Of a DNA stretch of 64,000 nt, positions 1-64,000 are shown in pieces (the first letter of the stretch is position 1; every line of letters starts with the position of its first letter). The translations under genes were made by a program, and so were the position numbers. The stretch is from a virus: positions 1 to 64,000 of the IMG/VR virus record IMGVR_UViG_3300027969_000055; one strand, 5' to 3'. The notes beneath the pieces are model-generated. The model saw only the letters and a program-made list of their open reading frames with translations, did not search any database and was not told where the DNA came from.

Positions 1-192
1 TACCATACTGACCCAAACGCTTATCACCCTCCTCTCGAAAATCCTGAATTACCGGAAGGCATTGAAAACAAAGATTGGCACTGGCTTAATGAAGAAAAAA
101 CTGAATGGTGCCGATTAGATGATGAAAGCCGCGAATATCCATGTTGTGAATTTTGGTATGACGAAAATGGCTATGAAATTGAAGAAAAATAA
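1..192 (+). CDS. C-terminal fragment of unknown protein
   Basis: An open frame runs from the window edge to a TAA and encodes the last 63 residues of a protein whose start lies outside. The fragment is rich in Trp, Tyr, Glu and Asp, with a Cys-Cys pair late in the chain. No family was recognised. It ends 10 bases before the phosphoesterase gene on the same strand, so the two are probably co-transcribed. Confidence 0.6.
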   Translation, partial: YHTDPNAYHPPLENPELPEGIENKDWHWLNEEKTEWCRLDDESREYPCCEFWYDENGYEIEEK

Positions 193-202
193 ATTATAGA
201 TT

Positions 203-889
203 ATGAGAACTTTAGTAATATCAGATATACACATTGGATCTAAAGGTTGCAATACTGAAGCAATTACAATGTTATTAAAAACAGAAACATTTGATCGACT
301 GATTCTAGTTGGTGATATTATTGATGGATGGCTCTTTACTAAATATAAAAAGTTTTCTCAAGACCATACTAACCTAATAAGAAAATTTCTAAAGATTTCA
401 AAAAGAATGGAAGTTATTTGGATAGCCGGCAATCATGATGAGTTCTTAAGAAAATACTTGCCGGTTGATATTGGTAATATTATAGTGGTTGATGAATGGA
501 CTGAAGATGGAATATGGTTTTGTCATGGAGACAAATATGATGGAATTGTTAAGATGCACTGGTTGGGAATGTTAGGCTCAATTGGTTATGATCTGGCAAT
601 TGAACTAGACCGGTTTATAAAAAAGTTTGGTAGAAAAACCAGTTTGTCAAAATACTTAAAAGATAATGTAAAGGCAGCCGTTTCATTTATGGTTGATTTT
701 GAAAATGAAATGGTTCGTCAAGCAAAAAAGAGAAATTGCCATACTGTTGTATGCGGTCACATTCATACTCCATCAGATAAAGAAATAGACGGAGTTCGAT
801 ACTTAAACACTGGCGACTGGATTGAAAATACTTCATATATTATATATGATTCAACTAAAAACACTAACTGGCTAACTCTATTTAGATAA
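203..889 (+). CDS. Metallophosphoesterase of the UDP-2,3-diacylglucosamine diphosphatase (LpxH/COG2908) type
   Basis: Predicted two-metal phosphoesterase of 228 residues. The calcineurin-type motifs are in order: D-I-H near residue 8, G-D-I-I-D-G-W near 37, G-N-H-D near 76, H-G-D near 108 and G-H-I-H-T-P near 185, then a G-D-W near the C-terminus as in the COG2908 relatives of LpxH. LpxH hydrolyses UDP-diacylglucosamine in lipid A synthesis. Whether this enzyme uses that substrate is inferred. It overlaps the downstream glycosyltransferase by TAATG, so translation is probably coupled, and the pair suggests envelope glycolipid modification. There is no signal peptide. A generic phosphodiesterase is the alternative. 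Confidence 0.8.
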   Translation: MRTLVISDIHIGSKGCNTEAITMLLKTETFDRLILVGDIIDGWLFTKYKKFSQDHTNLIRKFLKISKRMEVIWIAGNHDEFLRKYLPVDIGNIIVVDEWTEDGIWFCHGDKYDGIVKMHWLGMLGSIGYDLAIELDRFIKKFGRKTSLSKYLKDNVKAAVSFMVDFENEMVRQAKKRNCHTVVCGHIHTPSDKEIDGVRYLNTGDWIENTSYIIYDSTKNTNWLTLFR

Positions 890-1605
890 TGATTAACGAT
901 TTAACTATTATAATTCCATGCTATAATGAAGAGGCCTATATCGGTAGAACTCTTAGAGCTATATTAAGACAGAAAGAATGTGCTGGTGTTAAAATAATCA
1001 TAGCAGACGCTGGATCAACTGACCAAACGGTTAATATAATTAATTCAATTGCTTTAAAATTTAATCTAAATGTTGAAATAATTAAAGGAGGTTTGCCTGC
1101 AATTGGCCGAAATGCAGGTGCGCAAATAGCAACTACTCGATTATTACTATTTCTAGATGCGGATATTACATTTACCCATAAAAGAGTTATTATTGACTCA
1201 GTTAATACTCTCCGTGCTGGTAATTATGCAATGCTTGGAACAACCCCTAAATACAAAGGGGAATTTGATTTACGAGCAAATTTTATATTTTGGATAAACG
1301 GCCTAACTACTTGGTATCTTTCTAAAACTAAACCGTTTGCAATAGGTGGATTTATGATTGTCCGTAGATTTATTTTTAATAACCTTGGCGGATTTAACGA
1401 GCTTGCCCATCAAAGTGAAGACTGGTTATTAAGTAGAAAAATAAAGCCTAATAAATTTAAGCTTATACCTAAACTAATTACACAAGATAATCGTCGATTT
1501 AAAAAATACGGATACCTTAATATGATTTGGCTAGTTATTAAAAATTGGCTGAACCGTAATAATGAATCTCATTTTTATAAAGACCAAAAATATTGGCATA
1601 ACTAA
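889..1605 (+). CDS. Family 2 glycosyltransferase
   Basis: A 238-residue GT-A fold glycosyltransferase. The N-terminus has the typical I-I-P-C-Y-N-E-E strand and loop, then a D-A-G-S-T-D-Q-T nucleotide-sugar motif near residue 40 and an F-L-D-A-D motif (DXD equivalent) near 90. A C-terminal E-D-W resembles the catalytic-base motif of GT2 enzymes. No membrane segment is obvious, so it probably acts in the cytosol or at the inner membrane. It starts inside the stop of the LpxH-like gene. The acceptor is unknown: host glycolipid, phage virion or modified DNA base are all possible. Confidence 0.8.
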   Translation: MINDLTIIIPCYNEEAYIGRTLRAILRQKECAGVKIIIADAGSTDQTVNIINSIALKFNLNVEIIKGGLPAIGRNAGAQIATTRLLLFLDADITFTHKRVIIDSVNTLRAGNYAMLGTTPKYKGEFDLRANFIFWINGLTTWYLSKTKPFAIGGFMIVRRFIFNNLGGFNELAHQSEDWLLSRKIKPNKFKLIPKLITQDNRRFKKYGYLNMIWLVIKNWLNRNNESHFYKDQKYWHN

Positions 1606-1607
1606 CT

Positions 1608-3344
1608 ATGAATAAACTCCAAGAGGAATTTGAACAATTTGTAAAAGGAAAACACCCAGGACTGGAGTTTCGGCCTCAACAAAAAGAGGCAATACTTGAT
1701 ATAATCTCTGCATATAACGATGATCCAAATGGTATCTACTTATTAGATGCCCCAACTGGTTCAGGTAAATCCGTAATTGCAATGGTCTTTGCAGATTTTC
1801 TTGCATTTAAAGGCAATCGCGGTTATATTCTTGCTTCAGATCTTTCGCTACACGAACAATACGTAAAGGACTTTCGTAAACTACAATTATGGAATTGGGG
1901 TAATATTAAAGGAGTTGATAATTATAAATGCGTTGTTAATGACGAGAAATTTTCAATAGGCGAGTGTAAAAGTAAAGGAACTTCATATGAAGCTGCTGAG
2001 TCCTTGCCGTGTTTTAAGCAATGTGGGTACTTAACCTCACGTAAAAAATCAATTAAATCTCAAGTTGCACTACTTACTTATCCATATGCCTTAATTCAAA
2101 GAAATTATGTTGAGCAACAACAGCAAGGCAAAGGCAAAGGCTCTCCATTTCCACAAAGAGATTTTGTAGTTTGCGATGAAGCTCATAAATTATTAGATAT
2201 TGTACAGAGCCACTTTAGCCCAATTGTATCAAAGGAGATTGTAAAGAAGGCTGAAAAACTATTGGAAGGACTTGGAGATATTGGACAAACTGTACCAAAA
2301 ATAAATCTTGAAAGACTTGAGAAAATAATAGACCGTATTTATGCAGATGATGATCAAGCAAATTTACTTAAACTGTTAAGAGAAGTTACTAAAGTACTTG
2401 GTGAAGTTATGAAGGCAACTAGCCCTCTTAGGGAAAATGCATCAGCTGAATTTACTGAAGGTAGCGTTCCACTTGAATGGCTTGCTGTTTTTAACCTAGC
2501 AGACTGGTGTAAAGACGTCCACTGTAAACTTCAAGACTATTGCGAAATTGTTGGAAAGGTTGGGGTTGAAAAACTAATTAAGAACCCTGGAGAAAAAGCC
2601 TTGGTTTTTAACTGCATTGACGAGTACTATCTTTTAAAGAAACACTTCTATACTAAATTTGGGTTTAAGTTATTAATGACTGCCACTATGGGTAATCCTA
2701 GTGACTTCATGCGAAATCATGGTATCAAGTCAGCCAAGTACTTTAAAATAGAGAGCCATTTTAACTGGGAAAAGTCCCCGATCATTTTCTATCCTGGTAA
2801 AAAAATGTCAACCCGATTCCTGGTTGATAATATGCAATGGGCTATTGATACCGTGACTAGAATTGTCCGAGAGCACTCTGAGGACTCTGGGATCATTCAT
2901 TCCGGTTCATATGAATTGAATACTAAGATTTGGACAGGGCTTCCTAAAGACGTTAAGAAACGCATTTTACTCTATAAAGGTTCTGAAGAAAAGGATCAAG
3001 CTCTAAAGAAAATGAGTAAAAAGAAAGGGCTTGTGTTAATGGGACCTTCTATCCTAGAGGGTTTAAATATGGTAGACGACCAGAGTAGATTTCAAATTTT
3101 CTTAAAGGTTCCATACCCGCATCTTGGCGATAAGTACGTTGCGGCTAAACTTGAATATTCGCAAGCCTGGTATAACTGGAAGACTTCAATTGCAGTATTA
3201 CAGGGAGTAGGCCGGTCGATTCGTACCCCAGATGATTGGGCGGTTACTTATTTACTAGATGGGTGTTTTGCCGATCTTATGAAGTCAGCTGGCGATCAAT
3301 TTCCACCAGAATTTAAAGCCAGGCTGAAAGTAGAATATAAATAA
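1608..3344 (+). CDS. XPD/DinG-like superfamily 2 helicase with Fe-S cysteines
   Basis: A 578-residue ATP-dependent helicase. Walker A is A-P-T-G-S-G-K-S near residue 48 and the DEAH box is D-E-A-H near 190. Four cysteines between them (near 109, 119, 135 and 139) match the 4Fe-4S cluster position of XPD/DinG helicases. The C-terminal motif VI is Q-G-V-G-R-S-I-R. The family unwinds DNA 5' to 3'. A role in phage replication or recombination is inferred. The gene ends in Tyr-Lys-stop because a T4-type late promoter for the next gene overlaps the stop. Confidence 0.8.
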   Translation: MNKLQEEFEQFVKGKHPGLEFRPQQKEAILDIISAYNDDPNGIYLLDAPTGSGKSVIAMVFADFLAFKGNRGYILASDLSLHEQYVKDFRKLQLWNWGNIKGVDNYKCVVNDEKFSIGECKSKGTSYEAAESLPCFKQCGYLTSRKKSIKSQVALLTYPYALIQRNYVEQQQQGKGKGSPFPQRDFVVCDEAHKLLDIVQSHFSPIVSKEIVKKAEKLLEGLGDIGQTVPKINLERLEKIIDRIYADDDQANLLKLLREVTKVLGEVMKATSPLRENASAEFTEGSVPLEWLAVFNLADWCKDVHCKLQDYCEIVGKVGVEKLIKNPGEKALVFNCIDEYYLLKKHFYTKFGFKLLMTATMGNPSDFMRNHGIKSAKYFKIESHFNWEKSPIIFYPGKKMSTRFLVDNMQWAIDTVTRIVREHSEDSGIIHSGSYELNTKIWTGLPKDVKKRILLYKGSEEKDQALKKMSKKKGLVLMGPSILEGLNMVDDQSRFQIFLKVPYPHLGDKYVAAKLEYSQAWYNWKTSIAVLQGVGRSIRTPDDWAVTYLLDGCFADLMKSAGDQFPPEFKARLKVEYK

Positions 3345-3345
3345 C
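3336..3345 (+). promoter_or_regulatory. T4-type late promoter
   Basis: TATAAATAAC overlaps the helicase stop codon. Counting 13 bases from the first T, as in T4 late promoters, puts the start near 3349, 18 bases before the next ATG. The new transcript would open with a 5-bp hairpin (CCCTA/TAGGG, 3345-3359). Confidence 0.7.
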
Positions 3346-3366
3346 CCTAAACACTAGGGAACTTTC

Positions 3367-3762
3367 ATGTCTATACTTAACTGGGAACTATATCACCAAA
3401 CTAAAGAGGTTAGTAAGATTCATACTGATTTAATATTTGAAGCAAAGAAACCTGAGACCTTTGAAAAATTTGCAGGTAATAGACTAGCAGGAGCAATTAA
3501 GATTGCTGAAACTACCAAAGCAAAAGGTGGAGATTCTTTATTAACCTATCAGCACTATAAAGTTAAGTTACCGTATTATAAAAAAGCGGCTGCTGGTAAA
3601 TTTAATATTGAAGAGGCCAAATCTGAACTAAAAAAATTGCACACCTACCTTCATGCAATCATTGATAAATTTGAAGCAAAGGACCAAACCCCATTTCAAC
3701 AAGTAATGGGAAAGATTGAAGTAGTTGGTGAATTAATTATTAAGTACAATGAAACACATTAA
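3367..3762 (+). CDS. Putative packaged internal head protein
   Basis: A 131-residue protein of unknown fold, lysine-rich and mostly helical in appearance. Its first 26 residues (L-N-W-x-x-Y-H, then D-L-I-F-E-A) closely parallel the start of the metallopeptidase at 10009. In both, I-[F/L]-E is followed by Ala, matching the ([L/I]-x-E) cleavage rule of T4 prohead protease gp21. It follows a late promoter and overlaps the lysozyme gene by 14 bases. Packaging into the head is inferred. Confidence 0.65.
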   Translation: MSILNWELYHQTKEVSKIHTDLIFEAKKPETFEKFAGNRLAGAIKIAETTKAKGGDSLLTYQHYKVKLPYYKKAAAGKFNIEEAKSELKKLHTYLHAIIDKFEAKDQTPFQQVMGKIEVVGELIIKYNETH

Positions 3763-4594
3763 TTTATTTGAAAGTTGGGTAAATGAATCAGTGACTGCTG
3801 ATCAAATAGCTATTCAAATACAACAAGCGGTTGCTAGATTAGGAACAGGCGAACAGGAATTAGTCGATGCAATCAAATTAATTCCGGATGCAGCTTCAAT
3901 GGTTCTTGTCAATAAACGGCTAAAGGCCGGATTTGATAATAATGGCTGGGACTATTCAAACGTTGGAGATGCAATCAACGGTGAACTTGGGTATTTTGAT
4001 CAAGCTTATATAAATCAAATTAATACTCATATTAAGAATATAAAAGCTGACAAATATTTGGGATCATTTGTTGCGCCGCCTATGCCGGTTGATCAAATAA
4101 TTAATTCGATTAAGGCTCGTGTAATTCAACACGAAGGCAAAAAACCGGTTAAATATTTAGATTCTAGAGGAATTCCTACGATTGGAGTTGGATTTAACCT
4201 AAATCGGTCAGATTCAAGCGAATTGCTTAAAAAAGTTGGAGCAAATCCAGATAAAGTTAAAGCTGGTAAATCTGCACTTACTGACGAACAGATAAATGCG
4301 CTGTTAGGTAATGATTTACTTAAAGCCAAACAGGATGCACAAACTCTAGCATCAGCCGATGGTTCAACTAATCTTGCAAATTCATGGAAAAAACTGCCAT
4401 TACCTGTGCAAGGAGTTTTAACTGAGATGGTATTTAATCTAGGAAAGACTGGCGTATCTAAATTTAACAATTTTCTAAAATATATTGCATCTAATAATTT
4501 TGTACAAGCATCAAAGGAGATGTTACAGTCAGAATGGGCAAGTCAAGTTGGAAATAGAGCAACCACATTAGCCCAAATAATAAAATCAGCATAA
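3749..4594 (+). CDS. T4-type lysozyme (GH24) with capsid-targeting-like N-terminus
   Basis: A 281-residue peptidoglycan hydrolase. The C-terminal half is a GH24 lysozyme with catalytic Glu129, Asp138 and Thr144, exactly the E11-D20-T26 spacing of T4 lysozyme. Residues 1-13 have the form M-K-H-I-N-L-F-E-S-W-V-N-E, like a T4 capsid-targeting sequence ending in a prohead-protease site. Residues 20-100 form a helical region with two weakly annexin-like repeats (L-G-T-G-E-Q-E-L, then G-D-A-I-N-G-E-L). There is no signal peptide. It could be an endolysin, a tail lysozyme or an enzyme carried in the head. The baseplate spike at 51581 has no lysozyme domain, so this may replace it. Confidence 0.85.
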   Translation: MKHINLFESWVNESVTADQIAIQIQQAVARLGTGEQELVDAIKLIPDAASMVLVNKRLKAGFDNNGWDYSNVGDAINGELGYFDQAYINQINTHIKNIKADKYLGSFVAPPMPVDQIINSIKARVIQHEGKKPVKYLDSRGIPTIGVGFNLNRSDSSELLKKVGANPDKVKAGKSALTDEQINALLGNDLLKAKQDAQTLASADGSTNLANSWKKLPLPVQGVLTEMVFNLGKTGVSKFNNFLKYIASNNFVQASKEMLQSEWASQVGNRATTLAQIIKSA

Positions 4595-4596
4595 CT

Positions 4597-5169
4597 ATGA
4601 AACACATTAAACTTTTTGAAGATTTTGATCTAGATAAATTTCTAGAAAATCCCGATAAAGAATTAGCAGACGACAATTCTGCCGAAATTAATATTGGCAA
4701 TTACGTTGACTCATACAGAGGCAAGGGCCGAGTTGTTGATATGGACTATAGTTTTGCAACAGTTGAATTACATAATTCAAAAGGAAACCGGGTAAAGGTT
4801 CCATTATTTGCACTAACTAAAATTTCAAGCGATACGATTGAAACTACTAAGGTTGGAGACTCTAAAGCAGAACTTGCTGAACTTGTTAAACAAGCTACTG
4901 AATATTTAGAATATCTTAAATCCGTTGAAGAATATTCAGATGATGACGACTCATTTAGCGGTCAGATTAATTTTGATACGCTATTGCGTTTTATTCAAGA
5001 TACGGTGGTTGAGGTAATTTCAATTAAGAATAATGATACCGCATATGACTCGTATAATGAGTATCATCATTTAATTAATATAGTTGCAGTGCTAGCTGAT
5101 GTAATCCAAACCATGAGACCTGACCTAATTGACGAAGTCGATGCAGCTCTTGAAAATTTTCCAAGCTAA
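4597..5169 (+). CDS. Putative packaged protein, unknown function
   Basis: A 190-residue acidic protein starting M-K-H-I-K-L-F-E-D-F, nearly identical to the lysozyme start just upstream, with F-L-E at 15-17 as a possible cleavage site. Residues 30-75 look like a small beta-barrel (G-K-G-R-V-V-D-M-D). The rest is helical and acidic. It lies two bases after the lysozyme stop in the same late operon. No family was recognised. Confidence 0.65.
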   Translation: MKHIKLFEDFDLDKFLENPDKELADDNSAEINIGNYVDSYRGKGRVVDMDYSFATVELHNSKGNRVKVPLFALTKISSDTIETTKVGDSKAELAELVKQATEYLEYLKSVEEYSDDDDSFSGQINFDTLLRFIQDTVVEVISIKNNDTAYDSYNEYHHLINIVAVLADVIQTMRPDLIDEVDAALENFPS

Positions 5170-5170
5170 T

Positions 5171-5755
5171 ATGAAAGTCTTAAGATTTAATCAATTTATA
5201 ACTGAGAATCAAGATAACGATGATTTAAAACAATTAGCGGATCTTGGGTTGTATACTCCGCCTGCTGAAATTGTATATAAAAAACTGGTAGAAGAAACTG
5301 GATTAGCCGACTATATGAAACTAGAAGGAAATTCTATTTTGTTTAGTTATGATTGGGATATTAATGCAGAAGACTCATTTGATTTTGACGCGCATGACAT
5401 TCGTAAATTAGGTATTGACCGAGACTTTTTTGGATTAATTGATATAGTGTTAGATTTTGATAAAATGATGATTACTGTTGAGTCAGATATTAATCAAAAA
5501 GATCTTAATTTTAATGATGTCTATTCTAACGAAGGCCCAATGTCTGATTATCTAACAGCACGAAATGACTATAGTGGAAAAGACTCAACTATTTCAGTAA
5601 GTACCGAAGAAATTGCTGATGAATTAGTGATGATGTTTCATATATGGGACCATCAAGAAGATCCATTTGGAATTTGGGGAAATATTAACGAAATTATTGA
5701 AGAAGAGATTAATACTAGGCTTGAAAGAGCAAACGATGACTCAGGTGAAGACTAG
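5171..5755 (+). CDS. Putative packaged protein, unknown function
   Basis: A very acidic protein of 194 residues. An upstream in-frame ATG at 5129 exists, but 5171 is preferred: it follows the previous stop directly and gives the start M-K-V-L-R-F-N-Q-F-I-T-E, a clear capsid-targeting-like peptide with I-T-E as cleavage site. The body has the segment D-L-K-Q-L-A-D-L-G-L, which resembles a segment in the packaged proteins at 34088 and 45687. Function unknown. Confidence 0.65.
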   Translation: MKVLRFNQFITENQDNDDLKQLADLGLYTPPAEIVYKKLVEETGLADYMKLEGNSILFSYDWDINAEDSFDFDAHDIRKLGIDRDFFGLIDIVLDFDKMMITVESDINQKDLNFNDVYSNEGPMSDYLTARNDYSGKDSTISVSTEEIADELVMMFHIWDHQEDPFGIWGNINEIIEEEINTRLERANDDSGED

Positions 5756-5772
5756 TATAGTATTCAAGGGTT

Positions 5773-5797
5773 CACCCAAAATGGTAAACTTTGGGTG
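5773..5797 (+). other. Hairpin abutting a late promoter
   Basis: CACCCAAA (5773-5780) and TTTGGGTG (5790-5797) form a perfect 8-bp stem with a 9-base loop. No T-run follows. The last G is the first base of the late promoter motif. It may stabilise the 3' end of the upstream transcript. Confidence 0.5.
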
Positions 5798-5806
5798 ATA
5801 AATAAT
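5797..5806 (+). promoter_or_regulatory. T4-type late promoter
   Basis: GATAAATAAT, predicted start near 5810, 13 bases before the ATG of the DUF2589-like gene. Confidence 0.6.
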
Positions 5807-5822
5807 AAAAAAATCAAGAATA

Positions 5823-6422
5823 ATGGCAGACATCGCACAACAATTTGCTGGATTACCTATTGAAGATCTTATTGTATCTCCAATCGTTGGTATGGCAAAA
5901 GGACAAGCAAAATTAAATGACGTAACCTGGAAATATATTTCAGAAGTTGCATTCGTAACTGACAAAGACGGTAAAACTCAAGCCCGCTCTTTAGATGTTG
6001 AAATGAACCGTGTAGTAACAGACGGTACTACTGGAGAACAAACAGTTCAAACTCTTTATTCAAAAGTTCCAATGTTACCATTGGTTCCATTGCCTTCATT
6101 GGCTATTACTTCAGCTGATATTGAATTTACAATGGAAGTTAAAACTTCTGAAGTAGACAAGTCAAGTGAAGATAAAGAGGGATCTTTTTCAGCTTCTGCG
6201 TCTGGCGGATTTTGGGGTATGAAATACTCGGTGAGCATGGCAGGTAAAGTTGCAACTCACAAAGAGAATACACGTAGCACTGATAACTCAGCAAAATACA
6301 ATGTAAAAGTACATGCTGAACAATTACCAGCAACTGAAGGTATGTTGAAATTATCTGATTACCTAACTCAAATGTTAGAGCCATCATTAATTCCACTTAC
6401 GGCTGATCCACAATCTAAGTAA
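5823..6422 (+). CDS. DUF2589-like protein
   Basis: A 199-residue protein resembling the bacterial DUF2589 family: an N-terminal helix (A-Q-Q-F-A-G-L-P-I-E-D-L-I-V-S-P), then alternating beta strands and a Ser/Ala/Gly-rich stretch near residues 120-140. The family has no established biochemical role. It is followed by a structurally similar gene at 6532 and a zinc-ribbon gene at 7017. A hairpin terminator lies 20 bases after its stop, so it is a single-gene unit with its own late promoter. High expression as a structural protein is plausible but not shown. Confidence 0.6.
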   Translation: MADIAQQFAGLPIEDLIVSPIVGMAKGQAKLNDVTWKYISEVAFVTDKDGKTQARSLDVEMNRVVTDGTTGEQTVQTLYSKVPMLPLVPLPSLAITSADIEFTMEVKTSEVDKSSEDKEGSFSASASGGFWGMKYSVSMAGKVATHKENTRSTDNSAKYNVKVHAEQLPATEGMLKLSDYLTQMLEPSLIPLTADPQSK

Positions 6423-6443
6423 TTAGAATAAGTAGATTTAACC

Positions 6444-6476
6444 AAAGAGGCTAGCTAAACACTAGCCTCTTTTTTT
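6444..6476 (+). terminator. Rho-independent terminator
   Basis: AGAGGCTAG (6446-6454) pairs perfectly with CTAGCCTCT (6462-6470), extended by flanking A/T pairs, and is followed by a T-run. It ends the DUF2589-like transcription unit. Confidence 0.85.
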
Positions 6477-6496
6477 ATAAACTAATTATTTTAATC

Positions 6497-6506
6497 TAGT
6501 ATAATA
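6497..6506 (+). promoter_or_regulatory. TAGTATAATA promoter motif (early/middle class)
   Basis: TAGTATAATA containing a sigma70-like TATAAT lies directly after a terminator and 26 bases before the next ATG. The same motif recurs before the genes at 13654 and 17039, and a TAGTATATTA variant precedes the polymerase, the gene at 37484 and the dCMP-hydroxymethylase-like gene. Confidence 0.6.
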
Positions 6507-6531
6507 AAAAAGGAGTTTAACCCTAATAAGT

Positions 6532-7014
6532 ATGGCAAGATTAAATATTGAAGAGCTGGTTGGAGGTTTATTAGAAGCCGCAATGGTAGCTCAAGGAATA
6601 AGCGAAAGGCAACATATTAATGCCCTTGCAAACTATTTTAATGAAGACGGTACGCCTAAGACTAAAGCCTTTAAAATAGGGGAACGCGAACTGACTGTGC
6701 CGTTGTATATTATGGCAGATCACTCTTCGATTGGCCTTGAAGAGTTAGATATTGAATTTGAAGCTAGGCTAATATTTGGAAATAGCGATAAAGACGTCTC
6801 CGATCTTAAGAGATCCTTACTTGGCCTATTTAGGAAAAAGGGATATGAGCATAATATTAATGGAATTGAAGTAGATTCTGGTAAAAATACTGATGGTTCA
6901 GGCATGTCAAAAATTCGGGTTAAATTCAAATCAGATACTAAGCCTGAAATGATTTCTAGATTAGTTGATGCCTATATTCAAAAACTTGATGATTCCTCAA
7001 ATCAAACCACATAA
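6532..7014 (+). CDS. DUF2589-related protein
   Basis: A 160-residue protein with the same general plan as the gene at 5823: an N-terminal amphipathic helix (I-E-E-L-V-G-G-L-L-E-A-A), beta-rich middle with I-E-F-E-A-R, then a Lys/Gly-rich turn and an I-R-V-K-F strand. Sequence similarity to its neighbour is weak but the alternation of charged strands is alike. It follows the TAGTATAATA motif and precedes the zinc-ribbon gene by 2 bases. Function unknown. Confidence 0.55.
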   Translation: MARLNIEELVGGLLEAAMVAQGISERQHINALANYFNEDGTPKTKAFKIGERELTVPLYIMADHSSIGLEELDIEFEARLIFGNSDKDVSDLKRSLLGLFRKKGYEHNINGIEVDSGKNTDGSGMSKIRVKFKSDTKPEMISRLVDAYIQKLDDSSNQTT

Positions 7015-7016
7015 TT

Positions 7017-7220
7017 ATGGCTTTACCTTGTCCAGCATGTAGAACTCCACTTGGCATTGATTTAGCTTTCATAATGAAGCATCCAGTATCAGTATGCCCA
7101 AATTGTCAAATAATTTTAGACTTTTCAGTAAATGATGAAATTAAAAAGAAATTTAGTGCAGCAATGTCTGAAATTGACGATATTAAAAAGAAATACAAGA
7201 GCATTGCAAAATTCGGATAA
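7017..7220 (+). CDS. Small zinc-ribbon protein
   Basis: A 67-residue protein. C-P-A-C near residue 5 and C-P-N-C near 27 form a four-cysteine zinc ribbon, followed by a lysine-rich helix. It lies 2 bases after the DUF2589-related gene, so the two probably work together. The target is unknown. Confidence 0.65.
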   Translation: MALPCPACRTPLGIDLAFIMKHPVSVCPNCQIILDFSVNDEIKKKFSAAMSEIDDIKKKYKSIAKFG

Positions 7221-7235
7221 ATTAACAAATAAATT

Positions 7236-7412
7236 ATGACTACTAAAGTAACAGTTACAATTGAAAAAATCCGTGAATTAGTAGCGGAGTTCCCAAACGA
7301 CATGCAATTGGGAGAAGCTGTCCGTAAGCTAATTGTGCATGGAATTGATTCGATTGTACCCGATAAGTCAACAATAATTACAAAAACCTTTGACCATAGT
7401 AAAAGTAATTAG
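7236..7412 (+). CDS. Small protein, unknown
   Basis: A 58-residue frame with ATG at 7236 and TAG at 7410-7412, filling the gap between its neighbours. It begins M-T-T-K-V-T-V-T-I-E-K-I-R-E-L-V and then predicts mostly helix. Size, spacing and base composition fit a real gene. No family was recognised. Confidence 0.55.
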   Translation: MTTKVTVTIEKIRELVAEFPNDMQLGEAVRKLIVHGIDSIVPDKSTIITKTFDHSKSN

Positions 7413-7427
7413 GTTTAGTATAGAGTT

Positions 7428-7437
7428 GATAAATAAC
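7428..7437 (+). promoter_or_regulatory. T4-type late promoter
   Basis: GATAAATAAC, predicted start near 7441, 16 bases before the TTG start at 7457. Confidence 0.65.
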
Positions 7438-7456
7438 CTAAAATTATCAAGCTATT

Positions 7457-8401
7457 TTGAATATTCTTAATTTTAATGACTTTTTACTGCTTGAGGCTAG
7501 CTTATCTCAGCATGCTGATAAAAGAGTAGAACAACGTATTAAAGACAGTTTAAAGGACGGAACGGTCATTGACTTTCCAGCGGCTGCAAGAAAGAAAATT
7601 TCATTAACTGGCAGATCACTAGCTGATGTTTCAAATGAAGTAACTCAGCTAATCAAAGACGAGTTTATGCGACGTCTTACCAATAGAATAGAGCGGTCAG
7701 ACTTTCCAATTGGAAGAAATATAGTGGTTGTGTTATTAGATCCACAATTAAAATACGGTCATGATACTTTTCCAATATCAGTATCAGTAACATCAGAAAA
7801 TGAAGTAATTGATAAGAACACCGGAAAAAAGTCAATAATTAGAAAGACTTATACTGGCGAAAGATTATGTGTCTATATTGCAGATAATGTAGTGACTACG
7901 ATTAAAGTATTACCTGCAGATTATACAGATATTGATATTGAAAAGGACTCTGACAAGCATTTTGTTACTAAGAAGCTGGAGGTTAAAACCAGTACTGTAT
8001 TGTCAGGCGGTTCTGACTATATTATTGAATTGGATAAAACTGGGGAAATTAAACCTCACACAGGTCAAATACATTCAGGCCACGGTATTGTTACTGAAAA
8101 GGAATTTGCATTAACTCCAGGCAGACGTATTAAAGTAATTGTGCCATTTATTGATAAGGTTAATTTAACTAACGCTGAAATAATTTCAGTAGTTAATAGA
8201 GAATCTGCTAGAACTGATAGATTTATTAAAGTTGATGTTGTTTTAGAAGACGGCAGAAAAGTTCCTAAAACGTTAAGACCTGGAGATCAAATTGCACTAC
8301 CTGTTGGCCCAGATGGTGAATGGCAAAACTGTCAAGTGGCAGATAGTCTTTTTGTAGATTACGCAAATCGCGGAGGATCATTTTCACTTAAATATAAATA
8401 A
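7457..8401 (+). CDS. Putative packaged protein
   Basis: A 314-residue protein with a TTG start at 7457. This start gives M-N-I-L-N-F-N-D-F-L-L-L-E-A, a capsid-targeting-like peptide with L-L-E followed by Ala. Immediately after comes S-Q-H-A-D-K-R-V-E-Q-R-I, which resembles the start of DUF4258/BrnT-like small domains (weak). The C-terminal third is beta-rich (T-P-G-R-R-I-K-V-I-V-P-F). It ends Tyr-Lys-stop, overlapped by a late promoter. Function unknown. Confidence 0.65.
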   Translation: MNILNFNDFLLLEASLSQHADKRVEQRIKDSLKDGTVIDFPAAARKKISLTGRSLADVSNEVTQLIKDEFMRRLTNRIERSDFPIGRNIVVVLLDPQLKYGHDTFPISVSVTSENEVIDKNTGKKSIIRKTYTGERLCVYIADNVVTTIKVLPADYTDIDIEKDSDKHFVTKKLEVKTSTVLSGGSDYIIELDKTGEIKPHTGQIHSGHGIVTEKEFALTPGRRIKVIVPFIDKVNLTNAEIISVVNRESARTDRFIKVDVVLEDGRKVPKTLRPGDQIALPVGPDGEWQNCQVADSLFVDYANRGGSFSLKYK

Positions 8402-8402
8402 C
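8393..8402 (+). promoter_or_regulatory. T4-type late promoter
   Basis: TATAAATAAC overlaps the preceding stop codon. Predicted start near 8406, ahead of the MoxR gene. Confidence 0.65.
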
Positions 8403-8415
8403 GGGCCGCTGCCCA

Positions 8416-8425
8416 AATAAATAAC
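8416..8425 (+). promoter_or_regulatory. Second, tandem late promoter
   Basis: AATAAATAAC lies 23 bases after the first copy. Predicted start near 8429, 16 bases before the MoxR ATG, the usual leader length here. Confidence 0.55.
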
Positions 8426-8444
8426 TAAAAAATATACGCAAGTA

Positions 8445-10007
8445 ATGAGTAGAATTATTAAATCATATCCAGAGTTTTTGGCTGAAAACTTGAACCAAAA
8501 CGAAGGTCTTAGGGATATTGCAAAAAAAGCAGTTGGCTCAATTAAAAAATTCTTTGGAAATGGTGCAAACTATTTAAGTGCATTGGCTGCCCAAATTAGT
8601 GGAAAGCAGTCAAATGATGGTGCGGATGGTACAATTCCATATGGTGTAACAATATATCCAGCAGCCTCTGATTTACAAAAAGTTGGAGCAGATACTAGCT
8701 ATTCCCCAGAAGAAATTGATGAAAATTTAGTAGATGAAGAAGCGGTTCCGTTGGAAGCTGGCGAAAGCATTGGCGGAGTTAGAAATGTTGACTATGACGG
8801 TTTAATGAGAATTGTTAAACGAATTGCAAACAATCCAGATAAAGGAGAAGAAGCACCACTCATGATTTGGGGAGCTCCAGGTATTGGTAAAACTGCAATT
8901 GTTAAACAGGTTCAAAAAATGCTAGGAGGTAGAATGATTGATGTTCAATTAACTACTTATGCACCAGAAGATTTCTTTTTACCAGTAGTTGATCCAGCAA
9001 CTAATGATAATATAATGAGCCGTAGAGCTTCAAGGGTTCCACAAAAATGGTTACCTGTATATAACGAAAGCGAAGGTGAAGAAGGAAATGCAAAAGCAAA
9101 TGGTCCAGATGGAATGGGCGGAATGATATTTATGGATGAGTTATCTAGAGCGTCTGAAGCAATTAGAAATATTGCCCTAAAATTTGTATTAGACAGAGAA
9201 TTAGATGGAGGTTGGAAATTAGGAAGCAAATGGACAATATTTGCAGCATCTAACCGTCAAGAAGATGATTTAACAAATTCTCAAGATTTTGGTACTGCCT
9301 TAGGTAACCGTTTTCAACAAGTAAACTATGTTCCTGATACTAAAACTTATGGAAAATATGCATCAGCCCAAACTGACTCAAGCGGAGTTAATACATTTGA
9401 TCCACTTATTATATCGTTCTTACAATGGTCTAAAGGTAAAGAATTTTTTCATAAAATGGATTCAAGAGCAGTTGCATTTCCTAGTCCAAGATCTTGGGAA
9501 AAGGCTGCAATTGCTTGGAAAAATTTAAAGAAAGAAGCAGAGGCCGAAGGTTATCAATTAACTGATAAAATGATTGAAGATGAAGCTCTAGCACCAAATG
9601 TTGGAACTGAGGCAGCTACTGCATTTATTGCATACTATCTGTTATCTAAGAAAATTGACCTAAAGAATCTTTATAAAGTTTATACTGAGCCAGATAATGC
9701 ACCACTTCCATCAAAAACAAGAAATGATGATTATGAATTGGACGTTGCATATATTCTAGCTTCAGCAGTTGCATATGAGCACAGAGGTAAAAAATTAACC
9801 AATACTGAAATTGAAAATGTAGCTAAATACGCAATTCGAATTAATAATCCAACGGTTGCAATGCAGATAATGGGTGCACTAATTGAAATTCACCCATACT
9901 TAAAGACTGCTGGTACTCCAGAATTTGAAGTGTATCGTATTGCAATGAGACCGTTTTTAGCAGCATATCCAGGTTCAGCAAAGGATATTCAAAATTTAGA
10001 AAACTAA
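8445..10007 (+). CDS. MoxR-family AAA+ ATPase with capsid-targeting-like N-terminus
   Basis: A 520-residue ATPase. Residues 1-14 (S-Y-P-E-F-L-A-E at 7-14) look like a capsid-targeting peptide with an L-A-E site. Residues 15-115 look disordered and acidic. The AAA module has Walker A G-A-P-G-I-G-K-T (143-150), Walker B M-I-F-M-D-E (227-232) and a sensor-1-like A-A-S-N. MoxR ATPases work with von Willebrand A (VWA) partner proteins as chaperone or metal-insertion systems. Here the next two genes encode a metallopeptidase-like protein and a VWA protein, 1 and 4 bases apart. Late expression and the leader peptide suggest it is carried in the virion (inference). Confidence 0.8.
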   Translation: MSRIIKSYPEFLAENLNQNEGLRDIAKKAVGSIKKFFGNGANYLSALAAQISGKQSNDGADGTIPYGVTIYPAASDLQKVGADTSYSPEEIDENLVDEEAVPLEAGESIGGVRNVDYDGLMRIVKRIANNPDKGEEAPLMIWGAPGIGKTAIVKQVQKMLGGRMIDVQLTTYAPEDFFLPVVDPATNDNIMSRRASRVPQKWLPVYNESEGEEGNAKANGPDGMGGMIFMDELSRASEAIRNIALKFVLDRELDGGWKLGSKWTIFAASNRQEDDLTNSQDFGTALGNRFQQVNYVPDTKTYGKYASAQTDSSGVNTFDPLIISFLQWSKGKEFFHKMDSRAVAFPSPRSWEKAAIAWKNLKKEAEAEGYQLTDKMIEDEALAPNVGTEAATAFIAYYLLSKKIDLKNLYKVYTEPDNAPLPSKTRNDDYELDVAYILASAVAYEHRGKKLTNTEIENVAKYAIRINNPTVAMQIMGALIEIHPYLKTAGTPEFEVYRIAMRPFLAAYPGSAKDIQNLEN

Positions 10008-10008
10008 A

Positions 10009-10773
10009 ATGAAGCAATTATTGGATTGGAATGAATATCATAAGTATGCAGATTTTACAAAGTCTGACTTGATACTTGAGGCAGAGGAATCTGATCCAGT
10101 ATTAAAGAAGGTAAAAATAAAAGTAGACTATGCAATTAGAAAAGTTGCAATTAATTATAAATTCTTTGCCGATCTTACTTATAAATTAAGAATTATCTAT
10201 ACTAGACAGGTTAAAACAGCTGCAGTTGATGGAACAAATATGTTTATTAATCCAGAATTTTTTGAACCCTTAACCGAAGATCAAATTGTATTTATTGTAT
10301 GCCATGAAGTTATGCACTGTGCACTATTTCATTTTGCACGTATTCAAGGTAGAGACGGATATCGTTGGAATATTGCTGGTGACTATGAAATAAACTGGTT
10401 ACTGTCGAAAGATGGAATTCTATCGTATGACGAGATTAAGAATACTTTACGAGGTATGATTGAAAAATCCTATGCTGGTAAAAATGCTGAGCAGTTATAC
10501 GAAGATCCAGAAATGATAATGCCTCCAAAGGAAGAAGATGCAGAACAGGACACTACGCCTGGTGGTCCAGAAGACGGTGATCCTCCTCCGGGCGGTGGAG
10601 GCGGTGGAGGTAAAAAACCCAAAGAGGGCTTATTTCCTGGCAATATTATATACGACAAATCTAGCGGATCTTATGGTAAAGTTAATTCAATTGATAAAAC
10701 CACTGGTGAAGTTGATTTTTCACCATTAAGTAAACAAGAAGCTGAAATTGAATTGAAAAAACTTAAAGCTTAA
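10009..10773 (+). CDS. DUF2201-type metallopeptidase-like domain protein, putative packaged
   Basis: A 254-residue protein. Residues 99-103 are H-E-V-M-H, a zinc-metallopeptidase HExxH motif, followed by W-N-I-A-G-D-Y-E-I-N, which supplies the Asp typical of the DUF2201 N-terminal domain. Residues 1-25 (L-D-W-N-E-Y-H, ending I-L-E-A) match the packaging-type leader of the gene at 3367. A Pro/Gly-rich linker near residues 185-205 precedes a small beta domain. In bacteria DUF2201 joins this domain to a VWA domain in one chain and sits beside a MoxR gene. Here the VWA part is a separate gene. Substrate unknown. Confidence 0.7.
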   Translation: MKQLLDWNEYHKYADFTKSDLILEAEESDPVLKKVKIKVDYAIRKVAINYKFFADLTYKLRIIYTRQVKTAAVDGTNMFINPEFFEPLTEDQIVFIVCHEVMHCALFHFARIQGRDGYRWNIAGDYEINWLLSKDGILSYDEIKNTLRGMIEKSYAGKNAEQLYEDPEMIMPPKEEDAEQDTTPGGPEDGDPPPGGGGGGGKKPKEGLFPGNIIYDKSSGSYGKVNSIDKTTGEVDFSPLSKQEAEIELKKLKA

Positions 10774-10777
10774 TAAT

Positions 10778-11917
10778 ATGAAAACAAACTTATCTAATAT
10801 AGTTAAATTAGTAAATCCTAATGGTGCAAAAGGCGGAGGCAAAGGAGAAAGTGGAGAAGAGTCAACTGATAAGGGTATTGAAACTAAGACCTTAGAGAAA
10901 CCTGAAGAATTAGGCGGAGGTACTGGAGGAGAAGAAGAGGAAGAAGGAGAAGAGGGCCAAAAAGGAGAAGGTTCTGGAAAAGGTAAAGGTAAACCAGGAA
11001 AAGAAAAAGGAATGGGCTCAGGCGAAGGCTCATCTGAAGGAGATGGACCGATGGTAGACACAGATGATATTAATAATATTGACTCAAATAAGACGACTGT
11101 TGTTCGAAATGATGTACGGACAGGAAAGAGTCAAGGTAAAGTAGTTGGAAGAGGAACTGGCGAAGTTATTTCACCAGCTGAAGGTAGCCGTATTGCTAAA
11201 TCAGAAGGATATGATGAGCGCAGTCCACGCACGGAAGAGGAATGGAAGAAGGATGCAAGAACCTCTGCTCAAACAAATCTTACTAAACGAACCAAAAAAA
11301 GCGGTAGCGGAGAAGGAGCAATATATCAAAGAATTATGGAGCTTACTGATCCAATTGTAGATTGGAGAGCTGAATTACGCCGATTTATAGGTAAGCTTGC
11401 AAGTTCATCAGATTTTAAATTTCCAGCAAGAAGATCAATTGGGTCAGGCGATTACCGATATGGTATTAAATCCAAAAATAATGCTCTGGAAAATGGAGTA
11501 GTTGCAATTGACGTAAGCGGATCAATTGCCTCAGCTTTCCCAGAACTATTAGCTGAAGTAGTTGGAATTGCAAGCGCAAAGAAAATAAAGGAAATATCAG
11601 TTTTACCATGGAATGATAGAGTAGTTACTCCTGTAATATTTAAGAATTTTAAAAAACCAACGCCAGTTGATTTTGAAAAGGTTTCAACGGGTGGAGGGTC
11701 AAACGGAATGCCAGATGTTATGCGCTGGATTCAGAATAATGTAAAAGATCGCCCAGAATTTGTAGTTATCATAACTGATGGATATATTCCAACTCTACCG
11801 ACTGCTCCTAAATGGGGTAGGAAAACTATTTGGCTAATATTTGATAATAGCTCATTTGATGTACCGGCAGGTTGGGGTCAAGTTATTCACGCAAAAGGCG
11901 ATGACCGCTATAAATAA
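10778..11917 (+). CDS. VWA-domain protein, partner of MoxR ATPase
   Basis: A 379-residue protein. The first ~110 residues are Gly/Glu/Lys-rich low complexity. The C-terminal VWA-like domain has a complete MIDAS: D-V-S-G-S at 245-249, T-G-G-G-S at 304-308 and T-D-G at 333-335. It corresponds to the C-terminal domain of DUF2201 proteins. VWA partners of MoxR bind clients through a metal ion. It has no capsid-targeting-like leader, unlike its two upstream partners. It ends Tyr-Lys-stop with an overlapping late-promoter motif. Confidence 0.75.
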   Translation: MKTNLSNIVKLVNPNGAKGGGKGESGEESTDKGIETKTLEKPEELGGGTGGEEEEEGEEGQKGEGSGKGKGKPGKEKGMGSGEGSSEGDGPMVDTDDINNIDSNKTTVVRNDVRTGKSQGKVVGRGTGEVISPAEGSRIAKSEGYDERSPRTEEEWKKDARTSAQTNLTKRTKKSGSGEGAIYQRIMELTDPIVDWRAELRRFIGKLASSSDFKFPARRSIGSGDYRYGIKSKNNALENGVVAIDVSGSIASAFPELLAEVVGIASAKKIKEISVLPWNDRVVTPVIFKNFKKPTPVDFEKVSTGGGSNGMPDVMRWIQNNVKDRPEFVVIITDGYIPTLPTAPKWGRKTIWLIFDNSSFDVPAGWGQVIHAKGDDRYK

Positions 11918-11918
11918 A
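11909..11918 (+). promoter_or_regulatory. T4-type late promoter
   Basis: TATAAATAAA overlaps the VWA stop codon. Predicted start near 11922, giving an unusually long 127-base leader before the gene at 12049. Confidence 0.6.
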
Positions 11919-11950
11919 AACTTTTTAGCTAATCTTAGTTAAATAATACT

Positions 11951-12008
11951 GGAAACATAGAGCCTCGCTCTGTTTGTCTCGGGTTTACGAGCCCTTGAGT
12001 AATCAATA
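11951..12008 (+). other. Structured leader RNA candidate
   Basis: Within the 131-base gap, AAAC-(AT)-AGAG pairs with CTCTGTTT around the loop CCTCG. A second short stem, CTCG/CGAG, follows (about 11979-11992). The rest of the gap shows nothing else. Function unknown; it could be a regulatory leader for the zinc-ribbon virion protein. Confidence 0.4.
11959..11969 (+). repeat. Inverted repeat, left copy
   Basis: AGAGCCTCGCT is the exact reverse complement of AGCGAGGCTCT at 12811-12821. The two copies flank the gene at 12049. Confidence 0.6.
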
Positions 12009-12048
12009 GAAGGTTACAATGAGATAAGCATAAAATAACATAACTCTT

Positions 12049-12798
12049 ATGTACCAACAAAACATCACAACTAGTGGGTCTACTGCAGTTTACACAAGCT
12101 TTAGTAATCCACAACCATCTGCAACAATCACAAAAGGCAGAGGACGACTAAAAACCTACGGGTCAAATGTCTATTTAAAAGACGGTTCAAATTTCGAAAT
12201 TGAACTCTACAATCCAAAAACAACATCAGTATTAGCAAAAATCTGGATCAATGGTCAAGTAATATCGGCGGCCGGCGGTATTGTGCTAAGGCCGGGCCAA
12301 CGGGTCTTTCTTGAAAGATTCATTGATGTTACTAAAAAATTCAAGTTTACAACGTATGAGGTTGATGACTCTAGCCAAACCAAATTAGCAATTGCTAATA
12401 ATGGTAAGATTGAAGTTCTGTTCTATGATGAGTATGTTTCAAACACATCTTCAGTAATGCTTTACGGTCATACTATTACAACAAATTACTATAATCGACC
12501 TAGCACTTTAACTGTTGGCGGAAGCGCTGGAACTATTAATTGCAGCTCAAGTCTATCATCTAATTCAATTGAGACAGGTATTGTTGAAAAAGGTGGAAAT
12601 TCTAAACAGCGATTTTCTAATACCTATGGTAATTTTAACTCATGGACTTGTTCAACAAGTGTCTGGCAAATTCTACCAGAAAGTAAAAAACCCGTTGAAA
12701 TGGGAGAAATTCGCTCTTATTGCACCGGCTGTGGAACCCGCCATAAAAAAGCAACTTGGAAATTCTGCCCTAATTGCGGAATTCCAGTAACTGAATAA
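12049..12798 (+). CDS. Putative virion structural protein with C-terminal zinc ribbon
   Basis: A 249-residue protein. The central beta-rich region (V-Y-L-K-D-G-S-N-F-E-I-E-L-Y-N-P, then L-R-P-G-Q-R-V-F-L-E-R) resembles a family I recall from virion proteins of large phages. Residues 218-246 hold C-T-G-C and C-P-N-C, a zinc ribbon. The gene is flanked by an 11-bp inverted repeat and has an unusually long structured leader. The structural role is inferred from family memory and late-promoter context. Confidence 0.55.
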   Translation: MYQQNITTSGSTAVYTSFSNPQPSATITKGRGRLKTYGSNVYLKDGSNFEIELYNPKTTSVLAKIWINGQVISAAGGIVLRPGQRVFLERFIDVTKKFKFTTYEVDDSSQTKLAIANNGKIEVLFYDEYVSNTSSVMLYGHTITTNYYNRPSTLTVGGSAGTINCSSSLSSNSIETGIVEKGGNSKQRFSNTYGNFNSWTCSTSVWQILPESKKPVEMGEIRSYCTGCGTRHKKATWKFCPNCGIPVTE

Positions 12799-12810
12799 CA
12801 ATTAGTCCTA

Positions 12811-12821
12811 AGCGAGGCTCT
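12811..12821 (+). repeat. Inverted repeat, right copy
   Basis: AGCGAGGCTCT is the exact reverse complement of 11959-11969. The following bases (ATTTGTTCC...TTTGCAAG) also loosely repeat the sequence after the left copy in direct orientation. Confidence 0.6.
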
Positions 12822-12839
12822 ATTTGTTCCAGTTTGCAA

Positions 12840-12849
12840 GATAAATAAA
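12840..12849 (+). promoter_or_regulatory. T4-type late promoter
   Basis: GATAAATAAA, predicted start near 12853, 15 bases before the ATG at 12868. Confidence 0.6.
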
Positions 12850-12867
12850 CTCAAATTATTTAATAAA

Positions 12868-13137
12868 ATGGAAACAAGTCACAGTAAAATTTTAAGCTTT
12901 GAAGAGTTTACTCAATCAAATAGCAATCCGGAAATGGGAATTGAACCAACAATGCAAGATTCACCAGAAATGGCAGAATTACCATTAGGTAATGATAATG
13001 AACCAGCACCAGCGGAAGCTCCTGAAACTGGAGATACTGATCATGCTCTTTCTACTAATATGATGGCCGATACTGAGCCTAATATGGAAGTTGAACCAAG
13101 TGAAAAAGAAGCTGGCGCAGAAGACGCTACTCTTTAA
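12868..13137 (+). CDS. Acidic low-complexity protein, putative head protein
   Basis: An 89-residue protein. The N-terminus S-K-I-L-S-F-E-E-F-T resembles the capsid-targeting motif but lacks a clear [L/I/V]-x-E site. The rest is Glu/Pro/Met-rich and probably disordered, with repeated P-E-M. It has its own late promoter. Function unknown. Confidence 0.55.
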   Translation: METSHSKILSFEEFTQSNSNPEMGIEPTMQDSPEMAELPLGNDNEPAPAEAPETGDTDHALSTNMMADTEPNMEVEPSEKEAGAEDATL

Positions 13138-13161
13138 TTAAAAAAAGCAAGTTCACGCATA

Positions 13162-13557
13162 ATGAGTACTCCCAGAAATCGAGGCACGCAAGAGGTTGAT
13201 TCAATGATGAATGATATTCTTGATGCCTTAGACATTATTAAAGCCAAGTTGCCAAATGGTGAACTTAAAGTAATACAAGAAAGGATCGAAAATATTGAAT
13301 CGTCTCAGGGCGATATGAAAGAAGATCTACGCAATATCCGAAAGCAGTTGCTTGATCCAGAAGATGGAATCATTGTTCGAGTAAATAAAAACACTGAATT
13401 TCGTAAACGAAAAGAAGAAGATGCTCGAGATTGGGCTAAAATATTGGAAGAACATAGAGAGATAATGTCATGGAAAAGTACAGTAACCAAATTACTTTGG
13501 ATTATTGTTACTGCGGTTGTCGGTATAGCGGTTGGTTTAATATTTAGATCAGCATAA
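13162..13557 (+). CDS. Coiled-coil protein with C-terminal membrane anchor (holin-like?)
   Basis: A 131-residue protein. Residues 35-105 are charged and heptad-like, predicting a coiled coil. Residues 108-128 (L-L-W-I-I-V-T-A-V-V-G-I-A-V-G-L-I-F) form one transmembrane helix ending almost at the C-terminus. The arrangement resembles XhlA-type small phage membrane proteins linked to lysis. A holin-related role is only a possibility. A terminator follows. Confidence 0.5.
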   Translation: MSTPRNRGTQEVDSMMNDILDALDIIKAKLPNGELKVIQERIENIESSQGDMKEDLRNIRKQLLDPEDGIIVRVNKNTEFRKRKEEDARDWAKILEEHREIMSWKSTVTKLLWIIVTAVVGIAVGLIFRSA

Positions 13558-13581
13558 AGATTCTTCATTTTTTTTTTTTTG

Positions 13582-13610
13582 AAAAGTCCCAATTAGTTGG
13601 GACTTTTTTT
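13582..13610 (+). terminator. Rho-independent terminator
   Basis: AAAAGTCCCAA (13582-13592) and TTGGGACTTTT form an 11-bp stem with a TTAG loop and T-run. A separate run of 13 T bases lies just before it at 13568-13580. Confidence 0.88.
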
Positions 13611-13618
13611 GTTTTATG

Positions 13619-13628
13619 TAGTATAATA
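13619..13628 (+). promoter_or_regulatory. TAGTATAATA promoter motif (early/middle class)
   Basis: TAGTATAATA directly follows a terminator and lies 26 bases before the ATG at 13654, the same spacing as at 6497. It opens the run of small accessory genes from 13.6 to 17 kb. Confidence 0.65.
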
Positions 13629-13653
13629 ATAACTATTAAACAAAAATATAATT

Positions 13654-13920
13654 ATGGCAACATTCGAAGTAGACGTAGACGTTTCTGATATTTTATATCA
13701 ATTATCGGATCGTGAAAAGAAAACAATGTACGAAGAGTTAAAACATGAGCTTGAAGAGGAAACCTCTGTATCAATTGAGGATCTGTTTGATAATGGAACC
13801 ACCTACATGGAAAGGGAAATAGGTCAAGCTCTAGCAAAATTATGGGAGTCTCGTAATATGCTTACAAACTCGCAACGTGCCCGTATTATTGAAATGACGA
13901 CTGAAAGTTTTGTTGAGTAA
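13654..13920 (+). CDS. Small protein, unknown
   Basis: An 88-residue acidic, helical protein starting M-A-T-F-E-V-D-V-D-V, with a charged segment E-E-L-K-H-E-L-E-E-E near the middle. It is first in a chain of small genes behind a TAGTATAATA promoter and overlaps the next start by one base. No family was recognised. Confidence 0.6.
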   Translation: MATFEVDVDVSDILYQLSDREKKTMYEELKHELEEETSVSIEDLFDNGTTYMEREIGQALAKLWESRNMLTNSQRARIIEMTTESFVE

Positions 13921-14147
13921 TGAAAGGTCCAGTACTTCATCATATTAAATCAGTCTTTAGTCAAGAATCAAGTACCAATCCAGAAGATTGGGAAGAACTT
14001 CATGTTGAAATGACGTTTAATCCTGGAGCACAAGCTGGGTTCTTTACACTTAAAACAAAACAATGGGCAGTTGACTCAGTTGAGGACTTCGCTAAAATAT
14101 TTGAATCAATGCAAAAAATGGCAAACGAACATGAAACACTACTTTAA
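13920..14147 (+). CDS. Small protein, unknown
   Basis: A 75-residue protein starting at TAATG inside the previous stop. It contains a short beta region around W-E-E-L-H-V-E-M-T-F-N-P and a C-terminal helix. It overlaps the lipoprotein gene by 17 bases. No family was recognised. Confidence 0.55.
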   Translation: MKGPVLHHIKSVFSQESSTNPEDWEELHVEMTFNPGAQAGFFTLKTKQWAVDSVEDFAKIFESMQKMANEHETLL

Positions 14148-14388
14148 AATATTAATATTGCTGACAATGGTCAGCAGCTGTAATCAACCAACGGTTGACA
14201 CGATTACATTTGAAAAGCACATTGCCGTTAAGGTATTTAAACAGGCTCCAATCGGCGTACATGAATATCTTTCTCCCAAATATTATGCAATTCTGGAAAA
14301 TGGAGATACTGTGCCAGTTGGTGCTAAAATTCAAATAGGCGATACTATTACTTACAAATATATTAAATATGATAGAGCTTCGAATTAG
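14131..14388 (+). CDS. Small predicted lipoprotein
   Basis: An 85-residue protein. The start at 14131 is preferred over an in-frame ATG at 14071 because it gives a classic lipoprotein signal: M-K-H-Y-F-K, then I-L-I-L-L-T-M and lipobox V-S-S-C at residues 14-17. After lipidation about 69 residues would face the periplasm or cell surface. Phage lipoproteins such as T5 Llp block the receptor against superinfection, and a similar role is possible but not shown. The next gene in the chain overlaps its end by 20 bases. Confidence 0.65.
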   Translation: MKHYFKILILLTMVSSCNQPTVDTITFEKHIAVKVFKQAPIGVHEYLSPKYYAILENGDTVPVGAKIQIGDTITYKYIKYDRASN

Positions 14389-14578
14389 TGAGGATTCTAT
14401 ATATAGAGATGCAATCAAAGAGAGAGCACTACACTATCTTGAGAATTATCAAGGGCTGGATGTAGTGAAGTATTTAGAATTTCATGGAACTGGCCTAATC
14501 CTATCAGATATGGTACGTTTACATGGAGTCAAACATGTAGTTAATCATTTGACTATTATAATTAACGAATTAAATTAA
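14369..14578 (+). CDS. Small protein, unknown
   Basis: A 69-residue protein that overlaps the lipoprotein gene by 20 bases. It looks helical, with a hydrophobic C-terminus (H-L-T-I-I-I-N-E-L). No family was recognised. Confidence 0.5.
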   Translation: MIELRISEDSIYRDAIKERALHYLENYQGLDVVKYLEFHGTGLILSDMVRLHGVKHVVNHLTIIINELN

Positions 14579-14584
14579 AAAACA

Positions 14585-14902
14585 ATGAAAAATATAATTT
14601 TTATACTAGCGATTGTATTATCAAATACAGTAAACGCTCAAACCAAGTTCGCTGACCATGCTCAGCCGACTTTTACAAAAGATACTCTATATCTTTTATG
14701 TGATGATCCTATGTCAATTCAAACTTATAAAATTTGGCTACACGATCCAACTTGGAAAGGAGTCAACCCAGTAATAAATTGGGTAGATCCAAAACAGATG
14801 AAATTAATTAAAGTTATGTATGCTGCTAATTGTAAACGTAAAGACGAACCTATTTTAAATAATTTTATACTTATTAATACAAACGGATATGGCAGCAACT
14901 AG
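14585..14902 (+). CDS. Small secreted protein
   Basis: A 105-residue protein with an N-terminal signal peptide: M-K-N, a hydrophobic core I-I-F-I-L-A-I-V-L and a likely signal peptidase I site after N-A-Q or V-N-A near residue 19. Two cysteines in the mature part (C-D-D near 39 and C-K near 80) could form a disulfide. It lies two genes after the lipoprotein, so the pair may act together at the envelope. Confidence 0.6.
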   Translation: MKNIIFILAIVLSNTVNAQTKFADHAQPTFTKDTLYLLCDDPMSIQTYKIWLHDPTWKGVNPVINWVDPKQMKLIKVMYAANCKRKDEPILNNFILINTNGYGSN

Positions 14903-15137
14903 TAAACATTACGGAGACGTAGCACTTTGGATTGAAAAGGTAATTGACTCATGCGAGACCAAGGAACAAGACAGAGCCGCTAGAAATCTAATTAACCAAT
15001 TTATGATAGTCTATCATAATTTAGAATTTGTGGTATTAAACAAATTAACTCGTGACCTCAGTATGAGGCTTGATGATAGAACAATGGATCGATTAGAAAA
15101 TAGATTAATTTCACTAAAACATGCCACTACTAATTAA
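14889..15137 (+). CDS. Small protein, unknown
   Basis: An 82-residue, largely helical protein that overlaps both neighbours by about 15 bases. It contains a charged R-L-D-D-R-T-M-D-R-L-E segment near the C-terminus. No family was recognised. Confidence 0.5.
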   Translation: MAATSKHYGDVALWIEKVIDSCETKEQDRAARNLINQFMIVYHNLEFVVLNKLTRDLSMRLDDRTMDRLENRLISLKHATTN

Positions 15138-15459
15138 GCTACACGAAGACGGCCGAGAAGAGGTCAAAGAACAGGGAGCTCGAGTTGAAGCCATTGCCTG
15201 GAATGAGGACCGAACCTATAAAGAAGTTGTCGGTAGTGAGCCAGTGATTGGCTGTTCAGTACTGGTCGGCTCAGTTACAGCACGCTCATACTCAAATCAA
15301 GATTATTGGCTTACAACTAAAGTAACTGAAATACTTGAAAAACAGCTAGATTCAGCAGGTCACATAGACTTTGTAAAGTTTAGGACTGAAAAGTCAGTAT
15401 ATGTACTGGTTGGAGATCTGGCAGAATGGAAAAAATATAAAAATAATACCTCTAAATAA
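15121..15459 (+). CDS. Small protein, unknown
   Basis: A 112-residue protein with mixed alpha/beta character. The central segment G-C-S-V-L-V-G-S-V-T-A-R-S-Y-S looks like paired strands. It overlaps the preceding gene by 17 bases. No family was recognised. Confidence 0.5.
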   Translation: MPLLIKLHEDGREEVKEQGARVEAIAWNEDRTYKEVVGSEPVIGCSVLVGSVTARSYSNQDYWLTTKVTEILEKQLDSAGHIDFVKFRTEKSVYVLVGDLAEWKKYKNNTSK

Positions 15460-15460
15460 T

Positions 15461-15712
15461 ATGAACACTGAAAAACAAGTAAGCGACATTACCCATGGAA
15501 TTGCAGCAGTTACCAAAGATGAAAAGGATGGATCAATTTTTGTTTACCATTTTTGCGGCTATTTTGAAGAACCTAGTTTAGCTGATTTTGAATCATTAAG
15601 AAAAGAATTAGAAACTGATCCTGAATTTGGATTGGTTGGAATGGATTTTGACTTAATTGCTGCAACTGAAGACATGATAAATCACGTGAAGAATGAAAGT
15701 AATATTTCTTGA
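15461..15712 (+). CDS. Small protein, unknown
   Basis: An 83-residue acidic protein. The ATG at 15461, one base after the preceding stop, is preferred over an upstream in-frame ATG. It contains I-F-V-Y-H-F-C-G-Y-F followed by a helical acidic region. It overlaps the HAD gene by 20 bases. No family was recognised. Confidence 0.5.
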   Translation: MNTEKQVSDITHGIAAVTKDEKDGSIFVYHFCGYFEEPSLADFESLRKELETDPEFGLVGMDFDLIAATEDMINHVKNESNIS

Positions 15713-16283
15713 TCATGATGGCGTTATTTGCTTAGCAACTGAATGGGGTGGTCGATATAAAAAGAGGGCATTAGCTAAAGGTATAAAATCAGCTGACGAA
15801 ACTCCAAATATGCCAGTAGAATATCGATTTGATAATTTTAATCAAAAGGCGGTTGATATTCTTAATGAGATCATTGCAGAAACTGGTGCTGAGATTGTAG
15901 TGAGTTCTGATTGGACTCGTTGGGCAACAGTAGAAGAAATGGGAGAATATTATGAGACTAAAGGTATTTGTAAAAAACCAATTGCATTTACTCCAACATT
16001 AAGTAAGTGTACCTGGTATAATGAATCAGTATTTGTATGGTCACCAAAATGGGATCTTGAACAAACTAGAGCAGTTGAGATTAGACAATATTTAGTGGAT
16101 CATCCAGAGATTACTCATTGGGTTGCAGTTGACGATCTTAATATGGGAGCTCCATACACTGACCCAACTTGGGGAGATAGCGATAGAGAATGGGGCCTTA
16201 AAAATTTCGTATTAACTCCAAAATCTAGAGAAGGTATTAAACAGTCTGGAATTAAAGAAAAAATCTTAAATTTTTTATTATGA
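15693..16283 (+). CDS. HAD-like hydrolase (Swiss Army Knife-type HAD domain)
   Basis: A 196-residue HAD-superfamily protein. Motif I is F-L-D-H-D-G-V (residues 5-11), motif II is V-V-S-S-D-W near 70 and a D-D-L-N near 148 supplies the motif IV acid pair. The phrase T-G-A-E-I-V-V-S-S-D-W is typical of the HAD domain of 'Swiss Army Knife' RNA repair proteins. Phosphatase activity on nucleotides or nucleic acid ends is likely, and the substrate is unknown. It overlaps the next small gene by ATGA. Confidence 0.7.
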   Translation: MKVIFLDHDGVICLATEWGGRYKKRALAKGIKSADETPNMPVEYRFDNFNQKAVDILNEIIAETGAEIVVSSDWTRWATVEEMGEYYETKGICKKPIAFTPTLSKCTWYNESVFVWSPKWDLEQTRAVEIRQYLVDHPEITHWVAVDDLNMGAPYTDPTWGDSDREWGLKNFVLTPKSREGIKQSGIKEKILNFLL

Positions 16284-16459
16284 GCACCGAAACAATAGTT
16301 ACTGAGCAAGATGCAAAATACAGCAGAAATGCTTATCTTAAAATAGTAGATGATAAAGTCGTATTTGACTGTTCAGATACTGAATATGGGCCAATTCAAT
16401 TTGACTTGGGCTTATTAGAAGAAAAAATTAAACAACACAAAGCACAATATGGAAAATAA
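16280..16459 (+). CDS. Small protein, unknown
   Basis: A 59-residue frame whose ATGA overlaps the HAD stop and whose TAA at 16457-16459 lies inside the start of the next gene. It begins M-S-T-E-T-I-V-T-E-Q and ends in a lysine-rich helix. Coupling on both sides and typical composition support a real gene. Confidence 0.55.
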   Translation: MSTETIVTEQDAKYSRNAYLKIVDDKVVFDCSDTEYGPIQFDLGLLEEKIKQHKAQYGK

Positions 16460-16688
16460 TAAACTTAGCTTAATTGAACAAATTGCAAAAGAAGGTGCAA
16501 TTCAAACAGTTCAAGCATTAGCATCAGCTCAGCAAATGGGCATGGTTACTTCACAAGAAGACTTAACTAGACTACTTCAATCCGGAATGGAAGTTGTAAT
16601 AGAAGAGTATATTCAAAGAATCGAAAATCAATCTAAAATTATTCTAAATGAAGCTGGAAGTATTCGAAAAGATAATAACTCAAATTAA
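16449..16688 (+). CDS. Small helical protein, unknown
   Basis: A 79-residue protein, Gln/Glu-rich and predicted fully helical. It overlaps the preceding gene by 11 bases. No family was recognised. Confidence 0.5.
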   Translation: MENNKLSLIEQIAKEGAIQTVQALASAQQMGMVTSQEDLTRLLQSGMEVVIEEYIQRIENQSKIILNEAGSIRKDNNSN

Positions 16689-17019
16689 GGACCAGCAAGA
16701 TAAAAGCCGAACTCTTTATCGATTAGGCGTTGACTTGATGGACTATGAGGATTCTTATTGTGCGACTATTACTTTATTACTTAGGGCATATTATGGAAAG
16801 GACGCCGAGGATTGGATTTCCTGGTTTATTTATGAAAGAGACGACTTAGCGGAAGACCCAAACCAGGCTTGGGACAAAGACGGCAACCCAATCTGTTTTG
16901 ATATTCCAAGTCTTTGGAAATGTGTTGAAGAAATGAGATGCTCAACTGATTTTATTGAATACTGTCTTGAGAAAACTAATCTTGATCTATTTGAGTCAAT
17001 TTTCGGCAGACCTCACTAA
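16648..17019 (+). CDS. Small acidic protein, unknown
   Basis: A 123-residue protein rich in Asp, Trp and Tyr, with a central D-W-I-S-W-F-I-Y-E-R. A 41-base overlap with the preceding gene is long for this phage, so the ATG at 16738 is an alternative start. No family was recognised. Confidence 0.55.
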   Translation: MKLEVFEKIITQIKDQQDKSRTLYRLGVDLMDYEDSYCATITLLLRAYYGKDAEDWISWFIYERDDLAEDPNQAWDKDGNPICFDIPSLWKCVEEMRCSTDFIEYCLEKTNLDLFESIFGRPH

Positions 17020-17023
17020 TCTT

Positions 17024-17033
17024 TAGTATAATA
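17024..17033 (+). promoter_or_regulatory. TAGTATAATA promoter motif placed for a leaderless transcript
   Basis: TAGTATAATA ends only 5 bases before the ATG at 17039. Counting 7 bases after the TATAAT hexamer puts the start on the A of the ATG. Confidence 0.5.
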
Positions 17034-17038
17034 ACTAT

Positions 17039-17488
17039 ATGATACACTCAAATCAAAATAAAATTAGTCGAATTCATAGATTTAAACGGCTATCTCAATT
17101 ACTTGCACTTCGTATAGCTAAAGCACTTGATCCAACTACACTTAAGTCAAACAATTTTGATAATAGTGAACGTGAAGCGGCTAGTGTTTTTAAAAAAATG
17201 ATTAAATTGTCAAATAGCGAATTGTTAATTAGCCCAGTACTTGGAAAACATTATGTTAAAAATGATGAAAACCATATTTTAATAATAATGGATCAAAATG
17301 AGCTTACTGTTATTAATCATGTATTTGGTTATAATATTAGCCTTTCACCAAAAACTTATAAAACTTTATATAATGCTTTTATTGGAGAAGTTGAAATACG
17401 ACGTAATGAAATGGAAGCAAGTTTTAGAAATAACGTCAAACATTCATTAAAAACCTTAATTACTAAAATAGATGAACAAGTTCAATAG
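17039..17488 (+). CDS. Unknown basic protein
   Basis: A 149-residue protein with a basic N-terminus (H-R-F-K-R-L) and a C-terminal helix rich in Lys and Asn. It directly follows a TAGTATAATA motif and would be read from a leaderless transcript. It overlaps the next gene by 17 bases. No family was recognised. Confidence 0.55.
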   Translation: MIHSNQNKISRIHRFKRLSQLLALRIAKALDPTTLKSNNFDNSEREAASVFKKMIKLSNSELLISPVLGKHYVKNDENHILIIMDQNELTVINHVFGYNISLSPKTYKTLYNAFIGEVEIRRNEMEASFRNNVKHSLKTLITKIDEQVQ

Positions 17489-17753
17489 GTTATTCGCAAT
17501 TGGCGCAAGTATTATTATACTAGCAACGGCACTGGTAGTTACAGGTACAGCGTTTGCTGTATTTAAACCTCAATCAGTTAAGGTTATATTAGAAGCAGAC
17601 CCGATCCAGCATGATACCCTTAGAATTGAAACTAAGGTTATTATTCATGATACATTAAGGGTACCAGTTTCATGTAAAAAACAGCATTGTGAAGTACCTG
17701 TAACTATCCCAAGTTCAAGTACTCCAGATACAATTAAAAAACAAATAGATTAA
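17472..17753 (+). CDS. Small membrane-anchored or exported protein
   Basis: A 93-residue protein. Residues 8-32 are hydrophobic (A-I-G-A-S-I-I-I-L-A-T-A-L-V-V) and end near A-F-A, so it is either anchored by one helix or cleaved as a signal peptide. The outer part has a C-K-K-Q-H-C pair near residue 69. Size and layout would fit a spanin component, but there is no direct evidence. Confidence 0.5.
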   Translation: MNKFNRLFAIGASIIILATALVVTGTAFAVFKPQSVKVILEADPIQHDTLRIETKVIIHDTLRVPVSCKKQHCEVPVTIPSSSTPDTIKKQID

Positions 17754-17755
17754 TT

Positions 17756-18391
17756 ATGGAAGTAGGATTTGCAGATACATTCTTTGACAGTTTCAAAAGA
17801 ATGATTAATAGAGAGCGGTGGTATTGGAAAACCTGGGATTTTTTCAGGTATGATTTGCCTAGAGGTTTAAAAAATATGTGGATGTTTCGCAAAGCTGTCT
17901 GGAATTATAGATGGTGGAGTGGTCATCACTCAGTATTACCGTTATTGCAAGTTGCGCTCAATAATATGGCAATCCAAATTGAAAGAGACGGGATTGAAGA
18001 AGAAACCAGCTCAGCTAAAAAGGTTAAAGCAATGAAACGTGCAGCAGAACTTATGCAACATTTTATTGATGATGATTTTATCGAAACGGCTGAGGCTGAA
18101 TTAGGCGAGATTATACATCATCAATGGGAATTTGAAGATGTTCCAGATAAACCAGGATATTCTCAATTAGTAGATCACGACACGGAAGAAGAACGAGAAC
18201 ATAATCGTAAAGTATTTGCACGATCTCGTGAAATTGAAGAGCAAGAATGGAACGAATTATGGCACCTAATAAAGGGTCAAGATTATTCAAAATTTGAAAA
18301 GGCGCCTGATGGAGATATTGAACATAAAACTTCATGGGACAATTGGCAAAAACAATTTGACGGTAGCGGATTACGCGGCTGGTGGGACTAA
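17756..18391 (+). CDS. Conserved phage protein, unknown function
   Basis: A 211-residue protein rich in Trp and His. The N-terminal half has W-N-Y-R-W-W-S-G-H-H and a L-L-Q-V-A-L-N-N-M helix, then K-A-M-K-R-A-A-E-L-M. The C-terminal half is acidic. I recall similar R-W-W/H-x-x-L-L-P-L proteins in other large phages, without a function. It stops 21 bases before the ClpC-like gene. Confidence 0.55.
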   Translation: MEVGFADTFFDSFKRMINRERWYWKTWDFFRYDLPRGLKNMWMFRKAVWNYRWWSGHHSVLPLLQVALNNMAIQIERDGIEEETSSAKKVKAMKRAAELMQHFIDDDFIETAEAELGEIIHHQWEFEDVPDKPGYSQLVDHDTEEEREHNRKVFARSREIEEQEWNELWHLIKGQDYSKFEKAPDGDIEHKTSWDNWQKQFDGSGLRGWWD

Positions 18392-18412
18392 TAAAATAAC
18401 GACAATATATAA

Positions 18413-20392
18413 ATGGCAAAACACAATAGCAAAACCGGCAAAACACCAATGCTTGATTCATTTGGTAAAGATCTTACTCAACTTGCACTAGAGGGCAAAC
18501 TAGATCCAGTAGTTGGAAGAGAGAAAGAAATACGCAGATGCAGTCAAATCTTGGCAAGGCGAAAGAAAAATAATCCTCTCCTAATTGGAGAACCTGGTGT
18601 AGGCAAAACGGCAATCGTTGAAGGTCTTGCTAAAATGATTATTGATAAAACCTGTCCGCGAGTTCTTTTTGATAAAAAAATCATAACTCTTGAATTAGCG
18701 AATTTAGTAGCAGGTACAAAGTATCGAGGTCAATTTGAAGAGCGAATGGAACAGATAATAGAAGAGGTTCAGGCAAATCCAAATGTCATTCTATTCATTG
18801 ATGAAATTCATACCCTAATTGGAGCAGGCTCAGCAAGTGGATCATTAGACGCTGCGAATATCCTAAAACCTGCGCTTAGCCGTGGAGAAATTCAGTGTAT
18901 TGGTGCAACTACGCTAGACGAATTTAGAGGATCAATTGAAAAAGATGGGGCTCTTAGCCGCCGATTTCAACAGGTAATGGTAAATCCATCTACGCTAGAA
19001 CAGTCGCGTCAGATCATTGAGAATATCCGAGCTAAATACGAAGACCATCATTCAGTTAAGTATACTGATGAGGCACTAGATGCATGCGTTGCATATAGTG
19101 ACCGATATTTACAGGACAGATTTTTACCAGATAAAGCAATTGACTTAATGGACGAAGCCGGCGCAGCAGTTCATATCAATGGAGTAGTTGTACCAGAAGC
19201 AATTAAAAAACTGGAAGAGAAATTTGTTGAGGTAAGTGCTAAAAAACAAAAAGCAGTAGATTCTCAACAGTACGAAGCTGCTGCCAAACTTAGAGATGAT
19301 GCTCTTAAAGTAATGAAAGATATTGATGATGAAAAGGTGCAATGGGAAGAGTCATTAAAGATTAATCGACTAACCGTATCAGAAGAAGATATTGCAAATG
19401 TTGTTGCGGTCATGACTGGTATACCGGTTACCCGATTAAAAGGTTCGGAGCTTGAACGGTTATCAACAATGGCTAAATGGTTAAAGGAAAGAGTTATTGG
19501 TCAATCTGAAGCAGTATCTAAATTAACTAAAGCAATTCAACGCTCAAGAGCCGGTCTTAAGTCTAAAAATCGTCCAATTGGCACATTCATGTTTCTAGGT
19601 CCAACTGGAGTTGGTAAAACTGAATTAGCTAAACAGTTAGCGAAATTTCTATTTGACACAGAAGACTCCCTGATCCGAATTGATATGACTGAGTTTGGAG
19701 AAAAATTTACAGCATCAAAATTAATAGGTGCTCCTCCAGGTTATGTAGGATATGAAGAAGGCGGACAGTTAACAGAAAAAGTAAAACGTAAACCCTATTC
19801 AGTTATCTTGTTAGATGAAGTTGAAAAAGCTCATCCAGATATTTTCCATACCCTATTACAAGTATTAGACGAGGGTCATATGACTGATGGGCTTGGCCGG
19901 AAAATTGATTTTAAGAATACGGTAATTATCATGACTTCGAATTTGGGAGTTAAGGAATTACAAGATTTCGGTGGAGGTATTGGATTCTCATCGTCAACTC
20001 CATTTGAACAGCAAAAAGAACTAGCTTCAGGTATTTTAAGAAAAGCTGTTAGCAAACAATTTGCACCGGAATTTATTAATCGACTAGATGATATTATTAT
20101 CTTTGAGTCCCTAAAGAAAGAGGACGTTGCTCAAATAATTGAAGTTGAATTAGTAGATCTTTATTCAAGAGTAAAGGAAAATGGTTATACTGTTGAATTA
20201 ACAAAGTCCGCAAAAGAATTTTTAATTGAAGCCGGTTACGATCATAAATTTGGAGCTCGTCCATTAAAAAGAGCTATTCAAACTCATGTTGAAGATCTTA
20301 TTGCGGAAGCATATATTGATGGTAAAATTAAAGATGGTGATCACTTAGTTATTAACCATAAAACAAAAGACACAAAATTAACTATTAAATAA
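18413..20392 (+). CDS. clpC-like: ClpC-like Hsp100 ATPase lacking the N-domain
   Basis: A 659-residue double AAA+ unfoldase. Walker A1 is G-E-P-G-V-G-K-T (59-66) with F-I-D-E as Walker B; Walker A2 is G-P-T-G-V-G-K-T (396-403) with L-L-D-E-V-E. Between them lies a short UVR-type segment (K-L-R-D-D-A near 295), the ClpC rather than the ClpB arrangement. Bacterial ClpC has an N-terminal substrate/adaptor domain, absent here. An I-G-F tripeptide at 523-525 sits where ClpA/ClpC/ClpX contact ClpP. The protein could therefore feed host ClpP or act alone as an unfoldase (inference). Confidence 0.85.
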   Translation: MAKHNSKTGKTPMLDSFGKDLTQLALEGKLDPVVGREKEIRRCSQILARRKKNNPLLIGEPGVGKTAIVEGLAKMIIDKTCPRVLFDKKIITLELANLVAGTKYRGQFEERMEQIIEEVQANPNVILFIDEIHTLIGAGSASGSLDAANILKPALSRGEIQCIGATTLDEFRGSIEKDGALSRRFQQVMVNPSTLEQSRQIIENIRAKYEDHHSVKYTDEALDACVAYSDRYLQDRFLPDKAIDLMDEAGAAVHINGVVVPEAIKKLEEKFVEVSAKKQKAVDSQQYEAAAKLRDDALKVMKDIDDEKVQWEESLKINRLTVSEEDIANVVAVMTGIPVTRLKGSELERLSTMAKWLKERVIGQSEAVSKLTKAIQRSRAGLKSKNRPIGTFMFLGPTGVGKTELAKQLAKFLFDTEDSLIRIDMTEFGEKFTASKLIGAPPGYVGYEEGGQLTEKVKRKPYSVILLDEVEKAHPDIFHTLLQVLDEGHMTDGLGRKIDFKNTVIIMTSNLGVKELQDFGGGIGFSSSTPFEQQKELASGILRKAVSKQFAPEFINRLDDIIIFESLKKEDVAQIIEVELVDLYSRVKENGYTVELTKSAKEFLIEAGYDHKFGARPLKRAIQTHVEDLIAEAYIDGKIKDGDHLVINHKTKDTKLTIK

Positions 20393-21228
20393 TGAAGATA
20401 CTTGTAACTGGCGATCAGGGATTTATCGCAAAAAATCTAATCGGTAAATTAGATAAAAACTGGACAGTTTATGGAATAGACGTTAATGATTTTATGGTGG
20501 TTGACGATTGGCAAAGTCAATTAATGGATATTGTTGCAAGTCTATCGCCTGACGTAATATTTCATGTTGGTGCATGTTCTGATACAATGGAACAGAACGT
20601 GAATTACATGATGAATCTTAACTATGAATCAACTAAACTATTGGCTGAGTATTGTTATATGACAGATTGTAAAATGGTTTATTCATCATCTGCTGCCAAC
20701 TATGGAACTAATGGAAAGAATCCGTCTAACCTATACGGCTGGAGTAAATACGCTGCTGAAGATATAGTAAAAGCAAAAGGTGGAGTTGCTCTTAGGTATT
20801 TTAATGTGTATGGACCTGGCGAAGAGCATAAAGGTAAAATGGCATCAGTTGCATATCAATCTTGGTTAAAAAGTCAAGCTGAAGAAACGGTTATCCTGTT
20901 TCCAAAAAAACCAACTAGAGATTTTGTTTACGTTGACGATATTGTTTCTGCCAACTTACATGCTCTTGAGAATTATGAGCAATTTTCAGGAAATCATTTT
21001 GATGTAGGCAGCGGAGAGTCAAGATCGTTTGAAGAAGTTATGCAATTGATGCAAATACCATTTGAATACACTGAGGAATCAATAATTCCTAGCGGCTATC
21101 AATTTTTTACAATAAGTAACAAAAATGAATGGTTACCTGGCTGGACACCTTCATGGACAATTGATACTGGCGTTCCAGCATATTTAGAATATTTAAAAAA
21201 ATCAAAAGAAGATGGGCCATCAAATTAA
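20392..21228 (+). CDS. hldD: ADP-L-glycero-D-manno-heptose 6-epimerase-like SDR
   Basis: A 278-residue extended short-chain dehydrogenase. The NAD(P) motif is V-T-G-D-Q-G-F-I-A at the N-terminus (second Gly replaced), the active-site Y-G-W-S-K is near 121 and R-Y-F-N-V-Y-G-P-G-E-E-H-K-G-K-M-A-S-V-A follows, a hallmark of HldD. V-G-A-C-S-D-T also matches HldD. HldD performs the last step of ADP-heptose synthesis. The two HldE halves lie just downstream, which supports the assignment. It starts within the ClpC-like stop codon. Confidence 0.8.
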   Translation: MKILVTGDQGFIAKNLIGKLDKNWTVYGIDVNDFMVVDDWQSQLMDIVASLSPDVIFHVGACSDTMEQNVNYMMNLNYESTKLLAEYCYMTDCKMVYSSSAANYGTNGKNPSNLYGWSKYAAEDIVKAKGGVALRYFNVYGPGEEHKGKMASVAYQSWLKSQAEETVILFPKKPTRDFVYVDDIVSANLHALENYEQFSGNHFDVGSGESRSFEEVMQLMQIPFEYTEESIIPSGYQFFTISNKNEWLPGWTPSWTIDTGVPAYLEYLKKSKEDGPSN

Positions 21229-21592
21229 ACCAACCGTTTGTAAAGGTTGTGAAGTTCCAAAAGGCTGGGGCAGAGAAATCATAATTGAAAATAATGATAA
21301 GTACTGTGGCAAGATTTTACAATTTAACGAAGGTTGTAAATTCTCAATGCACTATCATCTGCTTAAGGATGAAACTTGGTATGTTAACTCTGGCATATTC
21401 ATATACAGATGGATTGATACTGAAACAGCAGAAGTTCATGAGCAACAGCTTACAGCAGGCGATGTTGTTCGTCAGTTACCCGGACAACCTCATCAACTTG
21501 AAGCAGTGTTTGATGGAGAAATATTTGAAGTTTCCACAACTCATATGGATGAAGATTCATATAGAGTATGGAAAGGCAATAGCCAAAAATAG
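21212..21592 (+). CDS. Cupin-fold protein, sugar-isomerase-like
   Basis: A 126-residue single-domain cupin. H-Y-H near 47 and a later P-H-Q-L near 91 give the two histidine motifs for a metal site, as in phosphomannose-isomerase-like cupins. It lies inside the heptose cassette and overlaps HldD by 17 bases, so it probably acts on a sugar or sugar phosphate in that pathway. The exact step is unknown. Confidence 0.65.
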   Translation: MGHQIKPTVCKGCEVPKGWGREIIIENNDKYCGKILQFNEGCKFSMHYHLLKDETWYVNSGIFIYRWIDTETAEVHEQQLTAGDVVRQLPGQPHQLEAVFDGEIFEVSTTHMDEDSYRVWKGNSQK

Positions 21593-21602
21593 TTAATTAA
21601 TC

Positions 21603-21995
21603 ATGAAAGTCATATGGGTTAATGGAACATTTGATGTGATGCATCTAGGTCATATCAAGCTCCTAGAGTTTGCAAAAAGTCTAGGAAATTTTCTTATTGT
21701 TGGAATTGACCAAGATAATAGAGTAAAGCAATTAAAGGGCCAAACTCGCCCAATTAATAATTGCCAAAATAGAATGGAGTTTTTAAAGTCAATTAAATAC
21801 GTAGATTCAGTTGTAACCTTTGGGACAGATGCTGAGCTAACTGACCATATTCGAATATTTAAACCTCAGGTGATGGTTGTAGGCTCTGATTATGTCGGTA
21901 AAAAAATAATCGGATCCGAATGGGCTGGCGAAGTAAAATACTTTGATAGAGTTGACGATTTATCAACTACAAAAATATTAAACACGCATGAATAA
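21603..21995 (+). CDS. hldE2: Heptose-1-phosphate adenylyltransferase (HldE C-domain type)
   Basis: A 130-residue nucleotidyltransferase. N-G-T-F-D-V-M-H-L-G-H (7-17) is the HxGH-type nucleotide-binding motif and the C-terminus has T-T-K-I-L as in RfaE2. In E. coli the activity is the C-terminal domain of HldE. Here it is free-standing. It overlaps the kinase gene by 8 bases. It would join AMP to heptose-1-phosphate to give ADP-heptose. Confidence 0.75.
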   Translation: MKVIWVNGTFDVMHLGHIKLLEFAKSLGNFLIVGIDQDNRVKQLKGQTRPINNCQNRMEFLKSIKYVDSVVTFGTDAELTDHIRIFKPQVMVVGSDYVGKKIIGSEWAGEVKYFDRVDDLSTTKILNTHE

Positions 21996-22782
21996 CATAT
22001 TAGTAATAGGCGAAGCATGTATTGACATATTTGAATACGGCAAATGTACCCGACTTAATCCTGAAGCCCCAACCCCAATCTTTCAGTCAGATCATATTGA
22101 AACAAATGGTGGAATGGCAAGTAATGTATATGAAAATATCTTGAGTATTGCTGGAATAAAGAATGGGCATTATGAAATTAATGTTGATTTTATAGGTCAA
22201 GCGAATGGAAAAATTACCAAACATCGATTCGTAGATATTAATTCAAATTATATTCTTTTACGAGTAGATAATGATGGGCCAGTTGAACCACTTAATATTG
22301 GTTCGCTTGATTCAGAAATTATATATCAAATTACATCAGCTGATATTGTGGTAGTTTCTGACTATAATAAAGGTTTCCTAACTGAAGAAACCTTAGAAAA
22401 GATTGCAAGACACTCTAAATTAAGTTTCATTGATACTAAAAAACCGTTAGGTTGGTGGGCTAATGATTTTAATTTCATTAAAATTAATAAAAAAGAGTTT
22501 GAGAATCCAGCACATGATAAGGACTTTATTGGCAGTAGTATGGATAAGCTAATTGTTACACTTGGAGCAGATGGAGCCAAATGGAACGGAACTCAAGTAT
22601 ATCCACTTAACCCAACTGAAGTAAAGGACGTATCTGGTGCTGGCGATAGCTTTATTGCCGGCTTGGTGGTTGAATACCTAAAAAGTAATGATATTATCCA
22701 AGCAATTCAATTTGCAAATGTTTGTGCAGGCATAGCGGTTTCACAAAAGGGTGTAGTTTCAGTAGAGTGTCCAGATAAATAA
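21988..22782 (+). CDS. hldE1: Heptose-7-phosphate kinase (HldE N-domain type, PfkB family)
   Basis: A 264-residue ribokinase-family kinase. G-E-A-C-I-D-I-F-E-Y-G (8-18) and N-P-E-A-P-T-P-I are characteristic of the HldE kinase domain, and D-V-S-G-A-G-D-S-F near the C-terminus is the PfkB anion-hole/catalytic-Asp signature. It is shorter than bacterial HldE-N (about 320). Together with the neighbouring genes it gives three of the ADP-heptose steps. No GmhA or GmhB is visible and the host may supply them. It ends D-K-stop, overlapped by a late promoter. Confidence 0.75.
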   Translation: MNNILVIGEACIDIFEYGKCTRLNPEAPTPIFQSDHIETNGGMASNVYENILSIAGIKNGHYEINVDFIGQANGKITKHRFVDINSNYILLRVDNDGPVEPLNIGSLDSEIIYQITSADIVVVSDYNKGFLTEETLEKIARHSKLSFIDTKKPLGWWANDFNFIKINKKEFENPAHDKDFIGSSMDKLIVTLGADGAKWNGTQVYPLNPTEVKDVSGAGDSFIAGLVVEYLKSNDIIQAIQFANVCAGIAVSQKGVVSVECPDK

Positions 22783-22783
22783 T
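22774..22783 (+). promoter_or_regulatory. T4-type late promoter
   Basis: GATAAATAAT overlaps the kinase stop codon. Predicted start near 22787, 17 bases before the ATG at 22804. It separates the late gene from the sugar cassette. Confidence 0.65.
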
Positions 22784-22803
22784 TAAAAATATCCATACAC
22801 ACA

Positions 22804-23580
22804 ATGGGAAAATTTGGTAAAAATAGACTACCTAAGTTCATGAATAAACCTGATGATAGAATAGGTTCAAACCCTCACATCCAAGAGGACAGCCAGGATG
22901 ATGAAATGCAACCAGTAATAGTATCTATGTCTGGCCATGGAGATGACCATGCAATGATTGTAATTAAAACTAAAAGCGGTGAAGAATTAGAGCTTCAATT
23001 TAACTATGATGGAGAAGGAATGTTAACTGCTCAACACGGTGAACATGAGTATTCTATTCCGGTAGAGGTTGAATATGTAGAGACTGAAGAAGTTGATGAA
23101 AAACTTAAAGGCAAACAGACAAAATTAGATAAAAATCATAACGGTAAAATTGATTCAGAAGATTTTAAATTACTTAATAAATCCAAAAAGGCTAAAAAGG
23201 ATACCGAAGGTAAAGTTGCTGAAACCTTTGAAGGTTTTGTAAATGAATGCTGGACTCCTATGGAAGAAGGTTATAATTTAGCAATGTCAGAAGAGGCAAA
23301 ACGAGCAATTAAAGCACTATGTGAAGAAGTTTTAATTCAAGAAGCTAAAAGATGTGATGAAGATGCTGACTCAATGCATACTTACGAAAACTATTTAAAC
23401 GAATGCGGTTCATATATGACTGAGTGCATGATGGAAGCAGCTGCTAATATACCGGTAACTGAATCTACTTCATATAGTTGTGATACTTGCGGAGAACGTG
23501 CGGAACACGAAGAAATTGAAGAGAATCCTAGGATGCGATGTTCTAATTGTGGCGATCGTAGTTGGAGTCCAGAGCAATAA
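22804..23580 (+). CDS. Putative packaged protein with EF-hand loop and zinc ribbon
   Basis: A 258-residue acidic protein. Residues 109-120 (D-K-N-H-N-G-K-I-D-S-E-D) form a canonical 12-residue EF-hand/dockerin calcium loop. An internal E-T-F-E-G-F-V-N-E near 142-150 resembles the capsid-targeting signal with a V-N-E site. A C-terminal zinc ribbon has C-D-T-C and C-S-N-C near 229-253. The C-terminal segment is like that of the gene at 44431. A late promoter precedes it and a terminator follows. Function unknown. Confidence 0.6.
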   Translation: MGKFGKNRLPKFMNKPDDRIGSNPHIQEDSQDDEMQPVIVSMSGHGDDHAMIVIKTKSGEELELQFNYDGEGMLTAQHGEHEYSIPVEVEYVETEEVDEKLKGKQTKLDKNHNGKIDSEDFKLLNKSKKAKKDTEGKVAETFEGFVNECWTPMEEGYNLAMSEEAKRAIKALCEEVLIQEAKRCDEDADSMHTYENYLNECGSYMTECMMEAAANIPVTESTSYSCDTCGERAEHEEIEENPRMRCSNCGDRSWSPEQ

Positions 23581-23602
23581 TCTTAATTAATTAAATTAGT
23601 AG

Positions 23603-23628
23603 AAAAGCCCGGTTATCGGGCTTTTTTT
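23603..23628 (+). terminator. Rho-independent terminator
   Basis: AAAAGCCCG (23603-23611) and CGGGCTTTT with loop GTTAT, followed by T residues. Confidence 0.88.
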
Positions 23629-23645
23629 ATTTAGCCTGGAGCGGG

Positions 23646-23655
23646 AATAAATAAT
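23646..23655 (+). promoter_or_regulatory. Late promoter placed for a leaderless transcript
   Basis: AATAAATAAT. Thirteen bases from its first base is 23659, exactly the A of the next ATG. Confidence 0.55.
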
Positions 23656-23658
23656 CCT

Positions 23659-23931
23659 ATGGATATGCACAGTTCAAAAATGTCATCTGGTGAAGTTACG
23701 GTTCCAGCAAGTTCGTTTAATCAACAAACTGATCGGAATATTCAACCCAGCCCTACTGGAATCAGTATGGGTGGAATACCGACATTCTGGTTATCAAGTC
23801 AACCTATTTCTAGACGTGATATGACAGCTAACTCAACACCACTTGGCGCAAACCCAAAGAGCTATAAAGTTCTTAAGTTTGAGGAATTCCATTCTGGTAA
23901 ATACCAAGGCGATCCAGAAATTGATAAATAA
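23659..23931 (+). CDS. Small protein, putative head protein
   Basis: A 90-residue Ser/Pro/Thr-rich, probably disordered protein. Near the C-terminus it has Y-K-V-L-K-F-E-E-F, like the capsid-targeting core but without a clear cleavage site. It ends D-K-stop with an overlapping late promoter. Function unknown. Confidence 0.55.
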   Translation: MDMHSSKMSSGEVTVPASSFNQQTDRNIQPSPTGISMGGIPTFWLSSQPISRRDMTANSTPLGANPKSYKVLKFEEFHSGKYQGDPEIDK

Positions 23932-23932
23932 C
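23923..23932 (+). promoter_or_regulatory. T4-type late promoter
   Basis: GATAAATAAC overlaps the stop codon of the previous gene. Predicted start near 23936, 11 bases before the next ATG. Confidence 0.6.
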
Positions 23933-23946
23933 AAAAAACAATTACT

Positions 23947-24312
23947 ATGAGTAACAAAATTTTAAATTTCAACGACTTTAAAACTGGTGGAAAACTTAGT
24001 GATCCAAACACTGCTACTAAAGTAAAAGCGGCAGATCCAGTTAAAAAGGAAAAGTCAATAGATCAAGTAAAAAGAGCTGACTTAACTCACCCTAAGATTA
24101 CAGTACCTGACTATTCAAAAACAGTCAAGACTCCAGTAATGGAAGGCGTAATTGAAGATAATCATGTTAAAATTGATGATCTTAAAATTCAATTATCTAA
24201 ATTAAGTCAGACTGACTCAACTTATTTACAAAAGAAACGCGATATTGATGCTCAGATTGCTACCTTAACTAAAGCAATTGACGATGCTACTAAATTAGCT
24301 GCAACAAAGTAA
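23947..24312 (+). CDS. Lysine-rich putative internal head protein
   Basis: A 121-residue basic protein. The start M-S-N-K-I-L-N-F-N-D-F matches the leader core of the gene at 7457 but lacks a clear [L/I/V]-x-E. The middle is Lys/Asp-rich and the C-terminal 50 residues form a likely coiled coil. It is directly upstream of a neck/baseplate pair. Function unknown. Confidence 0.55.
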   Translation: MSNKILNFNDFKTGGKLSDPNTATKVKAADPVKKEKSIDQVKRADLTHPKITVPDYSKTVKTPVMEGVIEDNHVKIDDLKIQLSKLSQTDSTYLQKKRDIDAQIATLTKAIDDATKLAATK

Positions 24313-24329
24313 AAAAAAAAATTAACTAA

Positions 24330-25070
24330 ATGACTTTAGACGAATTAATATTGGATGTACAGAATGAATTAACATTTGCTAAAGCATTACCGTACTCTAT
24401 TCCCGAACAGGAAATTAAGCGTATTATTACAATTGCTGAAAGGTATTTTTATGATAACTGGAAGCATGCAGTTGAGCCACGATATTTACTAATACCAAAT
24501 GCAGTATTTACAAATCCAGCTTTTAAAGTTGACCGCTCAATCCAATTACCGGATTGTGTAGGATTTGTACATAATGTAATGGAAGCAAAGGGCGGAGCAT
24601 CAATGTTTGGAACAATGGATTTAGACTTTGCTGATAATAAATTTATTGGATCAGAAATGTTCTTAACTCCATTTATTGGCGAGTCAATTATGTATCGTAC
24701 AGTGATATTCTCTTTTCTTGATTTAGTTAAAGGTTTTACAATTGATACGTTTGCATATGACTATAATAAAAATACCCGAAAATTAGCAATTCTCGGAAGA
24801 ACCCCAAAGGGTTCTCAAATGGTAGTTCACATTGCTAAAAAGATTCCAGCGGAAGACCTGTATAATGATGAATTATTTCAAAGATACATTAGAGCAAAGG
24901 CCAAATTAAGACTTGGCGATCTACTTACAACATTTGACTATAATTTACCTGGAGGAATAAAACCAAATTACGCAAATCTAGTAACTAAAGCTGAGACTGA
25001 ATTAGCTGGAGTTATGGAAATGATGAAAACTGAAAATACTGCCGACTTCTTGTACTTTGCAAGATGGTAA
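24330..25070 (+). CDS. Putative neck or baseplate structural protein
   Basis: A 246-residue protein. The N-terminal helix segment (I-K-R-I-I-T-I-A-E-R-Y-F-Y-D-N-W) and a beta-rich middle resemble proteins I recall as connector or neck components of T4-like phages. It lies 7 bases upstream of gp25, which supports a virion role. The specific assignment is not secure. Confidence 0.5.
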   Translation: MTLDELILDVQNELTFAKALPYSIPEQEIKRIITIAERYFYDNWKHAVEPRYLLIPNAVFTNPAFKVDRSIQLPDCVGFVHNVMEAKGGASMFGTMDLDFADNKFIGSEMFLTPFIGESIMYRTVIFSFLDLVKGFTIDTFAYDYNKNTRKLAILGRTPKGSQMVVHIAKKIPAEDLYNDELFQRYIRAKAKLRLGDLLTTFDYNLPGGIKPNYANLVTKAETELAGVMEMMKTENTADFLYFARW

Positions 25071-25077
25071 TTAAGAT

Positions 25078-25464
25078 ATGATTCAACCCGTAGGAAAAGA
25101 CCTTTACTTAAGAGCCCCAGGCGATCCAAATTATCAAGAAGGGGTATTTGAATCAAATGACTCAATTGAAAATGCTCTTCAACAAGTACGTATGGTATTG
25201 CTAACCAGACCAGGCGAAGTATTGGGCGAAGATATTGGATTTAATGCTGAGAAATACCTGTTTGAATTTGAATTTTCAAGTCTTGATACTATGGAAAAAG
25301 ATGCTAACGATCAAATTAATGAATATGTTCTTTTTTCTAAACCATACCAAATTACCGCTTCAGGATTTACACTGGATGATATCGGTGATCCATATAAAGT
25401 TGGATTGGGTTTAGATATTAAAGTAGATGGCAAATCCGCATTTGCAACACTATTTGATCTTTAA
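25078..25464 (+). CDS. gp25: Baseplate wedge protein gp25-like
   Basis: A 128-residue member of the gp25/gpW-like baseplate family. The key region L-L-T-R-P-G-E-V-L-G-E-D-I-G-F near 40-54 matches the R-x-G-E core of gp25, followed by L-F-E-F and a C-terminal beta strand. The family forms the wedge connection around the hub in contractile tails. Length is close to T4 gp25 (132). A bidirectional terminator follows. Confidence 0.7.
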   Translation: MIQPVGKDLYLRAPGDPNYQEGVFESNDSIENALQQVRMVLLTRPGEVLGEDIGFNAEKYLFEFEFSSLDTMEKDANDQINEYVLFSKPYQITASGFTLDDIGDPYKVGLGLDIKVDGKSAFATLFDL

Positions 25465-25482
25465 TTACTGGTTAGACCTAAT

Positions 25483-25512
25483 AAAAAAGCGAAGAGTTAT
25501 CTTCGCTTTTCT
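25483..25512. terminator. Bidirectional terminator between convergent genes
   Basis: AAAAGCGAAGA (25485-25495) and TCTTCGCTTTT form an 11-bp stem with a GTTA loop, with A-rich and T-rich flanks for use from both sides. Confidence 0.85.
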
Positions 25513-25538
25513 TGTTTATATTAAAATGTAATAATTGG

Positions 25539-26483
25539 TTATAGGTCCCAATCAGTTGATGCCGGAACAGTGAAGTAGCTGGTACCATCAAAGTTAACAC
25601 TACCTCCACCGCTTGTGAATGGAGAGTCTGAACTCCAAGCAGCTGAACCAACATTGGTAATTGTTCGAGCAAACGTAGATGAATCAGTTGTTAAACTTCC
25701 ACTAGCTGTTGCAAGCATTAAGAATTTAGTATCATCAACCGCGGTTAATGGAGAAGTTGGAACGCTGAATGACGATCCAGAATAAAGAGATCGAGCAGTC
25801 CATCTAAAGTTAGTCATTTTACCTTTAACTTGACTATCTGGCCCTGGCTCTGCTCCAATATACAGAACATTAGAGTTGGAAGGAATTGCTGCATTCCATG
25901 TTCCAGTTGCTTCGCGGGTACCATTTATATAAAGTGAAAGACTTCCGTTAGATCGAGTTACTGCCATATGATGCCATGTATTAGTAGCTAGGGATAATGA
26001 GCCTTTATCAACTTTATAACCTCCGCCAGTCCACCAATAAACGTGACCTCCAGTTTGTTCAATTGAAACGGCATTTGGTGCAGGGAATGCTCCCAATGAA
26101 TATGGTCGTGGATGTCCAGTAGGAGTAGTCCAACTTGTAACTTTAATCCACCATTCAATTGTAAAGTCAACACCTGGTACACGAGTTGTAGTTGTTGTAG
26201 TTGCAGCAGCTGTTGTAGTTGTTGTAGTTGCAGCAGCTGTTGTAGTTGTTGTAGTAGGAGCAGCGGTTGTAGTTGTTGTAGTAGGAGCAGCGGTTGTAGT
26301 TGTGGTAGTTATTTGTCCACCTCCACCACCAGCAGCGGCCGCTGCATTTGCAGCTTGATTACCAGCCTGACGGGCTTCCATTATATGTTTATTAATTGCA
26401 AGTTCTCGCATTTCTTCTTCATATTTAAGACGAGCCACTTTTTGATCAGGAGTTTCTTCACCCCAGTTAATAAATTTATCCAT
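25539..26483 (-). CDS. Lectin-like tail/adhesin protein with Thr-rich linker
   Basis: A 314-residue protein. Residues 1-50 are helical and charged, then a short Ala/Gly stretch. Residues 59-100 are a 42-residue linker of Thr6 blocks separated by A-A-P or A-A-A. The C-terminal ~210 residues have a concanavalin/LamG jelly-roll pattern (F-T-I-E-W-W-I-K, W-H-H-M-A-V-T-R, L-Y-I-N-G, F-D-G-T-S-Y). Such domains bind glycans, so it may be a host-recognition or decoration protein. It has its own late promoter. Attachment to tail rather than capsid is not shown. Confidence 0.65.
   Translation of the reverse strand: MDKFINWGEETPDQKVARLKYEEEMRELAINKHIMEARQAGNQAANAAAAAGGGGGQITTTTTTAAPTTTTTTAAPTTTTTTAAATTTTTTAAATTTTTTRVPGVDFTIEWWIKVTSWTTPTGHPRPYSLGAFPAPNAVSIEQTGGHVYWWTGGGYKVDKGSLSLATNTWHHMAVTRSNGSLSLYINGTREATGTWNAAIPSNSNVLYIGAEPGPDSQVKGKMTNFRWTARSLYSGSSFSVPTSPLTAVDDTKFLMLATASGSLTTDSSTFARTITNVGSAAWSSDSPFTSGGGSVNFDGTSYFTVPASTDWDL
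26184..26309 (-). repeat. Thr-rich 9-residue tandem repeat (27-nt units)
   Basis: Four units of Thr6 plus A-A-P/A-A-A and a final Thr6. Near-identical 27-nt units make copy-number change by slippage likely. Confidence 0.85.
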
Positions 26484-26507
26484 TCGATAGTAGTATTTTT
26501 AATTAGA

Positions 26508-26517
26508 GTTATTTATT
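26508..26517 (-). promoter_or_regulatory. T4-type late promoter
   Basis: On the minus strand AATAAATAAC. Predicted start near 26504, 21 bases before the ATG of the lectin-like gene. Confidence 0.6.
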
Positions 26518-27402
26518 TTGACCGTTAATCCAAGTTTCAAAATCAATCTCAGGTTTCCAAGATAATATTGAATCTGCTCTATCAATATTTGCAAGACTTG
26601 CCTTTGGTTCAAGCCTAAAACCAATCGATTCAGTCTTTCCGCCTAGCATCGCTGCAATTTGATTAACGCTAAGAGATTTTCCTGAGCCTATATTAATAAC
26701 TGAGTGCAGAAATTTAGATGACATTGCTAAAAAGTTAGCTCTGGCAACGTCTTTAACGTGAATAAAGTCTCTGGTTTGATTACCGTCATTTACAATCGGT
26801 AATTTTTTACCGAGTTTAGAATTTTCTAAAAAGATTGGAATGACTGACCTGTATGAACTTTTTGGATTGGTTCTTTCCCCAAATACATTAAAATATCTTA
26901 AACAGGTTGTAACTATTCCATAATTATGCGAATATAACTTACAATACTGTTCGCCAACTTGTTTACTTAAAGCATATGGTGAAATTGGATCAGGTTCAAC
27001 TTGTTCAGAAGTAGGAGTAATTAAAGTATTTCCATATACTGAGCTTGATGAACTAAATACGAATTTTTTAACCTCAGCGATTCTGCATGCTTCAAGCATA
27101 TTAACTGTACCAGTAATATTAACTTGATTATACGGCTTAGGATCCTCTAATGACCCCTGTACTGAAGTTAGTGCGGCTAAATGGAATACACATTCAGAAC
27201 CTTTAATGATGGTAGCAATCTTCTTGGGATCATCTGCAATATCATAGACTCTAAGATCAACTTTTCCATTAGGTAAATTTAAACTTTTTCCACTAGACAA
27301 ATCGTCTATTACGATTACTGCATAACCTTCCTGTAAGAGAAGATCAACTAGGTGAGAGCCGATAAAACCTGCTCCACCAGTTACTGTTACTTTTTGAGTC
27401 AT
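26509..27402 (-). CDS. GalE-like NAD-dependent sugar epimerase
   Basis: A 297-residue extended SDR. T-G-G-A-G-F-I-G-S (8-16) binds NAD, the catalytic S-S-S and Y-A-L-S-K (near 147) are present, followed by R-Y-F-N-V-F-G. Family members epimerise UDP- or other NDP-hexoses. It lies between portal and lectin genes in a structural operon. Its substrate is unknown. It may belong with the other sugar genes at 0.2-1.6 and 20.4-22.8 kb. Confidence 0.75.
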   Translation of the reverse strand: MTQKVTVTGGAGFIGSHLVDLLLQEGYAVIVIDDLSSGKSLNLPNGKVDLRVYDIADDPKKIATIIKGSECVFHLAALTSVQGSLEDPKPYNQVNITGTVNMLEACRIAEVKKFVFSSSSSVYGNTLITPTSEQVEPDPISPYALSKQVGEQYCKLYSHNYGIVTTCLRYFNVFGERTNPKSSYRSVIPIFLENSKLGKKLPIVNDGNQTRDFIHVKDVARANFLAMSSKFLHSVINIGSGKSLSVNQIAAMLGGKTESIGFRLEPKASLANIDRADSILSWKPEIDFETWINGQNK

Positions 27403-27413
27403 CTATATTAAAA

Positions 27414-29093
27414 TTAAAGTTGTCCTTTAGCTCCAACCTCAGAAGAGGTTTCACCAGTTGGGGCAGTTTCTCCAGCTGGAGCAGCAGGTGCTCCGCCGGC
27501 TGCTGCCGCTCCTCCACCTGAACCAGCGGCAGCTTCTGCGGCTTGGCCAAAGGCAGCTAAATAGTTACGATTCTTTTCAATATCTTCATCACTTAGTTTT
27601 AAGTATTCTTTAATTAGATACTCGGTTGAGAAGTACGGTTTGTTTTCATCGTCAACTACAGCTTTCATTGCGTTAAGAGTAGCAAGACGTTTATTCAATA
27701 ATTCTTGATTCTTGATTTCTTCAAACACATTATCATCATGCCATACCATACCAACAGCATTTGCAAATTTATGATCAGCTTTAAGATCCTTAACATCTAA
27801 ACACATTTGTAAATAAAGAGGTTTTGTAATAAGTTCTTTATATGCAGAACGTAAGCGCTTTACAAATTTATTGTATCTGATCTCTTCTCGTGAAATACCT
27901 TCAGCATTCATAGTATATGCACCTTGACCTTCAGACCAACGTGAATAAGGTAATTTAGAGTCAAGCTTTAATTTATCATGGAAGTACTTTAATAATTCTG
28001 AACCTGATAAATTTGGGCCAGGATATTCAAGAGCTTCAATCTCAATTTTTTCTCCACGATCATTTACTGGAAGAACGTAATTTTTATAGAATAGAATATT
28101 AGGTTTACCATCGACACTTAATTCTCCAGTAGAACCATCAAATGAAATATCTTCTTTTAGGGTATTTGTAAATTCCCTAACGTCTTCTTTGGCTTTTTGC
28201 ATTGACTTGGTTCCAACTGGAACGGTTGTCTTTAAACGAATTGGAGCATTCATTGTATGCCAAATAACCTTAGAGTGTTCAATTAAGCGAAGTAGGTTAA
28301 ATGATCTAACTAAACGTTCAACAAAACTTACCCGCTTTGTCCTAAATTCGTTTGAGTACGAGATATAGATTATTTGAGAGTCAGTTAAGGTACGATTCAT
28401 TTTATTTAATGGATCACGTTGAGCCCATTGTAGATAAATCAAACCAGCTGCATCCTTTTTAACTTCAGGATAGAGAGTGGATGGATCTAATTCTTTGAAT
28501 CCAATAATATCTTTGGGATTAGATAAATTATCGTAAATAATTTCAAAAGCCAAATGGCCTTCAATTAACCATTGATAAAAATACTGCCATGCAGAAATAC
28601 CACGGTCAAAACTCCAAGCACTATAAATCTTTTCAAAATTTTCACGGTACTTATCAATTACCTTTTCTTGGTAGTTTAACCGCTCTTCTTTATTTTTACC
28701 GCGATAATTAATTTCACCAACTAGGTCATTTGGATAACAGAATCGATTATCTTCATCATATACAATTGCGTCATCCGTAATGGTCTCAATTATAAACTCA
28801 ATTTCGCCATTTGATGCAAGATCACGAAGGCGTTCTCTTTTTTGAACATAATCTAATTGGAAAAAGGCAATTGACTTGTTTTTTAATGATGAAGTTGTAT
28901 CAGATAAGGCAAGAGTTGCTCGCATTAAGTCATCTCCCATTGCATTATTAAAGCCAGTCATCTGGCCTTCAATATAACCAATTGCTTGAGAGTTTTTTAC
29001 CAAAAGGTCGTCGTACTTCATACCAAAACGGCTTAGAGCGGTTAAACCTGATCTAAGGCCTCTTAATGGGTTACTATCTAAAAATCCTGCCAT
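27414..29093 (-). CDS. gp20: Portal protein gp20-like
   Basis: A 559-residue protein matching T4 gp20 (524 residues) in overall plan: N-terminal wing (I-T-D-D-A-I-V-Y-D), core around E-L-D-P-S-T-L-Y and L-R-L-I-E-H-S-K-V-I-W, stem and crown region E-E-I-R-Y-N-K-F-V-K-R-L-R-S. The last ~40 residues are an Ala/Gly/Pro-rich tail not found in T4. The portal nucleates the prohead and is the DNA entry and exit channel. gp4-like and unknown head genes lie directly upstream in the same operon. Confidence 0.85.
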   Translation of the reverse strand: MAGFLDSNPLRGLRSGLTALSRFGMKYDDLLVKNSQAIGYIEGQMTGFNNAMGDDLMRATLALSDTTSSLKNKSIAFFQLDYVQKRERLRDLASNGEIEFIIETITDDAIVYDEDNRFCYPNDLVGEINYRGKNKEERLNYQEKVIDKYRENFEKIYSAWSFDRGISAWQYFYQWLIEGHLAFEIIYDNLSNPKDIIGFKELDPSTLYPEVKKDAAGLIYLQWAQRDPLNKMNRTLTDSQIIYISYSNEFRTKRVSFVERLVRSFNLLRLIEHSKVIWHTMNAPIRLKTTVPVGTKSMQKAKEDVREFTNTLKEDISFDGSTGELSVDGKPNILFYKNYVLPVNDRGEKIEIEALEYPGPNLSGSELLKYFHDKLKLDSKLPYSRWSEGQGAYTMNAEGISREEIRYNKFVKRLRSAYKELITKPLYLQMCLDVKDLKADHKFANAVGMVWHDDNVFEEIKNQELLNKRLATLNAMKAVVDDENKPYFSTEYLIKEYLKLSDEDIEKNRNYLAAFGQAAEAAAGSGGGAAAAGGAPAAPAGETAPTGETSSEVGAKGQL

Positions 29094-29102
29094 TTATTTG
29101 TT

Positions 29103-29768
29103 TTATTTTATTTCAAAGAGTGAAAAACTTGATCTAGCCGATATCATTTTATCAGTTGAATAGTTTGCTAAGTGTAGTTTAGGAACATCATTCCAATCTA
29201 TTAACGACAAATTTCGCATCTTTTCTCTATTATATTTATTCACCAGAAGATTGAATTTAATATCGGGTAAACCAGATATAGCTTTAATAAAGTCTAAGTT
29301 AATTCTATAAAAGGCAGAAAGTTCACTCATTCTGAGCCGTTTATCAATATCAATCAAGGTTCCATCTGAATAGCATTTATCAAGCAAATTTGCAACCTGC
29401 TTAAGATACATTCTGATAAACTTTTTACGCAAAGGTTGTGACATTAGCTTGACATTTAAACCAAAGCCGTCAGTACTTAGCGCCAAAAAGATTGGCCGAT
29501 TATCGTAAAATGGCTTTTTAACCTTTGGATATCTCTCAATTAGCGAATTTTCTCTAGTTGATGGGTTTTTCATCATTTCGTATTCGTCCCAAGTTGGGAC
29601 CTGGTCAGGACCGATTGGGTCAAGCTCTATGTGAGTATAAAAATGCCCAGGCATTAAAAAGGTCTTTGATGTATTGGTATTTGAACCAAATATATGATTT
29701 GGATTTGGACTAAACTCTGGGTCTGTTCCATTTTGATAAAAATCCTTTAATTTCTCTAATTGATTCAT
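29103..29768 (-). CDS. Conserved head-operon protein, unknown
   Basis: A 221-residue protein between gp4-like and portal genes, with 9-base gaps on both sides. A patch P-G-H-F-Y-T-H-I-E-L-D-P near 40 and a helical region L-R-K-K-F-I-R-M-Y-L-K-Q-V near 125 are the clearest features. Position suggests a head or DNA-packaging role. No family was recognised. Confidence 0.6.
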   Translation of the reverse strand: MNQLEKLKDFYQNGTDPEFSPNPNHIFGSNTNTSKTFLMPGHFYTHIELDPIGPDQVPTWDEYEMMKNPSTRENSLIERYPKVKKPFYDNRPIFLALSTDGFGLNVKLMSQPLRKKFIRMYLKQVANLLDKCYSDGTLIDIDKRLRMSELSAFYRINLDFIKAISGLPDIKFNLLVNKYNREKMRNLSLIDWNDVPKLHLANYSTDKMISARSSFSLFEIK

Positions 29769-29777
29769 TTATATCTT

Positions 29778-30284
29778 TTATATTGATTTGAACAGAAAGT
29801 TTTCGGTTATTATGCCAAATTTTAAACCTCGTACTGATGCAAATTCTTTAGCAGCTTCAAATTTAGCCTGGTTCACAATATATTGCTTTGCCGCATATAC
29901 ATAATTGGCAGTTTGCTTATCAGTCATTCTGGCTGGAGCAGTTGGCGGTTTTGTATACTTATCAGGTTTTACTTCAATTAGCCAAGACTGTTCATTACCA
30001 TCATTGTCCTTAGTTGTAATATAGAAGTCAATATAATAAGTGTGACCTCGCTTATCTAATGGAGAATAGTACGGAATTCCAACGGGTTCACTTGAGTACT
30101 TAATAACGGTTGGACTATGATCACACCAATTAAGGAATTTAAACTCCCAAGAACTTCTAAATATAATTTTAGTTGGATCTCCGATGTATTTTGAAAGATC
30201 TGATGGTCTAAAATAGCCCTGTCTAATTTTGCCGGCTCTAGGTTTTAGGAAGTCCTGAATCTTCTTTGGATCTTTAGGTTTCAT
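29778..30284 (-). CDS. gp4: Head-completion nuclease gp4-like
   Basis: A 168-residue protein resembling T4 gp4/gp50. The segment K-Y-I-G-D-P-T-K-I-I-F-R-S-S-W-E near 32-47, then W-C-D, S-S-E and I-P-Y-Y-S-P matches it closely. D-F-Y and an E-V-K (near 103-105) give a PD-(D/E)xK-type nuclease core. gp4 is needed to finish DNA-filled heads. It has a late promoter positioned for a leaderless transcript. Confidence 0.8.
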   Translation of the reverse strand: MKPKDPKKIQDFLKPRAGKIRQGYFRPSDLSKYIGDPTKIIFRSSWEFKFLNWCDHSPTVIKYSSEPVGIPYYSPLDKRGHTYYIDFYITTKDNDGNEQSWLIEVKPDKYTKPPTAPARMTDKQTANYVYAAKQYIVNQAKFEAAKEFASVRGLKFGIITENFLFKSI

Positions 30285-30287
30285 ATA

Positions 30288-30297
30288 GTTATTTATA
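30288..30297 (-). promoter_or_regulatory. Late promoter placed for a leaderless transcript
   Basis: Minus-strand TATAAATAAC. Thirteen bases from the first T is 30284, exactly the A of the gp4-like ATG. It overlaps the primase stop codon. Confidence 0.65.
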
Positions 30298-31414
30298 GGT
30301 ATGCCATGTCAAACACGGAATCGCTAAAATAACTGTTGAGCCAAAGGTTAAATTCGTTAAGTGAATATTGAGAATCCCTATCATGAATATAGCAAAATAG
30401 ATCATTAATATCCTTTACTTTATTTAATGAAACTTGGTCATCAACTGAACTAAATTTTCTTTTTAGGTCGCCGATTGCTTTATTCCATAAAAATACTGAA
30501 TAACCTTGTTTTATAAAGTTCATCATTTGGGTTTTACCGGCCTTATCTCGATCAAATAGGACTTGAGTTGCGCCTTTTGCTCCAAGATTAGAAAAAATAC
30601 TTCTGGCCTTTGATGCTCCGGAAGTTGCAATTGCGTTATCTACAAACAGGGAGTCAAATTGACCCTCAGTCATTCGGATAGGTTTACTAAAATCAATATT
30701 TAAGATATTGAAATAGTTATTTAGGAAATTTGCATCCTCTACTAATTCTTTGGTTAAACCCTTTTGCGAAAATATTTGAGAAAGGTCAGTATATGATTTA
30801 ATAATATATTTACGCTCAGTATTTGGATCAAGATTACGAATTGAAAATCCTAATAATTTACCTGATCGTCTGTCAAAATTAAAAATATAAACTTTATTAT
30901 CAGACGAGTCAGTATAGAGACAATCTCCAAAATCTTCAATTAAATTAAGCCCTCTACCTTTTATGTATTGATATGCAGTAGAAGTTTCTTCAACTAGATC
31001 AAGCCTTTTTAAAGAAAATCGGTTAATTACATCAGTTATTTTAACCAATTGTGAAGTATCAGAAGTTAAGAATCGGATTAATTGATTTTCAGTTCGCTTT
31101 GCTTGAACTGGTTTGTACTCATCCTCTAAAATAAAACTTGGCAACATTATTCCATGTTGCTTACTCATGTTTGCTACAAATTCCCCAACCGTCATGTATG
31201 CCATGCATCCATCGTTAAAACATTTGTATGCGCCAGTATCTAAATAGAGATTACCTCTCTTCTTAGAGACTTTTTTGTCAGAGTCACCACAAATCGGACA
31301 AGCAAAATTTAATTTACGCCCAGTATCGCCATCAATTTTCTGTTTTTCTGGAACATCATGAAATCTCTTACGTAGAAGTGTTTCAATGAATGCGGTTATT
31401 TCCTCAATCTTCAT
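30293..31414 (-). CDS. gp61: DNA primase gp61-like
   Basis: A 373-residue primase. Cys39, Cys42, Cys65 and Cys70 in C-P-I-C-G-D-S ... Y-K-C-F-N-D-G-C form the zinc-binding domain of T4 gp61. A C-terminal TOPRIM region shows E-G-Q-F-D near 248-252 and F-D-R-D-K-A-G (near 290). It makes RNA primers with the replicative helicase. It overlaps the polymerase fragment by 11 bases and belongs to the same operon. Confidence 0.82.
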   Translation of the reverse strand: MKIEEITAFIETLLRKRFHDVPEKQKIDGDTGRKLNFACPICGDSDKKVSKKRGNLYLDTGAYKCFNDGCMAYMTVGEFVANMSKQHGIMLPSFILEDEYKPVQAKRTENQLIRFLTSDTSQLVKITDVINRFSLKRLDLVEETSTAYQYIKGRGLNLIEDFGDCLYTDSSDNKVYIFNFDRRSGKLLGFSIRNLDPNTERKYIIKSYTDLSQIFSQKGLTKELVEDANFLNNYFNILNIDFSKPIRMTEGQFDSLFVDNAIATSGASKARSIFSNLGAKGATQVLFDRDKAGKTQMMNFIKQGYSVFLWNKAIGDLKRKFSSVDDQVSLNKVKDINDLFCYIHDRDSQYSLNEFNLWLNSYFSDSVFDMAYL

Positions 31415-33026
31415 TAGTTACAGGCACCTTCTTTACAGGCTTTGGTTTTATTGCGCTTTTGTAAGCTTTGTCGAGATCATATCCCATTTTGGAATAATCT
31501 TTTCCTGTTTTAACAGCTTTTTCATATTTGTCAGTCTGTAACCATACTCCGCCATCTGGTGCATTAATTTCAGTCCAACCATTCTCTGCTAAATAGGCTT
31601 CCATAACTTCGTGTGGAATTGCAAATGGATCACTCACTTCAATACCTTTCTTTTTTCCAACTCGGTCTCTATATTTAGCAAGTTCATGCTTTGGAACAAT
31701 TACCGTATTTAGGCCGTATTTAGAAATAGCTGAAATATAGGTTGTAAATAATTCTGGCGGTACTTGTAAATCTGGATTGCCAATGAATGCTTGACAACTT
31801 TCTGGAATTTCGCAATACTCTAAAGTTTCAGTATTTACTGAATATAGTGGGAATGTTTCGTCTGGTGTAAAATCTTTACTACGGCTTCTAGATTTAACTA
31901 CTTCAATTTTTCGGGTTAATTTTGGAGTTAATTCAGTAAATCCAATTGCAACCAATAATTTATTGATTGGCTCGATAATTAATCTAAAGAACTGTTGGTC
32001 GCGATCCATAGGTACGGCAATTTCTTCAGGATAAGAACCTGGAGCATAGGCAAAAATATCAAAATCATATGCATTTTGTGCTGCATAATAAAATTTAATT
32101 TTTGAACCGCTACGAATTAGTGGATACTTTTGATTGTTTGTTGATTTAATTAAGTGATTATGATAGGCAACTGCTCTACCGTAAATTGGCATCCCGGTTT
32201 CTAATACTAACGGTACTAAACTTTTTAGGTACTCTTCATAAACTCTAACTGAGAAGTTAAATGCAATTTCTTCAACTGGTAAAGCATCACATTCAGTTTT
32301 TAGTGCTGCTAGTTTTGGGATAAGATCGCCTTCTAAGTCAATGTTATAACCAATATCAAGTAGATAGGAATAAAGTGTTTGTAGATGTTGTCTTGCCCAA
32401 ACTGGATATGAAGCTTGAATTGCTTCAAGGCCTTTAATAATTAATGATTCTTTGTCTAAAAGACGTTCGTGCTTATTATCTTTATATGAAACCTTTAAAA
32501 TATATTTTTTCTTAGCTAACCAAATTCCAGATCTAGATAAATTTTCAAGTTCAAAATTCTGGCGATTATCGGTATTAAAATGAACTGCATATTTTTCAAA
32601 TGCTTGTTCAAAATAATTTTTAAGTCGATGGCGGTTAATTGCCAAACAAAATTCAAGGGATTGAGTCTCAGTTAATTCAAAATCTTCAATAGATTTAATT
32701 GCATAGTCAAAACATACGTAAACTGAATCAGTATCTGTATATACAGCGGCTTCTTTCTCAACTCGATTAATGGTTTTACCTGAAATACCTAATTTCTCGT
32801 GAAGTTCTGTATCAAGGTGCCACTTTTGTTGAAAATAGTGGTTAATTGCCTTGATTGAAAATTTAATTAGGTCTTGACCCTGTAAAGTAATAGACTGAGC
32901 TATTTCGTTATTATGAAAATAGAAATACTTATTACCAAATGCACCGTAAAATGAGTTAATTAAGATCTTGATTGCATTTTGCTTTAAATCGAGTGACTTT
33001 ATTTGTTGTTCTAGCTGTTTTGACAT
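31404..33026 (-). CDS. gp43B: C-terminal half of a split family B DNA polymerase (gp43)
   Basis: A 540-residue protein starting just before polymerase motif B (K20-x3-N24-S25-x-Y27-G28). Motif C is Y-T-D-T-D-S with Asp98 and Asp100. Palm, thumb and an extended C-terminus follow. The 3'-5' exonuclease domain and motif A, which carries the first catalytic Asp, are absent. An in-frame TAA lies 9 bases before the ATG and the upstream gene is divergent, so the chain does not extend. A separate N-terminal protein must complete the enzyme. It is transcribed from a TAGTATATTA motif. Confidence 0.85.
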   Translation of the reverse strand: MSKQLEQQIKSLDLKQNAIKILINSFYGAFGNKYFYFHNNEIAQSITLQGQDLIKFSIKAINHYFQQKWHLDTELHEKLGISGKTINRVEKEAAVYTDTDSVYVCFDYAIKSIEDFELTETQSLEFCLAINRHRLKNYFEQAFEKYAVHFNTDNRQNFELENLSRSGIWLAKKKYILKVSYKDNKHERLLDKESLIIKGLEAIQASYPVWARQHLQTLYSYLLDIGYNIDLEGDLIPKLAALKTECDALPVEEIAFNFSVRVYEEYLKSLVPLVLETGMPIYGRAVAYHNHLIKSTNNQKYPLIRSGSKIKFYYAAQNAYDFDIFAYAPGSYPEEIAVPMDRDQQFFRLIIEPINKLLVAIGFTELTPKLTRKIEVVKSRSRSKDFTPDETFPLYSVNTETLEYCEIPESCQAFIGNPDLQVPPELFTTYISAISKYGLNTVIVPKHELAKYRDRVGKKKGIEVSDPFAIPHEVMEAYLAENGWTEINAPDGGVWLQTDKYEKAVKTGKDYSKMGYDLDKAYKSAIKPKPVKKVPVTNED

Positions 33027-33059
33027 ATCTTGTTATACTTGACTTTGCATATTTTGGTT

Positions 33060-33069
33060 TAATATACTA
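33060..33069 (-). promoter_or_regulatory. TAGTATATTA promoter motif for polymerase-primase operon
   Basis: Minus-strand TAGTATATTA 34 bases upstream of the polymerase ATG. It overlaps by one base a plus-strand late promoter, forming a divergent pair. Confidence 0.6.
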
Positions 33070-33078
33070 ATAAATAAC
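33069..33078 (+). promoter_or_regulatory. T4-type late promoter
   Basis: AATAAATAAC, predicted start near 33082, 14 bases before the GTG start at 33096. Confidence 0.6.
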
Positions 33079-33095
33079 CTAAAAGTTAACGAACG

Positions 33096-33707
33096 GTGAA
33101 AGAAATCACTAAAGACGAACGCTTGATTAATCGAACCTATCCATTTTTGGCAAATTTCCCATTTAGGGATGAATTTACTATGGAAATTGCAAACTCCCCG
33201 GTTCTTGCAGCAATGTTCGATGATGAATTTGAACCGGTTAGAACCTCCAAATCACCAACTGTAATTGATTTTATCCATACAGCTAGCCCAATAAAATCAA
33301 AAATTTCAATATTTAAAGAAGATTTACTCTGGATAGATGAAGTGTCGAGCTCAGTTAAAAAACTCGATAAGATTGCTAAACAAATCGATCGTGGACTAAA
33401 ATCAAAGGATTTATTGGTAAAACGAAATATTTCAATTGAAACTGACGAGTGGTTAACTAGTGTATCTGATCCAAAGAGTGGATTAAGTCGAGAAGTTTTT
33501 AATGAAGTGCTTGGCAGCCTTGTATCAAACATGCCAATTACAAAAGTTACGGAACTTGTAAATACCGTAAATAAACTATACTTAAAAAAGGGAATAATCA
33601 AACTATCTCAAACTGATGCAAACTTGATATTTACGTTTATTCATTTTAGACTAATTTATGCAAAGCTTATTTTAGGAATAGTAATTTCATCAAAAATATC
33701 AATATAA
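33096..33707 (+). CDS. Late protein, unknown
   Basis: A 203-residue protein with a GTG start chosen because it lies 14 bases after the predicted late start. The sequence is mostly helical, with a lysine-rich central region and a hydrophobic C-terminus (L-I-L-G-I-V-I). Packaged-type genes follow. No family was recognised. Confidence 0.6.
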   Translation: MKEITKDERLINRTYPFLANFPFRDEFTMEIANSPVLAAMFDDEFEPVRTSKSPTVIDFIHTASPIKSKISIFKEDLLWIDEVSSSVKKLDKIAKQIDRGLKSKDLLVKRNISIETDEWLTSVSDPKSGLSREVFNEVLGSLVSNMPITKVTELVNTVNKLYLKKGIIKLSQTDANLIFTFIHFRLIYAKLILGIVISSKISI

Positions 33708-33710
33708 CAA

Positions 33711-34088
33711 ATGCAGCAATTAGATGAATTTATTGAGTATCTCTATACGGTTGAAGAAAATTCAACCTCTCTAAACCAAGATCAAGTAAAAAAACTTCAA
33801 ATGATTCAGTCAAAGGTTACTGATATTGTAAATAAAGTTGAATCTATTGCAACTAATGCAGTTAATCAATTACAGCCAGCCACCCAACCTCAACTAGAAT
33901 TACAATTAGCTGAAAATTCAGTATTTAGATTTGGTGAATTTGCTCAGATTAACGAGAAGATTGTACACCGTGGTAACAAATGGGTTGTTATGAATAAAAA
34001 GGGTACTAAAGTTTTAGGTACGCATCCAACTAGAGAAAAAGCAGTTAAACAGTTACAGGCAATTGAAATAAGTAAAGCTAGTCACTAA
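33711..34088 (+). CDS. Putative packaged protein with basic C-terminal domain
   Basis: A 125-residue protein. Residues 1-60 form a helical coiled-coil-like region. F-R-F-G-E-F-A-Q-I-N-E near 72-82 is an internal capsid-targeting-like motif with an I-N-E site. After it comes a compact basic domain (N-K-W-V-V-M-N-K-K-G-T-K-V-L-G-T-H), a type I recall at the C-terminus of various phage proteins. Cleavage would free this domain. It shares TAATG with the next gene. Confidence 0.6.
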   Translation: MQQLDEFIEYLYTVEENSTSLNQDQVKKLQMIQSKVTDIVNKVESIATNAVNQLQPATQPQLELQLAENSVFRFGEFAQINEKIVHRGNKWVVMNKKGTKVLGTHPTREKAVKQLQAIEISKASH

Positions 34089-34858
34089 TGAAATTACAAA
34101 GATTCCAACAGTTTATTAATGAGGCCAACCGCTGGTCAGAGGATCCATTCTTATACGCTCAATATGCAGAGTTGTTTACTGATTTTGGTTTTGAAGCAGA
34201 CATTCCTGACCTGATTCATGCAGTTGAACAAAAATGGACTGACTTAAAAAACAACTATTGGTGGAATAGAGAAGGCCGACACTGGCGCAAAGATCATTTT
34301 GCACTTGACGTAAAGGTACACTCTTGGCCAGAGGCTGATACTGTTAGAGAAATACTAGGAGAACCGGATATGCCAGAAGAGGCAATTGATGATGAATGGT
34401 GGGTATGGATGAATGACACACGTGAAGGATTCGTTGACGACCTGTTTAGTCTCTATCCATGGATTGATGATATTAGTTGGGGAGGTAAAAGCGGCGGATG
34501 GTTATTATTAGCTCCACCTCATGAAGCTGAAGATGTACGTACTGATATTGATGACAGTTGTCAGGAATATGAACGTATTAAGGATGAAATAAAAGAAACC
34601 GGGGAGTTTGAAGAATTAGTAAATCAATCAAATGAAATTGACTATCAAGAATTAAAAGAGTTAGGGTTAGCCGATGAACTTTCTGAGATTGATGAGTTAG
34701 TAAAGGAATATGAGACAATTAAAGCATACTTAACTAAAGAGTTAACTGACTTAGCTCAATGGGAAGTTGACATGGAAGCAATACAAGCCAGAGTTAGTAA
34801 ATTTGAAGATAACGCTGAAGAATATTTTTATTTATGGTTAAAGAGTAGAGAAGATTAA
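34088..34858 (+). CDS. Putative packaged protein, unknown
   Basis: A 256-residue acidic, Trp-rich protein. The start M-K-L-Q-R-F-Q-Q-F-I-N-E followed by Ala is one of the best capsid-targeting-like leaders in the window. The body has a W-W-V-W-M-N-D patch and an L-K-E-L-G-L-A-D-E-L segment resembling those at 5171 and 45687. Function unknown. Confidence 0.65.
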   Translation: MKLQRFQQFINEANRWSEDPFLYAQYAELFTDFGFEADIPDLIHAVEQKWTDLKNNYWWNREGRHWRKDHFALDVKVHSWPEADTVREILGEPDMPEEAIDDEWWVWMNDTREGFVDDLFSLYPWIDDISWGGKSGGWLLLAPPHEAEDVRTDIDDSCQEYERIKDEIKETGEFEELVNQSNEIDYQELKELGLADELSEIDELVKEYETIKAYLTKELTDLAQWEVDMEAIQARVSKFEDNAEEYFYLWLKSRED

Positions 34859-34880
34859 AGATAAACGGACTTAGGACCGT

Positions 34881-34896
34881 AATAGCCTCGGCTATT
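34881..34896. other. Palindromic hairpin
   Basis: AATAGCC-TC-GGCTATT forms a 7-bp stem with a very small loop, just before the terminator hairpin in the 77-base convergent gap. Confidence 0.5.
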
Positions 34897-34897
34897 T

Positions 34898-34936
34898 GAA
34901 CCTCTCGATATCGCTATCCGGGAGGTTCTTCGTTTT
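34898..34936. terminator. Terminator between convergent genes
   Basis: GAACCTCTCG (34898-34907) pairs with CGGGAGGTTC (34919-34928), 10 bp with one G-T pair. The sequence TTCGTTTTT follows on the plus strand. No A-run precedes the stem to serve the minus gene clearly. Confidence 0.75.
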
Positions 34937-36471
34937 TATCGACCAATAAATTTAGTAAGATCAAATCTGTGTTTGCTGACAATAAATTTCTCTTTAAGAT
35001 AAATGGTTTCTCTGGCTTTTCCGTGTTTTACAATATAGCCATCAAGATCATCAATTAAATCGTATACTGTAACTTCATGTTTTCCAGCAAGCTTACGCAT
35101 ACCTCGACCAATTGCTTGGCGAATTGTAACTTCTGATTTATAGCTCTCAGCAAAGATAATTTGGTTAACCCGCTTTAGGTCAATACCTGTAGCAAAAGTA
35201 CCATAGCTTGCAACAATGACTGCTCCAACTTCACGTTCCATCGCCTCTTTATAATCAGCACGGTCTCCTCCATCAACCCCACCGTCTATATAATATGCAT
35301 GTTCATTCCACTCTTTTATCTTATCACAAATACGTTGGCCGTATTGATCCTTTACGTTAATGAATAGAATTAGGGTATTACCGCCAAGTTTTTGGACAAA
35401 TGAAGAAATAAACTCAATTCGAGGTTCATATGAAATAATAAATGCACGCTCTGCATCAAATAATTCCTTACCGGCTTTACCTGATTCTCTAAGTGCTTTA
35501 TATTCTCTAACAAATGGCTCAGTTATTGGATAGTCTAGGTTAACCATTTTAATATAGACATTTGGTGAGTGCTCTTGATCAATTAAGAAACTTGACTTAA
35601 GCGTCATGCTTAATGGACCTAAGAATTCTTGAATCTTGAAAAAATCTGAATATTGTTCTTCAATTTTAATTGTACCTGAAAGTCCAAGTTTATATTCAAC
35701 ATTAGTTGATGCCAATAAAATATCTTTAATTGAAGCGCCTCTTGAGGTATGGCACTCGTCAATACAAATAACTGAAAATCGTTTAAAGAATTCAGGTTCT
35801 TTATTTTTTAAACTTTGATATGTAGAAATAACCAAATCAGCCTCTTCAAATTTTTCTTCAGAATATTTGTTTTGACCGCCTACTGATAGCACTGAATAAT
35901 TCATTAGGCCAGTATGGTAATCCTTTTCAAATTTCTCGGCAGTTTGGCCGACTAGCGAAATATTAGGAACTACGATTAGTGCTTTTTTATCTTTAGTGAT
36001 AATCCCTTTACGTTTTAGAAAAGAAATATAAATGTATAGGATTAGGGTTTTACCAGCAGAAGTTGCAAGTTCCTGAGAACAAAATTTATATTTTAAGGCT
36101 CGATGAGCTGCTTCAAGTTGATAATCATATGCATCAATTGGTAAACCGTCTAATAATACAGACGCAAATTTATCTAGTTGTTCTTTAGTAAATGATAGGT
36201 TAAGTAGATCATCTAAGCCATCAATGTTTATTTCGTAATCATATTTCTTGCCGAAATTAATAATTTCCTTCCATAAACCAACACCAATCTTAAGATCTAC
36301 ATCAATAAATTTATCATAACCATCCCATAATTTTCGTTTGTACAGCTTATTAAAATGATAGCCTTTTTGTCTTTTCCTAAAATATAGTTGCAAGTCCTTA
36401 AGCTCGCGCTTCATTTCGTGCTTAACTAATTGTAGGTGCTGACGGTCATTGGTTAATTTAAAAGTTAACAA
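34936..36471 (-). CDS. uvsW: UvsW-like RNA/DNA helicase
   Basis: A 511-residue SF2 helicase. The N-terminal ~110 residues match the UvsW arm region (K-R-K-L-W-D-G-Y). Walker A is A-T-S-A-G-K-T (near 138) and motif II is D-E-C-H (near 239). S-G-T is motif III and Q-A-I-G-R-G-M-R is motif VI. T4 UvsW unwinds R-loops and branched DNA and switches replication to recombination-dependent mode. T4 uvsW neighbours uvsY, and a UvsY-like gene lies upstream here too. Confidence 0.85.
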   Translation of the reverse strand: MLTFKLTNDRQHLQLVKHEMKRELKDLQLYFRKRQKGYHFNKLYKRKLWDGYDKFIDVDLKIGVGLWKEIINFGKKYDYEINIDGLDDLLNLSFTKEQLDKFASVLLDGLPIDAYDYQLEAAHRALKYKFCSQELATSAGKTLILYIYISFLKRKGIITKDKKALIVVPNISLVGQTAEKFEKDYHTGLMNYSVLSVGGQNKYSEEKFEEADLVISTYQSLKNKEPEFFKRFSVICIDECHTSRGASIKDILLASTNVEYKLGLSGTIKIEEQYSDFFKIQEFLGPLSMTLKSSFLIDQEHSPNVYIKMVNLDYPITEPFVREYKALRESGKAGKELFDAERAFIISYEPRIEFISSFVQKLGGNTLILFINVKDQYGQRICDKIKEWNEHAYYIDGGVDGGDRADYKEAMEREVGAVIVASYGTFATGIDLKRVNQIIFAESYKSEVTIRQAIGRGMRKLAGKHEVTVYDLIDDLDGYIVKHGKARETIYLKEKFIVSKHRFDLTKFIGR

Positions 36472-36485
36472 AGTAGTTGATAATT

Positions 36486-36929
36486 TTAATGTCCATCCAA
36501 TAGTTTTTGGACATCTAATCGTGTTTTTATTCCAAACAGAACAGCATCAGTTGTTTTAATTGACTCTGCATAGAAGGCAATTTGATTTTCAATCTGTTCT
36601 AATTTTTCTTTGATAGTTGCAGTTTTACCGTCAACTATCGTATTCTTTTCATTGGTACCATATCGAATTTGATGATTCTTTGAAGCATCAACCCATTCTT
36701 CACCTTTCTTTTCTCGATAAGTCTTCTTTAATTGAGTAAAGTGCTCAATTAGGGTATGATTTTCTTCTAATAATCGCTGGCGTAGACTTAGGAAGGTAAC
36801 TTGAGCTTCCGGTATCTTTCGGATATTCTCAAGTAACTTGATTCCAATATAAATTTCGCCAGAAAAAGATTCTCTCTTTTCTCTGAATACTTCAGCAATC
36901 GTTCTTTTTTGGGGAGTTTGTTCTTCCAT
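36486..36929 (-). CDS. uvsY?: UvsY-like recombination mediator (candidate)
   Basis: A 147-residue charged helical protein, close to T4 UvsY in length (137). Long helices surround a Lys-rich middle, and the C-terminus I-K-T-T-D-A-V-L-F-G-I-K-T-R resembles the A-I-K-S-R-G-F-A-I-K region of UvsY. It lies 14 bases upstream of uvsW in the same operon, as in T4. Direct sequence identity is weak. UvsY loads UvsX recombinase onto SSB-coated ssDNA. Confidence 0.55.
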   Translation of the reverse strand: MEEQTPQKRTIAEVFREKRESFSGEIYIGIKLLENIRKIPEAQVTFLSLRQRLLEENHTLIEHFTQLKKTYREKKGEEWVDASKNHQIRYGTNEKNTIVDGKTATIKEKLEQIENQIAFYAESIKTTDAVLFGIKTRLDVQKLLDGH

Positions 36930-36961
36930 CTAAATATTTTATCAAAAAGCCTAGTTAAGTT

Positions 36962-37432
36962 TTAACTAACGAAAGAATAATATACTCCTTCTATTTGATA
37001 AAAGTCCGATAAAAAGTCTGTAATTGTGGTACTTGCATAAATAGTATCGCCAAGTGGATGGCTGTCTCCGTTCTTATAGAATACAGATACGCCTCCATCA
37101 TACAGACACACTATTGAATCTAAGTTATAGTGCTTTATTGAACCTTTTGCCATGTTCTTAAATTCATCGTCTGTCACTTCAGTATCATGGTTAGTAACAA
37201 AGATACTTGGAAAACTACGTTTCATTCTGTAACCTGAACTTTCAATTGAATGTATCACTTGTAGAACGTAACTTAATTTACCGTATGAATCAAGGTCGGC
37301 TAAGACTTTATTATATTGATCTGGATCCGTAAAGTTGTAAACAACAAACGGTCGCTGGTTTTGCACACAATCTCTAACCAGGTTGTACCTGTTTCCATTG
37401 TATTCTCTGGTATGTCGTATTGATCTGCTCAT
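36962..37432 (-). CDS. Unknown protein
   Basis: A 156-residue protein with a basic N-terminus (S-R-S-I-R-H-T-R) and alternating alpha/beta segments. It has a late-type promoter 25 bases upstream and is first in the UvsY-UvsW operon. No family was recognised. Confidence 0.55.
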   Translation of the reverse strand: MSRSIRHTREYNGNRYNLVRDCVQNQRPFVVYNFTDPDQYNKVLADLDSYGKLSYVLQVIHSIESSGYRMKRSFPSIFVTNHDTEVTDDEFKNMAKGSIKHYNLDSIVCLYDGGVSVFYKNGDSHPLGDTIYASTTITDFLSDFYQIEGVYYSFVS

Positions 37433-37436
37433 TATT

Positions 37437-37446
37437 TAGTATATTA
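37437..37446 (+). promoter_or_regulatory. TAGTATATTA promoter motif
   Basis: Plus-strand motif 38 bases before the ATG at 37484. It lies between the divergent genes and faces the late promoter. Confidence 0.5.
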
Positions 37447-37460
37447 GATAAAACTACTAG

Positions 37461-37470
37461 GTTATTTATC
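37461..37470 (-). promoter_or_regulatory. T4-type late promoter
   Basis: Minus-strand GATAAATAAC, predicted start near 37457, 25 bases before the ATG at 37432. It overlaps the region read by the opposing TAGTATATTA promoter. Confidence 0.55.
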
Positions 37471-37483
37471 AGTAAAATATTCC

Positions 37484-38014
37484 ATGGAAAAAGGACACCA
37501 CATTAATATATTCGATTTCGATGAAACCTTATTTAGGGTTCCCAGTTATACGTGCAGTGAAGCCAAAGGAAAGAGCCCATATGAATGGTTTGACTCAGCT
37601 GAATCACTTGACCAAAAGTTTAATATTTGCGGTATTGCTAATACTATTGACAGAACTGGAGACAATTGTCTTAACTACTTGATAACTCATCGAGTTAAAG
37701 CTTGCGAATCAGCTGTTCTGGATCTACTTTCTGAGTATAATATTAGGTTCGATAAAACCTATTTCTTGGGAAGAGAAAGCGATAAGGCTGAGACCGTCAT
37801 TGAATTGGTAGAAACTACTGAAGCTGACTCAATTACGATATTTGAGGATTCTCTTTGGGAAATCATTAAGTACACCTCTTACTTTTTATATACTGAACTA
37901 AATGCTACTGTCGATTTCATTTTTGTCGATAAGAGCACAGTAATTAAAATAGATTGGGATTCAGCAAGATCCCTAGAAAAATTTTCAAAAGTAGAAAGAT
38001 TAAAATTATTATGA
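37484..38014 (+). CDS. HAD-superfamily hydrolase-like protein
   Basis: A 176-residue protein. D-F-D-E-T-L-F (11-17) is HAD motif I, L-I-T-H-R near 66 is a motif II candidate and a later F-E-D-S-L near 138 is motif IV-like. It is likely a small phosphatase or nucleotidase acting on nucleotides or nucleic acid ends. It overlaps the kinase gene by ATGA. Confidence 0.65.
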   Translation: MEKGHHINIFDFDETLFRVPSYTCSEAKGKSPYEWFDSAESLDQKFNICGIANTIDRTGDNCLNYLITHRVKACESAVLDLLSEYNIRFDKTYFLGRESDKAETVIELVETTEADSITIFEDSLWEIIKYTSYFLYTELNATVDFIFVDKSTVIKIDWDSARSLEKFSKVERLKLL

Positions 38015-38619
38015 TATTATTTGTAGAAGGAGCCAGGCACTGTGGCAAAACATTCTTAATTAACAAATTTATAGAAAACAGTAATGATTCACGGATTGAA
38101 TATTACAAATTCTATTTTGCAGATCACATTAAAACTCTAGATTTAGTAGATTTAGATAATAATTCAAGTTTACACTATTTTAGTTTAGGTAACATTATGA
38201 CCATTATGGAAATGAATCTTAGACCTGAATACAAAGATAAAATTTGGATATTTGACAGAGCAATTATATCTGCCTATACTTGGGCAATTCTGCGAAAGAG
38301 ATTAAGCCGAAATAAAGCCGAACTTGAATTTTTAAAGTTATTAAATACAACACTATATTCAAATTCCAAGACTTTGGTGGTTACTGTAGCTGGTCAAACT
38401 GGAGACTCTAATCGAGTTAAAGATACTTGGGATGGAGCTCATTCAACGGTTGAAGAACAAAGATTAATGGCTCATTTAATTGAGTTAGGAATGACTGACT
38501 TAGCAAATTCAGCTAAAAATAACAAACTAAGCATCGTTTTTAATAGATTTGATGAAGACTCGATCAAATCCTTTAATCAAGAGTGCTATGCATTATTAGG
38601 AATAGAGCCTAATAAATAA
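38011..38619 (+). CDS. P-loop nucleotide kinase-like protein
   Basis: A 202-residue protein. The start at 38011 (ATGA overlap) is preferred over an in-frame ATG at 37954. E-G-A-R-H-C-G-K-T (6-14) is a Walker A, W-I-F-D-R-A (near 80) is a thymidylate-kinase-like D-R motif, and a basic lid-like region (R-K-R-L-S-R-N-K) follows. It is likely a deoxynucleotide or polynucleotide kinase. The C-terminus N-K-stop overlaps a late promoter. Confidence 0.6.
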   Translation: MILFVEGARHCGKTFLINKFIENSNDSRIEYYKFYFADHIKTLDLVDLDNNSSLHYFSLGNIMTIMEMNLRPEYKDKIWIFDRAIISAYTWAILRKRLSRNKAELEFLKLLNTTLYSNSKTLVVTVAGQTGDSNRVKDTWDGAHSTVEEQRLMAHLIELGMTDLANSAKNNKLSIVFNRFDEDSIKSFNQECYALLGIEPNK

Positions 38620-38620
38620 C
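38611..38620 (+). promoter_or_regulatory. Late promoter placed for a near-leaderless transcript
   Basis: AATAAATAAC overlaps the kinase stop. Thirteen bases on is 38624, one base before the ATG at 38625. Confidence 0.5.
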
Positions 38621-38624
38621 CAAT

Positions 38625-40505
38625 ATGGCAGGACTATCGCACTTAAGAGATGTTTATGAAAAACGTGGAAAAGAATTTTTAGAAAATCTTCTTAATAAGA
38701 CCGTTATCATTAATGAAAAAAATGACGGCGCCTATTTTGGTGCCAAAAGAGATGCAAAACAGAATAACTTTAACTTCTTTAAAAAAGACAGCAAAATTGG
38801 TTACATCGACCGAGTTCTTAGTAAGTACTACGAGCCGGGCATTAGACATTTTGAAAGTATTGGGGGTAATTTAACCTCAATACCTGAAAATTATGTATTT
38901 GGAATGGACTATAATCCTTCTAAAGAGATACCTTTAACTCTAAGTCATATTAAAGTACTTGATGAAAATTATCAAACTTCTAAACTTATCCATAATAAAA
39001 CTGAATTGGATAAATGGGCTGGAGTACTTGGAGTTAACTCACCAACTATTATATTTCAAGGAAAATTAAATGACGAGCAAAAGGTAAAAATTCAAGAATT
39101 TATATTTACTAGCTTACCAATGCTGGCTGAGAAATTTAAAACTCAATCATTTAGCAAACACATTTTATCAGTATTAAATCCAGTAGTTGATGAAAATTCT
39201 CAACCTGAATTAAGTGATAGAGAAATTAGTGAAATTGTATTTAGATTCTTTGATGAAGAGGATCCAATTGGAGATTCGTCTACTCTAGCAAAGATTATTG
39301 ATCCAGTATTTTATGATAATGCAAAGAATCTTCCTCAGGAAAAGTTTCAAAAGAAGAGTGATGATTATGTTTGGATTATTGTTACTGACTTAATGAATTT
39401 TATTGAAAGCTATCGAATGTCCGATCTTAGAAGTTTTACAATTTCTGGAGAAACGGCTGACGAGCGATTTGTTTCATTAATTAATCATCTCTTTATTGAG
39501 TTCATTAAGGAATACGGAGATAAATTTAATGATTTAGAAATTCAAATACCTCAGTTTTTAACTAGACCTGAATTTGATATTAATCCGGACCTAATTAATG
39601 ATCAAACTGTAATTGATATACTTGGTAAGAATCCTAACTACAAAGAAATTTACAGAATATTCATTAATATTTTTAGAAAAAAGAAAATCAAAGTTAATTC
39701 AACTCTATTTACTGATGCAATGAAATCTAATTTAATTGATCAAATTGATAAACTTTCAAAAGTTGCAATGGGAGATCAATTATTTGAAAATTACTTTCCG
39801 TCATTTAGTGAATTTGTTGGAGACGATAAAGCCCCTGGATATTTTGAAACATACGATGTTGCTGAAAATGAAGAGCGTAAAGTAAAAAAGGTTAATCTAT
39901 TAGTATCAGATTTTCAACCAATACACAAAGGCCATCTTAAAAATGCAAAACTGTTAACTGAAAAAAATGGGCTACCTACTCTATTTGTATGCGTACACCC
40001 TGGAAAATCTGGAAAAATGTTTCCATTTAAGAAAGAAACTTTAAACAATTCATTATCTAAATTAGCTGCACATGATAAACAAAATATTGCTGGTCATGTA
40101 ATGGTAAAAGATGGAAATATTGAAACTATTCTAAAGGCAATAAAGCCAGGATTTGAACCGCTAAGTATAGCAGCTGAACCTAGTAGAATAAAAGATCTAG
40201 CACTACAATTAGAACTTGCAAAAAAGAGATCTAGAAACCTAAATATTAAACGAGATACTCGATTAATTGAATTACCTATAACAACAGTCGGCGATTCAAT
40301 CTTAATGTCAATTAAGGACAGAGATTTTGCAGCATTTAAAGAAGCATCGCCATCTCCGATCCATTCAGAATTCTATAATCTAAATAAAGACTTAATTGAA
40401 TCTTTAAATGAAAGCGTAAATGAGCAAATACCTGATGCAGAGACTGAAATAGTTTCAGGAGTAACATTTTCTACGCCAGAACCAATAATCCAAATAGAAT
40501 CATAA
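38625..40505 (+). CDS. Fusion: ligase-like nucleotidyltransferase + NMN-adenylyltransferase-like domain
   Basis: A 626-residue two-domain protein. Residues 30-110 have E-K-N-D-G near 32-36, matching ligase motif I (K-x-D-G, the adenylated Lys), then an A-K-R and Y-V-F-G-M-D-Y as candidate motif III. Residues ~415-570 form a nucleotidyltransferase: L-V-S-D-F-Q-P-I-H-K-G-H with the HxGH signature, then a late I-S/T-x-x-S/T-like region. The second type is common in T4-like phages as NMN-adenylyltransferase-like enzymes. A role in NAD or RNA repair is inferred. A terminator follows. Confidence 0.55.
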   Translation: MAGLSHLRDVYEKRGKEFLENLLNKTVIINEKNDGAYFGAKRDAKQNNFNFFKKDSKIGYIDRVLSKYYEPGIRHFESIGGNLTSIPENYVFGMDYNPSKEIPLTLSHIKVLDENYQTSKLIHNKTELDKWAGVLGVNSPTIIFQGKLNDEQKVKIQEFIFTSLPMLAEKFKTQSFSKHILSVLNPVVDENSQPELSDREISEIVFRFFDEEDPIGDSSTLAKIIDPVFYDNAKNLPQEKFQKKSDDYVWIIVTDLMNFIESYRMSDLRSFTISGETADERFVSLINHLFIEFIKEYGDKFNDLEIQIPQFLTRPEFDINPDLINDQTVIDILGKNPNYKEIYRIFINIFRKKKIKVNSTLFTDAMKSNLIDQIDKLSKVAMGDQLFENYFPSFSEFVGDDKAPGYFETYDVAENEERKVKKVNLLVSDFQPIHKGHLKNAKLLTEKNGLPTLFVCVHPGKSGKMFPFKKETLNNSLSKLAAHDKQNIAGHVMVKDGNIETILKAIKPGFEPLSIAAEPSRIKDLALQLELAKKRSRNLNIKRDTRLIELPITTVGDSILMSIKDRDFAAFKEASPSPIHSEFYNLNKDLIESLNESVNEQIPDAETEIVSGVTFSTPEPIIQIES

Positions 40506-40523
40506 ACCTATTTAATTTTTGAA

Positions 40524-40560
40524 TAAAAAAAGCTCCAATTTTAAAATTGGAGCTTTTTTA
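40524..40560. terminator. Strong bidirectional terminator
   Basis: AAAAAAGCTCCAATTTT and its perfect complement AAAATTGGAGCTTTTTT form a near-continuous 17-bp palindrome, serving both convergent genes. Confidence 0.9.
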
Positions 40561-40564
40561 TGCA

Positions 40565-40597
40565 ACATAGACAGAGTGTCTATGTAGGTGTCTATGT
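40565..40597. repeat. Short hairpin and direct repeat
   Basis: ACATAGACA-GAG-TGTCTATGT (40565-40585) is a perfect 9-bp hairpin. TGTCTATGT is repeated directly at 40589-40597, into the last codons of the minus-strand gene. Confidence 0.6.
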
Positions 40598-42163
40598 TAA
40601 GGTTGTAAATTCTCCCTTGATGAAGTTAATATGTTGAGCCTTACCATCATGGTGAATGATTACATGTGATTGGAGCCATCCACTTGGACCTACATTATAG
40701 TTAACTCTTAGTTTAGTAGAGGTCCCGACAGCTAGCGCGCCATCCCTACGCCCAGGAGAATGGTAATGGCCTACGATAATTTTAGTATTTAGTTTACGAA
40801 ATTGAAGAAGAGATCCACGAGAACCGTTTGAACCTACATCTCCGTGCTGAGCTAATTCCCAACCGTTTACTACAAGACTATCGCTTCTTCCTAATGTTTT
40901 AAATTTAGGAAATTTTTGATTGATTAGGTATGGAATAACTCCATTTGGTGCAACTCCTCTTAATAAGAGAGCACTATATTCCATATATTCCAAAGAATTC
41001 TTTAAGGTTGATGCTTTTCTCCAATCAGTAGATTTTAACCAACGATCTAAAAAATCATCATGATTACTTCTGACAATTGATACATTATAATCTTTAAAAT
41101 CTTCAAGCCCATTTAACATTGCATCAATTTCTTTTCTTAAAGAATTTGAACCGTCTAATTCTCGACGGTATTGCATAAATGGATCATTTATCTCATGATG
41201 ATTAATTGAGAGTCCATCAAATACATCATGTAGAATAACATTTTCAGGTTTTAATTTCTTAAATAGGTCTAGAGTTTTGGAAATTACACGCGGATCGTGT
41301 TGACCATAGTGTAAATCTCCTAAAACCGCAACTGCGATTGAAGTTACCTGACTAATTTCACTGGTTTCAAGGTCTTCATTATATTCAACTCTATTATAGA
41401 GATCAGTAAAATTTCCATCCTCAGTTGCGGTTACTTGCCTAGCAAAAAAGGTATTTACGTCCTTTATTTCAATAACCACAAAACCTAGAGTATGATGAAA
41501 TTCTCCCTTTTTACCTGATTTAGAGTCAGTGTAGTTAGATACAGTACAGGCTCCAGTGGTCATCATCATTTTTGGAAGATTACCTTCCAATACTGGAATT
41601 GTTTCTAGATGTACTCTAGGCGACCCAAATACGCATGAATTAATACCACTCATTCCTTGTAAACCAGTCATTGGATCAACTGAGGTTGGCTGAATCTTAA
41701 TGTCTGACATGATCCACATGTGTTTATGGACTTCATGGCGACCAGCATCTAGATAAGTTTCGATTCTTTCAGCCCAAGTTTCATAATTTTTATCAGAAAA
41801 TACAGAAGTTGGGTTTTTATATCTACCGGCAATTACATGAATGTCTGCATTAATGTGCTCTGCGTACTTTTCAAGATTTGATATAAATTCTTCATGTGCT
41901 GGTGTATCATTTTGAGCCCAGGTGATGATAAATCGCTTTTTCTTTTTATTAAACTTACGTTCTCTAGCTTTAATTAATTGTGGAGACTCCTGTATTGAAC
42001 TTTCGGTTATTCCAAGTTTGGCTAACCACTTTTGTACAGTTCTTTCAGATTTATTAAGAAACTGACTCAATTCTTTCATTCGATTATCCCAGCTTATGTC
42101 CTTATTCCAATAGAGCTCAGACAGTGTTGAAATATCCTCTGGTGTTAATTCTTCAAACTTCAT
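40592..42163 (-). CDS. HTH + metallophosphoesterase protein (T5 A1-like?)
   Basis: A 523-residue protein. Residues 35-55 (L-N-K-S-E-R-T-V-Q-K-W-L-A-K-L-G-I) form a helix-turn-helix. The middle ~180 residues are unassigned. A calcineurin-type phosphoesterase follows: G-D-L-H-Y-G near 288, H-D-V-F-D-G near 318, R-S-N-H-D-D near 370, Q-H-G-D near 440 and G-H-Y-H-S-P near 470. The build resembles T5 A1-type DNases, which degrade host DNA. That link is from memory and not secure. There is no capsid-targeting leader. Confidence 0.6.
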   Translation of the reverse strand: MKFEELTPEDISTLSELYWNKDISWDNRMKELSQFLNKSERTVQKWLAKLGITESSIQESPQLIKARERKFNKKKKRFIITWAQNDTPAHEEFISNLEKYAEHINADIHVIAGRYKNPTSVFSDKNYETWAERIETYLDAGRHEVHKHMWIMSDIKIQPTSVDPMTGLQGMSGINSCVFGSPRVHLETIPVLEGNLPKMMMTTGACTVSNYTDSKSGKKGEFHHTLGFVVIEIKDVNTFFARQVTATEDGNFTDLYNRVEYNEDLETSEISQVTSIAVAVLGDLHYGQHDPRVISKTLDLFKKLKPENVILHDVFDGLSINHHEINDPFMQYRRELDGSNSLRKEIDAMLNGLEDFKDYNVSIVRSNHDDFLDRWLKSTDWRKASTLKNSLEYMEYSALLLRGVAPNGVIPYLINQKFPKFKTLGRSDSLVVNGWELAQHGDVGSNGSRGSLLQFRKLNTKIIVGHYHSPGRRDGALAVGTSTKLRVNYNVGPSGWLQSHVIIHHDGKAQHINFIKGEFTTLT

Positions 42164-42249
42164 TAATTCATATAGTTTTATTAATTACTTATATTTAACA
42201 ATCAGATAAAGTTTTAGCCGAAGATTCTAGAAGTTGAGTTAGATCGGCT

Positions 42250-42259
42250 AATAAATAAC
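42250..42259 (+). promoter_or_regulatory. Late promoter placed for a leaderless transcript
   Basis: AATAAATAAC. Thirteen bases on is 42263, the A of the next ATG. Confidence 0.55.
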
Positions 42260-42262
42260 TCT

Positions 42263-42445
42263 ATGGAAAAGACGGCTAAAAATATTGATAACTACCGAAA
42301 GGGTAAAGAACCTTTAAAAAATGCAGTTATGCAACATCCAACTGGTAATGATGTATACGATTTTTTACAAAAGAATATTGAGCGTGACTTCTGGGTAACG
42401 CCTTTTTCAAAATGGCAAAAAGCCCAAAAATATCACAAAAACTAA
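42263..42445 (+). CDS. Small basic protein, unknown
   Basis: A 60-residue Lys-rich protein reading from the predicted transcript start. It ends in TAATG shared with the Dps-like gene. No family was recognised. Confidence 0.55.
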   Translation: MEKTAKNIDNYRKGKEPLKNAVMQHPTGNDVYDFLQKNIERDFWVTPFSKWQKAQKYHKN

Positions 42446-42864
42446 TGTTCGGATTAGAAGATTTAACAGAACCTCAAACTGGCTCAGAAAATACAATTTC
42501 GTATTTTATGCTATCTCTTATGCAGATAGCTGATCAAGCTAAAATTATACACTGGCAAACTGGGTATGATACAGAACACCGTCACTTTGGAATGTTTTAC
42601 GAAACTTTCATTGAGCAAATGGATACACTAGTAGAGGCAATTGCTGGTAAATACGGTGCACAACACCTTAAATTTGGCGAAGCTGCAATTATGGTATACG
42701 ATTATGAACTATCAAGAACTGAATTTTTTAATTTGGTTCAAGAAGCTCTTCGTGGAACATTTTGCGAGATTTTTGAAAAAGATAAAGACTCTGAATTATA
42801 TAATTTAGTGGACGAAATTCTAGACTTAACTAACAAAACTCAGTATTTACTGCAACAAAAGTAA
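42445..42864 (+). CDS. Dps/ferritin-like helical protein (DUF5856 type)
   Basis: A 139-residue helical protein. The start at 42445 (TAATG with the previous stop) is preferred over 42412. The segment A-K-I-I-H-W-Q-T-G, then H-R-H-F-G-M-F-Y-E-T-F-I-E-Q-M-D-T-L, mirrors the H-W-x8-12-H-x-x-F/L-x2-Y-x6-D pattern of Dps/ferritin-like proteins. Dps proteins bind iron and DNA. Iron binding here is not shown. It precedes packaged-type genes. Confidence 0.6.
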   Translation: MFGLEDLTEPQTGSENTISYFMLSLMQIADQAKIIHWQTGYDTEHRHFGMFYETFIEQMDTLVEAIAGKYGAQHLKFGEAAIMVYDYELSRTEFFNLVQEALRGTFCEIFEKDKDSELYNLVDEILDLTNKTQYLLQQK

Positions 42865-42865
42865 T

Positions 42866-44428
42866 ATGTTTCTAAACGTAAAAAGACTATCAATATTCGA
42901 GAAGTTAATTCTTGAAACTGACTTGATTCAAATTGGATCAAGCGTTAGTGGCCTATTGGATAAAGCAAAGGAGGCTAATTCTAGACAAGAAAATGACTCT
43001 AATAAAAAGATTGATATAACTTCTTACGTTAATCAATTATTAGATTACCTGTTTAGCTTGGGAGAAGAAGAGCTTGATGCAAAGTTGAATGATCCAGCTT
43101 TTATGAAGGTGTTTAGTGATCCTAAAGTAAAGGACCTATTTGATACTTATTTTACTTACTTAGAGGATGAATTGCGAGGTTTTCGTGAAGAGTTAAGCCA
43201 AGCACTTAATGAACCTGAAATTAATGTTCAAAAAGTTGAGAAGATAACTCAAAAAATGATGATCTTTGCAGCTAGGACTCAAGTAGTTGAAAGAATTTAC
43301 ACAAAGCAGTCGGAAACTGGCCAATCGGAGTTTAGCACTGAAATTAATGAAAAGGTTAAAAAGATTCAACAAGACCTACTTGATATTTATGCGTTAAAGG
43401 TTATGCTACCAGCTAAAAAAACACAAGAGGCGTATTCACAATATCAAGCGGCCCAAACCGAAGAAGATAAAACTGAGGCGGCTACTAAAATTTTGTTAAG
43501 TATCGAAGCAGCTGACCAAATGTCAGAGGATATGCCGCCTGAGGTAGTTACTGGAATTGAAACAGCAAATGATGAATATCAGAAAAAGATTGAAAATGAT
43601 TTAGGAAAAGAAACCTTAGCAAACATATTATCAGGAGTTCATGTAAATAAAAACGTTGCATCATTGATTCGTAGAATATTTCAGTTTCAATATACAATGT
43701 GGACAAATGAAGATGATATTAACCGAGAAGCAAATTCGCTTAAAGTTAGTATTAACGGTTTTCCTGACGTATCGGAAGATGCTAAAGAATACCTACGTAG
43801 GCTAGTTGAAAATATCCAGGCTGAACTACTTAATAAAGCCAAAAACAAAGAATTTGATACTAAAAAATATAAGGGAATTCATTATGATTTCAATAAGAAA
43901 TTACCCCTATATGAAAGAACTGCACTACCTGTTACAGGTAAACAAATCGCAGATGATTCTAAATTAATGAAATTTAGAAAAGCTTCGCAAGATCTAATGG
44001 CACTTATTTTCGGCGCCGGCGGTGCACCCGATACTGAAACAGGTCGAGCATTTGCGGCAACTGGTAAGCATCTACACACGATCTATGCAAAAAGTCTCAA
44101 CGGCTTAGGTAAAGTTATCGGAAAAGCAATTGGAGGTAGAGAAGGTGAAATGAAGGCTGATGCTTATACTCGAATGTTTATATTAGACACATCAGTAGTT
44201 GATCAGAAAAAACCAAAACAAGTTAGTGAAGACGGCGGAGTATCTGCCCCAGGAGTAGCTATTCAAACCCCAGGCTCAATTGGATCAATGGGACCAATTA
44301 CACCGCCTACTCAAACTACATTAGGTTCAGGAGATAACTTTGGACCAAAAATTAATAAAAAGAAAACCAAAAAATCTTCATCCATTCTTGGATTTGCGGA
44401 TTTTATAAAAGAACAAAATAATTTATAA
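42866..44428 (+). CDS. Large putative internal head protein with signals at both ends
   Basis: A 520-residue, mostly helical acidic protein. The N-terminus (L-S-I-F-E-K-L-I-L-E-T) and the C-terminus (S-I-L-G-F-A-D-F-I-K-E) both resemble the capsid-targeting motif with L-x-E/I-x-E sites. The middle is coiled-coil-like and the region 450-505 is Pro/Gly/Thr-rich. It lies one base after the Dps-like stop. A core, scaffold or ejected protein is plausible. No family was recognised. Confidence 0.6.
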   Translation: MFLNVKRLSIFEKLILETDLIQIGSSVSGLLDKAKEANSRQENDSNKKIDITSYVNQLLDYLFSLGEEELDAKLNDPAFMKVFSDPKVKDLFDTYFTYLEDELRGFREELSQALNEPEINVQKVEKITQKMMIFAARTQVVERIYTKQSETGQSEFSTEINEKVKKIQQDLLDIYALKVMLPAKKTQEAYSQYQAAQTEEDKTEAATKILLSIEAADQMSEDMPPEVVTGIETANDEYQKKIENDLGKETLANILSGVHVNKNVASLIRRIFQFQYTMWTNEDDINREANSLKVSINGFPDVSEDAKEYLRRLVENIQAELLNKAKNKEFDTKKYKGIHYDFNKKLPLYERTALPVTGKQIADDSKLMKFRKASQDLMALIFGAGGAPDTETGRAFAATGKHLHTIYAKSLNGLGKVIGKAIGGREGEMKADAYTRMFILDTSVVDQKKPKQVSEDGGVSAPGVAIQTPGSIGSMGPITPPTQTTLGSGDNFGPKINKKKTKKSSSILGFADFIKEQNNL

Positions 44429-44430
44429 AA

Positions 44431-44868
44431 ATGAAATTAGTTAAAACATTTGAAAACTTTATGCATAGTGGGCCGGATACTGCTCATCAAGCTAACACCT
44501 TAGACATTCCACAACACGCTGCTGGAATGGACCATGAGTCTAATCATGAAGTTGAGAACTATATGTTCTTTGGAAATTTAAAAACACTTCAGCGTTTAAT
44601 TAATATCATGTTGGAAATGGACCCAATGAAGGTTGATCAAATATTAAAAAATGGTCATAATTGGGCAGAAGACCATATAACATCATCAAAAGATGATATT
44701 GAAGAAGTTGCAGATTTCTTAATGGGAGAAATGACCGAAAAGGAAACTTACGAATCTAGCACAATGTCATATTCATGTAATGAATGTGGTACAATGTATG
44801 AAGCGCATGAGATTAATGAAGACCACCTGTGCTCATGTGGTAGTAAATTAGAAGAAAATTGGGGATAA
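44431..44868 (+). CDS. Putative head protein with C-terminal zinc ribbon
   Basis: A 145-residue protein. The start M-K-L-V-K-T-F-E-N-F matches the targeting core but lacks a clear cleavage site. The C-terminal zinc ribbon is C-N-E-C ... C-S-C-G near 114-138, as in the gene at 22804. Function unknown. Confidence 0.6.
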   Translation: MKLVKTFENFMHSGPDTAHQANTLDIPQHAAGMDHESNHEVENYMFFGNLKTLQRLINIMLEMDPMKVDQILKNGHNWAEDHITSSKDDIEEVADFLMGEMTEKETYESSTMSYSCNECGTMYEAHEINEDHLCSCGSKLEENWG

Positions 44869-44870
44869 TT

Positions 44871-45344
44871 ATGAAAAACAATTACGTTAAACCTTTCGGT
44901 ATATTTAATGAGTCATTAGAAGAGTCAGTATCTGCTGGTTCAAATTGGTATTATGGAATAGCTGATTGCCATGGATTAGAATCCTTTATGAAGGAACCAG
45001 ATATGGCTGATGCAAATGAGTTAGATGACCTATTTGACTTGGGGCTTAGTGATACTGATTCAAAAAACGATCCTGTTAAAAAGGAGTATGTTGGTAATTT
45101 ATCAATGATGCAAATGCGCTGTAGATACAATGGTCAACGTCATCCGGTTGTTTATAGAGCCAAATTATCAGAAGACGATGCCGATATGGTACAAGATCTA
45201 TTAGATAGCGGTGACTATATTAATGCACTTAATGTAGTTAAGGGAAATTCACAAGAAGTTCAATTAGCCAGAGGTGGAAATGGCTCAGCTGAAAAAGCTT
45301 GGAAGATGATTCCAAATCCGGATTTGGATCCAATGCACTATTAA
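44871..45344 (+). CDS. Putative packaged protein, unknown
   Basis: A 157-residue protein. The ATG at 44871, just after the preceding stop, is preferred over an upstream in-frame ATG at 44859 because it begins M-K-N-N-Y-V-K-P-F-G-I-F-N-E-S, a targeting-like leader with an F-N-E site. The C-terminal half is basic, then W-K-M-I-P-N-P-D. Function unknown. Confidence 0.6.
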   Translation: MKNNYVKPFGIFNESLEESVSAGSNWYYGIADCHGLESFMKEPDMADANELDDLFDLGLSDTDSKNDPVKKEYVGNLSMMQMRCRYNGQRHPVVYRAKLSEDDADMVQDLLDSGDYINALNVVKGNSQEVQLARGGNGSAEKAWKMIPNPDLDPMHY

Positions 45345-45346
45345 CA

Positions 45347-45356
45347 AATAAATATT
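45347..45356 (+). promoter_or_regulatory. Weak late-promoter-like motif
   Basis: AATAAATATT lacks the usual final AAC. Predicted start near 45360, 19 bases before the ATG at 45379. Confidence 0.35.
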
Positions 45357-45378
45357 AAAAAATATAAACCAAAAAACA

Positions 45379-45684
45379 ATGAAGCTCTCAGTAGGTGACA
45401 AAATTAGGATTCACGTAGATGTGGAAGAAATGCAAAACGATTTGCTTGAAATGGTAGATGGCCAAGAAGCAATCGTTACCGAAATCTATCAAAATAGTTA
45501 TGAACCTGATGTCGATCGAATTGAAGTTGAATTAGTTAATCCAGTTGAGTTTCATGGACAAAACCTAGTGGTTGTTCCAGGTTTATATATGGATAATATT
45601 GAAAAGATTGAAAAAATTCAAGAAAGCAAGAAAACTAGTAACCGCTACTTACGTAGATTCGTTGGCACTTTTGCAAATTATTAA
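45379..45684 (+). CDS. Small beta-rich protein, unknown
   Basis: A 101-residue protein. Residues 1-75 look like a small SH3-like barrel (V-G-D-K-I-R-I, then E-A-I-V-T-E-I-Y). The last 25 residues are basic (Y-L-R-R-F-V-G). It is two bases upstream of a packaged-type gene. No family was recognised. Confidence 0.55.
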   Translation: MKLSVGDKIRIHVDVEEMQNDLLEMVDGQEAIVTEIYQNSYEPDVDRIEVELVNPVEFHGQNLVVVPGLYMDNIEKIEKIQESKKTSNRYLRRFVGTFANY

Positions 45685-45686
45685 TT

Positions 45687-46214
45687 ATGAAGTCAGGTAT
45701 AAAATTGTTTGAAGCATTTTACGGAAAGGATTATTTAGAGCATGAATTTCACAAGTATGATATTGACGTTGAGTTCTATAGGACAGTTATTAGGTATCCA
45801 GCCGGTACAGACGTGGCAGATTTAGCCGAATTAGGCTTAGCTGACAATGTTGCTGAGATTGAAGATATTAGTTTTAATACAGTTAAGATTACCTATGAGA
45901 TGAAACCTTATTTTGATAATGAGGGAATTCCTGAAATTGACTTTATATTAAGGACTGTTTATATTGCTGGCGAGTATTCAATATGGGATGATAATATGGA
46001 GGAAGAAGATCGACATGACTTTGAAATTGAAGATGCTGGACCATTTGATGGTAGATTTCAAGTAAAATGGGGCGGATTACCCTTTTATCCAAAAAATATA
46101 TCGATTAGTGTTCCGTGGTCAACTATTAAAAATGGGGTTCAAACTAAACACCCATTTGACCCAAATGCACCAGAACCATCTAAATTTGGATATGAAATTG
46201 AAATTGGTGAATAA
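45687..46214 (+). CDS. Putative packaged protein, unknown
   Basis: A 175-residue acidic protein starting M-K-S-G-I-K-L-F-E-A-F, targeting-like, with Y-L-E near 15-17 as a possible site. D-L-A-E-L-G-L-A-D resembles the genes at 5171 and 34088. A terminator follows. Function unknown. Confidence 0.6.
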   Translation: MKSGIKLFEAFYGKDYLEHEFHKYDIDVEFYRTVIRYPAGTDVADLAELGLADNVAEIEDISFNTVKITYEMKPYFDNEGIPEIDFILRTVYIAGEYSIWDDNMEEEDRHDFEIEDAGPFDGRFQVKWGGLPFYPKNISISVPWSTIKNGVQTKHPFDPNAPEPSKFGYEIEIGE

Positions 46215-46237
46215 TACTTAAATCTATTGATATTTAC

Positions 46238-46268
46238 AAAAGGAAGGTCTTACAATCTTCCTTTTTTT
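46238..46268 (+). terminator. Rho-independent terminator
   Basis: AAAAGGAAG (46238-46246) and CTTCCTTTT (46257-46265), with a 10-base loop and T-run. Confidence 0.82.
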
Positions 46269-46277
46269 ATTTAGGTC

Positions 46278-46287
46278 GATAAATAAC
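46278..46287 (+). promoter_or_regulatory. T4-type late promoter for the baseplate block
   Basis: GATAAATAAC, predicted start near 46291, 20 bases before the ATG at 46311. Confidence 0.65.
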
Positions 46288-46310
46288 CTTATAAAAAATA
46301 GTTTAATAAT

Positions 46311-48347
46311 ATGTCTGACATAAATCCAACCCTTGGACTACCATTAATCACAGCAGAAGCATTTGCTGGAGTTAACTATTTGGAAAAATTAGCAGCTCCA
46401 ATTGGCGCATCTGGATTTGCTGCATTGGCTAAGGGAATCGCAAGTAACTCTGGCGATGGTGGGTTTTTGCAGACTAATGTAAGTTCAATATTTAATAAGT
46501 TTGCAGTATTTCAATATGCAGCATTTAATGCCGGCTCAATATATAAACCGGAAGGTCACTTTATTGGATTTTCAAGTAATTTAAAATCAGATGTTGATTA
46601 CGTTGCTCAATCAACGGCACAGATGATACTTAAAAAAACTGTGCTTGAGAATATTACAAGTGGAAAGCTTAGCAGTACGCCTGACCGTAAGAAAAAGGCA
46701 GCTGATGCATTAGCTGCATTAGGCGGACTTACTCAAGGGACTGCTCAGCAAGCTCGTAGCTTTAAATCAAATATTGAAAGTTCACTGTCTAATCCAACTG
46801 CACCAGTTTTAATAAATTGGGGAGCAACCAAATCAGCAGGCTCACCAGTCGGATTTCAACCCTACTCTTTAACTGATTTTATGTTTTGTAAAGATTACGG
46901 TAAGATCCCAAATAATAGATTAATAACATTACGTAGGTACCCATTTCCAATTGATGATTCCCTAAGATTAGGTCAAACTGACCAAAGACGTAATGCATTA
47001 CCGATTGCACAAGCAGTTACTTGGTTTGGTAGTGATACTGGTAACTCATTAAGTAACCTTGGAGTTTTTAAATGGGATATGACGTTTAGTGATGTTGAGG
47101 TTACTGAACAAACAATTACCGGTAATGAAATAACTTTAAAGGAGGTACTTGATTTATTTAAAGGGGTTCCAGGCGGTGACGTTATTGCCAATACGTTAAC
47201 TACTGCATACGCAACGATTAATGGAACAGATGAGTCAATCCAGCAGCAGAGTGGTTTTGAAGAAAAGATACAAAAGTTTCAAAAGAATTTGTACGATTCA
47301 ACAAGTGGCCCATATTGGAATCGCATATATGGTCCAGTAAATGTTATTCATAAATCAAGTAAACGTAGTAGAGGAATGCAAAATCAAAATTGGAATAATC
47401 CATTTACTATAAACTTTAAATATTCGTTTAGATCATTTAATGGTATGAGTCCAAAGGTTGTAGCACTAGACTTAATTTCAAATTTTATTAACTTAACGTA
47501 TAATGATGCCCAATTTTTAGGTCAACTTGCTAGGTATTTTCCAAAGACTGGACTAAAAATGAGCCCAACCACAACTGAGGCCTTTGGTAAAATTTTAACA
47601 AGTTGGGGAAGCAGCTATACTGGAAATAACTCTGACGAATTTAATAAAATTTTAACAAGTATGACTAGTGCATTAGAAAAGGCAGGTAGTGCAATTCAAA
47701 ATAATCTAGTATCTACAATCGGAAAGGGTCTTCAAACTGGCTTAATGGCACCTGATAAATTAGGAAAAGCAATTCCTGAGCTTATTGGAATTAAAGCTGC
47801 ACAGTCAGACCGCCCGGTTGGGGAATGGCATATTGTTGTCGGTAATCCGCTTAACCCAATTTTTGTAATGGGAGATTTGTTGTGTACTTCAGTTGATCTG
47901 AAATGGGATGAAGAGCTTGGCCCTGACGATTTTCCAACTGGTGTTAGCTTTTCAGTAAATTTAAAACAGGCAAAGCCTAGAGATAAAACAGCAATTGAAA
48001 GAATGTTAAACCTTGGAGAGACTAAATTAACCTCAGGTATGATTAGGACATCTTCACTTAATGATACGTTTGGTGATGAGAATAATAAATTATGGAGCGC
48101 AATTGAAGCAACGGCTGATGGTAAGCAAGATAAATCGCTGCAAGCTTATTATGATAGCCTCAAAGACGGAGACCCTGAAAATGGTAAACCTGGTACAAAG
48201 GACCGCTATAAAGAATTTAAGAATAGATTCTTGGTTGGATATGGGATAACTGAGGCTTCTGTAAAATTACAGCAAGCAAATAAAGGACCGATACTCGATG
48301 ATAGCTTATTATTGTTTTATTATCAGAGACAATACGGTAAAAACTAA
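46311..48347 (+). CDS. Large baseplate/tail-tube-associated protein
   Basis: A 678-residue protein that opens the baseplate operon. The N-terminal half is Ser/Ala/Gly-rich. The C-terminal region V-G-E-W-H-I-V-V-G-N-P-L-N-P (near 500), E-E-L-G-P-D-D-F-P and A-K-P-R-D-K resembles tail-tube-initiator or baseplate proteins of T4-like phages. The assignment rests on this and on position. The downstream genes are gp53-, gp27- and gp5-like. A small shared segment with the gene at 50456 was not found. Confidence 0.5.
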   Translation: MSDINPTLGLPLITAEAFAGVNYLEKLAAPIGASGFAALAKGIASNSGDGGFLQTNVSSIFNKFAVFQYAAFNAGSIYKPEGHFIGFSSNLKSDVDYVAQSTAQMILKKTVLENITSGKLSSTPDRKKKAADALAALGGLTQGTAQQARSFKSNIESSLSNPTAPVLINWGATKSAGSPVGFQPYSLTDFMFCKDYGKIPNNRLITLRRYPFPIDDSLRLGQTDQRRNALPIAQAVTWFGSDTGNSLSNLGVFKWDMTFSDVEVTEQTITGNEITLKEVLDLFKGVPGGDVIANTLTTAYATINGTDESIQQQSGFEEKIQKFQKNLYDSTSGPYWNRIYGPVNVIHKSSKRSRGMQNQNWNNPFTINFKYSFRSFNGMSPKVVALDLISNFINLTYNDAQFLGQLARYFPKTGLKMSPTTTEAFGKILTSWGSSYTGNNSDEFNKILTSMTSALEKAGSAIQNNLVSTIGKGLQTGLMAPDKLGKAIPELIGIKAAQSDRPVGEWHIVVGNPLNPIFVMGDLLCTSVDLKWDEELGPDDFPTGVSFSVNLKQAKPRDKTAIERMLNLGETKLTSGMIRTSSLNDTFGDENNKLWSAIEATADGKQDKSLQAYYDSLKDGDPENGKPGTKDRYKEFKNRFLVGYGITEASVKLQQANKGPILDDSLLLFYYQRQYGKN

Positions 48348-48357
48348 TTACTATAAT

Positions 48358-48957
48358 ATGATAGATTTAAAAATACTAGGAAATAAACTAAGTTTTACAA
48401 AAATAAATGGCGATGTTGTTACTGACTTAACTAGAAGAAGTGTTTCATTTAAAGGAGTGTTAGTTAATCAAGGTAAAAGTTTCATCGTTGATGATGGATT
48501 ACAGATGAGGGGAGACCTGCTTTCAAAAATCCTATATCAGACTACTTCATTTATGTGTGTTTTATTTAAGTATAATGGAATATCAAATCCATTTGCACTA
48601 GATATTAACGATTTTATTAAAGCACCGGACGGGGCTGTGTTATCGTCAATGTTAACAACACCGGATAATATTAATGGAAGTAATAATAATTGGGAGAATT
48701 CTACCCGAAAGAAGAAGAAAACCGCATTAATTTCTCCAAAAACTAAACAGGATAAAAATCGACTTGACTATTTGCAGAAAAATTCAAATGCGGTAGTTGC
48801 ACCTCCGAATATAGCCAAAGACACTTCAGTAAAAGTTGTGAATGGTAAGATTGTTTTCGGAAATGACGTTACCTCAGTGAAAAAGGATGACTGTCCTGAC
48901 CCAATCTCTAGGACTAAGTTACAGGCTGCCTTGGTAAAAAATAAAATATTCGGTTAA
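48358..48957 (+). CDS. Baseplate wedge protein, gp53/LysM-like (candidate)
   Basis: A 199-residue protein. The ATG at 48358 is preferred over an in-frame one at 48298, which lies deep in the preceding gene. Residues 55-95 (L-S-K-I-L-Y-Q-T-T, then C-V-L-F-K-Y-N-G-I-S-N-P-F) resemble gp53 and related wedge proteins that join the hub. The tail is Lys/Asn-rich. The assignment is moderate. Confidence 0.45.
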   Translation: MIDLKILGNKLSFTKINGDVVTDLTRRSVSFKGVLVNQGKSFIVDDGLQMRGDLLSKILYQTTSFMCVLFKYNGISNPFALDINDFIKAPDGAVLSSMLTTPDNINGSNNNWENSTRKKKKTALISPKTKQDKNRLDYLQKNSNAVVAPPNIAKDTSVKVVNGKIVFGNDVTSVKKDDCPDPISRTKLQAALVKNKIFG

Positions 48958-50453
48958 TGGCAGCAGTTAAAGATTTAATTATACAAACTCTTGACCCTAA
49001 ACTTACTCCTCCGAGTATTAGCGTACTTGATCTTGAAACTCCTGGATCAGATAAAAAGTTTAGGGATGCTGAACGGTCAGGTTATGCTCAGCAATTAGGT
49101 AAAAAATCTCCATTAATTAAAATTGGAAACTCTATCATTGCTCCAGAGAATGTAATATCAATGGATGTATCAATGAATTCAATTGTACCAACTATTCATG
49201 TAGCAGTAATTGATACAATGGGAACCTTAACTTCAAGAACGTATCCTAGAACAAGTTTATTGATCACGGCATTTGTTGCACAAAGTCATCCAAAACTAAA
49301 ATCATTTTCTCAATCTTTCTTAATTACAAATGTTCATTCAATACCATTAGGTTCTGGAGAAACTAGATATGATTTTTTTGGAGAATTATACGTTCCAAAT
49401 TTAAACGGAAATTTCATTAAATCGTATAATGGACTAACTTCAGCGCAAGCACTAAAAAAGATAGCTGAAGAGTTAGGCTTAGGCTTTGCAACAAATGAAG
49501 ATACCACAAACGATAAAATGACATGGATTAATCCTAACTTGAATTATAAATCATTTATTAAGCAAATAACCGATCACTCATATAAAAATGAAAAGTCTTT
49601 TTTTGAATGTTTTATTGATCGATATTATGTGCTTAATTTTATTAATGTTGAAAAACAATTTAAACAATTTAGCGATGATAAGGAAATATCAGACGGCTAT
49701 CCAGCAATATCAACTGACTCAATTGATACATCTAGAGCAGCGAGTGGAAATATTGTACAAGTACCGGACGCAACAATTAAACTTATTTTGACAAATTCAT
49801 CAACTGGTGATAAATCTTCTGAGCTGAAAATTTTAGAATATTCAATGATTGGTGAAAATGGAGATATTTTAAAAACTAAAGGTTTTAGAAAAAGAATTTT
49901 TGTTTATAAACATGGGGAAGCTGATCCTGTTAAAAATTGGTTTGTTGAACCTCTATCTGAACCGTCAGCAAATGGCGTAAGCGTATATCAATCTCCGGAT
50001 TTAAAGGATTATATTGATAATGATGTAGTTAAATGGATGGGTACAGATTATAGTAATTCACATTTGAATTATAAGTTTGCTAAGCTATTAAATAATCATA
50101 ATATGGCAGAAGCTGATAAAAATTCGTTGTTAGTTAAATTGCCTGGGTTTAATCATAATATACTTAAAGGAAGTAGAATTAAAGTAAATATATTTTCTAA
50201 CAGAGTTCAGCAGTTAAGTCATGATAAAATACAAAATGACTTGGCTGAACCGGTTGATTCGCAAAAATCTGATAATCCAATGGAAAGTAGAGCCTCTGCT
50301 GAAATATTAGATACATATTTAAGCGATACTTATTACGTAAAGAGTATTGAATATCACTATAATATTTTGGACCCGGAATATAAATTTAAAACAACAATGA
50401 TTTTAAGTAGAAAAAATTGGGTGCCTGAACCTAAGGTAGAAAATAAAGCATAA
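48957..50453 (+). CDS. Baseplate hub protein, gp27/gpD-like
   Basis: A 498-residue protein. L-T-S-A-Q-A-L-K-K-I-A-E-E-L-G near 165-180 and a following W-I-N-P-N-L-N-Y-K-S-F-I-K-Q-I are typical of gp27/VgrG/gpD hub domains. Beta-rich domains follow, with a C-terminal Y-Y-V-K-S-I-E-Y-H-Y strand. The hub trimer joins tail tube to spike. The spike gene at 51581 follows one gene later. Confidence 0.65.
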   Translation: MAAVKDLIIQTLDPKLTPPSISVLDLETPGSDKKFRDAERSGYAQQLGKKSPLIKIGNSIIAPENVISMDVSMNSIVPTIHVAVIDTMGTLTSRTYPRTSLLITAFVAQSHPKLKSFSQSFLITNVHSIPLGSGETRYDFFGELYVPNLNGNFIKSYNGLTSAQALKKIAEELGLGFATNEDTTNDKMTWINPNLNYKSFIKQITDHSYKNEKSFFECFIDRYYVLNFINVEKQFKQFSDDKEISDGYPAISTDSIDTSRAASGNIVQVPDATIKLILTNSSTGDKSSELKILEYSMIGENGDILKTKGFRKRIFVYKHGEADPVKNWFVEPLSEPSANGVSVYQSPDLKDYIDNDVVKWMGTDYSNSHLNYKFAKLLNNHNMAEADKNSLLVKLPGFNHNILKGSRIKVNIFSNRVQQLSHDKIQNDLAEPVDSQKSDNPMESRASAEILDTYLSDTYYVKSIEYHYNILDPEYKFKTTMILSRKNWVPEPKVENKA

Positions 50454-50455
50454 TT

Positions 50456-51541
50456 ATGGCAGTAGAATTTAAAACTAATGGACCAAAAAGATGGAAGCAG
50501 TTTGTAAAAAGTTCGCTTAACGATGTGCAAGATCCAGTGTTCCTAACATTTGATCTAGACTTTTTTCCTCCGACTAATCAACGAAACGCAACGAATGATG
50601 GATTATTTTGGGATGGCTTACTTAAGAAACCAACTGATCAAAAATCCGATACGAATGAGTATAATGTGGTAGAATGGAAAGCGATTGACTGGTTGTATGC
50701 GTATGGTTCTCCATGGACAAAAAAGAATTTTCAATATTTAGGAGATGCAATTGTATTATTAGAACAATTACAAGAGAGCCCATGGTATTTTCAATCAATT
50801 ATGGGAGCAGATCAATTATGGAAAGCCGCGAGTAGAGTTAAGGAAGGAGATAAAAAAGTTGAAATTACAATAAATTGCCTAGATTCAATACAACAGCCAT
50901 TGCTTAAATTCGCAGAATCTTATCGTAGAGCAATTTATGATTTTGATAAATTATGTTACACCCTACCGGATAATCTTAGAACATTTGATATGACAATTAC
51001 TCTATTTGAAATTAGAGATATTAATGATAAAGCTGGAAATTTAGAAAATGGACTACACCAGTTAAAGTACAGATTGCAAAGATGTGAATTTGATTTTTCA
51101 GATATACTTAGTGGATCAGGCTCTACTGAAATTAAAGCCTATACTGAGGATAAGCCATTTAATACGTCATTCAAAATTAGAGCAGCATGGGTTTTAGAAG
51201 AATCTGAGGCATCAACTGAATCTGATTATCAGTCGCTTGGTATTTTTTCAGGCTTGGCAAGTTCTCTTGAGGGTAGAGCTCAAAGATTTTTACAAAGCGC
51301 AGCAAGGTTACCAGCTCGAATAATTGGTGACATTACTAATCAATTACAAACTAGACTTGAAACCGCGGTGGGCCAAAATGTGTATAATAGATCTACTGAG
51401 GTTCTTGGAACAAACCGAATATTTGGCAGAACTTCGCCAATTGGACCAGGCGGTGGATCAGTTGTGAATGCCGATATTTACCCAGGAGTAGATAAGAAGC
51501 CTACAATTAAGGACGGAGATTTGGGTGATGTTTATCCATAA
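50456..51541 (+). CDS. Baseplate tube-cap/initiator protein (gp48/gp54-like)
   Basis: A 361-residue protein. The central region Y-D-K-L-C-Y-T-L-P-D-N-L-R-T-F-D-M-T-I and C-E-F-D-F matches the tube-type fold of T4 gp48/gp54 and gp19 proteins as I recall them. The C-terminus is Gly/Pro-rich. It lies between hub and spike genes. Which of gp48 or gp54 it represents is not settled. Confidence 0.5.
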   Translation: MAVEFKTNGPKRWKQFVKSSLNDVQDPVFLTFDLDFFPPTNQRNATNDGLFWDGLLKKPTDQKSDTNEYNVVEWKAIDWLYAYGSPWTKKNFQYLGDAIVLLEQLQESPWYFQSIMGADQLWKAASRVKEGDKKVEITINCLDSIQQPLLKFAESYRRAIYDFDKLCYTLPDNLRTFDMTITLFEIRDINDKAGNLENGLHQLKYRLQRCEFDFSDILSGSGSTEIKAYTEDKPFNTSFKIRAAWVLEESEASTESDYQSLGIFSGLASSLEGRAQRFLQSAARLPARIIGDITNQLQTRLETAVGQNVYNRSTEVLGTNRIFGRTSPIGPGGGSVVNADIYPGVDKKPTIKDGDLGDVYP

Positions 51542-51580
51542 TTATGATAATAGGTAAAGCGAAAAGTTAAAAAGTGTAAA

Positions 51581-52384
51581 ATGATAGGACCAAATCACGA
51601 TATTGAAAAAGATCCAACTGGATCAGATAACCTAACTACCAAGTTTCTTGGAGAAGTAGTTGACGTTACTGATCCATTACGTGAGGGTCGTTGTAAAATT
51701 AAAGTATTTAGTATTTTTGATACTTTACCGGTTGAAGATATTCCATGGGCAATACAGTCTCAGAAGCCTGCATTTTTTGGTCAAGATGCAAAAGCTGGAT
51801 CAATTTCAATTCCTAAAAAGGGTGCAATTGTAAATGTCCGATTTAATAATGGCGATCTTTATTCTCCGGAATATGAGCAGGTACAGGAAATCGGCGATGA
51901 TATTAAAGAAGAACTTAAAAAGAGTACTGATTACGAATATGAAGGAGCTCACTATATCTTATTTGATGGAGATGAGCAAATTAAATTTTGGTTCAATAAA
52001 GGTAAAGGATTAACTCTTGAGATGAAAGACTCTTACCTAAACATTGATCAGAATTCTAAAATTGAACTTTATCATAAAGACGGCCTATCTTCAGTTGAAT
52101 TAGATGGAAATGTTATTACAGTAATGAGTCAATCTCAAGTAAACGTAGTTTCAAATTCAATTAAAACCAGTGCTCAAAATGTTCATATTGATGGTAAAAC
52201 AACCCGGATCGGCTCGTCTAATATTGTTGAAAGTGCAGTGATGGGCGATACCTTATATGCGGCTCTATTTGTATTAGCTGCAATGATTGATGCTAAAATG
52301 CCTTCAACTCCAGGAGCAGCACAACAATATATACAAAATATAAGAGATGCACTGCTCTCTGAAACGGTTGCAATTGGCCATTAA
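51581..52384 (+). CDS. gp5-like: Baseplate spike protein, gp5-like without lysozyme domain
   Basis: A 267-residue protein. Residues 20-115 form an OB-fold-like domain (F-L-G-E-V-V-D-V-T-D-P ... G-A-I-V-N-V-R-F) as in gp5/VgrG. Residues 125-215 have short repeated strands (V-E-L-D-G-N-V-I-T-V) suited to a beta-helical spike. T4 gp5 carries a lysozyme domain between these. Here it is missing, and the only lysozyme in the window is at 3749. Confidence 0.7.
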   Translation: MIGPNHDIEKDPTGSDNLTTKFLGEVVDVTDPLREGRCKIKVFSIFDTLPVEDIPWAIQSQKPAFFGQDAKAGSISIPKKGAIVNVRFNNGDLYSPEYEQVQEIGDDIKEELKKSTDYEYEGAHYILFDGDEQIKFWFNKGKGLTLEMKDSYLNIDQNSKIELYHKDGLSSVELDGNVITVMSQSQVNVVSNSIKTSAQNVHIDGKTTRIGSSNIVESAVMGDTLYAALFVLAAMIDAKMPSTPGAAQQYIQNIRDALLSETVAIGH

Positions 52385-52433
52385 ACTTATTTTGGCTAAT
52401 TAGTATTAGATACTAAATTACAATTCACATTTT

Positions 52434-53342
52434 TTGAAGAATCACTACGAGACCCTTGGAGTTTTAGAAACCTCGACTCATGACGATATACGAAAAGCAT
52501 ATCGAAAACTTGCAACCAAATATCATCCAGATAAGAATAGCGGAAGCTCTGAAGCAGAAGATAAATTCAAAGAAATTGCGGAAGCTTATGAAACTATCGG
52601 TAATGAAGATAAGCGTAAGGCTTATGACAATTCCAGAAAGTTTAATGGTTCAGCTAATGCTGATTTTTTTGGTAATTTTGGATCTTTTAGAGACTTTTCA
52701 TTTGGCGGAAATAGACCTCATGATTTTAGGAATTTAACAATAACTGTTGATAAGTGGGCAACTATTAAGGAATTAATGGACGGAGCCTCATTTGATATAC
52801 AATATATTGTAAATAAAACTATTTCAGGCTCGGCAAAATCTGAAAATAAACAAGTTAGGGTTAAAATTGACTTGACTAATGAAAGTTATCCGATTACATT
52901 TGATAATGGAAGATATTTAATTACGTTAAAGGTTAGAGGAGGCGGGTCAAGTCAAGAAATTGAAGAATTTGATTATTTTAGTAAAAAAAGAAATGCAGTA
53001 GTTACTGGTGATTTAATAGTTCGTATAAACATTGATATGTTAGGACTTACAATTGACCAAAGTGATATTATTCAGGACTTTGAGCTAAGTTTACACGATA
53101 TATTATTCACGGAAGAAGTTATCCTGGAGAGCCCAATGGGCAAAAAGTATCGTATTAAATCATTTAATCGGGATACCTTAAGTAATATAACAGTTAAAAT
53201 ACCGAGTCAGGGCTTACTCTCTGCATTTGGCCATAAAGGAAATTATGTGTTTAAGATCTTGGTTAAAAAGCCAAATTTTTCAAACATAAGTGAAGAAAAC
53301 TTACAAATTTTAAAAGACTTGCTGATTGACGTTAATAAATAA
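52434..53342 (+). CDS. dnaJ-like: DnaJ/CbpA-like co-chaperone
   Basis: A 302-residue protein with a TTG start at 52434 beginning [10 protein letters not shown]. Residues 4-68 are a J-domain with His31-Pro32-Asp33, which stimulates host DnaK ATPase. A Gly/Phe-rich linker (near 70-95) and a C-terminal beta domain follow. The DnaJ zinc-finger cysteines are absent, so it is of the CbpA class. It lies between baseplate and head genes, suggesting a role in virion assembly. Confidence 0.8.
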
Positions 53343-53343
53343 T
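53334..53343 (+). promoter_or_regulatory. Late promoter overlapping the dnaJ-like stop
   Basis: AATAAATAAT encodes the last N-K-stop of the DnaJ-like protein. Predicted start near 53347. Confidence 0.5.
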
Positions 53344-53381
53344 GTTAGTACGGCCTATCTAGAGTAATAAGAATGGGCGCG

Positions 53382-53391
53382 TATAAATAAT
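53382..53391 (+). promoter_or_regulatory. T4-type late promoter for head genes
   Basis: TATAAATAAT, perfect octamer. Predicted start near 53395, 15 bases before the TTG of the protease gene. Confidence 0.75.
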
Positions 53392-53409
53392 CAAAAAAGT
53401 CTGACTAAG

Positions 53410-55398
53410 TTGACTACTACTAATATTAAAAGTTTAAACCAGCCTGCTGTCCCAGAAAATTCAGTGTTTATCATTGAACATCTAAATGAAGCGGTTACGG
53501 TAACTAGAGAAAACAATGATGTTATTCTTGAAGGTACTGCGGCAGTTTTTGGAGTAATGAACGAAAACAATCGTATTTACGAAAAACAGGAATACTTACC
53601 TCATTTAACTTACTTAAATGAGAAGATCAAACAGCGTAGACTATTTGGTGAACTTGATCATCCACAAAAATTTGACGTTTCATTAGCTAATGTATCTCAC
53701 GTAATTGAGGGACTTACTTATGATGAACCAACTAATAGTGTAAAAATTAGACTTCGTCTATTAGATACACCATGCGGTAGAATTGCAAAAACCTTGGTTG
53801 AAGCAGGTTGTACTACTTCAATTTCTTCAAGAGCTGCAGGTAATGTTGCTGAGAATGGAAAGGTTAAATTAGCAAAAATATTCACATACGATTTGGTTGC
53901 AGAACCAGGTTTTGCACAAGCAGCGCTTGGCCAAGTATCTGAAAGTTTGCAAAATAATTATTCAGCAATCTTTGAATCACTAGATTCATTAAGAACTACG
54001 GCAATCACTACCAAGTTAACAGATATTTCTGAAAACTTTGGTTTCGAGGATTCTGTGAAGATTTACAGAATAAATAATCAAGAAATACCAACTAAACAAA
54101 ATAACACACAGCAAATGGCTAATGAGTTTGTAACAAAAGAAGAGATGAATCAGTATTCTGAACTGGTTAAAAAGAAATTTTCTTCACTACAAGAGAACAT
54201 CTCTAAAAACAACAAAGGTCTTCAAAAGATCAGCGAAAACGCAACCGAAGGAGAATCTCCAGTTGTTGCTAAAATGGTAGAATACGTTAACTATTTAGCT
54301 GGTGAAATGGAGCAATTGGTTGAATATTCTAACTATCTTTCAACAATGTTGAATCAAGGTATTAATTACACTGAGCATGTTGCAGAGAAAGTTAATACAG
54401 TAATCGACTATTCTGACTACTTAGCAGAAAAAGTAGAAAAGAATATTCAATACTCTGACTATCTAGGAGAGAAAGTTAATCAAAACATTAACTATTCTGA
54501 ATATATTGCAGAAAACGTAGAAAAAACAGTTGAATACGCTAACTACATTGCAGAAAACGTAGATAAAGGAATTCAATACACTGAATACGTTGCAGAAAGT
54601 GCAGAAAAAGGAATTAAGTATTCTAACTATTTAGCTGAAAACTTAGATGCAGCTATTAAATACTCAAACTATCTTGGAGAAAATCTTCAACAAGGTATTA
54701 AATACTCAGAATACATTGCTGAGACTCTAAATGAGAAAATTACACCATCTGCTTTAACTAAAACTCGTTCTTTACTTGGAGAAGTTAAAAAATTAAACGA
54801 AGGTGTAGAATTTGAAGTTAATGAAACTTCTTCAGTTGACGATTTAGTTGGAGCAGTTGATGGAATCTTAACTCACATTAAGTCAAATTCAGCTAAAGCT
54901 GTTTTGGAAAACAAATATCCATTCTTAAAATTGTTAAACGAAGGTCGTAAACAAGCATTCTATAATTTAGATCAAACTACTAAATCGGCAATCGTTGAAA
55001 CAATGCAAGGAGCGATCTACTTTAACGAAGGTGAAGTAGTTAATATTATGGAAGCTGTTCTTAACAAACAAGTTGAAAACACTCCTAACTATATTAAACT
55101 TATGCCAGCTGCATACAAGCAATTATTTGAAAGTATGACTGAAGGAGAAAGAAATTGGATGGCTTCTCAAGCTAACAACTTCACTCTAAATACTTCGTAT
55201 CAAGTTAAGTCTTTCTGGGATTCTCGCGATTTCAGAGGAATTAATGAAAGAATTGCAACTGAGACAATTATAAATAATAATTCTATTAACGAAAACCAAG
55301 GTAAAGAAGGTTACGTATCGTTAAACCAAATAAACGAAAGTCTACGTGGTTATTCTAATAACTACATGGACGCTCTTAAAAGAAGAGCACAAAATTAA
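53410..55398 (+). CDS. gp21-gp22: Prohead protease (gp21) fused to scaffold (gp22-like)
   Basis: A 662-residue protein with a TTG start at 53410. Residues 18-28 (V-F-I-I-E-H-L-N-E-A) resemble a self-cleaved leader. The protease domain (about 30-200) has G-E-L-D-H-P with His84 and I-S-S-R-A with Ser140, fitting the His-Ser pair of T4 gp21. From residue 236 begins a scaffold-like helical part. Residues 290-443 are eleven 14-residue repeats, nearly all with an [L/I/V]-[A/G]-E site. T4 keeps protease and scaffold as adjacent genes 21 and 22. The capsid gene follows 18 bases later. Confidence 0.85.
   Translation: MTTTNIKSLNQPAVPENSVFIIEHLNEAVTVTRENNDVILEGTAAVFGVMNENNRIYEKQEYLPHLTYLNEKIKQRRLFGELDHPQKFDVSLANVSHVIEGLTYDEPTNSVKIRLRLLDTPCGRIAKTLVEAGCTTSISSRAAGNVAENGKVKLAKIFTYDLVAEPGFAQAALGQVSESLQNNYSAIFESLDSLRTTAITTKLTDISENFGFEDSVKIYRINNQEIPTKQNNTQQMANEFVTKEEMNQYSELVKKKFSSLQENISKNNKGLQKISENATEGESPVVAKMVEYVNYLAGEMEQLVEYSNYLSTMLNQGINYTEHVAEKVNTVIDYSDYLAEKVEKNIQYSDYLGEKVNQNINYSEYIAENVEKTVEYANYIAENVDKGIQYTEYVAESAEKGIKYSNYLAENLDAAIKYSNYLGENLQQGIKYSEYIAETLNEKITPSALTKTRSLLGEVKKLNEGVEFEVNETSSVDDLVGAVDGILTHIKSNSAKAVLENKYPFLKLLNEGRKQAFYNLDQTTKSAIVETMQGAIYFNEGEVVNIMEAVLNKQVENTPNYIKLMPAAYKQLFESMTEGERNWMASQANNFTLNTSYQVKSFWDSRDFRGINERIATETIINNNSINENQGKEGYVSLNQINESLRGYSNNYMDALKRRAQN
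54069..54078 (+). promoter_or_regulatory. Internal late-promoter-like motif
   Basis: AATAAATAAT inside the protease-scaffold gene. Predicted start near 54082, 33 bases before an in-frame ATG at 54115. Confidence 0.4.
54115..55398 (+). CDS. Possible nested scaffold protein (internal start)
   Basis: An in-frame ATG at residue 236 of the protease-scaffold fusion would give a 427-residue scaffold (M-A-N-E-F-V-T-K-E-E-M) without the protease. It lies just after the predicted end of the protease domain and after a late-promoter-like motif. A separate scaffold made this way is known for lambda C/Nu3. This is an inference. Confidence 0.4.
   Translation: MANEFVTKEEMNQYSELVKKKFSSLQENISKNNKGLQKISENATEGESPVVAKMVEYVNYLAGEMEQLVEYSNYLSTMLNQGINYTEHVAEKVNTVIDYSDYLAEKVEKNIQYSDYLGEKVNQNINYSEYIAENVEKTVEYANYIAENVDKGIQYTEYVAESAEKGIKYSNYLAENLDAAIKYSNYLGENLQQGIKYSEYIAETLNEKITPSALTKTRSLLGEVKKLNEGVEFEVNETSSVDDLVGAVDGILTHIKSNSAKAVLENKYPFLKLLNEGRKQAFYNLDQTTKSAIVETMQGAIYFNEGEVVNIMEAVLNKQVENTPNYIKLMPAAYKQLFESMTEGERNWMASQANNFTLNTSYQVKSFWDSRDFRGINERIATETIINNNSINENQGKEGYVSLNQINESLRGYSNNYMDALKRRAQN
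54277..54738 (+). repeat. Eleven 42-nt tandem repeats in the scaffold
   Basis: Eleven consecutive 14-residue units of consensus [I/V]-x-Y-S-x-Y-[L/I]-A-E-x-[V/L]-x-x-x. Nine of the eleven have a [L/I/V]-[A/G]-E tripeptide. The DNA units have diverged, so the array is not a recent duplication. Confidence 0.9.
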
Positions 55399-55416
55399 AA
55401 AAACATTTTTTAAAAA

Positions 55417-57138
55417 ATGGCAACAAAAATTTTCAAAAAATTGAACGACGCTTCAATTAAGGAAACTTGGACCCCAGTTTTAGAAGGTTATGGTGCAAAC
55501 GTTACAGCTCGCCCTTGGTTAGTTGACTACGCTCACAATCATGCTATCTTCGATAACGCAGGTTCAATCAATGAAGCAAACACTGGAGTAGCTCCAGGTT
55601 TATTCTTACAACAACCTGGTTCTATCAGTGCTATGGGTGCAATTAGTTCTCCAACGAGTTCTATGACTCCATTCACAGGTGGTGCTAAAAACGGTTACGG
55701 TGCTTCTGTATCTGGTTCTGGTGATAAATTCCCAAGCCTTTTACCAGTTGCAATCCAAGTAGCTGCTAAAACTATTGGTTTCGACCTAGTTGGTGTAGTT
55801 CCTATGGATTCTCCAGTAGGTTTCCTACCTTACTTGGATTATGTATACCAAGGTGGTAACATCGACAAACAATATGAGCCTTATTTAATTAAGATCACTG
55901 GTTTGTTAGAAAATGCTGCAGGTTCTACAGTAAACGGTATTGCAAATGGTGATAAATTCCCAGTATCTAAATTGCCTTTTACTGAAGGTCTTAACTACGG
56001 TATTAACGAAAGTAATACTGACTTAGTTTTACAATTCGTTGGTAAATCACGTGTTGATGGTTCTCCAATCTTCAAAGTTATCCTATCTCATGATGGTGGT
56101 ACTCTTGCTGATTACTTTGCAGCTGACGTTGATATTCAACCAGCAAATGCAACTGACGTTTCAGGTACTGCGGTAGTAACTTTCCGTACAGCTGATAACA
56201 AAGTTGAATTAGTTTCTGCTTTAGAAAACCATATTTCTGGTTTTACTTCAGTATCTGACGCTGATTACGCTACATCTGATTTCAACGGTCCTTATATGGG
56301 ATCTACTGGAACTCAAATGGAAGGTATGGCTCGTCAAACTGCTGAAACTTCTAAATTCCGTCAAATGGGTCTTCGTATGTTCACTAAGTTCATCGAAGCA
56401 AAAGGAGATCAAGTTTCTATTTCAGCAACTGTTGAACAAATCCAAGATCTTAACCGAGTTTGGAACTTTGACGTAATCTCTATGTTAGAGAATGTAGCAG
56501 TTAACGAATTAGCTCAATCAATCAACAAAAAGTTAGTTGACCGTGTTCTTAATTTAGGATCAGTTCACGCTACTGCTGTTGAAGGTGTTGAAGGTGCAGG
56601 TATCACTACTTTGGACCTAACTGTTGGAACAACTGGATTTGAGAATATCTCAACTCTACAACGTCGTGTTGTAACTAAAATTCTTGAAATGGCTAACTTG
56701 ATTTATCATAGAGGTCGTTTCGGTGCAGGTACATACATCGTTACTAACGGTCGTGTTGCTTCTGCTTTAGCAGATGTAGCTGGTTACTCTTTCGCTCCAT
56801 TCAATAATGATCTTCCATCTACTGCTGGTCAATTGTATCCTGCAGGTAAAGTACATGGTTTAACCATCTACGTTGATCCTAACTTGAAATTCAGCGATAA
56901 CCGTATCCATATCGGTCGTAAAGGTGCTGATGAAGAGCCAGGTGTTAAATTCCTTCCATATATCATGGCAGAGAGTCTTCAAACAATTGCAGAGGGAACT
57001 TTCTCTCCGAAAATTGGTATGAAATCTCGTTATGCTATTACCGAAGCTGGATGGCACCCAGAAACTCAATACATTACGTTGGCTGTAACAGGTCTAGGAG
57101 TATTGACTGGTTCAACTCGCCCTGCTTCTTCTTACTAA
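55417..57138 (+). CDS. gp23: Major capsid protein gp23-like
   Basis: A 573-residue protein with clear similarity to T4 gp23 (521): V-V-P-M-D-S-P-V-G near 121, T-S-K-F-R-Q-M-G-L-R-M near 310 and, in the C-terminal half, S-R-Y-A-I-T-E-A-G-W. Cleavage after I-N-E at residue 53 (followed by Ala) would parallel the T4 gp23 cut after L-T-E at residue 65. No separate late promoter is visible in the 18-base gap, so it is read with the protease-scaffold gene. The start has only A/T-rich sequence before it. A terminator follows. Confidence 0.93.
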   Translation: MATKIFKKLNDASIKETWTPVLEGYGANVTARPWLVDYAHNHAIFDNAGSINEANTGVAPGLFLQQPGSISAMGAISSPTSSMTPFTGGAKNGYGASVSGSGDKFPSLLPVAIQVAAKTIGFDLVGVVPMDSPVGFLPYLDYVYQGGNIDKQYEPYLIKITGLLENAAGSTVNGIANGDKFPVSKLPFTEGLNYGINESNTDLVLQFVGKSRVDGSPIFKVILSHDGGTLADYFAADVDIQPANATDVSGTAVVTFRTADNKVELVSALENHISGFTSVSDADYATSDFNGPYMGSTGTQMEGMARQTAETSKFRQMGLRMFTKFIEAKGDQVSISATVEQIQDLNRVWNFDVISMLENVAVNELAQSINKKLVDRVLNLGSVHATAVEGVEGAGITTLDLTVGTTGFENISTLQRRVVTKILEMANLIYHRGRFGAGTYIVTNGRVASALADVAGYSFAPFNNDLPSTAGQLYPAGKVHGLTIYVDPNLKFSDNRIHIGRKGADEEPGVKFLPYIMAESLQTIAEGTFSPKIGMKSRYAITEAGWHPETQYITLAVTGLGVLTGSTRPASSY

Positions 57139-57165
57139 TCATAAGAATTAATAAGCTTAATACGG

Positions 57166-57193
57166 AAAAGGCTCCTCACAAGGGAGCCTTTTT
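57166..57193 (+). terminator. Rho-independent terminator
   Basis: AAAAGGCTCC (57166-57175) pairs with GGAGCCTTTT, and a T-run follows. It ends the protease-capsid unit. Confidence 0.88.
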
Positions 57194-57214
57194 CTTTTTT
57201 AAGGACGGGTCGCT

Positions 57215-57224
57215 AATAAATAAC
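57215..57224 (+). promoter_or_regulatory. T4-type late promoter
   Basis: AATAAATAAC, predicted start near 57228, 29 bases before the ATG at 57257. Confidence 0.6.
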
Positions 57225-57256
57225 ATTCTAAAGTACTTAAAAAATAATACAAACAA

Positions 57257-57622
57257 ATGAGCAATTCTGTTTTAAACTACTCACAATTTCTTTTAGAAAA
57301 GAAAGCAATCAACCAAGAAATGGCTGAATTACCTAAAGGTAAAGGTTCAAAATCTAACACTACTGTAAAACCAGCAATGTCTGAACTTCCTAAAGGAAAA
57401 GGAAAGGGTATTAGCAAATCAGTAAAACCTGAAATGGCTACTCTTCCTAAAGGAAAAGGTAAAATGATTGGCAAATCAGTAGATACAAAAGTTTCTAAAT
57501 TACCTACAACTAAAGGTTCTTCACCTAAAAAATCAGTAGACTCTAAAATGTCTAAATTGGTAATTAAAGGTAAAGCTATTAGTAAGAAAGTTGAGCCTAA
57601 CATGGCTAAAATGCCTAAGTAA
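57257..57622 (+). CDS. Basic repeat protein, putative DNA-binding internal head protein
   Basis: A 121-residue, very Lys-rich protein. The leader L-N-Y-S-Q-F-L-L-E (6-14) is targeting-like with an L-L-E site followed by Lys. Residues 22-121 are five ~19-residue repeats of the form M-x-x-L-P-K-G-K-G-K ... K-S-V-K-P. It resembles the small basic internal proteins of T4 in size and charge, not in sequence. DNA binding is inferred. Confidence 0.7.
   Translation: MSNSVLNYSQFLLEKKAINQEMAELPKGKGSKSNTTVKPAMSELPKGKGKGISKSVKPEMATLPKGKGKMIGKSVDTKVSKLPTTKGSSPKKSVDSKMSKLVIKGKAISKKVEPNMAKMPK
57320..57619 (+). repeat. Degenerate 57-nt repeats coding L-P-K-G-K-G units
   Basis: Five units of about 19 codons in frame inside the basic protein. 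The third base varies, so this is an old repeat kept at protein level. Confidence 0.75.
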
Positions 57623-57641
57623 TTAAAAAACCCATTCTGAA

Positions 57642-57947
57642 ATGTCAGATCAAAACAAACATAAGGTCACGTCCTTTCAGTCGTTCGTTGTTCAAGAAAA
57701 TTCAATAAAGGATTTAGTTGGAAAAACTGATGATGAGCAATTGGACTTAGATGATGCTCGTAGTATCGGAAAGAAGATTTCAAAAATGAAAGGTGAAGAT
57801 CGTAAGAAATACGTTGGAATCGTTAATTTTATGGGAGCATCTTGTAGAATTTACAATGAGATTTGGGCTAACTATAAACCAGTTGATCCATCAACTAAAA
57901 AATCAAACCGTGGAAAAGAATTCCAAGGTGAAAAAGAAGTAGGTTAA
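57642..57947 (+). CDS. Small basic putative packaged protein
   Basis: A 101-residue protein. The leader T-S-F-Q-S-F-V-V-Q-E (10-19) matches the targeting motif with a V-Q-E site. The rest is Lys-rich, with the segment K-K-Y-V-G-I-V-N-F-M-G-A-S-C-R-I-Y. Function unknown. Confidence 0.6.
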   Translation: MSDQNKHKVTSFQSFVVQENSIKDLVGKTDDEQLDLDDARSIGKKISKMKGEDRKKYVGIVNFMGASCRIYNEIWANYKPVDPSTKKSNRGKEFQGEKEVG

Positions 57948-57950
57948 TAA

Positions 57951-59090
57951 TTGAGCGCACAAGGAGTAATAGCTGAATCAACCGTAAGTTTTAAAATAAC
58001 TTGGGATAATCCAGGCAATGGTCAACAGCCAAAGTGGGATCAAAATAAACAGTCAATTGAGTTACATCAAACTGATGTTTATCCTGATCTGGAATATGTA
58101 TCAGCATTTGCAGCTCCAATCTATACTAAGTATACGTCTGGATCACTTCTAAATGACTTAATAGTTGAGATCAATAAAGTTATTGACTCTAAATTAGCAA
58201 GTAAGTCTGACAAAAAGAAAAAGGTTGATGAATTGTATCTTAATTCTGGACCTTCTGCTCCTAAACAATTAGGGGCTGGCCAAGAAGAAGATGCTGAAGA
58301 AGATGATGAATTGTATCTTAAGGCTGGACCTTCTGCTCCTAAACAATTAGGGGCTGGCCAAGAAGAAGATGCTGAAGAAGATGATAAATTATATCTTAAG
58401 GCTGGACCTTCTGCTCCTAAACAATTAGGTGCTGGCCAAGAAGAAGAGACCCAGATTAAAGCAGATGATGAGAAGCCCGCTGAGATTATTGATACTAATA
58501 AAGAAGTAGATGATGAACCTAATGTGAAGACTGATGATCAGGAGTTAGTTACTGCAACTACCACCATTGCACCAGAAAAAAGAGCGTCATCTGCGTACAC
58601 AGTTACAGTATACGGAGATAAACTAAGATTTTTAGAGGGTCAAGAAGGAAGAGGAGCTTATTCTGCTGGAATTAAGTTTCTATATAAAGTTTCAAATAAC
58701 CTGACCAAACAAGTAGCTGGAGATAAAATTGATAACCGGGAAAAGATTTGGGCAGAAGTTTCTGGATCTGGTCTATTATCAAATGTAATACGATTTGAAT
58801 TTGCCGAGTTTGATGAAATTGAATTTAAGTTTGGAGGAAATTTACTAGCTCAGGTATTTCCATCAATTGAATTAAGTTTTACGCCTGATCCAAATTCAGT
58901 GTACTCAAAAGAAAAGCCTGAACTTGATATTGCAGATGTTATTAAGGCAACTAATATTACGTTAGGCACCAAAACAACCTCTGAGATTAAGTCTCTACAG
59001 AAACAAATACAAAAAGAAATTGAATCGCGTGAACCTGTTGAAAAACAAAAGCAACCTGGTAAACAAAGCGCTTCGATTGATAATAAATAA
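57951..59090 (+). CDS. Late protein with three acidic tandem repeats
   Basis: A 379-residue protein with a TTG start at 57951, three bases after the preceding stop. A beta-rich N-terminal domain is followed by three almost identical 26-residue repeats (L-Y-L-K-A-G-P-S-A-P-K-Q-L-G-A-G-Q-E-E) at 92-169, an acidic linker, then a second beta-rich domain (A-Y-T-V-T-V-Y-G-D-K-L). It lies between capsid and tail tube genes. It ends N-K-stop with an overlapping late promoter. No family was recognised. Confidence 0.65.
   Translation: MSAQGVIAESTVSFKITWDNPGNGQQPKWDQNKQSIELHQTDVYPDLEYVSAFAAPIYTKYTSGSLLNDLIVEINKVIDSKLASKSDKKKKVDELYLNSGPSAPKQLGAGQEEDAEEDDELYLKAGPSAPKQLGAGQEEDAEEDDKLYLKAGPSAPKQLGAGQEEETQIKADDEKPAEIIDTNKEVDDEPNVKTDDQELVTATTTIAPEKRASSAYTVTVYGDKLRFLEGQEGRGAYSAGIKFLYKVSNNLTKQVAGDKIDNREKIWAEVSGSGLLSNVIRFEFAEFDEIEFKFGGNLLAQVFPSIELSFTPDPNSVYSKEKPELDIADVIKATNITLGTKTTSEIKSLQKQIQKEIESREPVEKQKQPGKQSASIDNK
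58224..58457 (+). repeat. Three 78-nt direct repeats
   Basis: Units at 58224-58301, 58302-58379 and 58380-58457. The first two are almost identical at base level, including synonymous positions, which indicates recent duplication. The third diverges only at its end. Confidence 0.9.
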
Positions 59091-59091
59091 C
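59082..59091 (+). promoter_or_regulatory. T4-type late promoter
   Basis: AATAAATAAC overlaps the preceding stop. Predicted start near 59095, 15 bases before the tail tube ATG. Confidence 0.6.
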
Positions 59092-59109
59092 TAAAAAATA
59101 CGAGATAAA

Positions 59110-59697
59110 ATGGCAGGTCTACCACATTTTAAAAATTCAACAGCAGGTCCAGCTAAGTATGAACCCTTGTACCTTAATCAATTTGAGGTGATTATTACTC
59201 CGCCGCCTTTGGTTGCAGGTAAAATCGGCTTTGGTAATAATTTAATGCTTGAACATGTACTTAAGGTAACAAGTTTGCCAGAATATGCAGGTTCAGGTTC
59301 AGCAGTAGTTACCCAAAACTATAAATTCTCTCAAAGAACTTTTGCTCCAGCTAAACCGGCTCAAACATATCATCAATTTACAATTGATTTTGAGGTTAAC
59401 TTAAATAACAATAATGATATGTATATCTACAATGCTTTAAGAGCATGGGCAGATTTAATATACGATCCATTGACTGGTCGTCAAGGCCTAAAGACTGATT
59501 ACGCCGATGCAAGCATTCAAGTAACTCAGTTTAATAGAGCTGGTGTAATTTATAGAGATTTTACATTTGGTCCAGTATTTATTGGTCCAAACAAAATGAC
59601 TGAAACTGTTCTTGACTATACAGCGGATAATTCAATTTATAAGTTAACTGCACAGTTCACAGCAGATGCTTACAAAGAATCAAGAATTGGTCAATAA
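59110..59697 (+). CDS. gp19: Tail tube protein gp19-like
   Basis: A 195-residue protein, a little longer than T4 gp19 (163). L-A-L-type central helix Y-N-A-L-R-A-W-A-D-L-I-Y-D-P-L-T-G near 112-128 and F-N-R-A-G-V-I-Y-R-D-F-T-F near 146-158 match the tube-protein family. The protein polymerises into the inner tail tube. It has its own late promoter, consistent with high copy number. Confidence 0.8.
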   Translation: MAGLPHFKNSTAGPAKYEPLYLNQFEVIITPPPLVAGKIGFGNNLMLEHVLKVTSLPEYAGSGSAVVTQNYKFSQRTFAPAKPAQTYHQFTIDFEVNLNNNNDMYIYNALRAWADLIYDPLTGRQGLKTDYADASIQVTQFNRAGVIYRDFTFGPVFIGPNKMTETVLDYTADNSIYKLTAQFTADAYKESRIGQ

Positions 59698-59715
59698 AAT
59701 AACAGGTATTATCAC

Positions 59716-60372
59716 ATGGACATTTTTAATGTAAAACGCAGAGACAATCCTTCAATGGATAGTTATATGGACCTAAAGAAACCTGGTTTTGGCGGTCCAA
59801 ATTCAAAGGAAGACTTTGATAAATCAAAAAGAAAATCACTTGAAGGATACCAACGAGTAGTTGACAGAAATGCCGATTTCGAAGGTGGAAATTTCAATCA
59901 TAATTATGATCCAACGTGGAAAGCAGTAACCCGTGATTTAATTTCAAGAACTGCAAAGAAAAAACCATTTAATCCAATGTACGCAAAACAAACAATTGCA
60001 ACAGTTAATGCTGTTGAAGAAGGTACTATCAAACGCTTTGAACAATTCGTTAATGAAAACGAAGGTTTTAATATGTTCGCTGAAGCCGAAGAAGAAACTC
60101 CAGAAATGGAAGAAACTCCAGAAATGGAAGAAGAATCAGAAGTAGATCAAGAACAAGTAGAAATGCTAATGGCAGATTTCGGAGACGATCTTGAAGAAAT
60201 GATTGATGAAATCGCTGAAAAAATGGAACTTGAAAAAGAAGAAGTTTGTGATATTTTATGTGCAGCTATTAAAAAGATGTGCGCTCCTGCTGAAGAAGAG
60301 GAAGAAGAAAATCAAGAAGGTGAAGAAGAATCTACTGAAGACGAAGAAGAAGAAGAAGAAACCGAAGCATAA
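59716..60372 (+). CDS. Acidic prohead-core-like protein (gp67-like in composition)
   Basis: A 218-residue protein. Residues 1-100 are basic/neutral, then I-K-R-F-E-Q-F-V-N-E at about 107-116 is an internal targeting-like motif with a V-N-E site. The remaining ~100 residues are strongly acidic, with E-x-P-E-M repeats and long Glu runs. T4 gp67 is a small acidic prohead core protein cut by gp21. The likeness is compositional, not by alignment. Confidence 0.6.
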   Translation: MDIFNVKRRDNPSMDSYMDLKKPGFGGPNSKEDFDKSKRKSLEGYQRVVDRNADFEGGNFNHNYDPTWKAVTRDLISRTAKKKPFNPMYAKQTIATVNAVEEGTIKRFEQFVNENEGFNMFAEAEEETPEMEETPEMEEESEVDQEQVEMLMADFGDDLEEMIDEIAEKMELEKEEVCDILCAAIKKMCAPAEEEEEENQEGEEESTEDEEEEEETEA

Positions 60373-60375
60373 TTA

Positions 60376-60729
60376 ATGAAGCTGATTAAATTATTTGAAC
60401 AATGGGTTTCTGAAGAAGAAAAGGCCGTAGATTCTCCTAAAGCTGAGGATACTACAAAACCATCTAATTCATATAATCTTAAAGTATCAACTAATCAAGT
60501 TGGTAACTTTGAAGTTGTCGGAACATCTGAGTCAGAATTAACAACTGACTCGACTAAGTCATTTAACGTAATTAGCTCTACTAATGCAAGTATTAAGAAC
60601 GGCGCAACTATTATGGTTTCTCCAAAAGCTGATACTGATGGAGAATTTGATATTGTTATTGTAAATGACAAAAGTAAACCGGAAGAATCATTAATTTATT
60701 CAGGCACAGTAGAAACTACTAAATCGTAA
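60376..60729 (+). CDS. Putative packaged protein, unknown
   Basis: A 117-residue protein with the leader M-K-L-I-K-L-F-E-Q-W-V-S-E (1-13), very like that of the lysozyme, with a V-S-E site. The rest is Ser/Thr/Lys-rich with alternating strands. It is the last gene before a terminator. Function unknown. Confidence 0.6.
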   Translation: MKLIKLFEQWVSEEEKAVDSPKAEDTTKPSNSYNLKVSTNQVGNFEVVGTSESELTTDSTKSFNVISSTNASIKNGATIMVSPKADTDGEFDIVIVNDKSKPEESLIYSGTVETTKS

Positions 60730-60751
60730 ATTCTAAGTATACAAAATTAAA

Positions 60752-60777
60752 TTAGGGGCTTTACTGCCCCTTTTTTA
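60752..60777 (+). terminator. Rho-independent terminator
   Basis: AGGGGC (60754-60759) and GCCCCT with a TTTACT loop and T-run. The stop codon of the opposing minus-strand gene (60761-60763) lies in the loop. Confidence 0.82.
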
Positions 60778-61162
60778 TTGTATATACTCCAGCTAATTCA
60801 CCTATTTCCAATTCAGAATCAATTAGATGTGGAACAAAGGTTATTGTTGAATAGGCTGTATTCAAGAACTTAACCGTATTATTAATATTACTTGTGCTAA
60901 GCCCTGCGTTAACGTAAATTATTCGATTATACTTTCGATTTCTAACATTAACCGCTTTGTCTATGAGTTTCTTAATCTCATAGTTAATTAAGAATGACTG
61001 TATTCTATTTGGGACTAGAATGTCCTGATCAAATTTTTCCTTAATGATTTTATTTACGTTTAGTAAATAGTCACATTTTTGTTTTTTAGTAAAAATTTGA
61101 ATGAATTGTTTTTGATCCTTTACGAAAATTATTTCGAGAGTACGATCTATTGAATCTATCAT
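60761..61162 (-). CDS. Unknown protein
   Basis: A 133-residue Lys/Ile/Asn-rich protein of mixed structure. It overlaps the dCMP deaminase gene by 4 bases (ATGA-type) at the end of the nucleotide operon. No family was recognised. Confidence 0.55.
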   Translation of the reverse strand: MIDSIDRTLEIIFVKDQKQFIQIFTKKQKCDYLLNVNKIIKEKFDQDILVPNRIQSFLINYEIKKLIDKAVNVRNRKYNRIIYVNAGLSTSNINNTVKFLNTAYSTITFVPHLIDSELEIGELAGVYTIKKGQ

Positions 61163-61620
61163 ATCGAATCATGGTCGATTTTTTTAACCTCAATTCCAGC
61201 ACGGCGTAAAAAATCTAAGCCGTGTATATCTCTATATTCTTCAAGATACACAACTCTTTTAATACCTGATTGTAGAATTAATTTGCTACAGTCGGTACAT
61301 GGAGAATATGTGATGTATAAGGTTGCGCCATCGCTACTTTGAGTAGACTTAGCGACTTTTGCTAGTGCATTGGATTCGGCATGTAAAACATACCATTTGG
61401 TTTTATATTCTTTAAACGAACCGTCTTCATTATTAATAGCCTCTTCGCATTCATTTTCAAAACCAGACGGGGTTCCATTGAATCCATCTGATATAATAGT
61501 GTTGTTCTTTACGATTAAAGCGCCAACTTTTTTTCTAGTTGCATGAGATAGCTCTGCCCAAACTTGGGCCATTTTAATGTATGCTATATCTATTTTATGT
61601 TGCTTTTGAGACATTATCAT
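61159..61620 (-). CDS. cd: dCMP deaminase
   Basis: A 153-residue zinc deaminase. His80-Ala-Glu82 and Pro107-Cys108-x-x-Cys111 form the zinc and catalytic site, and G-F-N-G-T-P-S-G is the usual dCMP deaminase nucleotide loop. It turns dCMP to dUMP. ATGA overlap with the upstream gene shows co-translation. An alternative start at the third residue is possible. Confidence 0.88.
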   Translation of the reverse strand: MIMSQKQHKIDIAYIKMAQVWAELSHATRKKVGALIVKNNTIISDGFNGTPSGFENECEEAINNEDGSFKEYKTKWYVLHAESNALAKVAKSTQSSDGATLYITYSPCTDCSKLILQSGIKRVVYLEEYRDIHGLDFLRRAGIEVKKIDHDSI

Positions 61621-62501
61621 TTAGATTTAAAGGTTTTATCATATATCCATTTAAAAATATCTTCTCCATCTTGGAATAAGATAATATCATTGGAACCTGA
61701 TATAATAGAATTAAAAAGTGTTTTAAAGTCAGAAGTTTGACTGCCGTCTATTTCAATTAAATCTGATATTATTGGAGGTAGTGTTATTGAGGTGAATGGT
61801 TCAGCTATCATTCTTGAAGCAATATCATAATGCCTATCGTAGACATGATATGAGTTTGCAACATGAGTATAGGTTCCTAATTCAAGATCTGGATAAAAGC
61901 GCTTTAGATGAGATAGTATTTGCATTTGTAATGAACAGAAAAATGCAACATCAGTTGCTGTACCCCATATTGCATCATTACTTCTCATGAATACGCTCAT
62001 GTACAACTTATTTTGTCTAATATGTAAATTTGCATACATTGTACAAACAAAATCTTTATTTGAAGAATATTGGTGTTTAGGTTTATTAAAATGTAATACG
62101 GCTTGCCTGGTGTTTTGATCAGTTGCTAAGCTTTGAATTGCCCATTGATACTGGTTTATTTCATGCTCATTCTTTTCGGTAAAGATTAGATTACCATACG
62201 CTGAATTAACCGTTCCATCAATGTTTTGAATTTCTTCCCAGAACTTTGCCCATTTTGAAATAAAAGCTGCATCATTACGACCTGAATAATACCATAAGAA
62301 CTCGGCAGCAATGTACTTCTGCTGAGAACTTCTAACTGAATTTTCATAAAGGCACTGGGTTGGATCTTCAATAACTAACGCAACATCTAATAATTCTTTA
62401 CTAGTGGTACCTCGTGCATTATTAATCAGCCCATCAGTTAATAAAAACTTAATAGAGTCACGATATGCATCAGCAAATGTTAAACCTTTAAATACTATCA
62501 T
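61617..62501 (-). CDS. gp42-like: dCMP hydroxymethylase / thymidylate synthase-fold enzyme
   Basis: A 294-residue enzyme of the thymidylate synthase fold. The nucleophile is Cys153 in F-V-C-T, then M-R-S-N-D (172-176) and His220-x-Tyr222. The residue that decides the base is Asp184, exactly 31 after the nucleophile. Thymidylate synthase has Asn there (E. coli C146/N177), while T4 dCMP hydroxymethylase has Asp (C148/D179). F-x-C-T and M-R-S-N-D also match the T4 hydroxymethylase. The enzyme should therefore use dCMP, making hydroxymethyl-dCMP or a related product. Annotation as ThyA is the alternative. Confidence 0.75.
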   Translation of the reverse strand: MIVFKGLTFADAYRDSIKFLLTDGLINNARGTTSKELLDVALVIEDPTQCLYENSVRSSQQKYIAAEFLWYYSGRNDAAFISKWAKFWEEIQNIDGTVNSAYGNLIFTEKNEHEINQYQWAIQSLATDQNTRQAVLHFNKPKHQYSSNKDFVCTMYANLHIRQNKLYMSVFMRSNDAIWGTATDVAFFCSLQMQILSHLKRFYPDLELGTYTHVANSYHVYDRHYDIASRMIAEPFTSITLPPIISDLIEIDGSQTSDFKTLFNSIISGSNDIILFQDGEDIFKWIYDKTFKSK

Positions 62502-62543
62502 ATTTTTTGTTAATTTTAATCAAACTTACAGTTAGATCTTATC

Positions 62544-62553
62544 TAATATACTA
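62544..62553 (-). promoter_or_regulatory. TAGTATATTA promoter motif for the nucleotide operon
   Basis: Minus-strand TAGTATATTA 43 bases upstream of the ATG at 62501. The same sequence precedes the polymerase gene. Confidence 0.6.
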
Positions 62554-62569
62554 AGAAAATAGAAAAGGG

Positions 62570-64000
62570 TTAAACTATTGTTAGGTCTGAGAAGTGATCG
62601 GTATTTTCAACTTGGATTTTTGTATCAAAATATTCTTCCGGAAGTGGGTCATGTGAAATTACAAAGACTGTCATGTTATATTTCTTTGAAAATGTTTTAA
62701 GTAAATCAACTACTCTAAATATTGAATCAACGTCTAACGACGAAAATACTTCATCTAAGAAAAGAAGATTTACTTTATTGTGCTTTAGTTTAATTAGTTC
62801 AAGAATACATAAAAGTACGATTAAATTCATTTTCTTTTGTTCTCCAGAAGACAATGAGTCTGGTGAAACTTGCATTCCTAAATGAGTAATGATTGGATTA
62901 AATTCCAAATCAAACTCAAATGCAAATTTGAATTCAAGAACCTTGGCAGTCTTTAAGATCTTCTTGTTCAATAATGGAATAATTTGACTCATTAACATCC
63001 GCTTCATACCATTATCGGATAGAATCATTTCCATTTCTTGAGAAACTTTTAATTTTTCGGCTTGGCTGGCTAAACTAGTACCAGCGGTTCTTATTTCAGT
63101 TTCGATATTTTTTATTACTTCAACTAGGTGTTTATCGGACGTTTGTTTACCTTGCTGAGATAACTGTTGGATTTCTCTCTTTGCTGCGGACAACTGTGCA
63201 TCAATTTTATAAAATTTATCCTTTGCTTGACTTTGATTATTATCAATAGTAGATAAGGTAGATTCAAAACCTTTAATTTTTTCAGAAATATCTGGGATTG
63301 AAGTTTCCTGAGTCTCCTTTAATTTTAACAATTTATCTTTGATTTGACTGTGAATTTCATCAGTTAAGTCGGAAAGGCAGTGAGGACACTTATTTTTATT
63401 GTAAAGATCAAGTTTCTTTTGTATTTCTGAAATATTTGCTCTAACTGTAGTTAATTCATCACGAGATGTTCTAACCATTGTTTGTATTTCTGAAAGCTTT
63501 GTTGTAAAACTACCTGCTTCAACCCGAGCTGTCTCTTTTAACTCAACCAATTTAGCAAGTTCGGCAGTTAGTTCTTCAATTCTAGCTGTGTTAGTTGCCT
63601 GGATTTCGTTTTTTAAATTTTCAAGTTGGTTAACTGATGATTCTAATAATCTTTGGTTACTTGCAATTGAAGACTCAAGAGGAGTAATTTCTCCCTTAAC
63701 TCTTTTAGTATCTTCTTTTGCAATTTTAGACATATCATTAACAATATCTAATCCAAAAATTTTATCAATGATTTGGCGCTTATCTGCTGGGCTCAACTTA
63801 ACAAAACTTTTAAAGTCGTTTACTGATAAGCTAATAGTATTTGAAAATACGTTAAACGGTAACTTAGTTAGTTCCTCTTCAATGAAGTCATCAACTCTTC
63901 TTTTATCTGGTAAATTATATTCAGCTCCGTCAATTGATAATTTTGAAAAATTTGGCTCAAGTCCACGTTCTATATCAATAAGCCTACCATTACCAGTTGT
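62570..64000 (-). CDS. gp46: Recombination nuclease subunit gp46 (Rad50-like), partial
   Basis: At least 476 residues; the frame stays open to the window edge, so the start and Walker A lie outside. A TTG near 63796 is internal, since conserved sequence (S-V-N-D-F-K-S-F) continues upstream. Coiled-coil arms flank a Rad50-type zinc hook C-P-H-C. The C-terminus has signature L-S-S-G-E-Q-K-K and Walker B L-L-F-L-D-E. With gp47 it resects DNA ends and degrades host DNA in T4. Confidence 0.88.
   Translation of the reverse strand, partial: TTGNGRLIDIERGLEPNFSKLSIDGAEYNLPDKRRVDDFIEEELTKLPFNVFSNTISLSVNDFKSFVKLSPADKRQIIDKIFGLDIVNDMSKIAKEDTKRVKGEITPLESSIASNQRLLESSVNQLENLKNEIQATNTARIEELTAELAKLVELKETARVEAGSFTTKLSEIQTMVRTSRDELTTVRANISEIQKKLDLYNKNKCPHCLSDLTDEIHSQIKDKLLKLKETQETSIPDISEKIKGFESTLSTIDNNQSQAKDKFYKIDAQLSAAKREIQQLSQQGKQTSDKHLVEVIKNIETEIRTAGTSLASQAEKLKVSQEMEMILSDNGMKRMLMSQIIPLLNKKILKTAKVLEFKFAFEFDLEFNPIITHLGMQVSPDSLSSGEQKKMNLIVLLCILELIKLKHNKVNLLFLDEVFSSLDVDSIFRVVDLLKTFSKKYNMTVFVISHDPLPEEYFDTKIQVENTDHFSDLTIV

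Follow-up and report, generated by a model that had tools for sequence, protein, structure and literature searches.

We found that two enzymes encoded by a large virus with a T4-type head, a MoxR AAA+ ATPase and a DUF2201 metallopeptidase, carry N-terminal leaders resembling T4 capsid targeting sequences, and that the MoxR leader imitates the tandem repeat of the phage's own scaffold. Judged from the sequence, both enzymes are probably packaged into the phage head. That they are ejected and act in the new host, after the T4 precedent, is a tentative proposal. The analysed window covers the first 64 kb of a virus record that is 116,370 bases long, and the genes for MoxR, the peptidase and a separate VWA protein follow one another on its + strand, with these features:

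8393-8402, + strand: late promoter TATAAATAAC of the T4 type; overlaps the stop codon of the gene before it (motif scan)
8417-8425, + strand: second late promoter ATAAATAAC, 28 bp 5′ of the MoxR start codon (motif scan)
8445-10007, + strand: MoxR AAA+ ATPase, 520 aa (AAA_5, phrog_1297, AlphaFold model)
8445-8504, + strand: capsid-targeting-like leader of MoxR, residues 1-20, MSRIIKSYPEFLAENLNQNE (scaffold-repeat profile, alignment)
8505-8558, + strand: cationic amphipathic helix of MoxR, residues 21-38, GLRDIAKKAVGSIKKFFG (muH 0.59)
10009-10773, + strand: DUF2201_N metallopeptidase, 254 aa, HEVMH at residues 99-103 (PF13203, 88 bits)
10009-10080, + strand: leader of the peptidase, residues 1-24, MKQLLDWNEYHKYADFTKSDLILE↓A, the arrow marking the candidate cleavage (aromatic-xx-aromatic plus (I/L)xE pattern)
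10778-11917, + strand: separate VWA protein, 379 aa, MIDAS DVSGS at residues 245-249 (PF09967, 41.6 bits; PF13203, 24.2 bits)

The HMM searches proposed in an earlier note on this DNA recovered both the MoxR and the DUF2201 families. MoxR matched Pfam AAA_5 at 30 bits and phrog_1297 at 175 bits, while the bpMoxR model scored it at 26, just under the cut-off of 27. Its Walker A motif GAPGIGKT occupies residues 143-150, and GxPGIGK and DE are invariant. The AlphaFold model (mean pLDDT 75.8, with residues 1-40 as low-confidence helices outside the core) gave TM-scores of 0.55-0.63 to NorQ, and NorQ and CbbQ2, which are MoxR proteins with VWA partners, scored highest among the listed targets. An AAA+ core, a MoxR-type fold and a VWA gene downstream therefore place the protein among the MoxR AAA+ ATPases, as the earlier note had read it. 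Against the PADLOC defence models, MoxR gave a weak DolB match of 22 bits over 72 residues only, and neither the peptidase nor the VWA protein matched.

The second protein, described beforehand as an HExxH protein of the DUF2201 type, matched DUF2201_N and is a predicted HExxH metallopeptidase in which HExxH, H108 and D125 are conserved. Across 28 relatives H103, H108, R111, N121, A123 and D125 are invariant, and H99 and E100 nearly so. The nearest structures to its model (pLDDT 78.0) were the minigluzincins selecase and jannalysin, with a Foldseek probability of 1.00 and a best E of only 3e-3; a sequence search with the peptidase also recovered the selecase family, but only at E 0.09.

The VWA gene starts 4 bases past the peptidase stop codon and in a different frame, which bears out the claim that VWA is a separate gene here. 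Its product matched DUF2201 at 41.6 bits and the second (C-terminal) half of DUF2201_N at 24.2 bits, so that both domains score above cut-off on two adjacent ORFs, and the break falls within DUF2201_N in a low-complexity stretch. Since the phrog_1314 profile spans both halves, they form one protein in most relatives; among 148 loci with both domains, 125 were fused and 23 split. This coverage and the recurrence of the split indicate that it is real. A frameshift artefact was rejected as its cause, as the 23 split loci come from many contigs and the VWA N-termini are conserved. The VWA protein has no leader, as had been claimed, and none was found in 17/17 split loci. The HNH endonuclease label of phrog_1314 was likewise rejected, because the proteins match the DUF2201 peptidase and VWA models; on this profile and on RefSeq phage records (e.g. 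N4 gp25) it is a propagated annotation error.

We then consider transcription. The motif ATAAATAAC occurs 18 times genome-wide, and an ORF starts within 60 bp downstream of 17/18 copies, against 0.6 expected. The earlier note had put late promoters before both enzyme genes; this held for MoxR (8393-8402 and 8417-8425) but not for the peptidase, as the motif scan found no late promoter of its own for the peptidase gene and none before the VWA gene. A peptidase-specific late promoter was therefore rejected, and the peptidase must be co-transcribed from the MoxR promoters. Because late motifs stand before MoxR only, we read the three genes as a single late operon. Directly 5′ of it, at 5823-6422 and 6532-7014, a pair of genes encodes proteins that match DUF2589 at 116 and 50 bits.

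The MoxR protein begins MSRIIKSYPEFLAENLNQNEG and the peptidase MKQLLDWNEYHKYADFTKSDLILEAEE. The internal protein IPIII of T4 carries the tag MKTYQEFIAEA, in which mutagenesis assigned residues 4 and 7 to targeting and residues 8 and 10 to processing, and T4 gp21 cleaves after L/I-x-E (PMC9026906). Y8, F11, L12 and E14 of MoxR are spaced as IPIII positions 4, 7, 8 and 10. In the peptidase the aromatic residues are W7 and Y10, I22-L-E24↓A follows later, and the leader is longer (24 residues). Both leaders thus hold the aromatic/hydrophobic determinants and the (L/I)xE of a T4-type capsid targeting sequence, and the packaging-type leaders noticed earlier are indeed present on both enzymes. Candidate cleavage positions in MoxR are after E14 (LAE↓N) or E20 (NE↓G); QNE↓G misfits the strict L/I-x-E of T4, and only LAE↓N fits. 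A genome-wide scan with a loose regex (aromatic-xx-aromatic plus an hxE start) flagged 24/112 genes, as compared with 6.0 ± 2.2 in shuffled sequences and a shuffle maximum of 13 in 500. With a stricter pattern, 15/18 leader genes lay in late operons against 42/94 of the others (p = 0.004).

Other flagged genes are of mixed quality. Some resemble false positives, for example 68389-69579 of the record. A lysozyme-like protein at 3749-4594 (PF00959, 31.7 bits), with the leader MKHINLFESWVNES and in a late operon, is another candidate head-packaged enzyme and weakly matches an internal virion lysozyme family. A protein of the 5′-3′ deoxyribonucleotidase family on the minus strand (G000 76017-76604, L005:12017-12604; phrog_2643, 81.7 bits) has the leader MNLKKMLKKFDQFIFEK.

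Right behind the NE site of MoxR, a cationic amphipathic helix recurs across the lineage, with a family mean muH of 0.52 against a background of 0.23 ± 0.12; it resembles membrane-active peptides. The MoxR model places a helix at residues 20-36 with low confidence. Cleavage after E20 would leave this helix as the mature N-terminus.

To follow the leaders through relatives, about 160 loci were brought in by IMG/VR searches, and MoxR proteins of 450 aa or more were classed as long. At long-MoxR loci strict leaders were present on 21/37 MoxR and 19/34 DUF2201 proteins, whereas the other loci gave 0/32 and 0/35 (p = 8e-8 and 4e-8, respectively). Most of the 16/37 long MoxR proteins that fail the leader regex keep the NE site, and h-N-E within the first 35 residues was found in 30/37 long MoxR proteins versus 0/32 others. 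In a 34-sequence alignment, E20 of this NE↓G/A/S/N site is conserved in 32/33 sequences with a residue there. In LR756500, whose MoxR is 33% identical, leaders stand on MoxR and on a fused peptidase-VWA protein. The homologues of S-TIM5 and PA5oct, when checked, showed no leader. The idea that leaders track with the gp21-type protease was rejected, as in Phosso and others the protease is present and MoxR and the peptidase have no leader.

The same genome encodes a T4-type head, with a gp21-type protease and a gp23-type capsid protein as well as a gp20-type portal homologue:

53410-55398, + strand: gp21-type prohead protease-scaffold fusion (PF03420, 39.9 bits; phrog_207, 122.6 bits)
54325-54744, + strand: ten tandem 14-residue scaffold repeats (YSxYhAE...), residues 306-445, e.g. 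YSEYIAENVEKTVE
55417-57138, + strand: gp23-type major capsid protein (PF07068, 142.6 bits)
55567-55578, + strand: putative capsid cleavage site INE↓A, residues 51-54 (motif match)

In the window and in several relatives the capsid protein carries (I/L)NE↓A/S/N in its N-terminal region (LNE↓A/S/N or LFE↓Q in the relatives), a candidate site to which the conserved NE site of MoxR is similar. By analogy with T4, (I/L)NE is the likely capsid cleavage site, although a global alignment with T4 gp23 does not put it exactly on the T4 site.

A profile of the scaffold repeats was built without the MoxR leader and scored on the rest of the proteome. The MoxR leader YPEFLAENLNQNEG ranked first of 34,894 14-mers, with 18.5 bits against 10.3 for the next, and only 1/1000 column-permuted profiles had its best match at this leader. 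Scored with the same profile, the T4 IPIII tag YQEFIAEA was among the best 0.01% of 8-mers. Scaffold repeats with 14-residue spacing were also observed in seven related phages. When the scaffold of each relative was compared with the proteins of its own MoxR locus, the MoxR leader again ranked first in G003 and G019 but not in W01, G015, G018, G021 or G040, and in W01 the best match was the N-terminus of another gene. Mimicry by MoxR is thus clear in 3/8 phages with repeat scaffolds. The peptidase leader was unlike the scaffold repeat in the profile comparison, and the mimicry shown is thus confined to MoxR. Equal copies of the repeat in the other leaders of the genome were rejected, as the top profile matches hold hardly more N-termini than expected and MoxR stands out. 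Two relatives, L182 and L183 (records G023 and G020), have a scaffold repeat of another type, KWIVEQYSPEVQ-like, and MoxR proteins without the YxxF leader, from which leader and scaffold may co-evolve.

Head targeting, as the earlier note had proposed, is well supported at the sequence level by the leader statistics, the scaffold mimicry, the conserved Glu, the gp21/gp23 proteins and the late promoters. From these features we infer packaging, cleavage, ejection and host activity as follows. MoxR and the peptidase would be late proteins built into the prohead, where their leaders would dock them to the scaffold core in the way that the capsid targeting sequence does for the internal proteins of T4; we propose this co-assembly because the MoxR leader imitates the scaffold repeat and the T4-tag pattern is present in both leaders. 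While maturing the capsid and scaffold, the gp21-type protease would cut the leaders after Glu and free the enzymes inside the head, and mature MoxR would begin with the cationic amphipathic helix. At infection both enzymes may be ejected with the DNA and form an early ATP-driven remodelling and peptidase pair in the new cell. The VWA protein may be carried along by binding to the peptidase, or may work in the producing cell only; as it consistently has no leader, it is uncertain whether the head would hold a full MoxR-peptidase-VWA complex. The whole proposal, namely that a T4-type lineage loads a remodelling machine and a metallopeptidase by copying its scaffold repeat and delivers them into the cell, where early in infection they rework proteins of the host or of the incoming phage, and that capsid tags generally are single scaffold-repeat units, is put forward as a possibility to which we give somewhat less than even chances.

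The leaders point to the core and not to ejection, and together with the late promoters this would also suit a helper of head assembly. MoxR and the peptidase would then be brought to the prohead core, remodel or trim structural proteins, and be consumed or trapped, with no role in the next host. A virion-assembly role was proposed by Iyer et al. 2021, who cite a MoxR-vWA system required for the tails of Acidianus two-tailed virus (PMC7824862). However, the leader-bearing proteins of T4 are retained in mature heads, from which many of them are ejected (PMC9026906), and leaderless phages keep the pair, which argues that assembly help needs no docking to the core. We consider this alternative doubtful.

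In N4-type phages the homologues have no leaders and belong to the core middle genes, which indicates that infected cells, too, are a place where the pair works. It may be that the present system likewise does its remodelling in the cytoplasm, the presumed site of action of N4 gp24/gp25, and that the N-terminal segment serves another use such as membrane binding by the amphipathic helix. The strongly amphipathic cationic helix directly behind the MoxR leader and the VWA partner without a leader agree with this, and RavA-ViaA of E. coli works at the inner membrane (PMC9489729). Yet it gives no reason for the leader pattern that MoxR shares with an unrelated peptidase, for the MoxR leader being a better copy of the scaffold repeat than anything else in the proteome, or for the leader genes being late, and we regard it as improbable.

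That the likeness of the leaders is coincidental, short amphipathic N-termini with an aromatic residue and Glu being common in AT-rich genomes, is unlikely and earns very little credence: the pattern is short, the regex loose and some flagged genes (68389-69579) resemble false positives, but the excess over shuffled sequences, the 0/67 in the leaderless groups and the first rank on a profile built without the MoxR leader all argue against it.

If packaging and ejection are true, phages deliver an energy-driven remodelling and cutting machine, beyond small inhibitors, before phage gene expression. Scaffold mimicry would be a testable molecular rule for capsid targeting sequences, and could predict packaged proteins from sequence in many uncultured large phages. 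The leader-bearing pair would also offer a direct test of the role of the widespread, unexplained N4 gp24/gp25 family.

Several known systems share parts of this arrangement. Like the proteins described here, RavA-ViaA and NorQ-NorD join a MoxR AAA+ protein with a separate VWA partner. They are chromosomal chaperones or metal-insertion machines, and to our knowledge they have neither a metallopeptidase half nor a leader. N4 gp24/gp25 (Schitoviridae core; phrog_1297 and phrog_1314) are a homologous ATPase and DUF2201 peptidase-VWA protein encoded by adjoining genes, conserved core genes on middle transcripts for which the literature gives the function only as 'unknown' (PMC4193335). N4-type MoxR proteins are about 340-400 aa long without leader or N-terminal extension, are middle genes and have a fused VWA, whereas here the homologous MoxR has 520 aa and a leader, and the peptidase and VWA are split. 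The MoxR and metallopeptidase-vWA proteins of group 2.2 jumbo phages described by Iyer et al. 2021 (PMC7824862) have the same components in T4-related large phages, with MoxR adjoining the peptidase-VWA gene; there the VWA is fused and the excerpted text describes no head-targeting leaders, whereas here VWA is separate and MoxR and the peptidase have leaders.

The earlier statement that no virion-carried MoxR had been described needs qualifying, as there are weak mass-spectrometry precedents, neither with a leader. In virions of Staphylococcus phage DC4 a MoxR homologue was identified by one peptide, about which the authors were doubtful and asked for confirmation (PMC10638138); it scores 96 bits on the MoxR profile and adjoins a DUF2201 protein. 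In PA5oct, the record of the homologue carries an ESI-MS/MS note, as for structural proteins there.

With the tags of T4 IPI, IPII, IPIII and Alt, the leaders share a short N-terminal aromatic-xx-aromatic plus hxE sequence and the company of a gp21-type protease and a gp23-type capsid; what differs is the cargo, which here consists of a metallopeptidase and an AAA+ ATPase of large size, and a MoxR leader that copies the tandem repeat within the protease-scaffold fusion. Altogether, the enzyme pair (N4 gp24/gp25 and the jumbo-phage MoxR with peptidase-VWA) and the T4 head tag are already known, while what appears to be new is the joining of head tag and enzyme pair, together with the split VWA and the mimicry of the scaffold.
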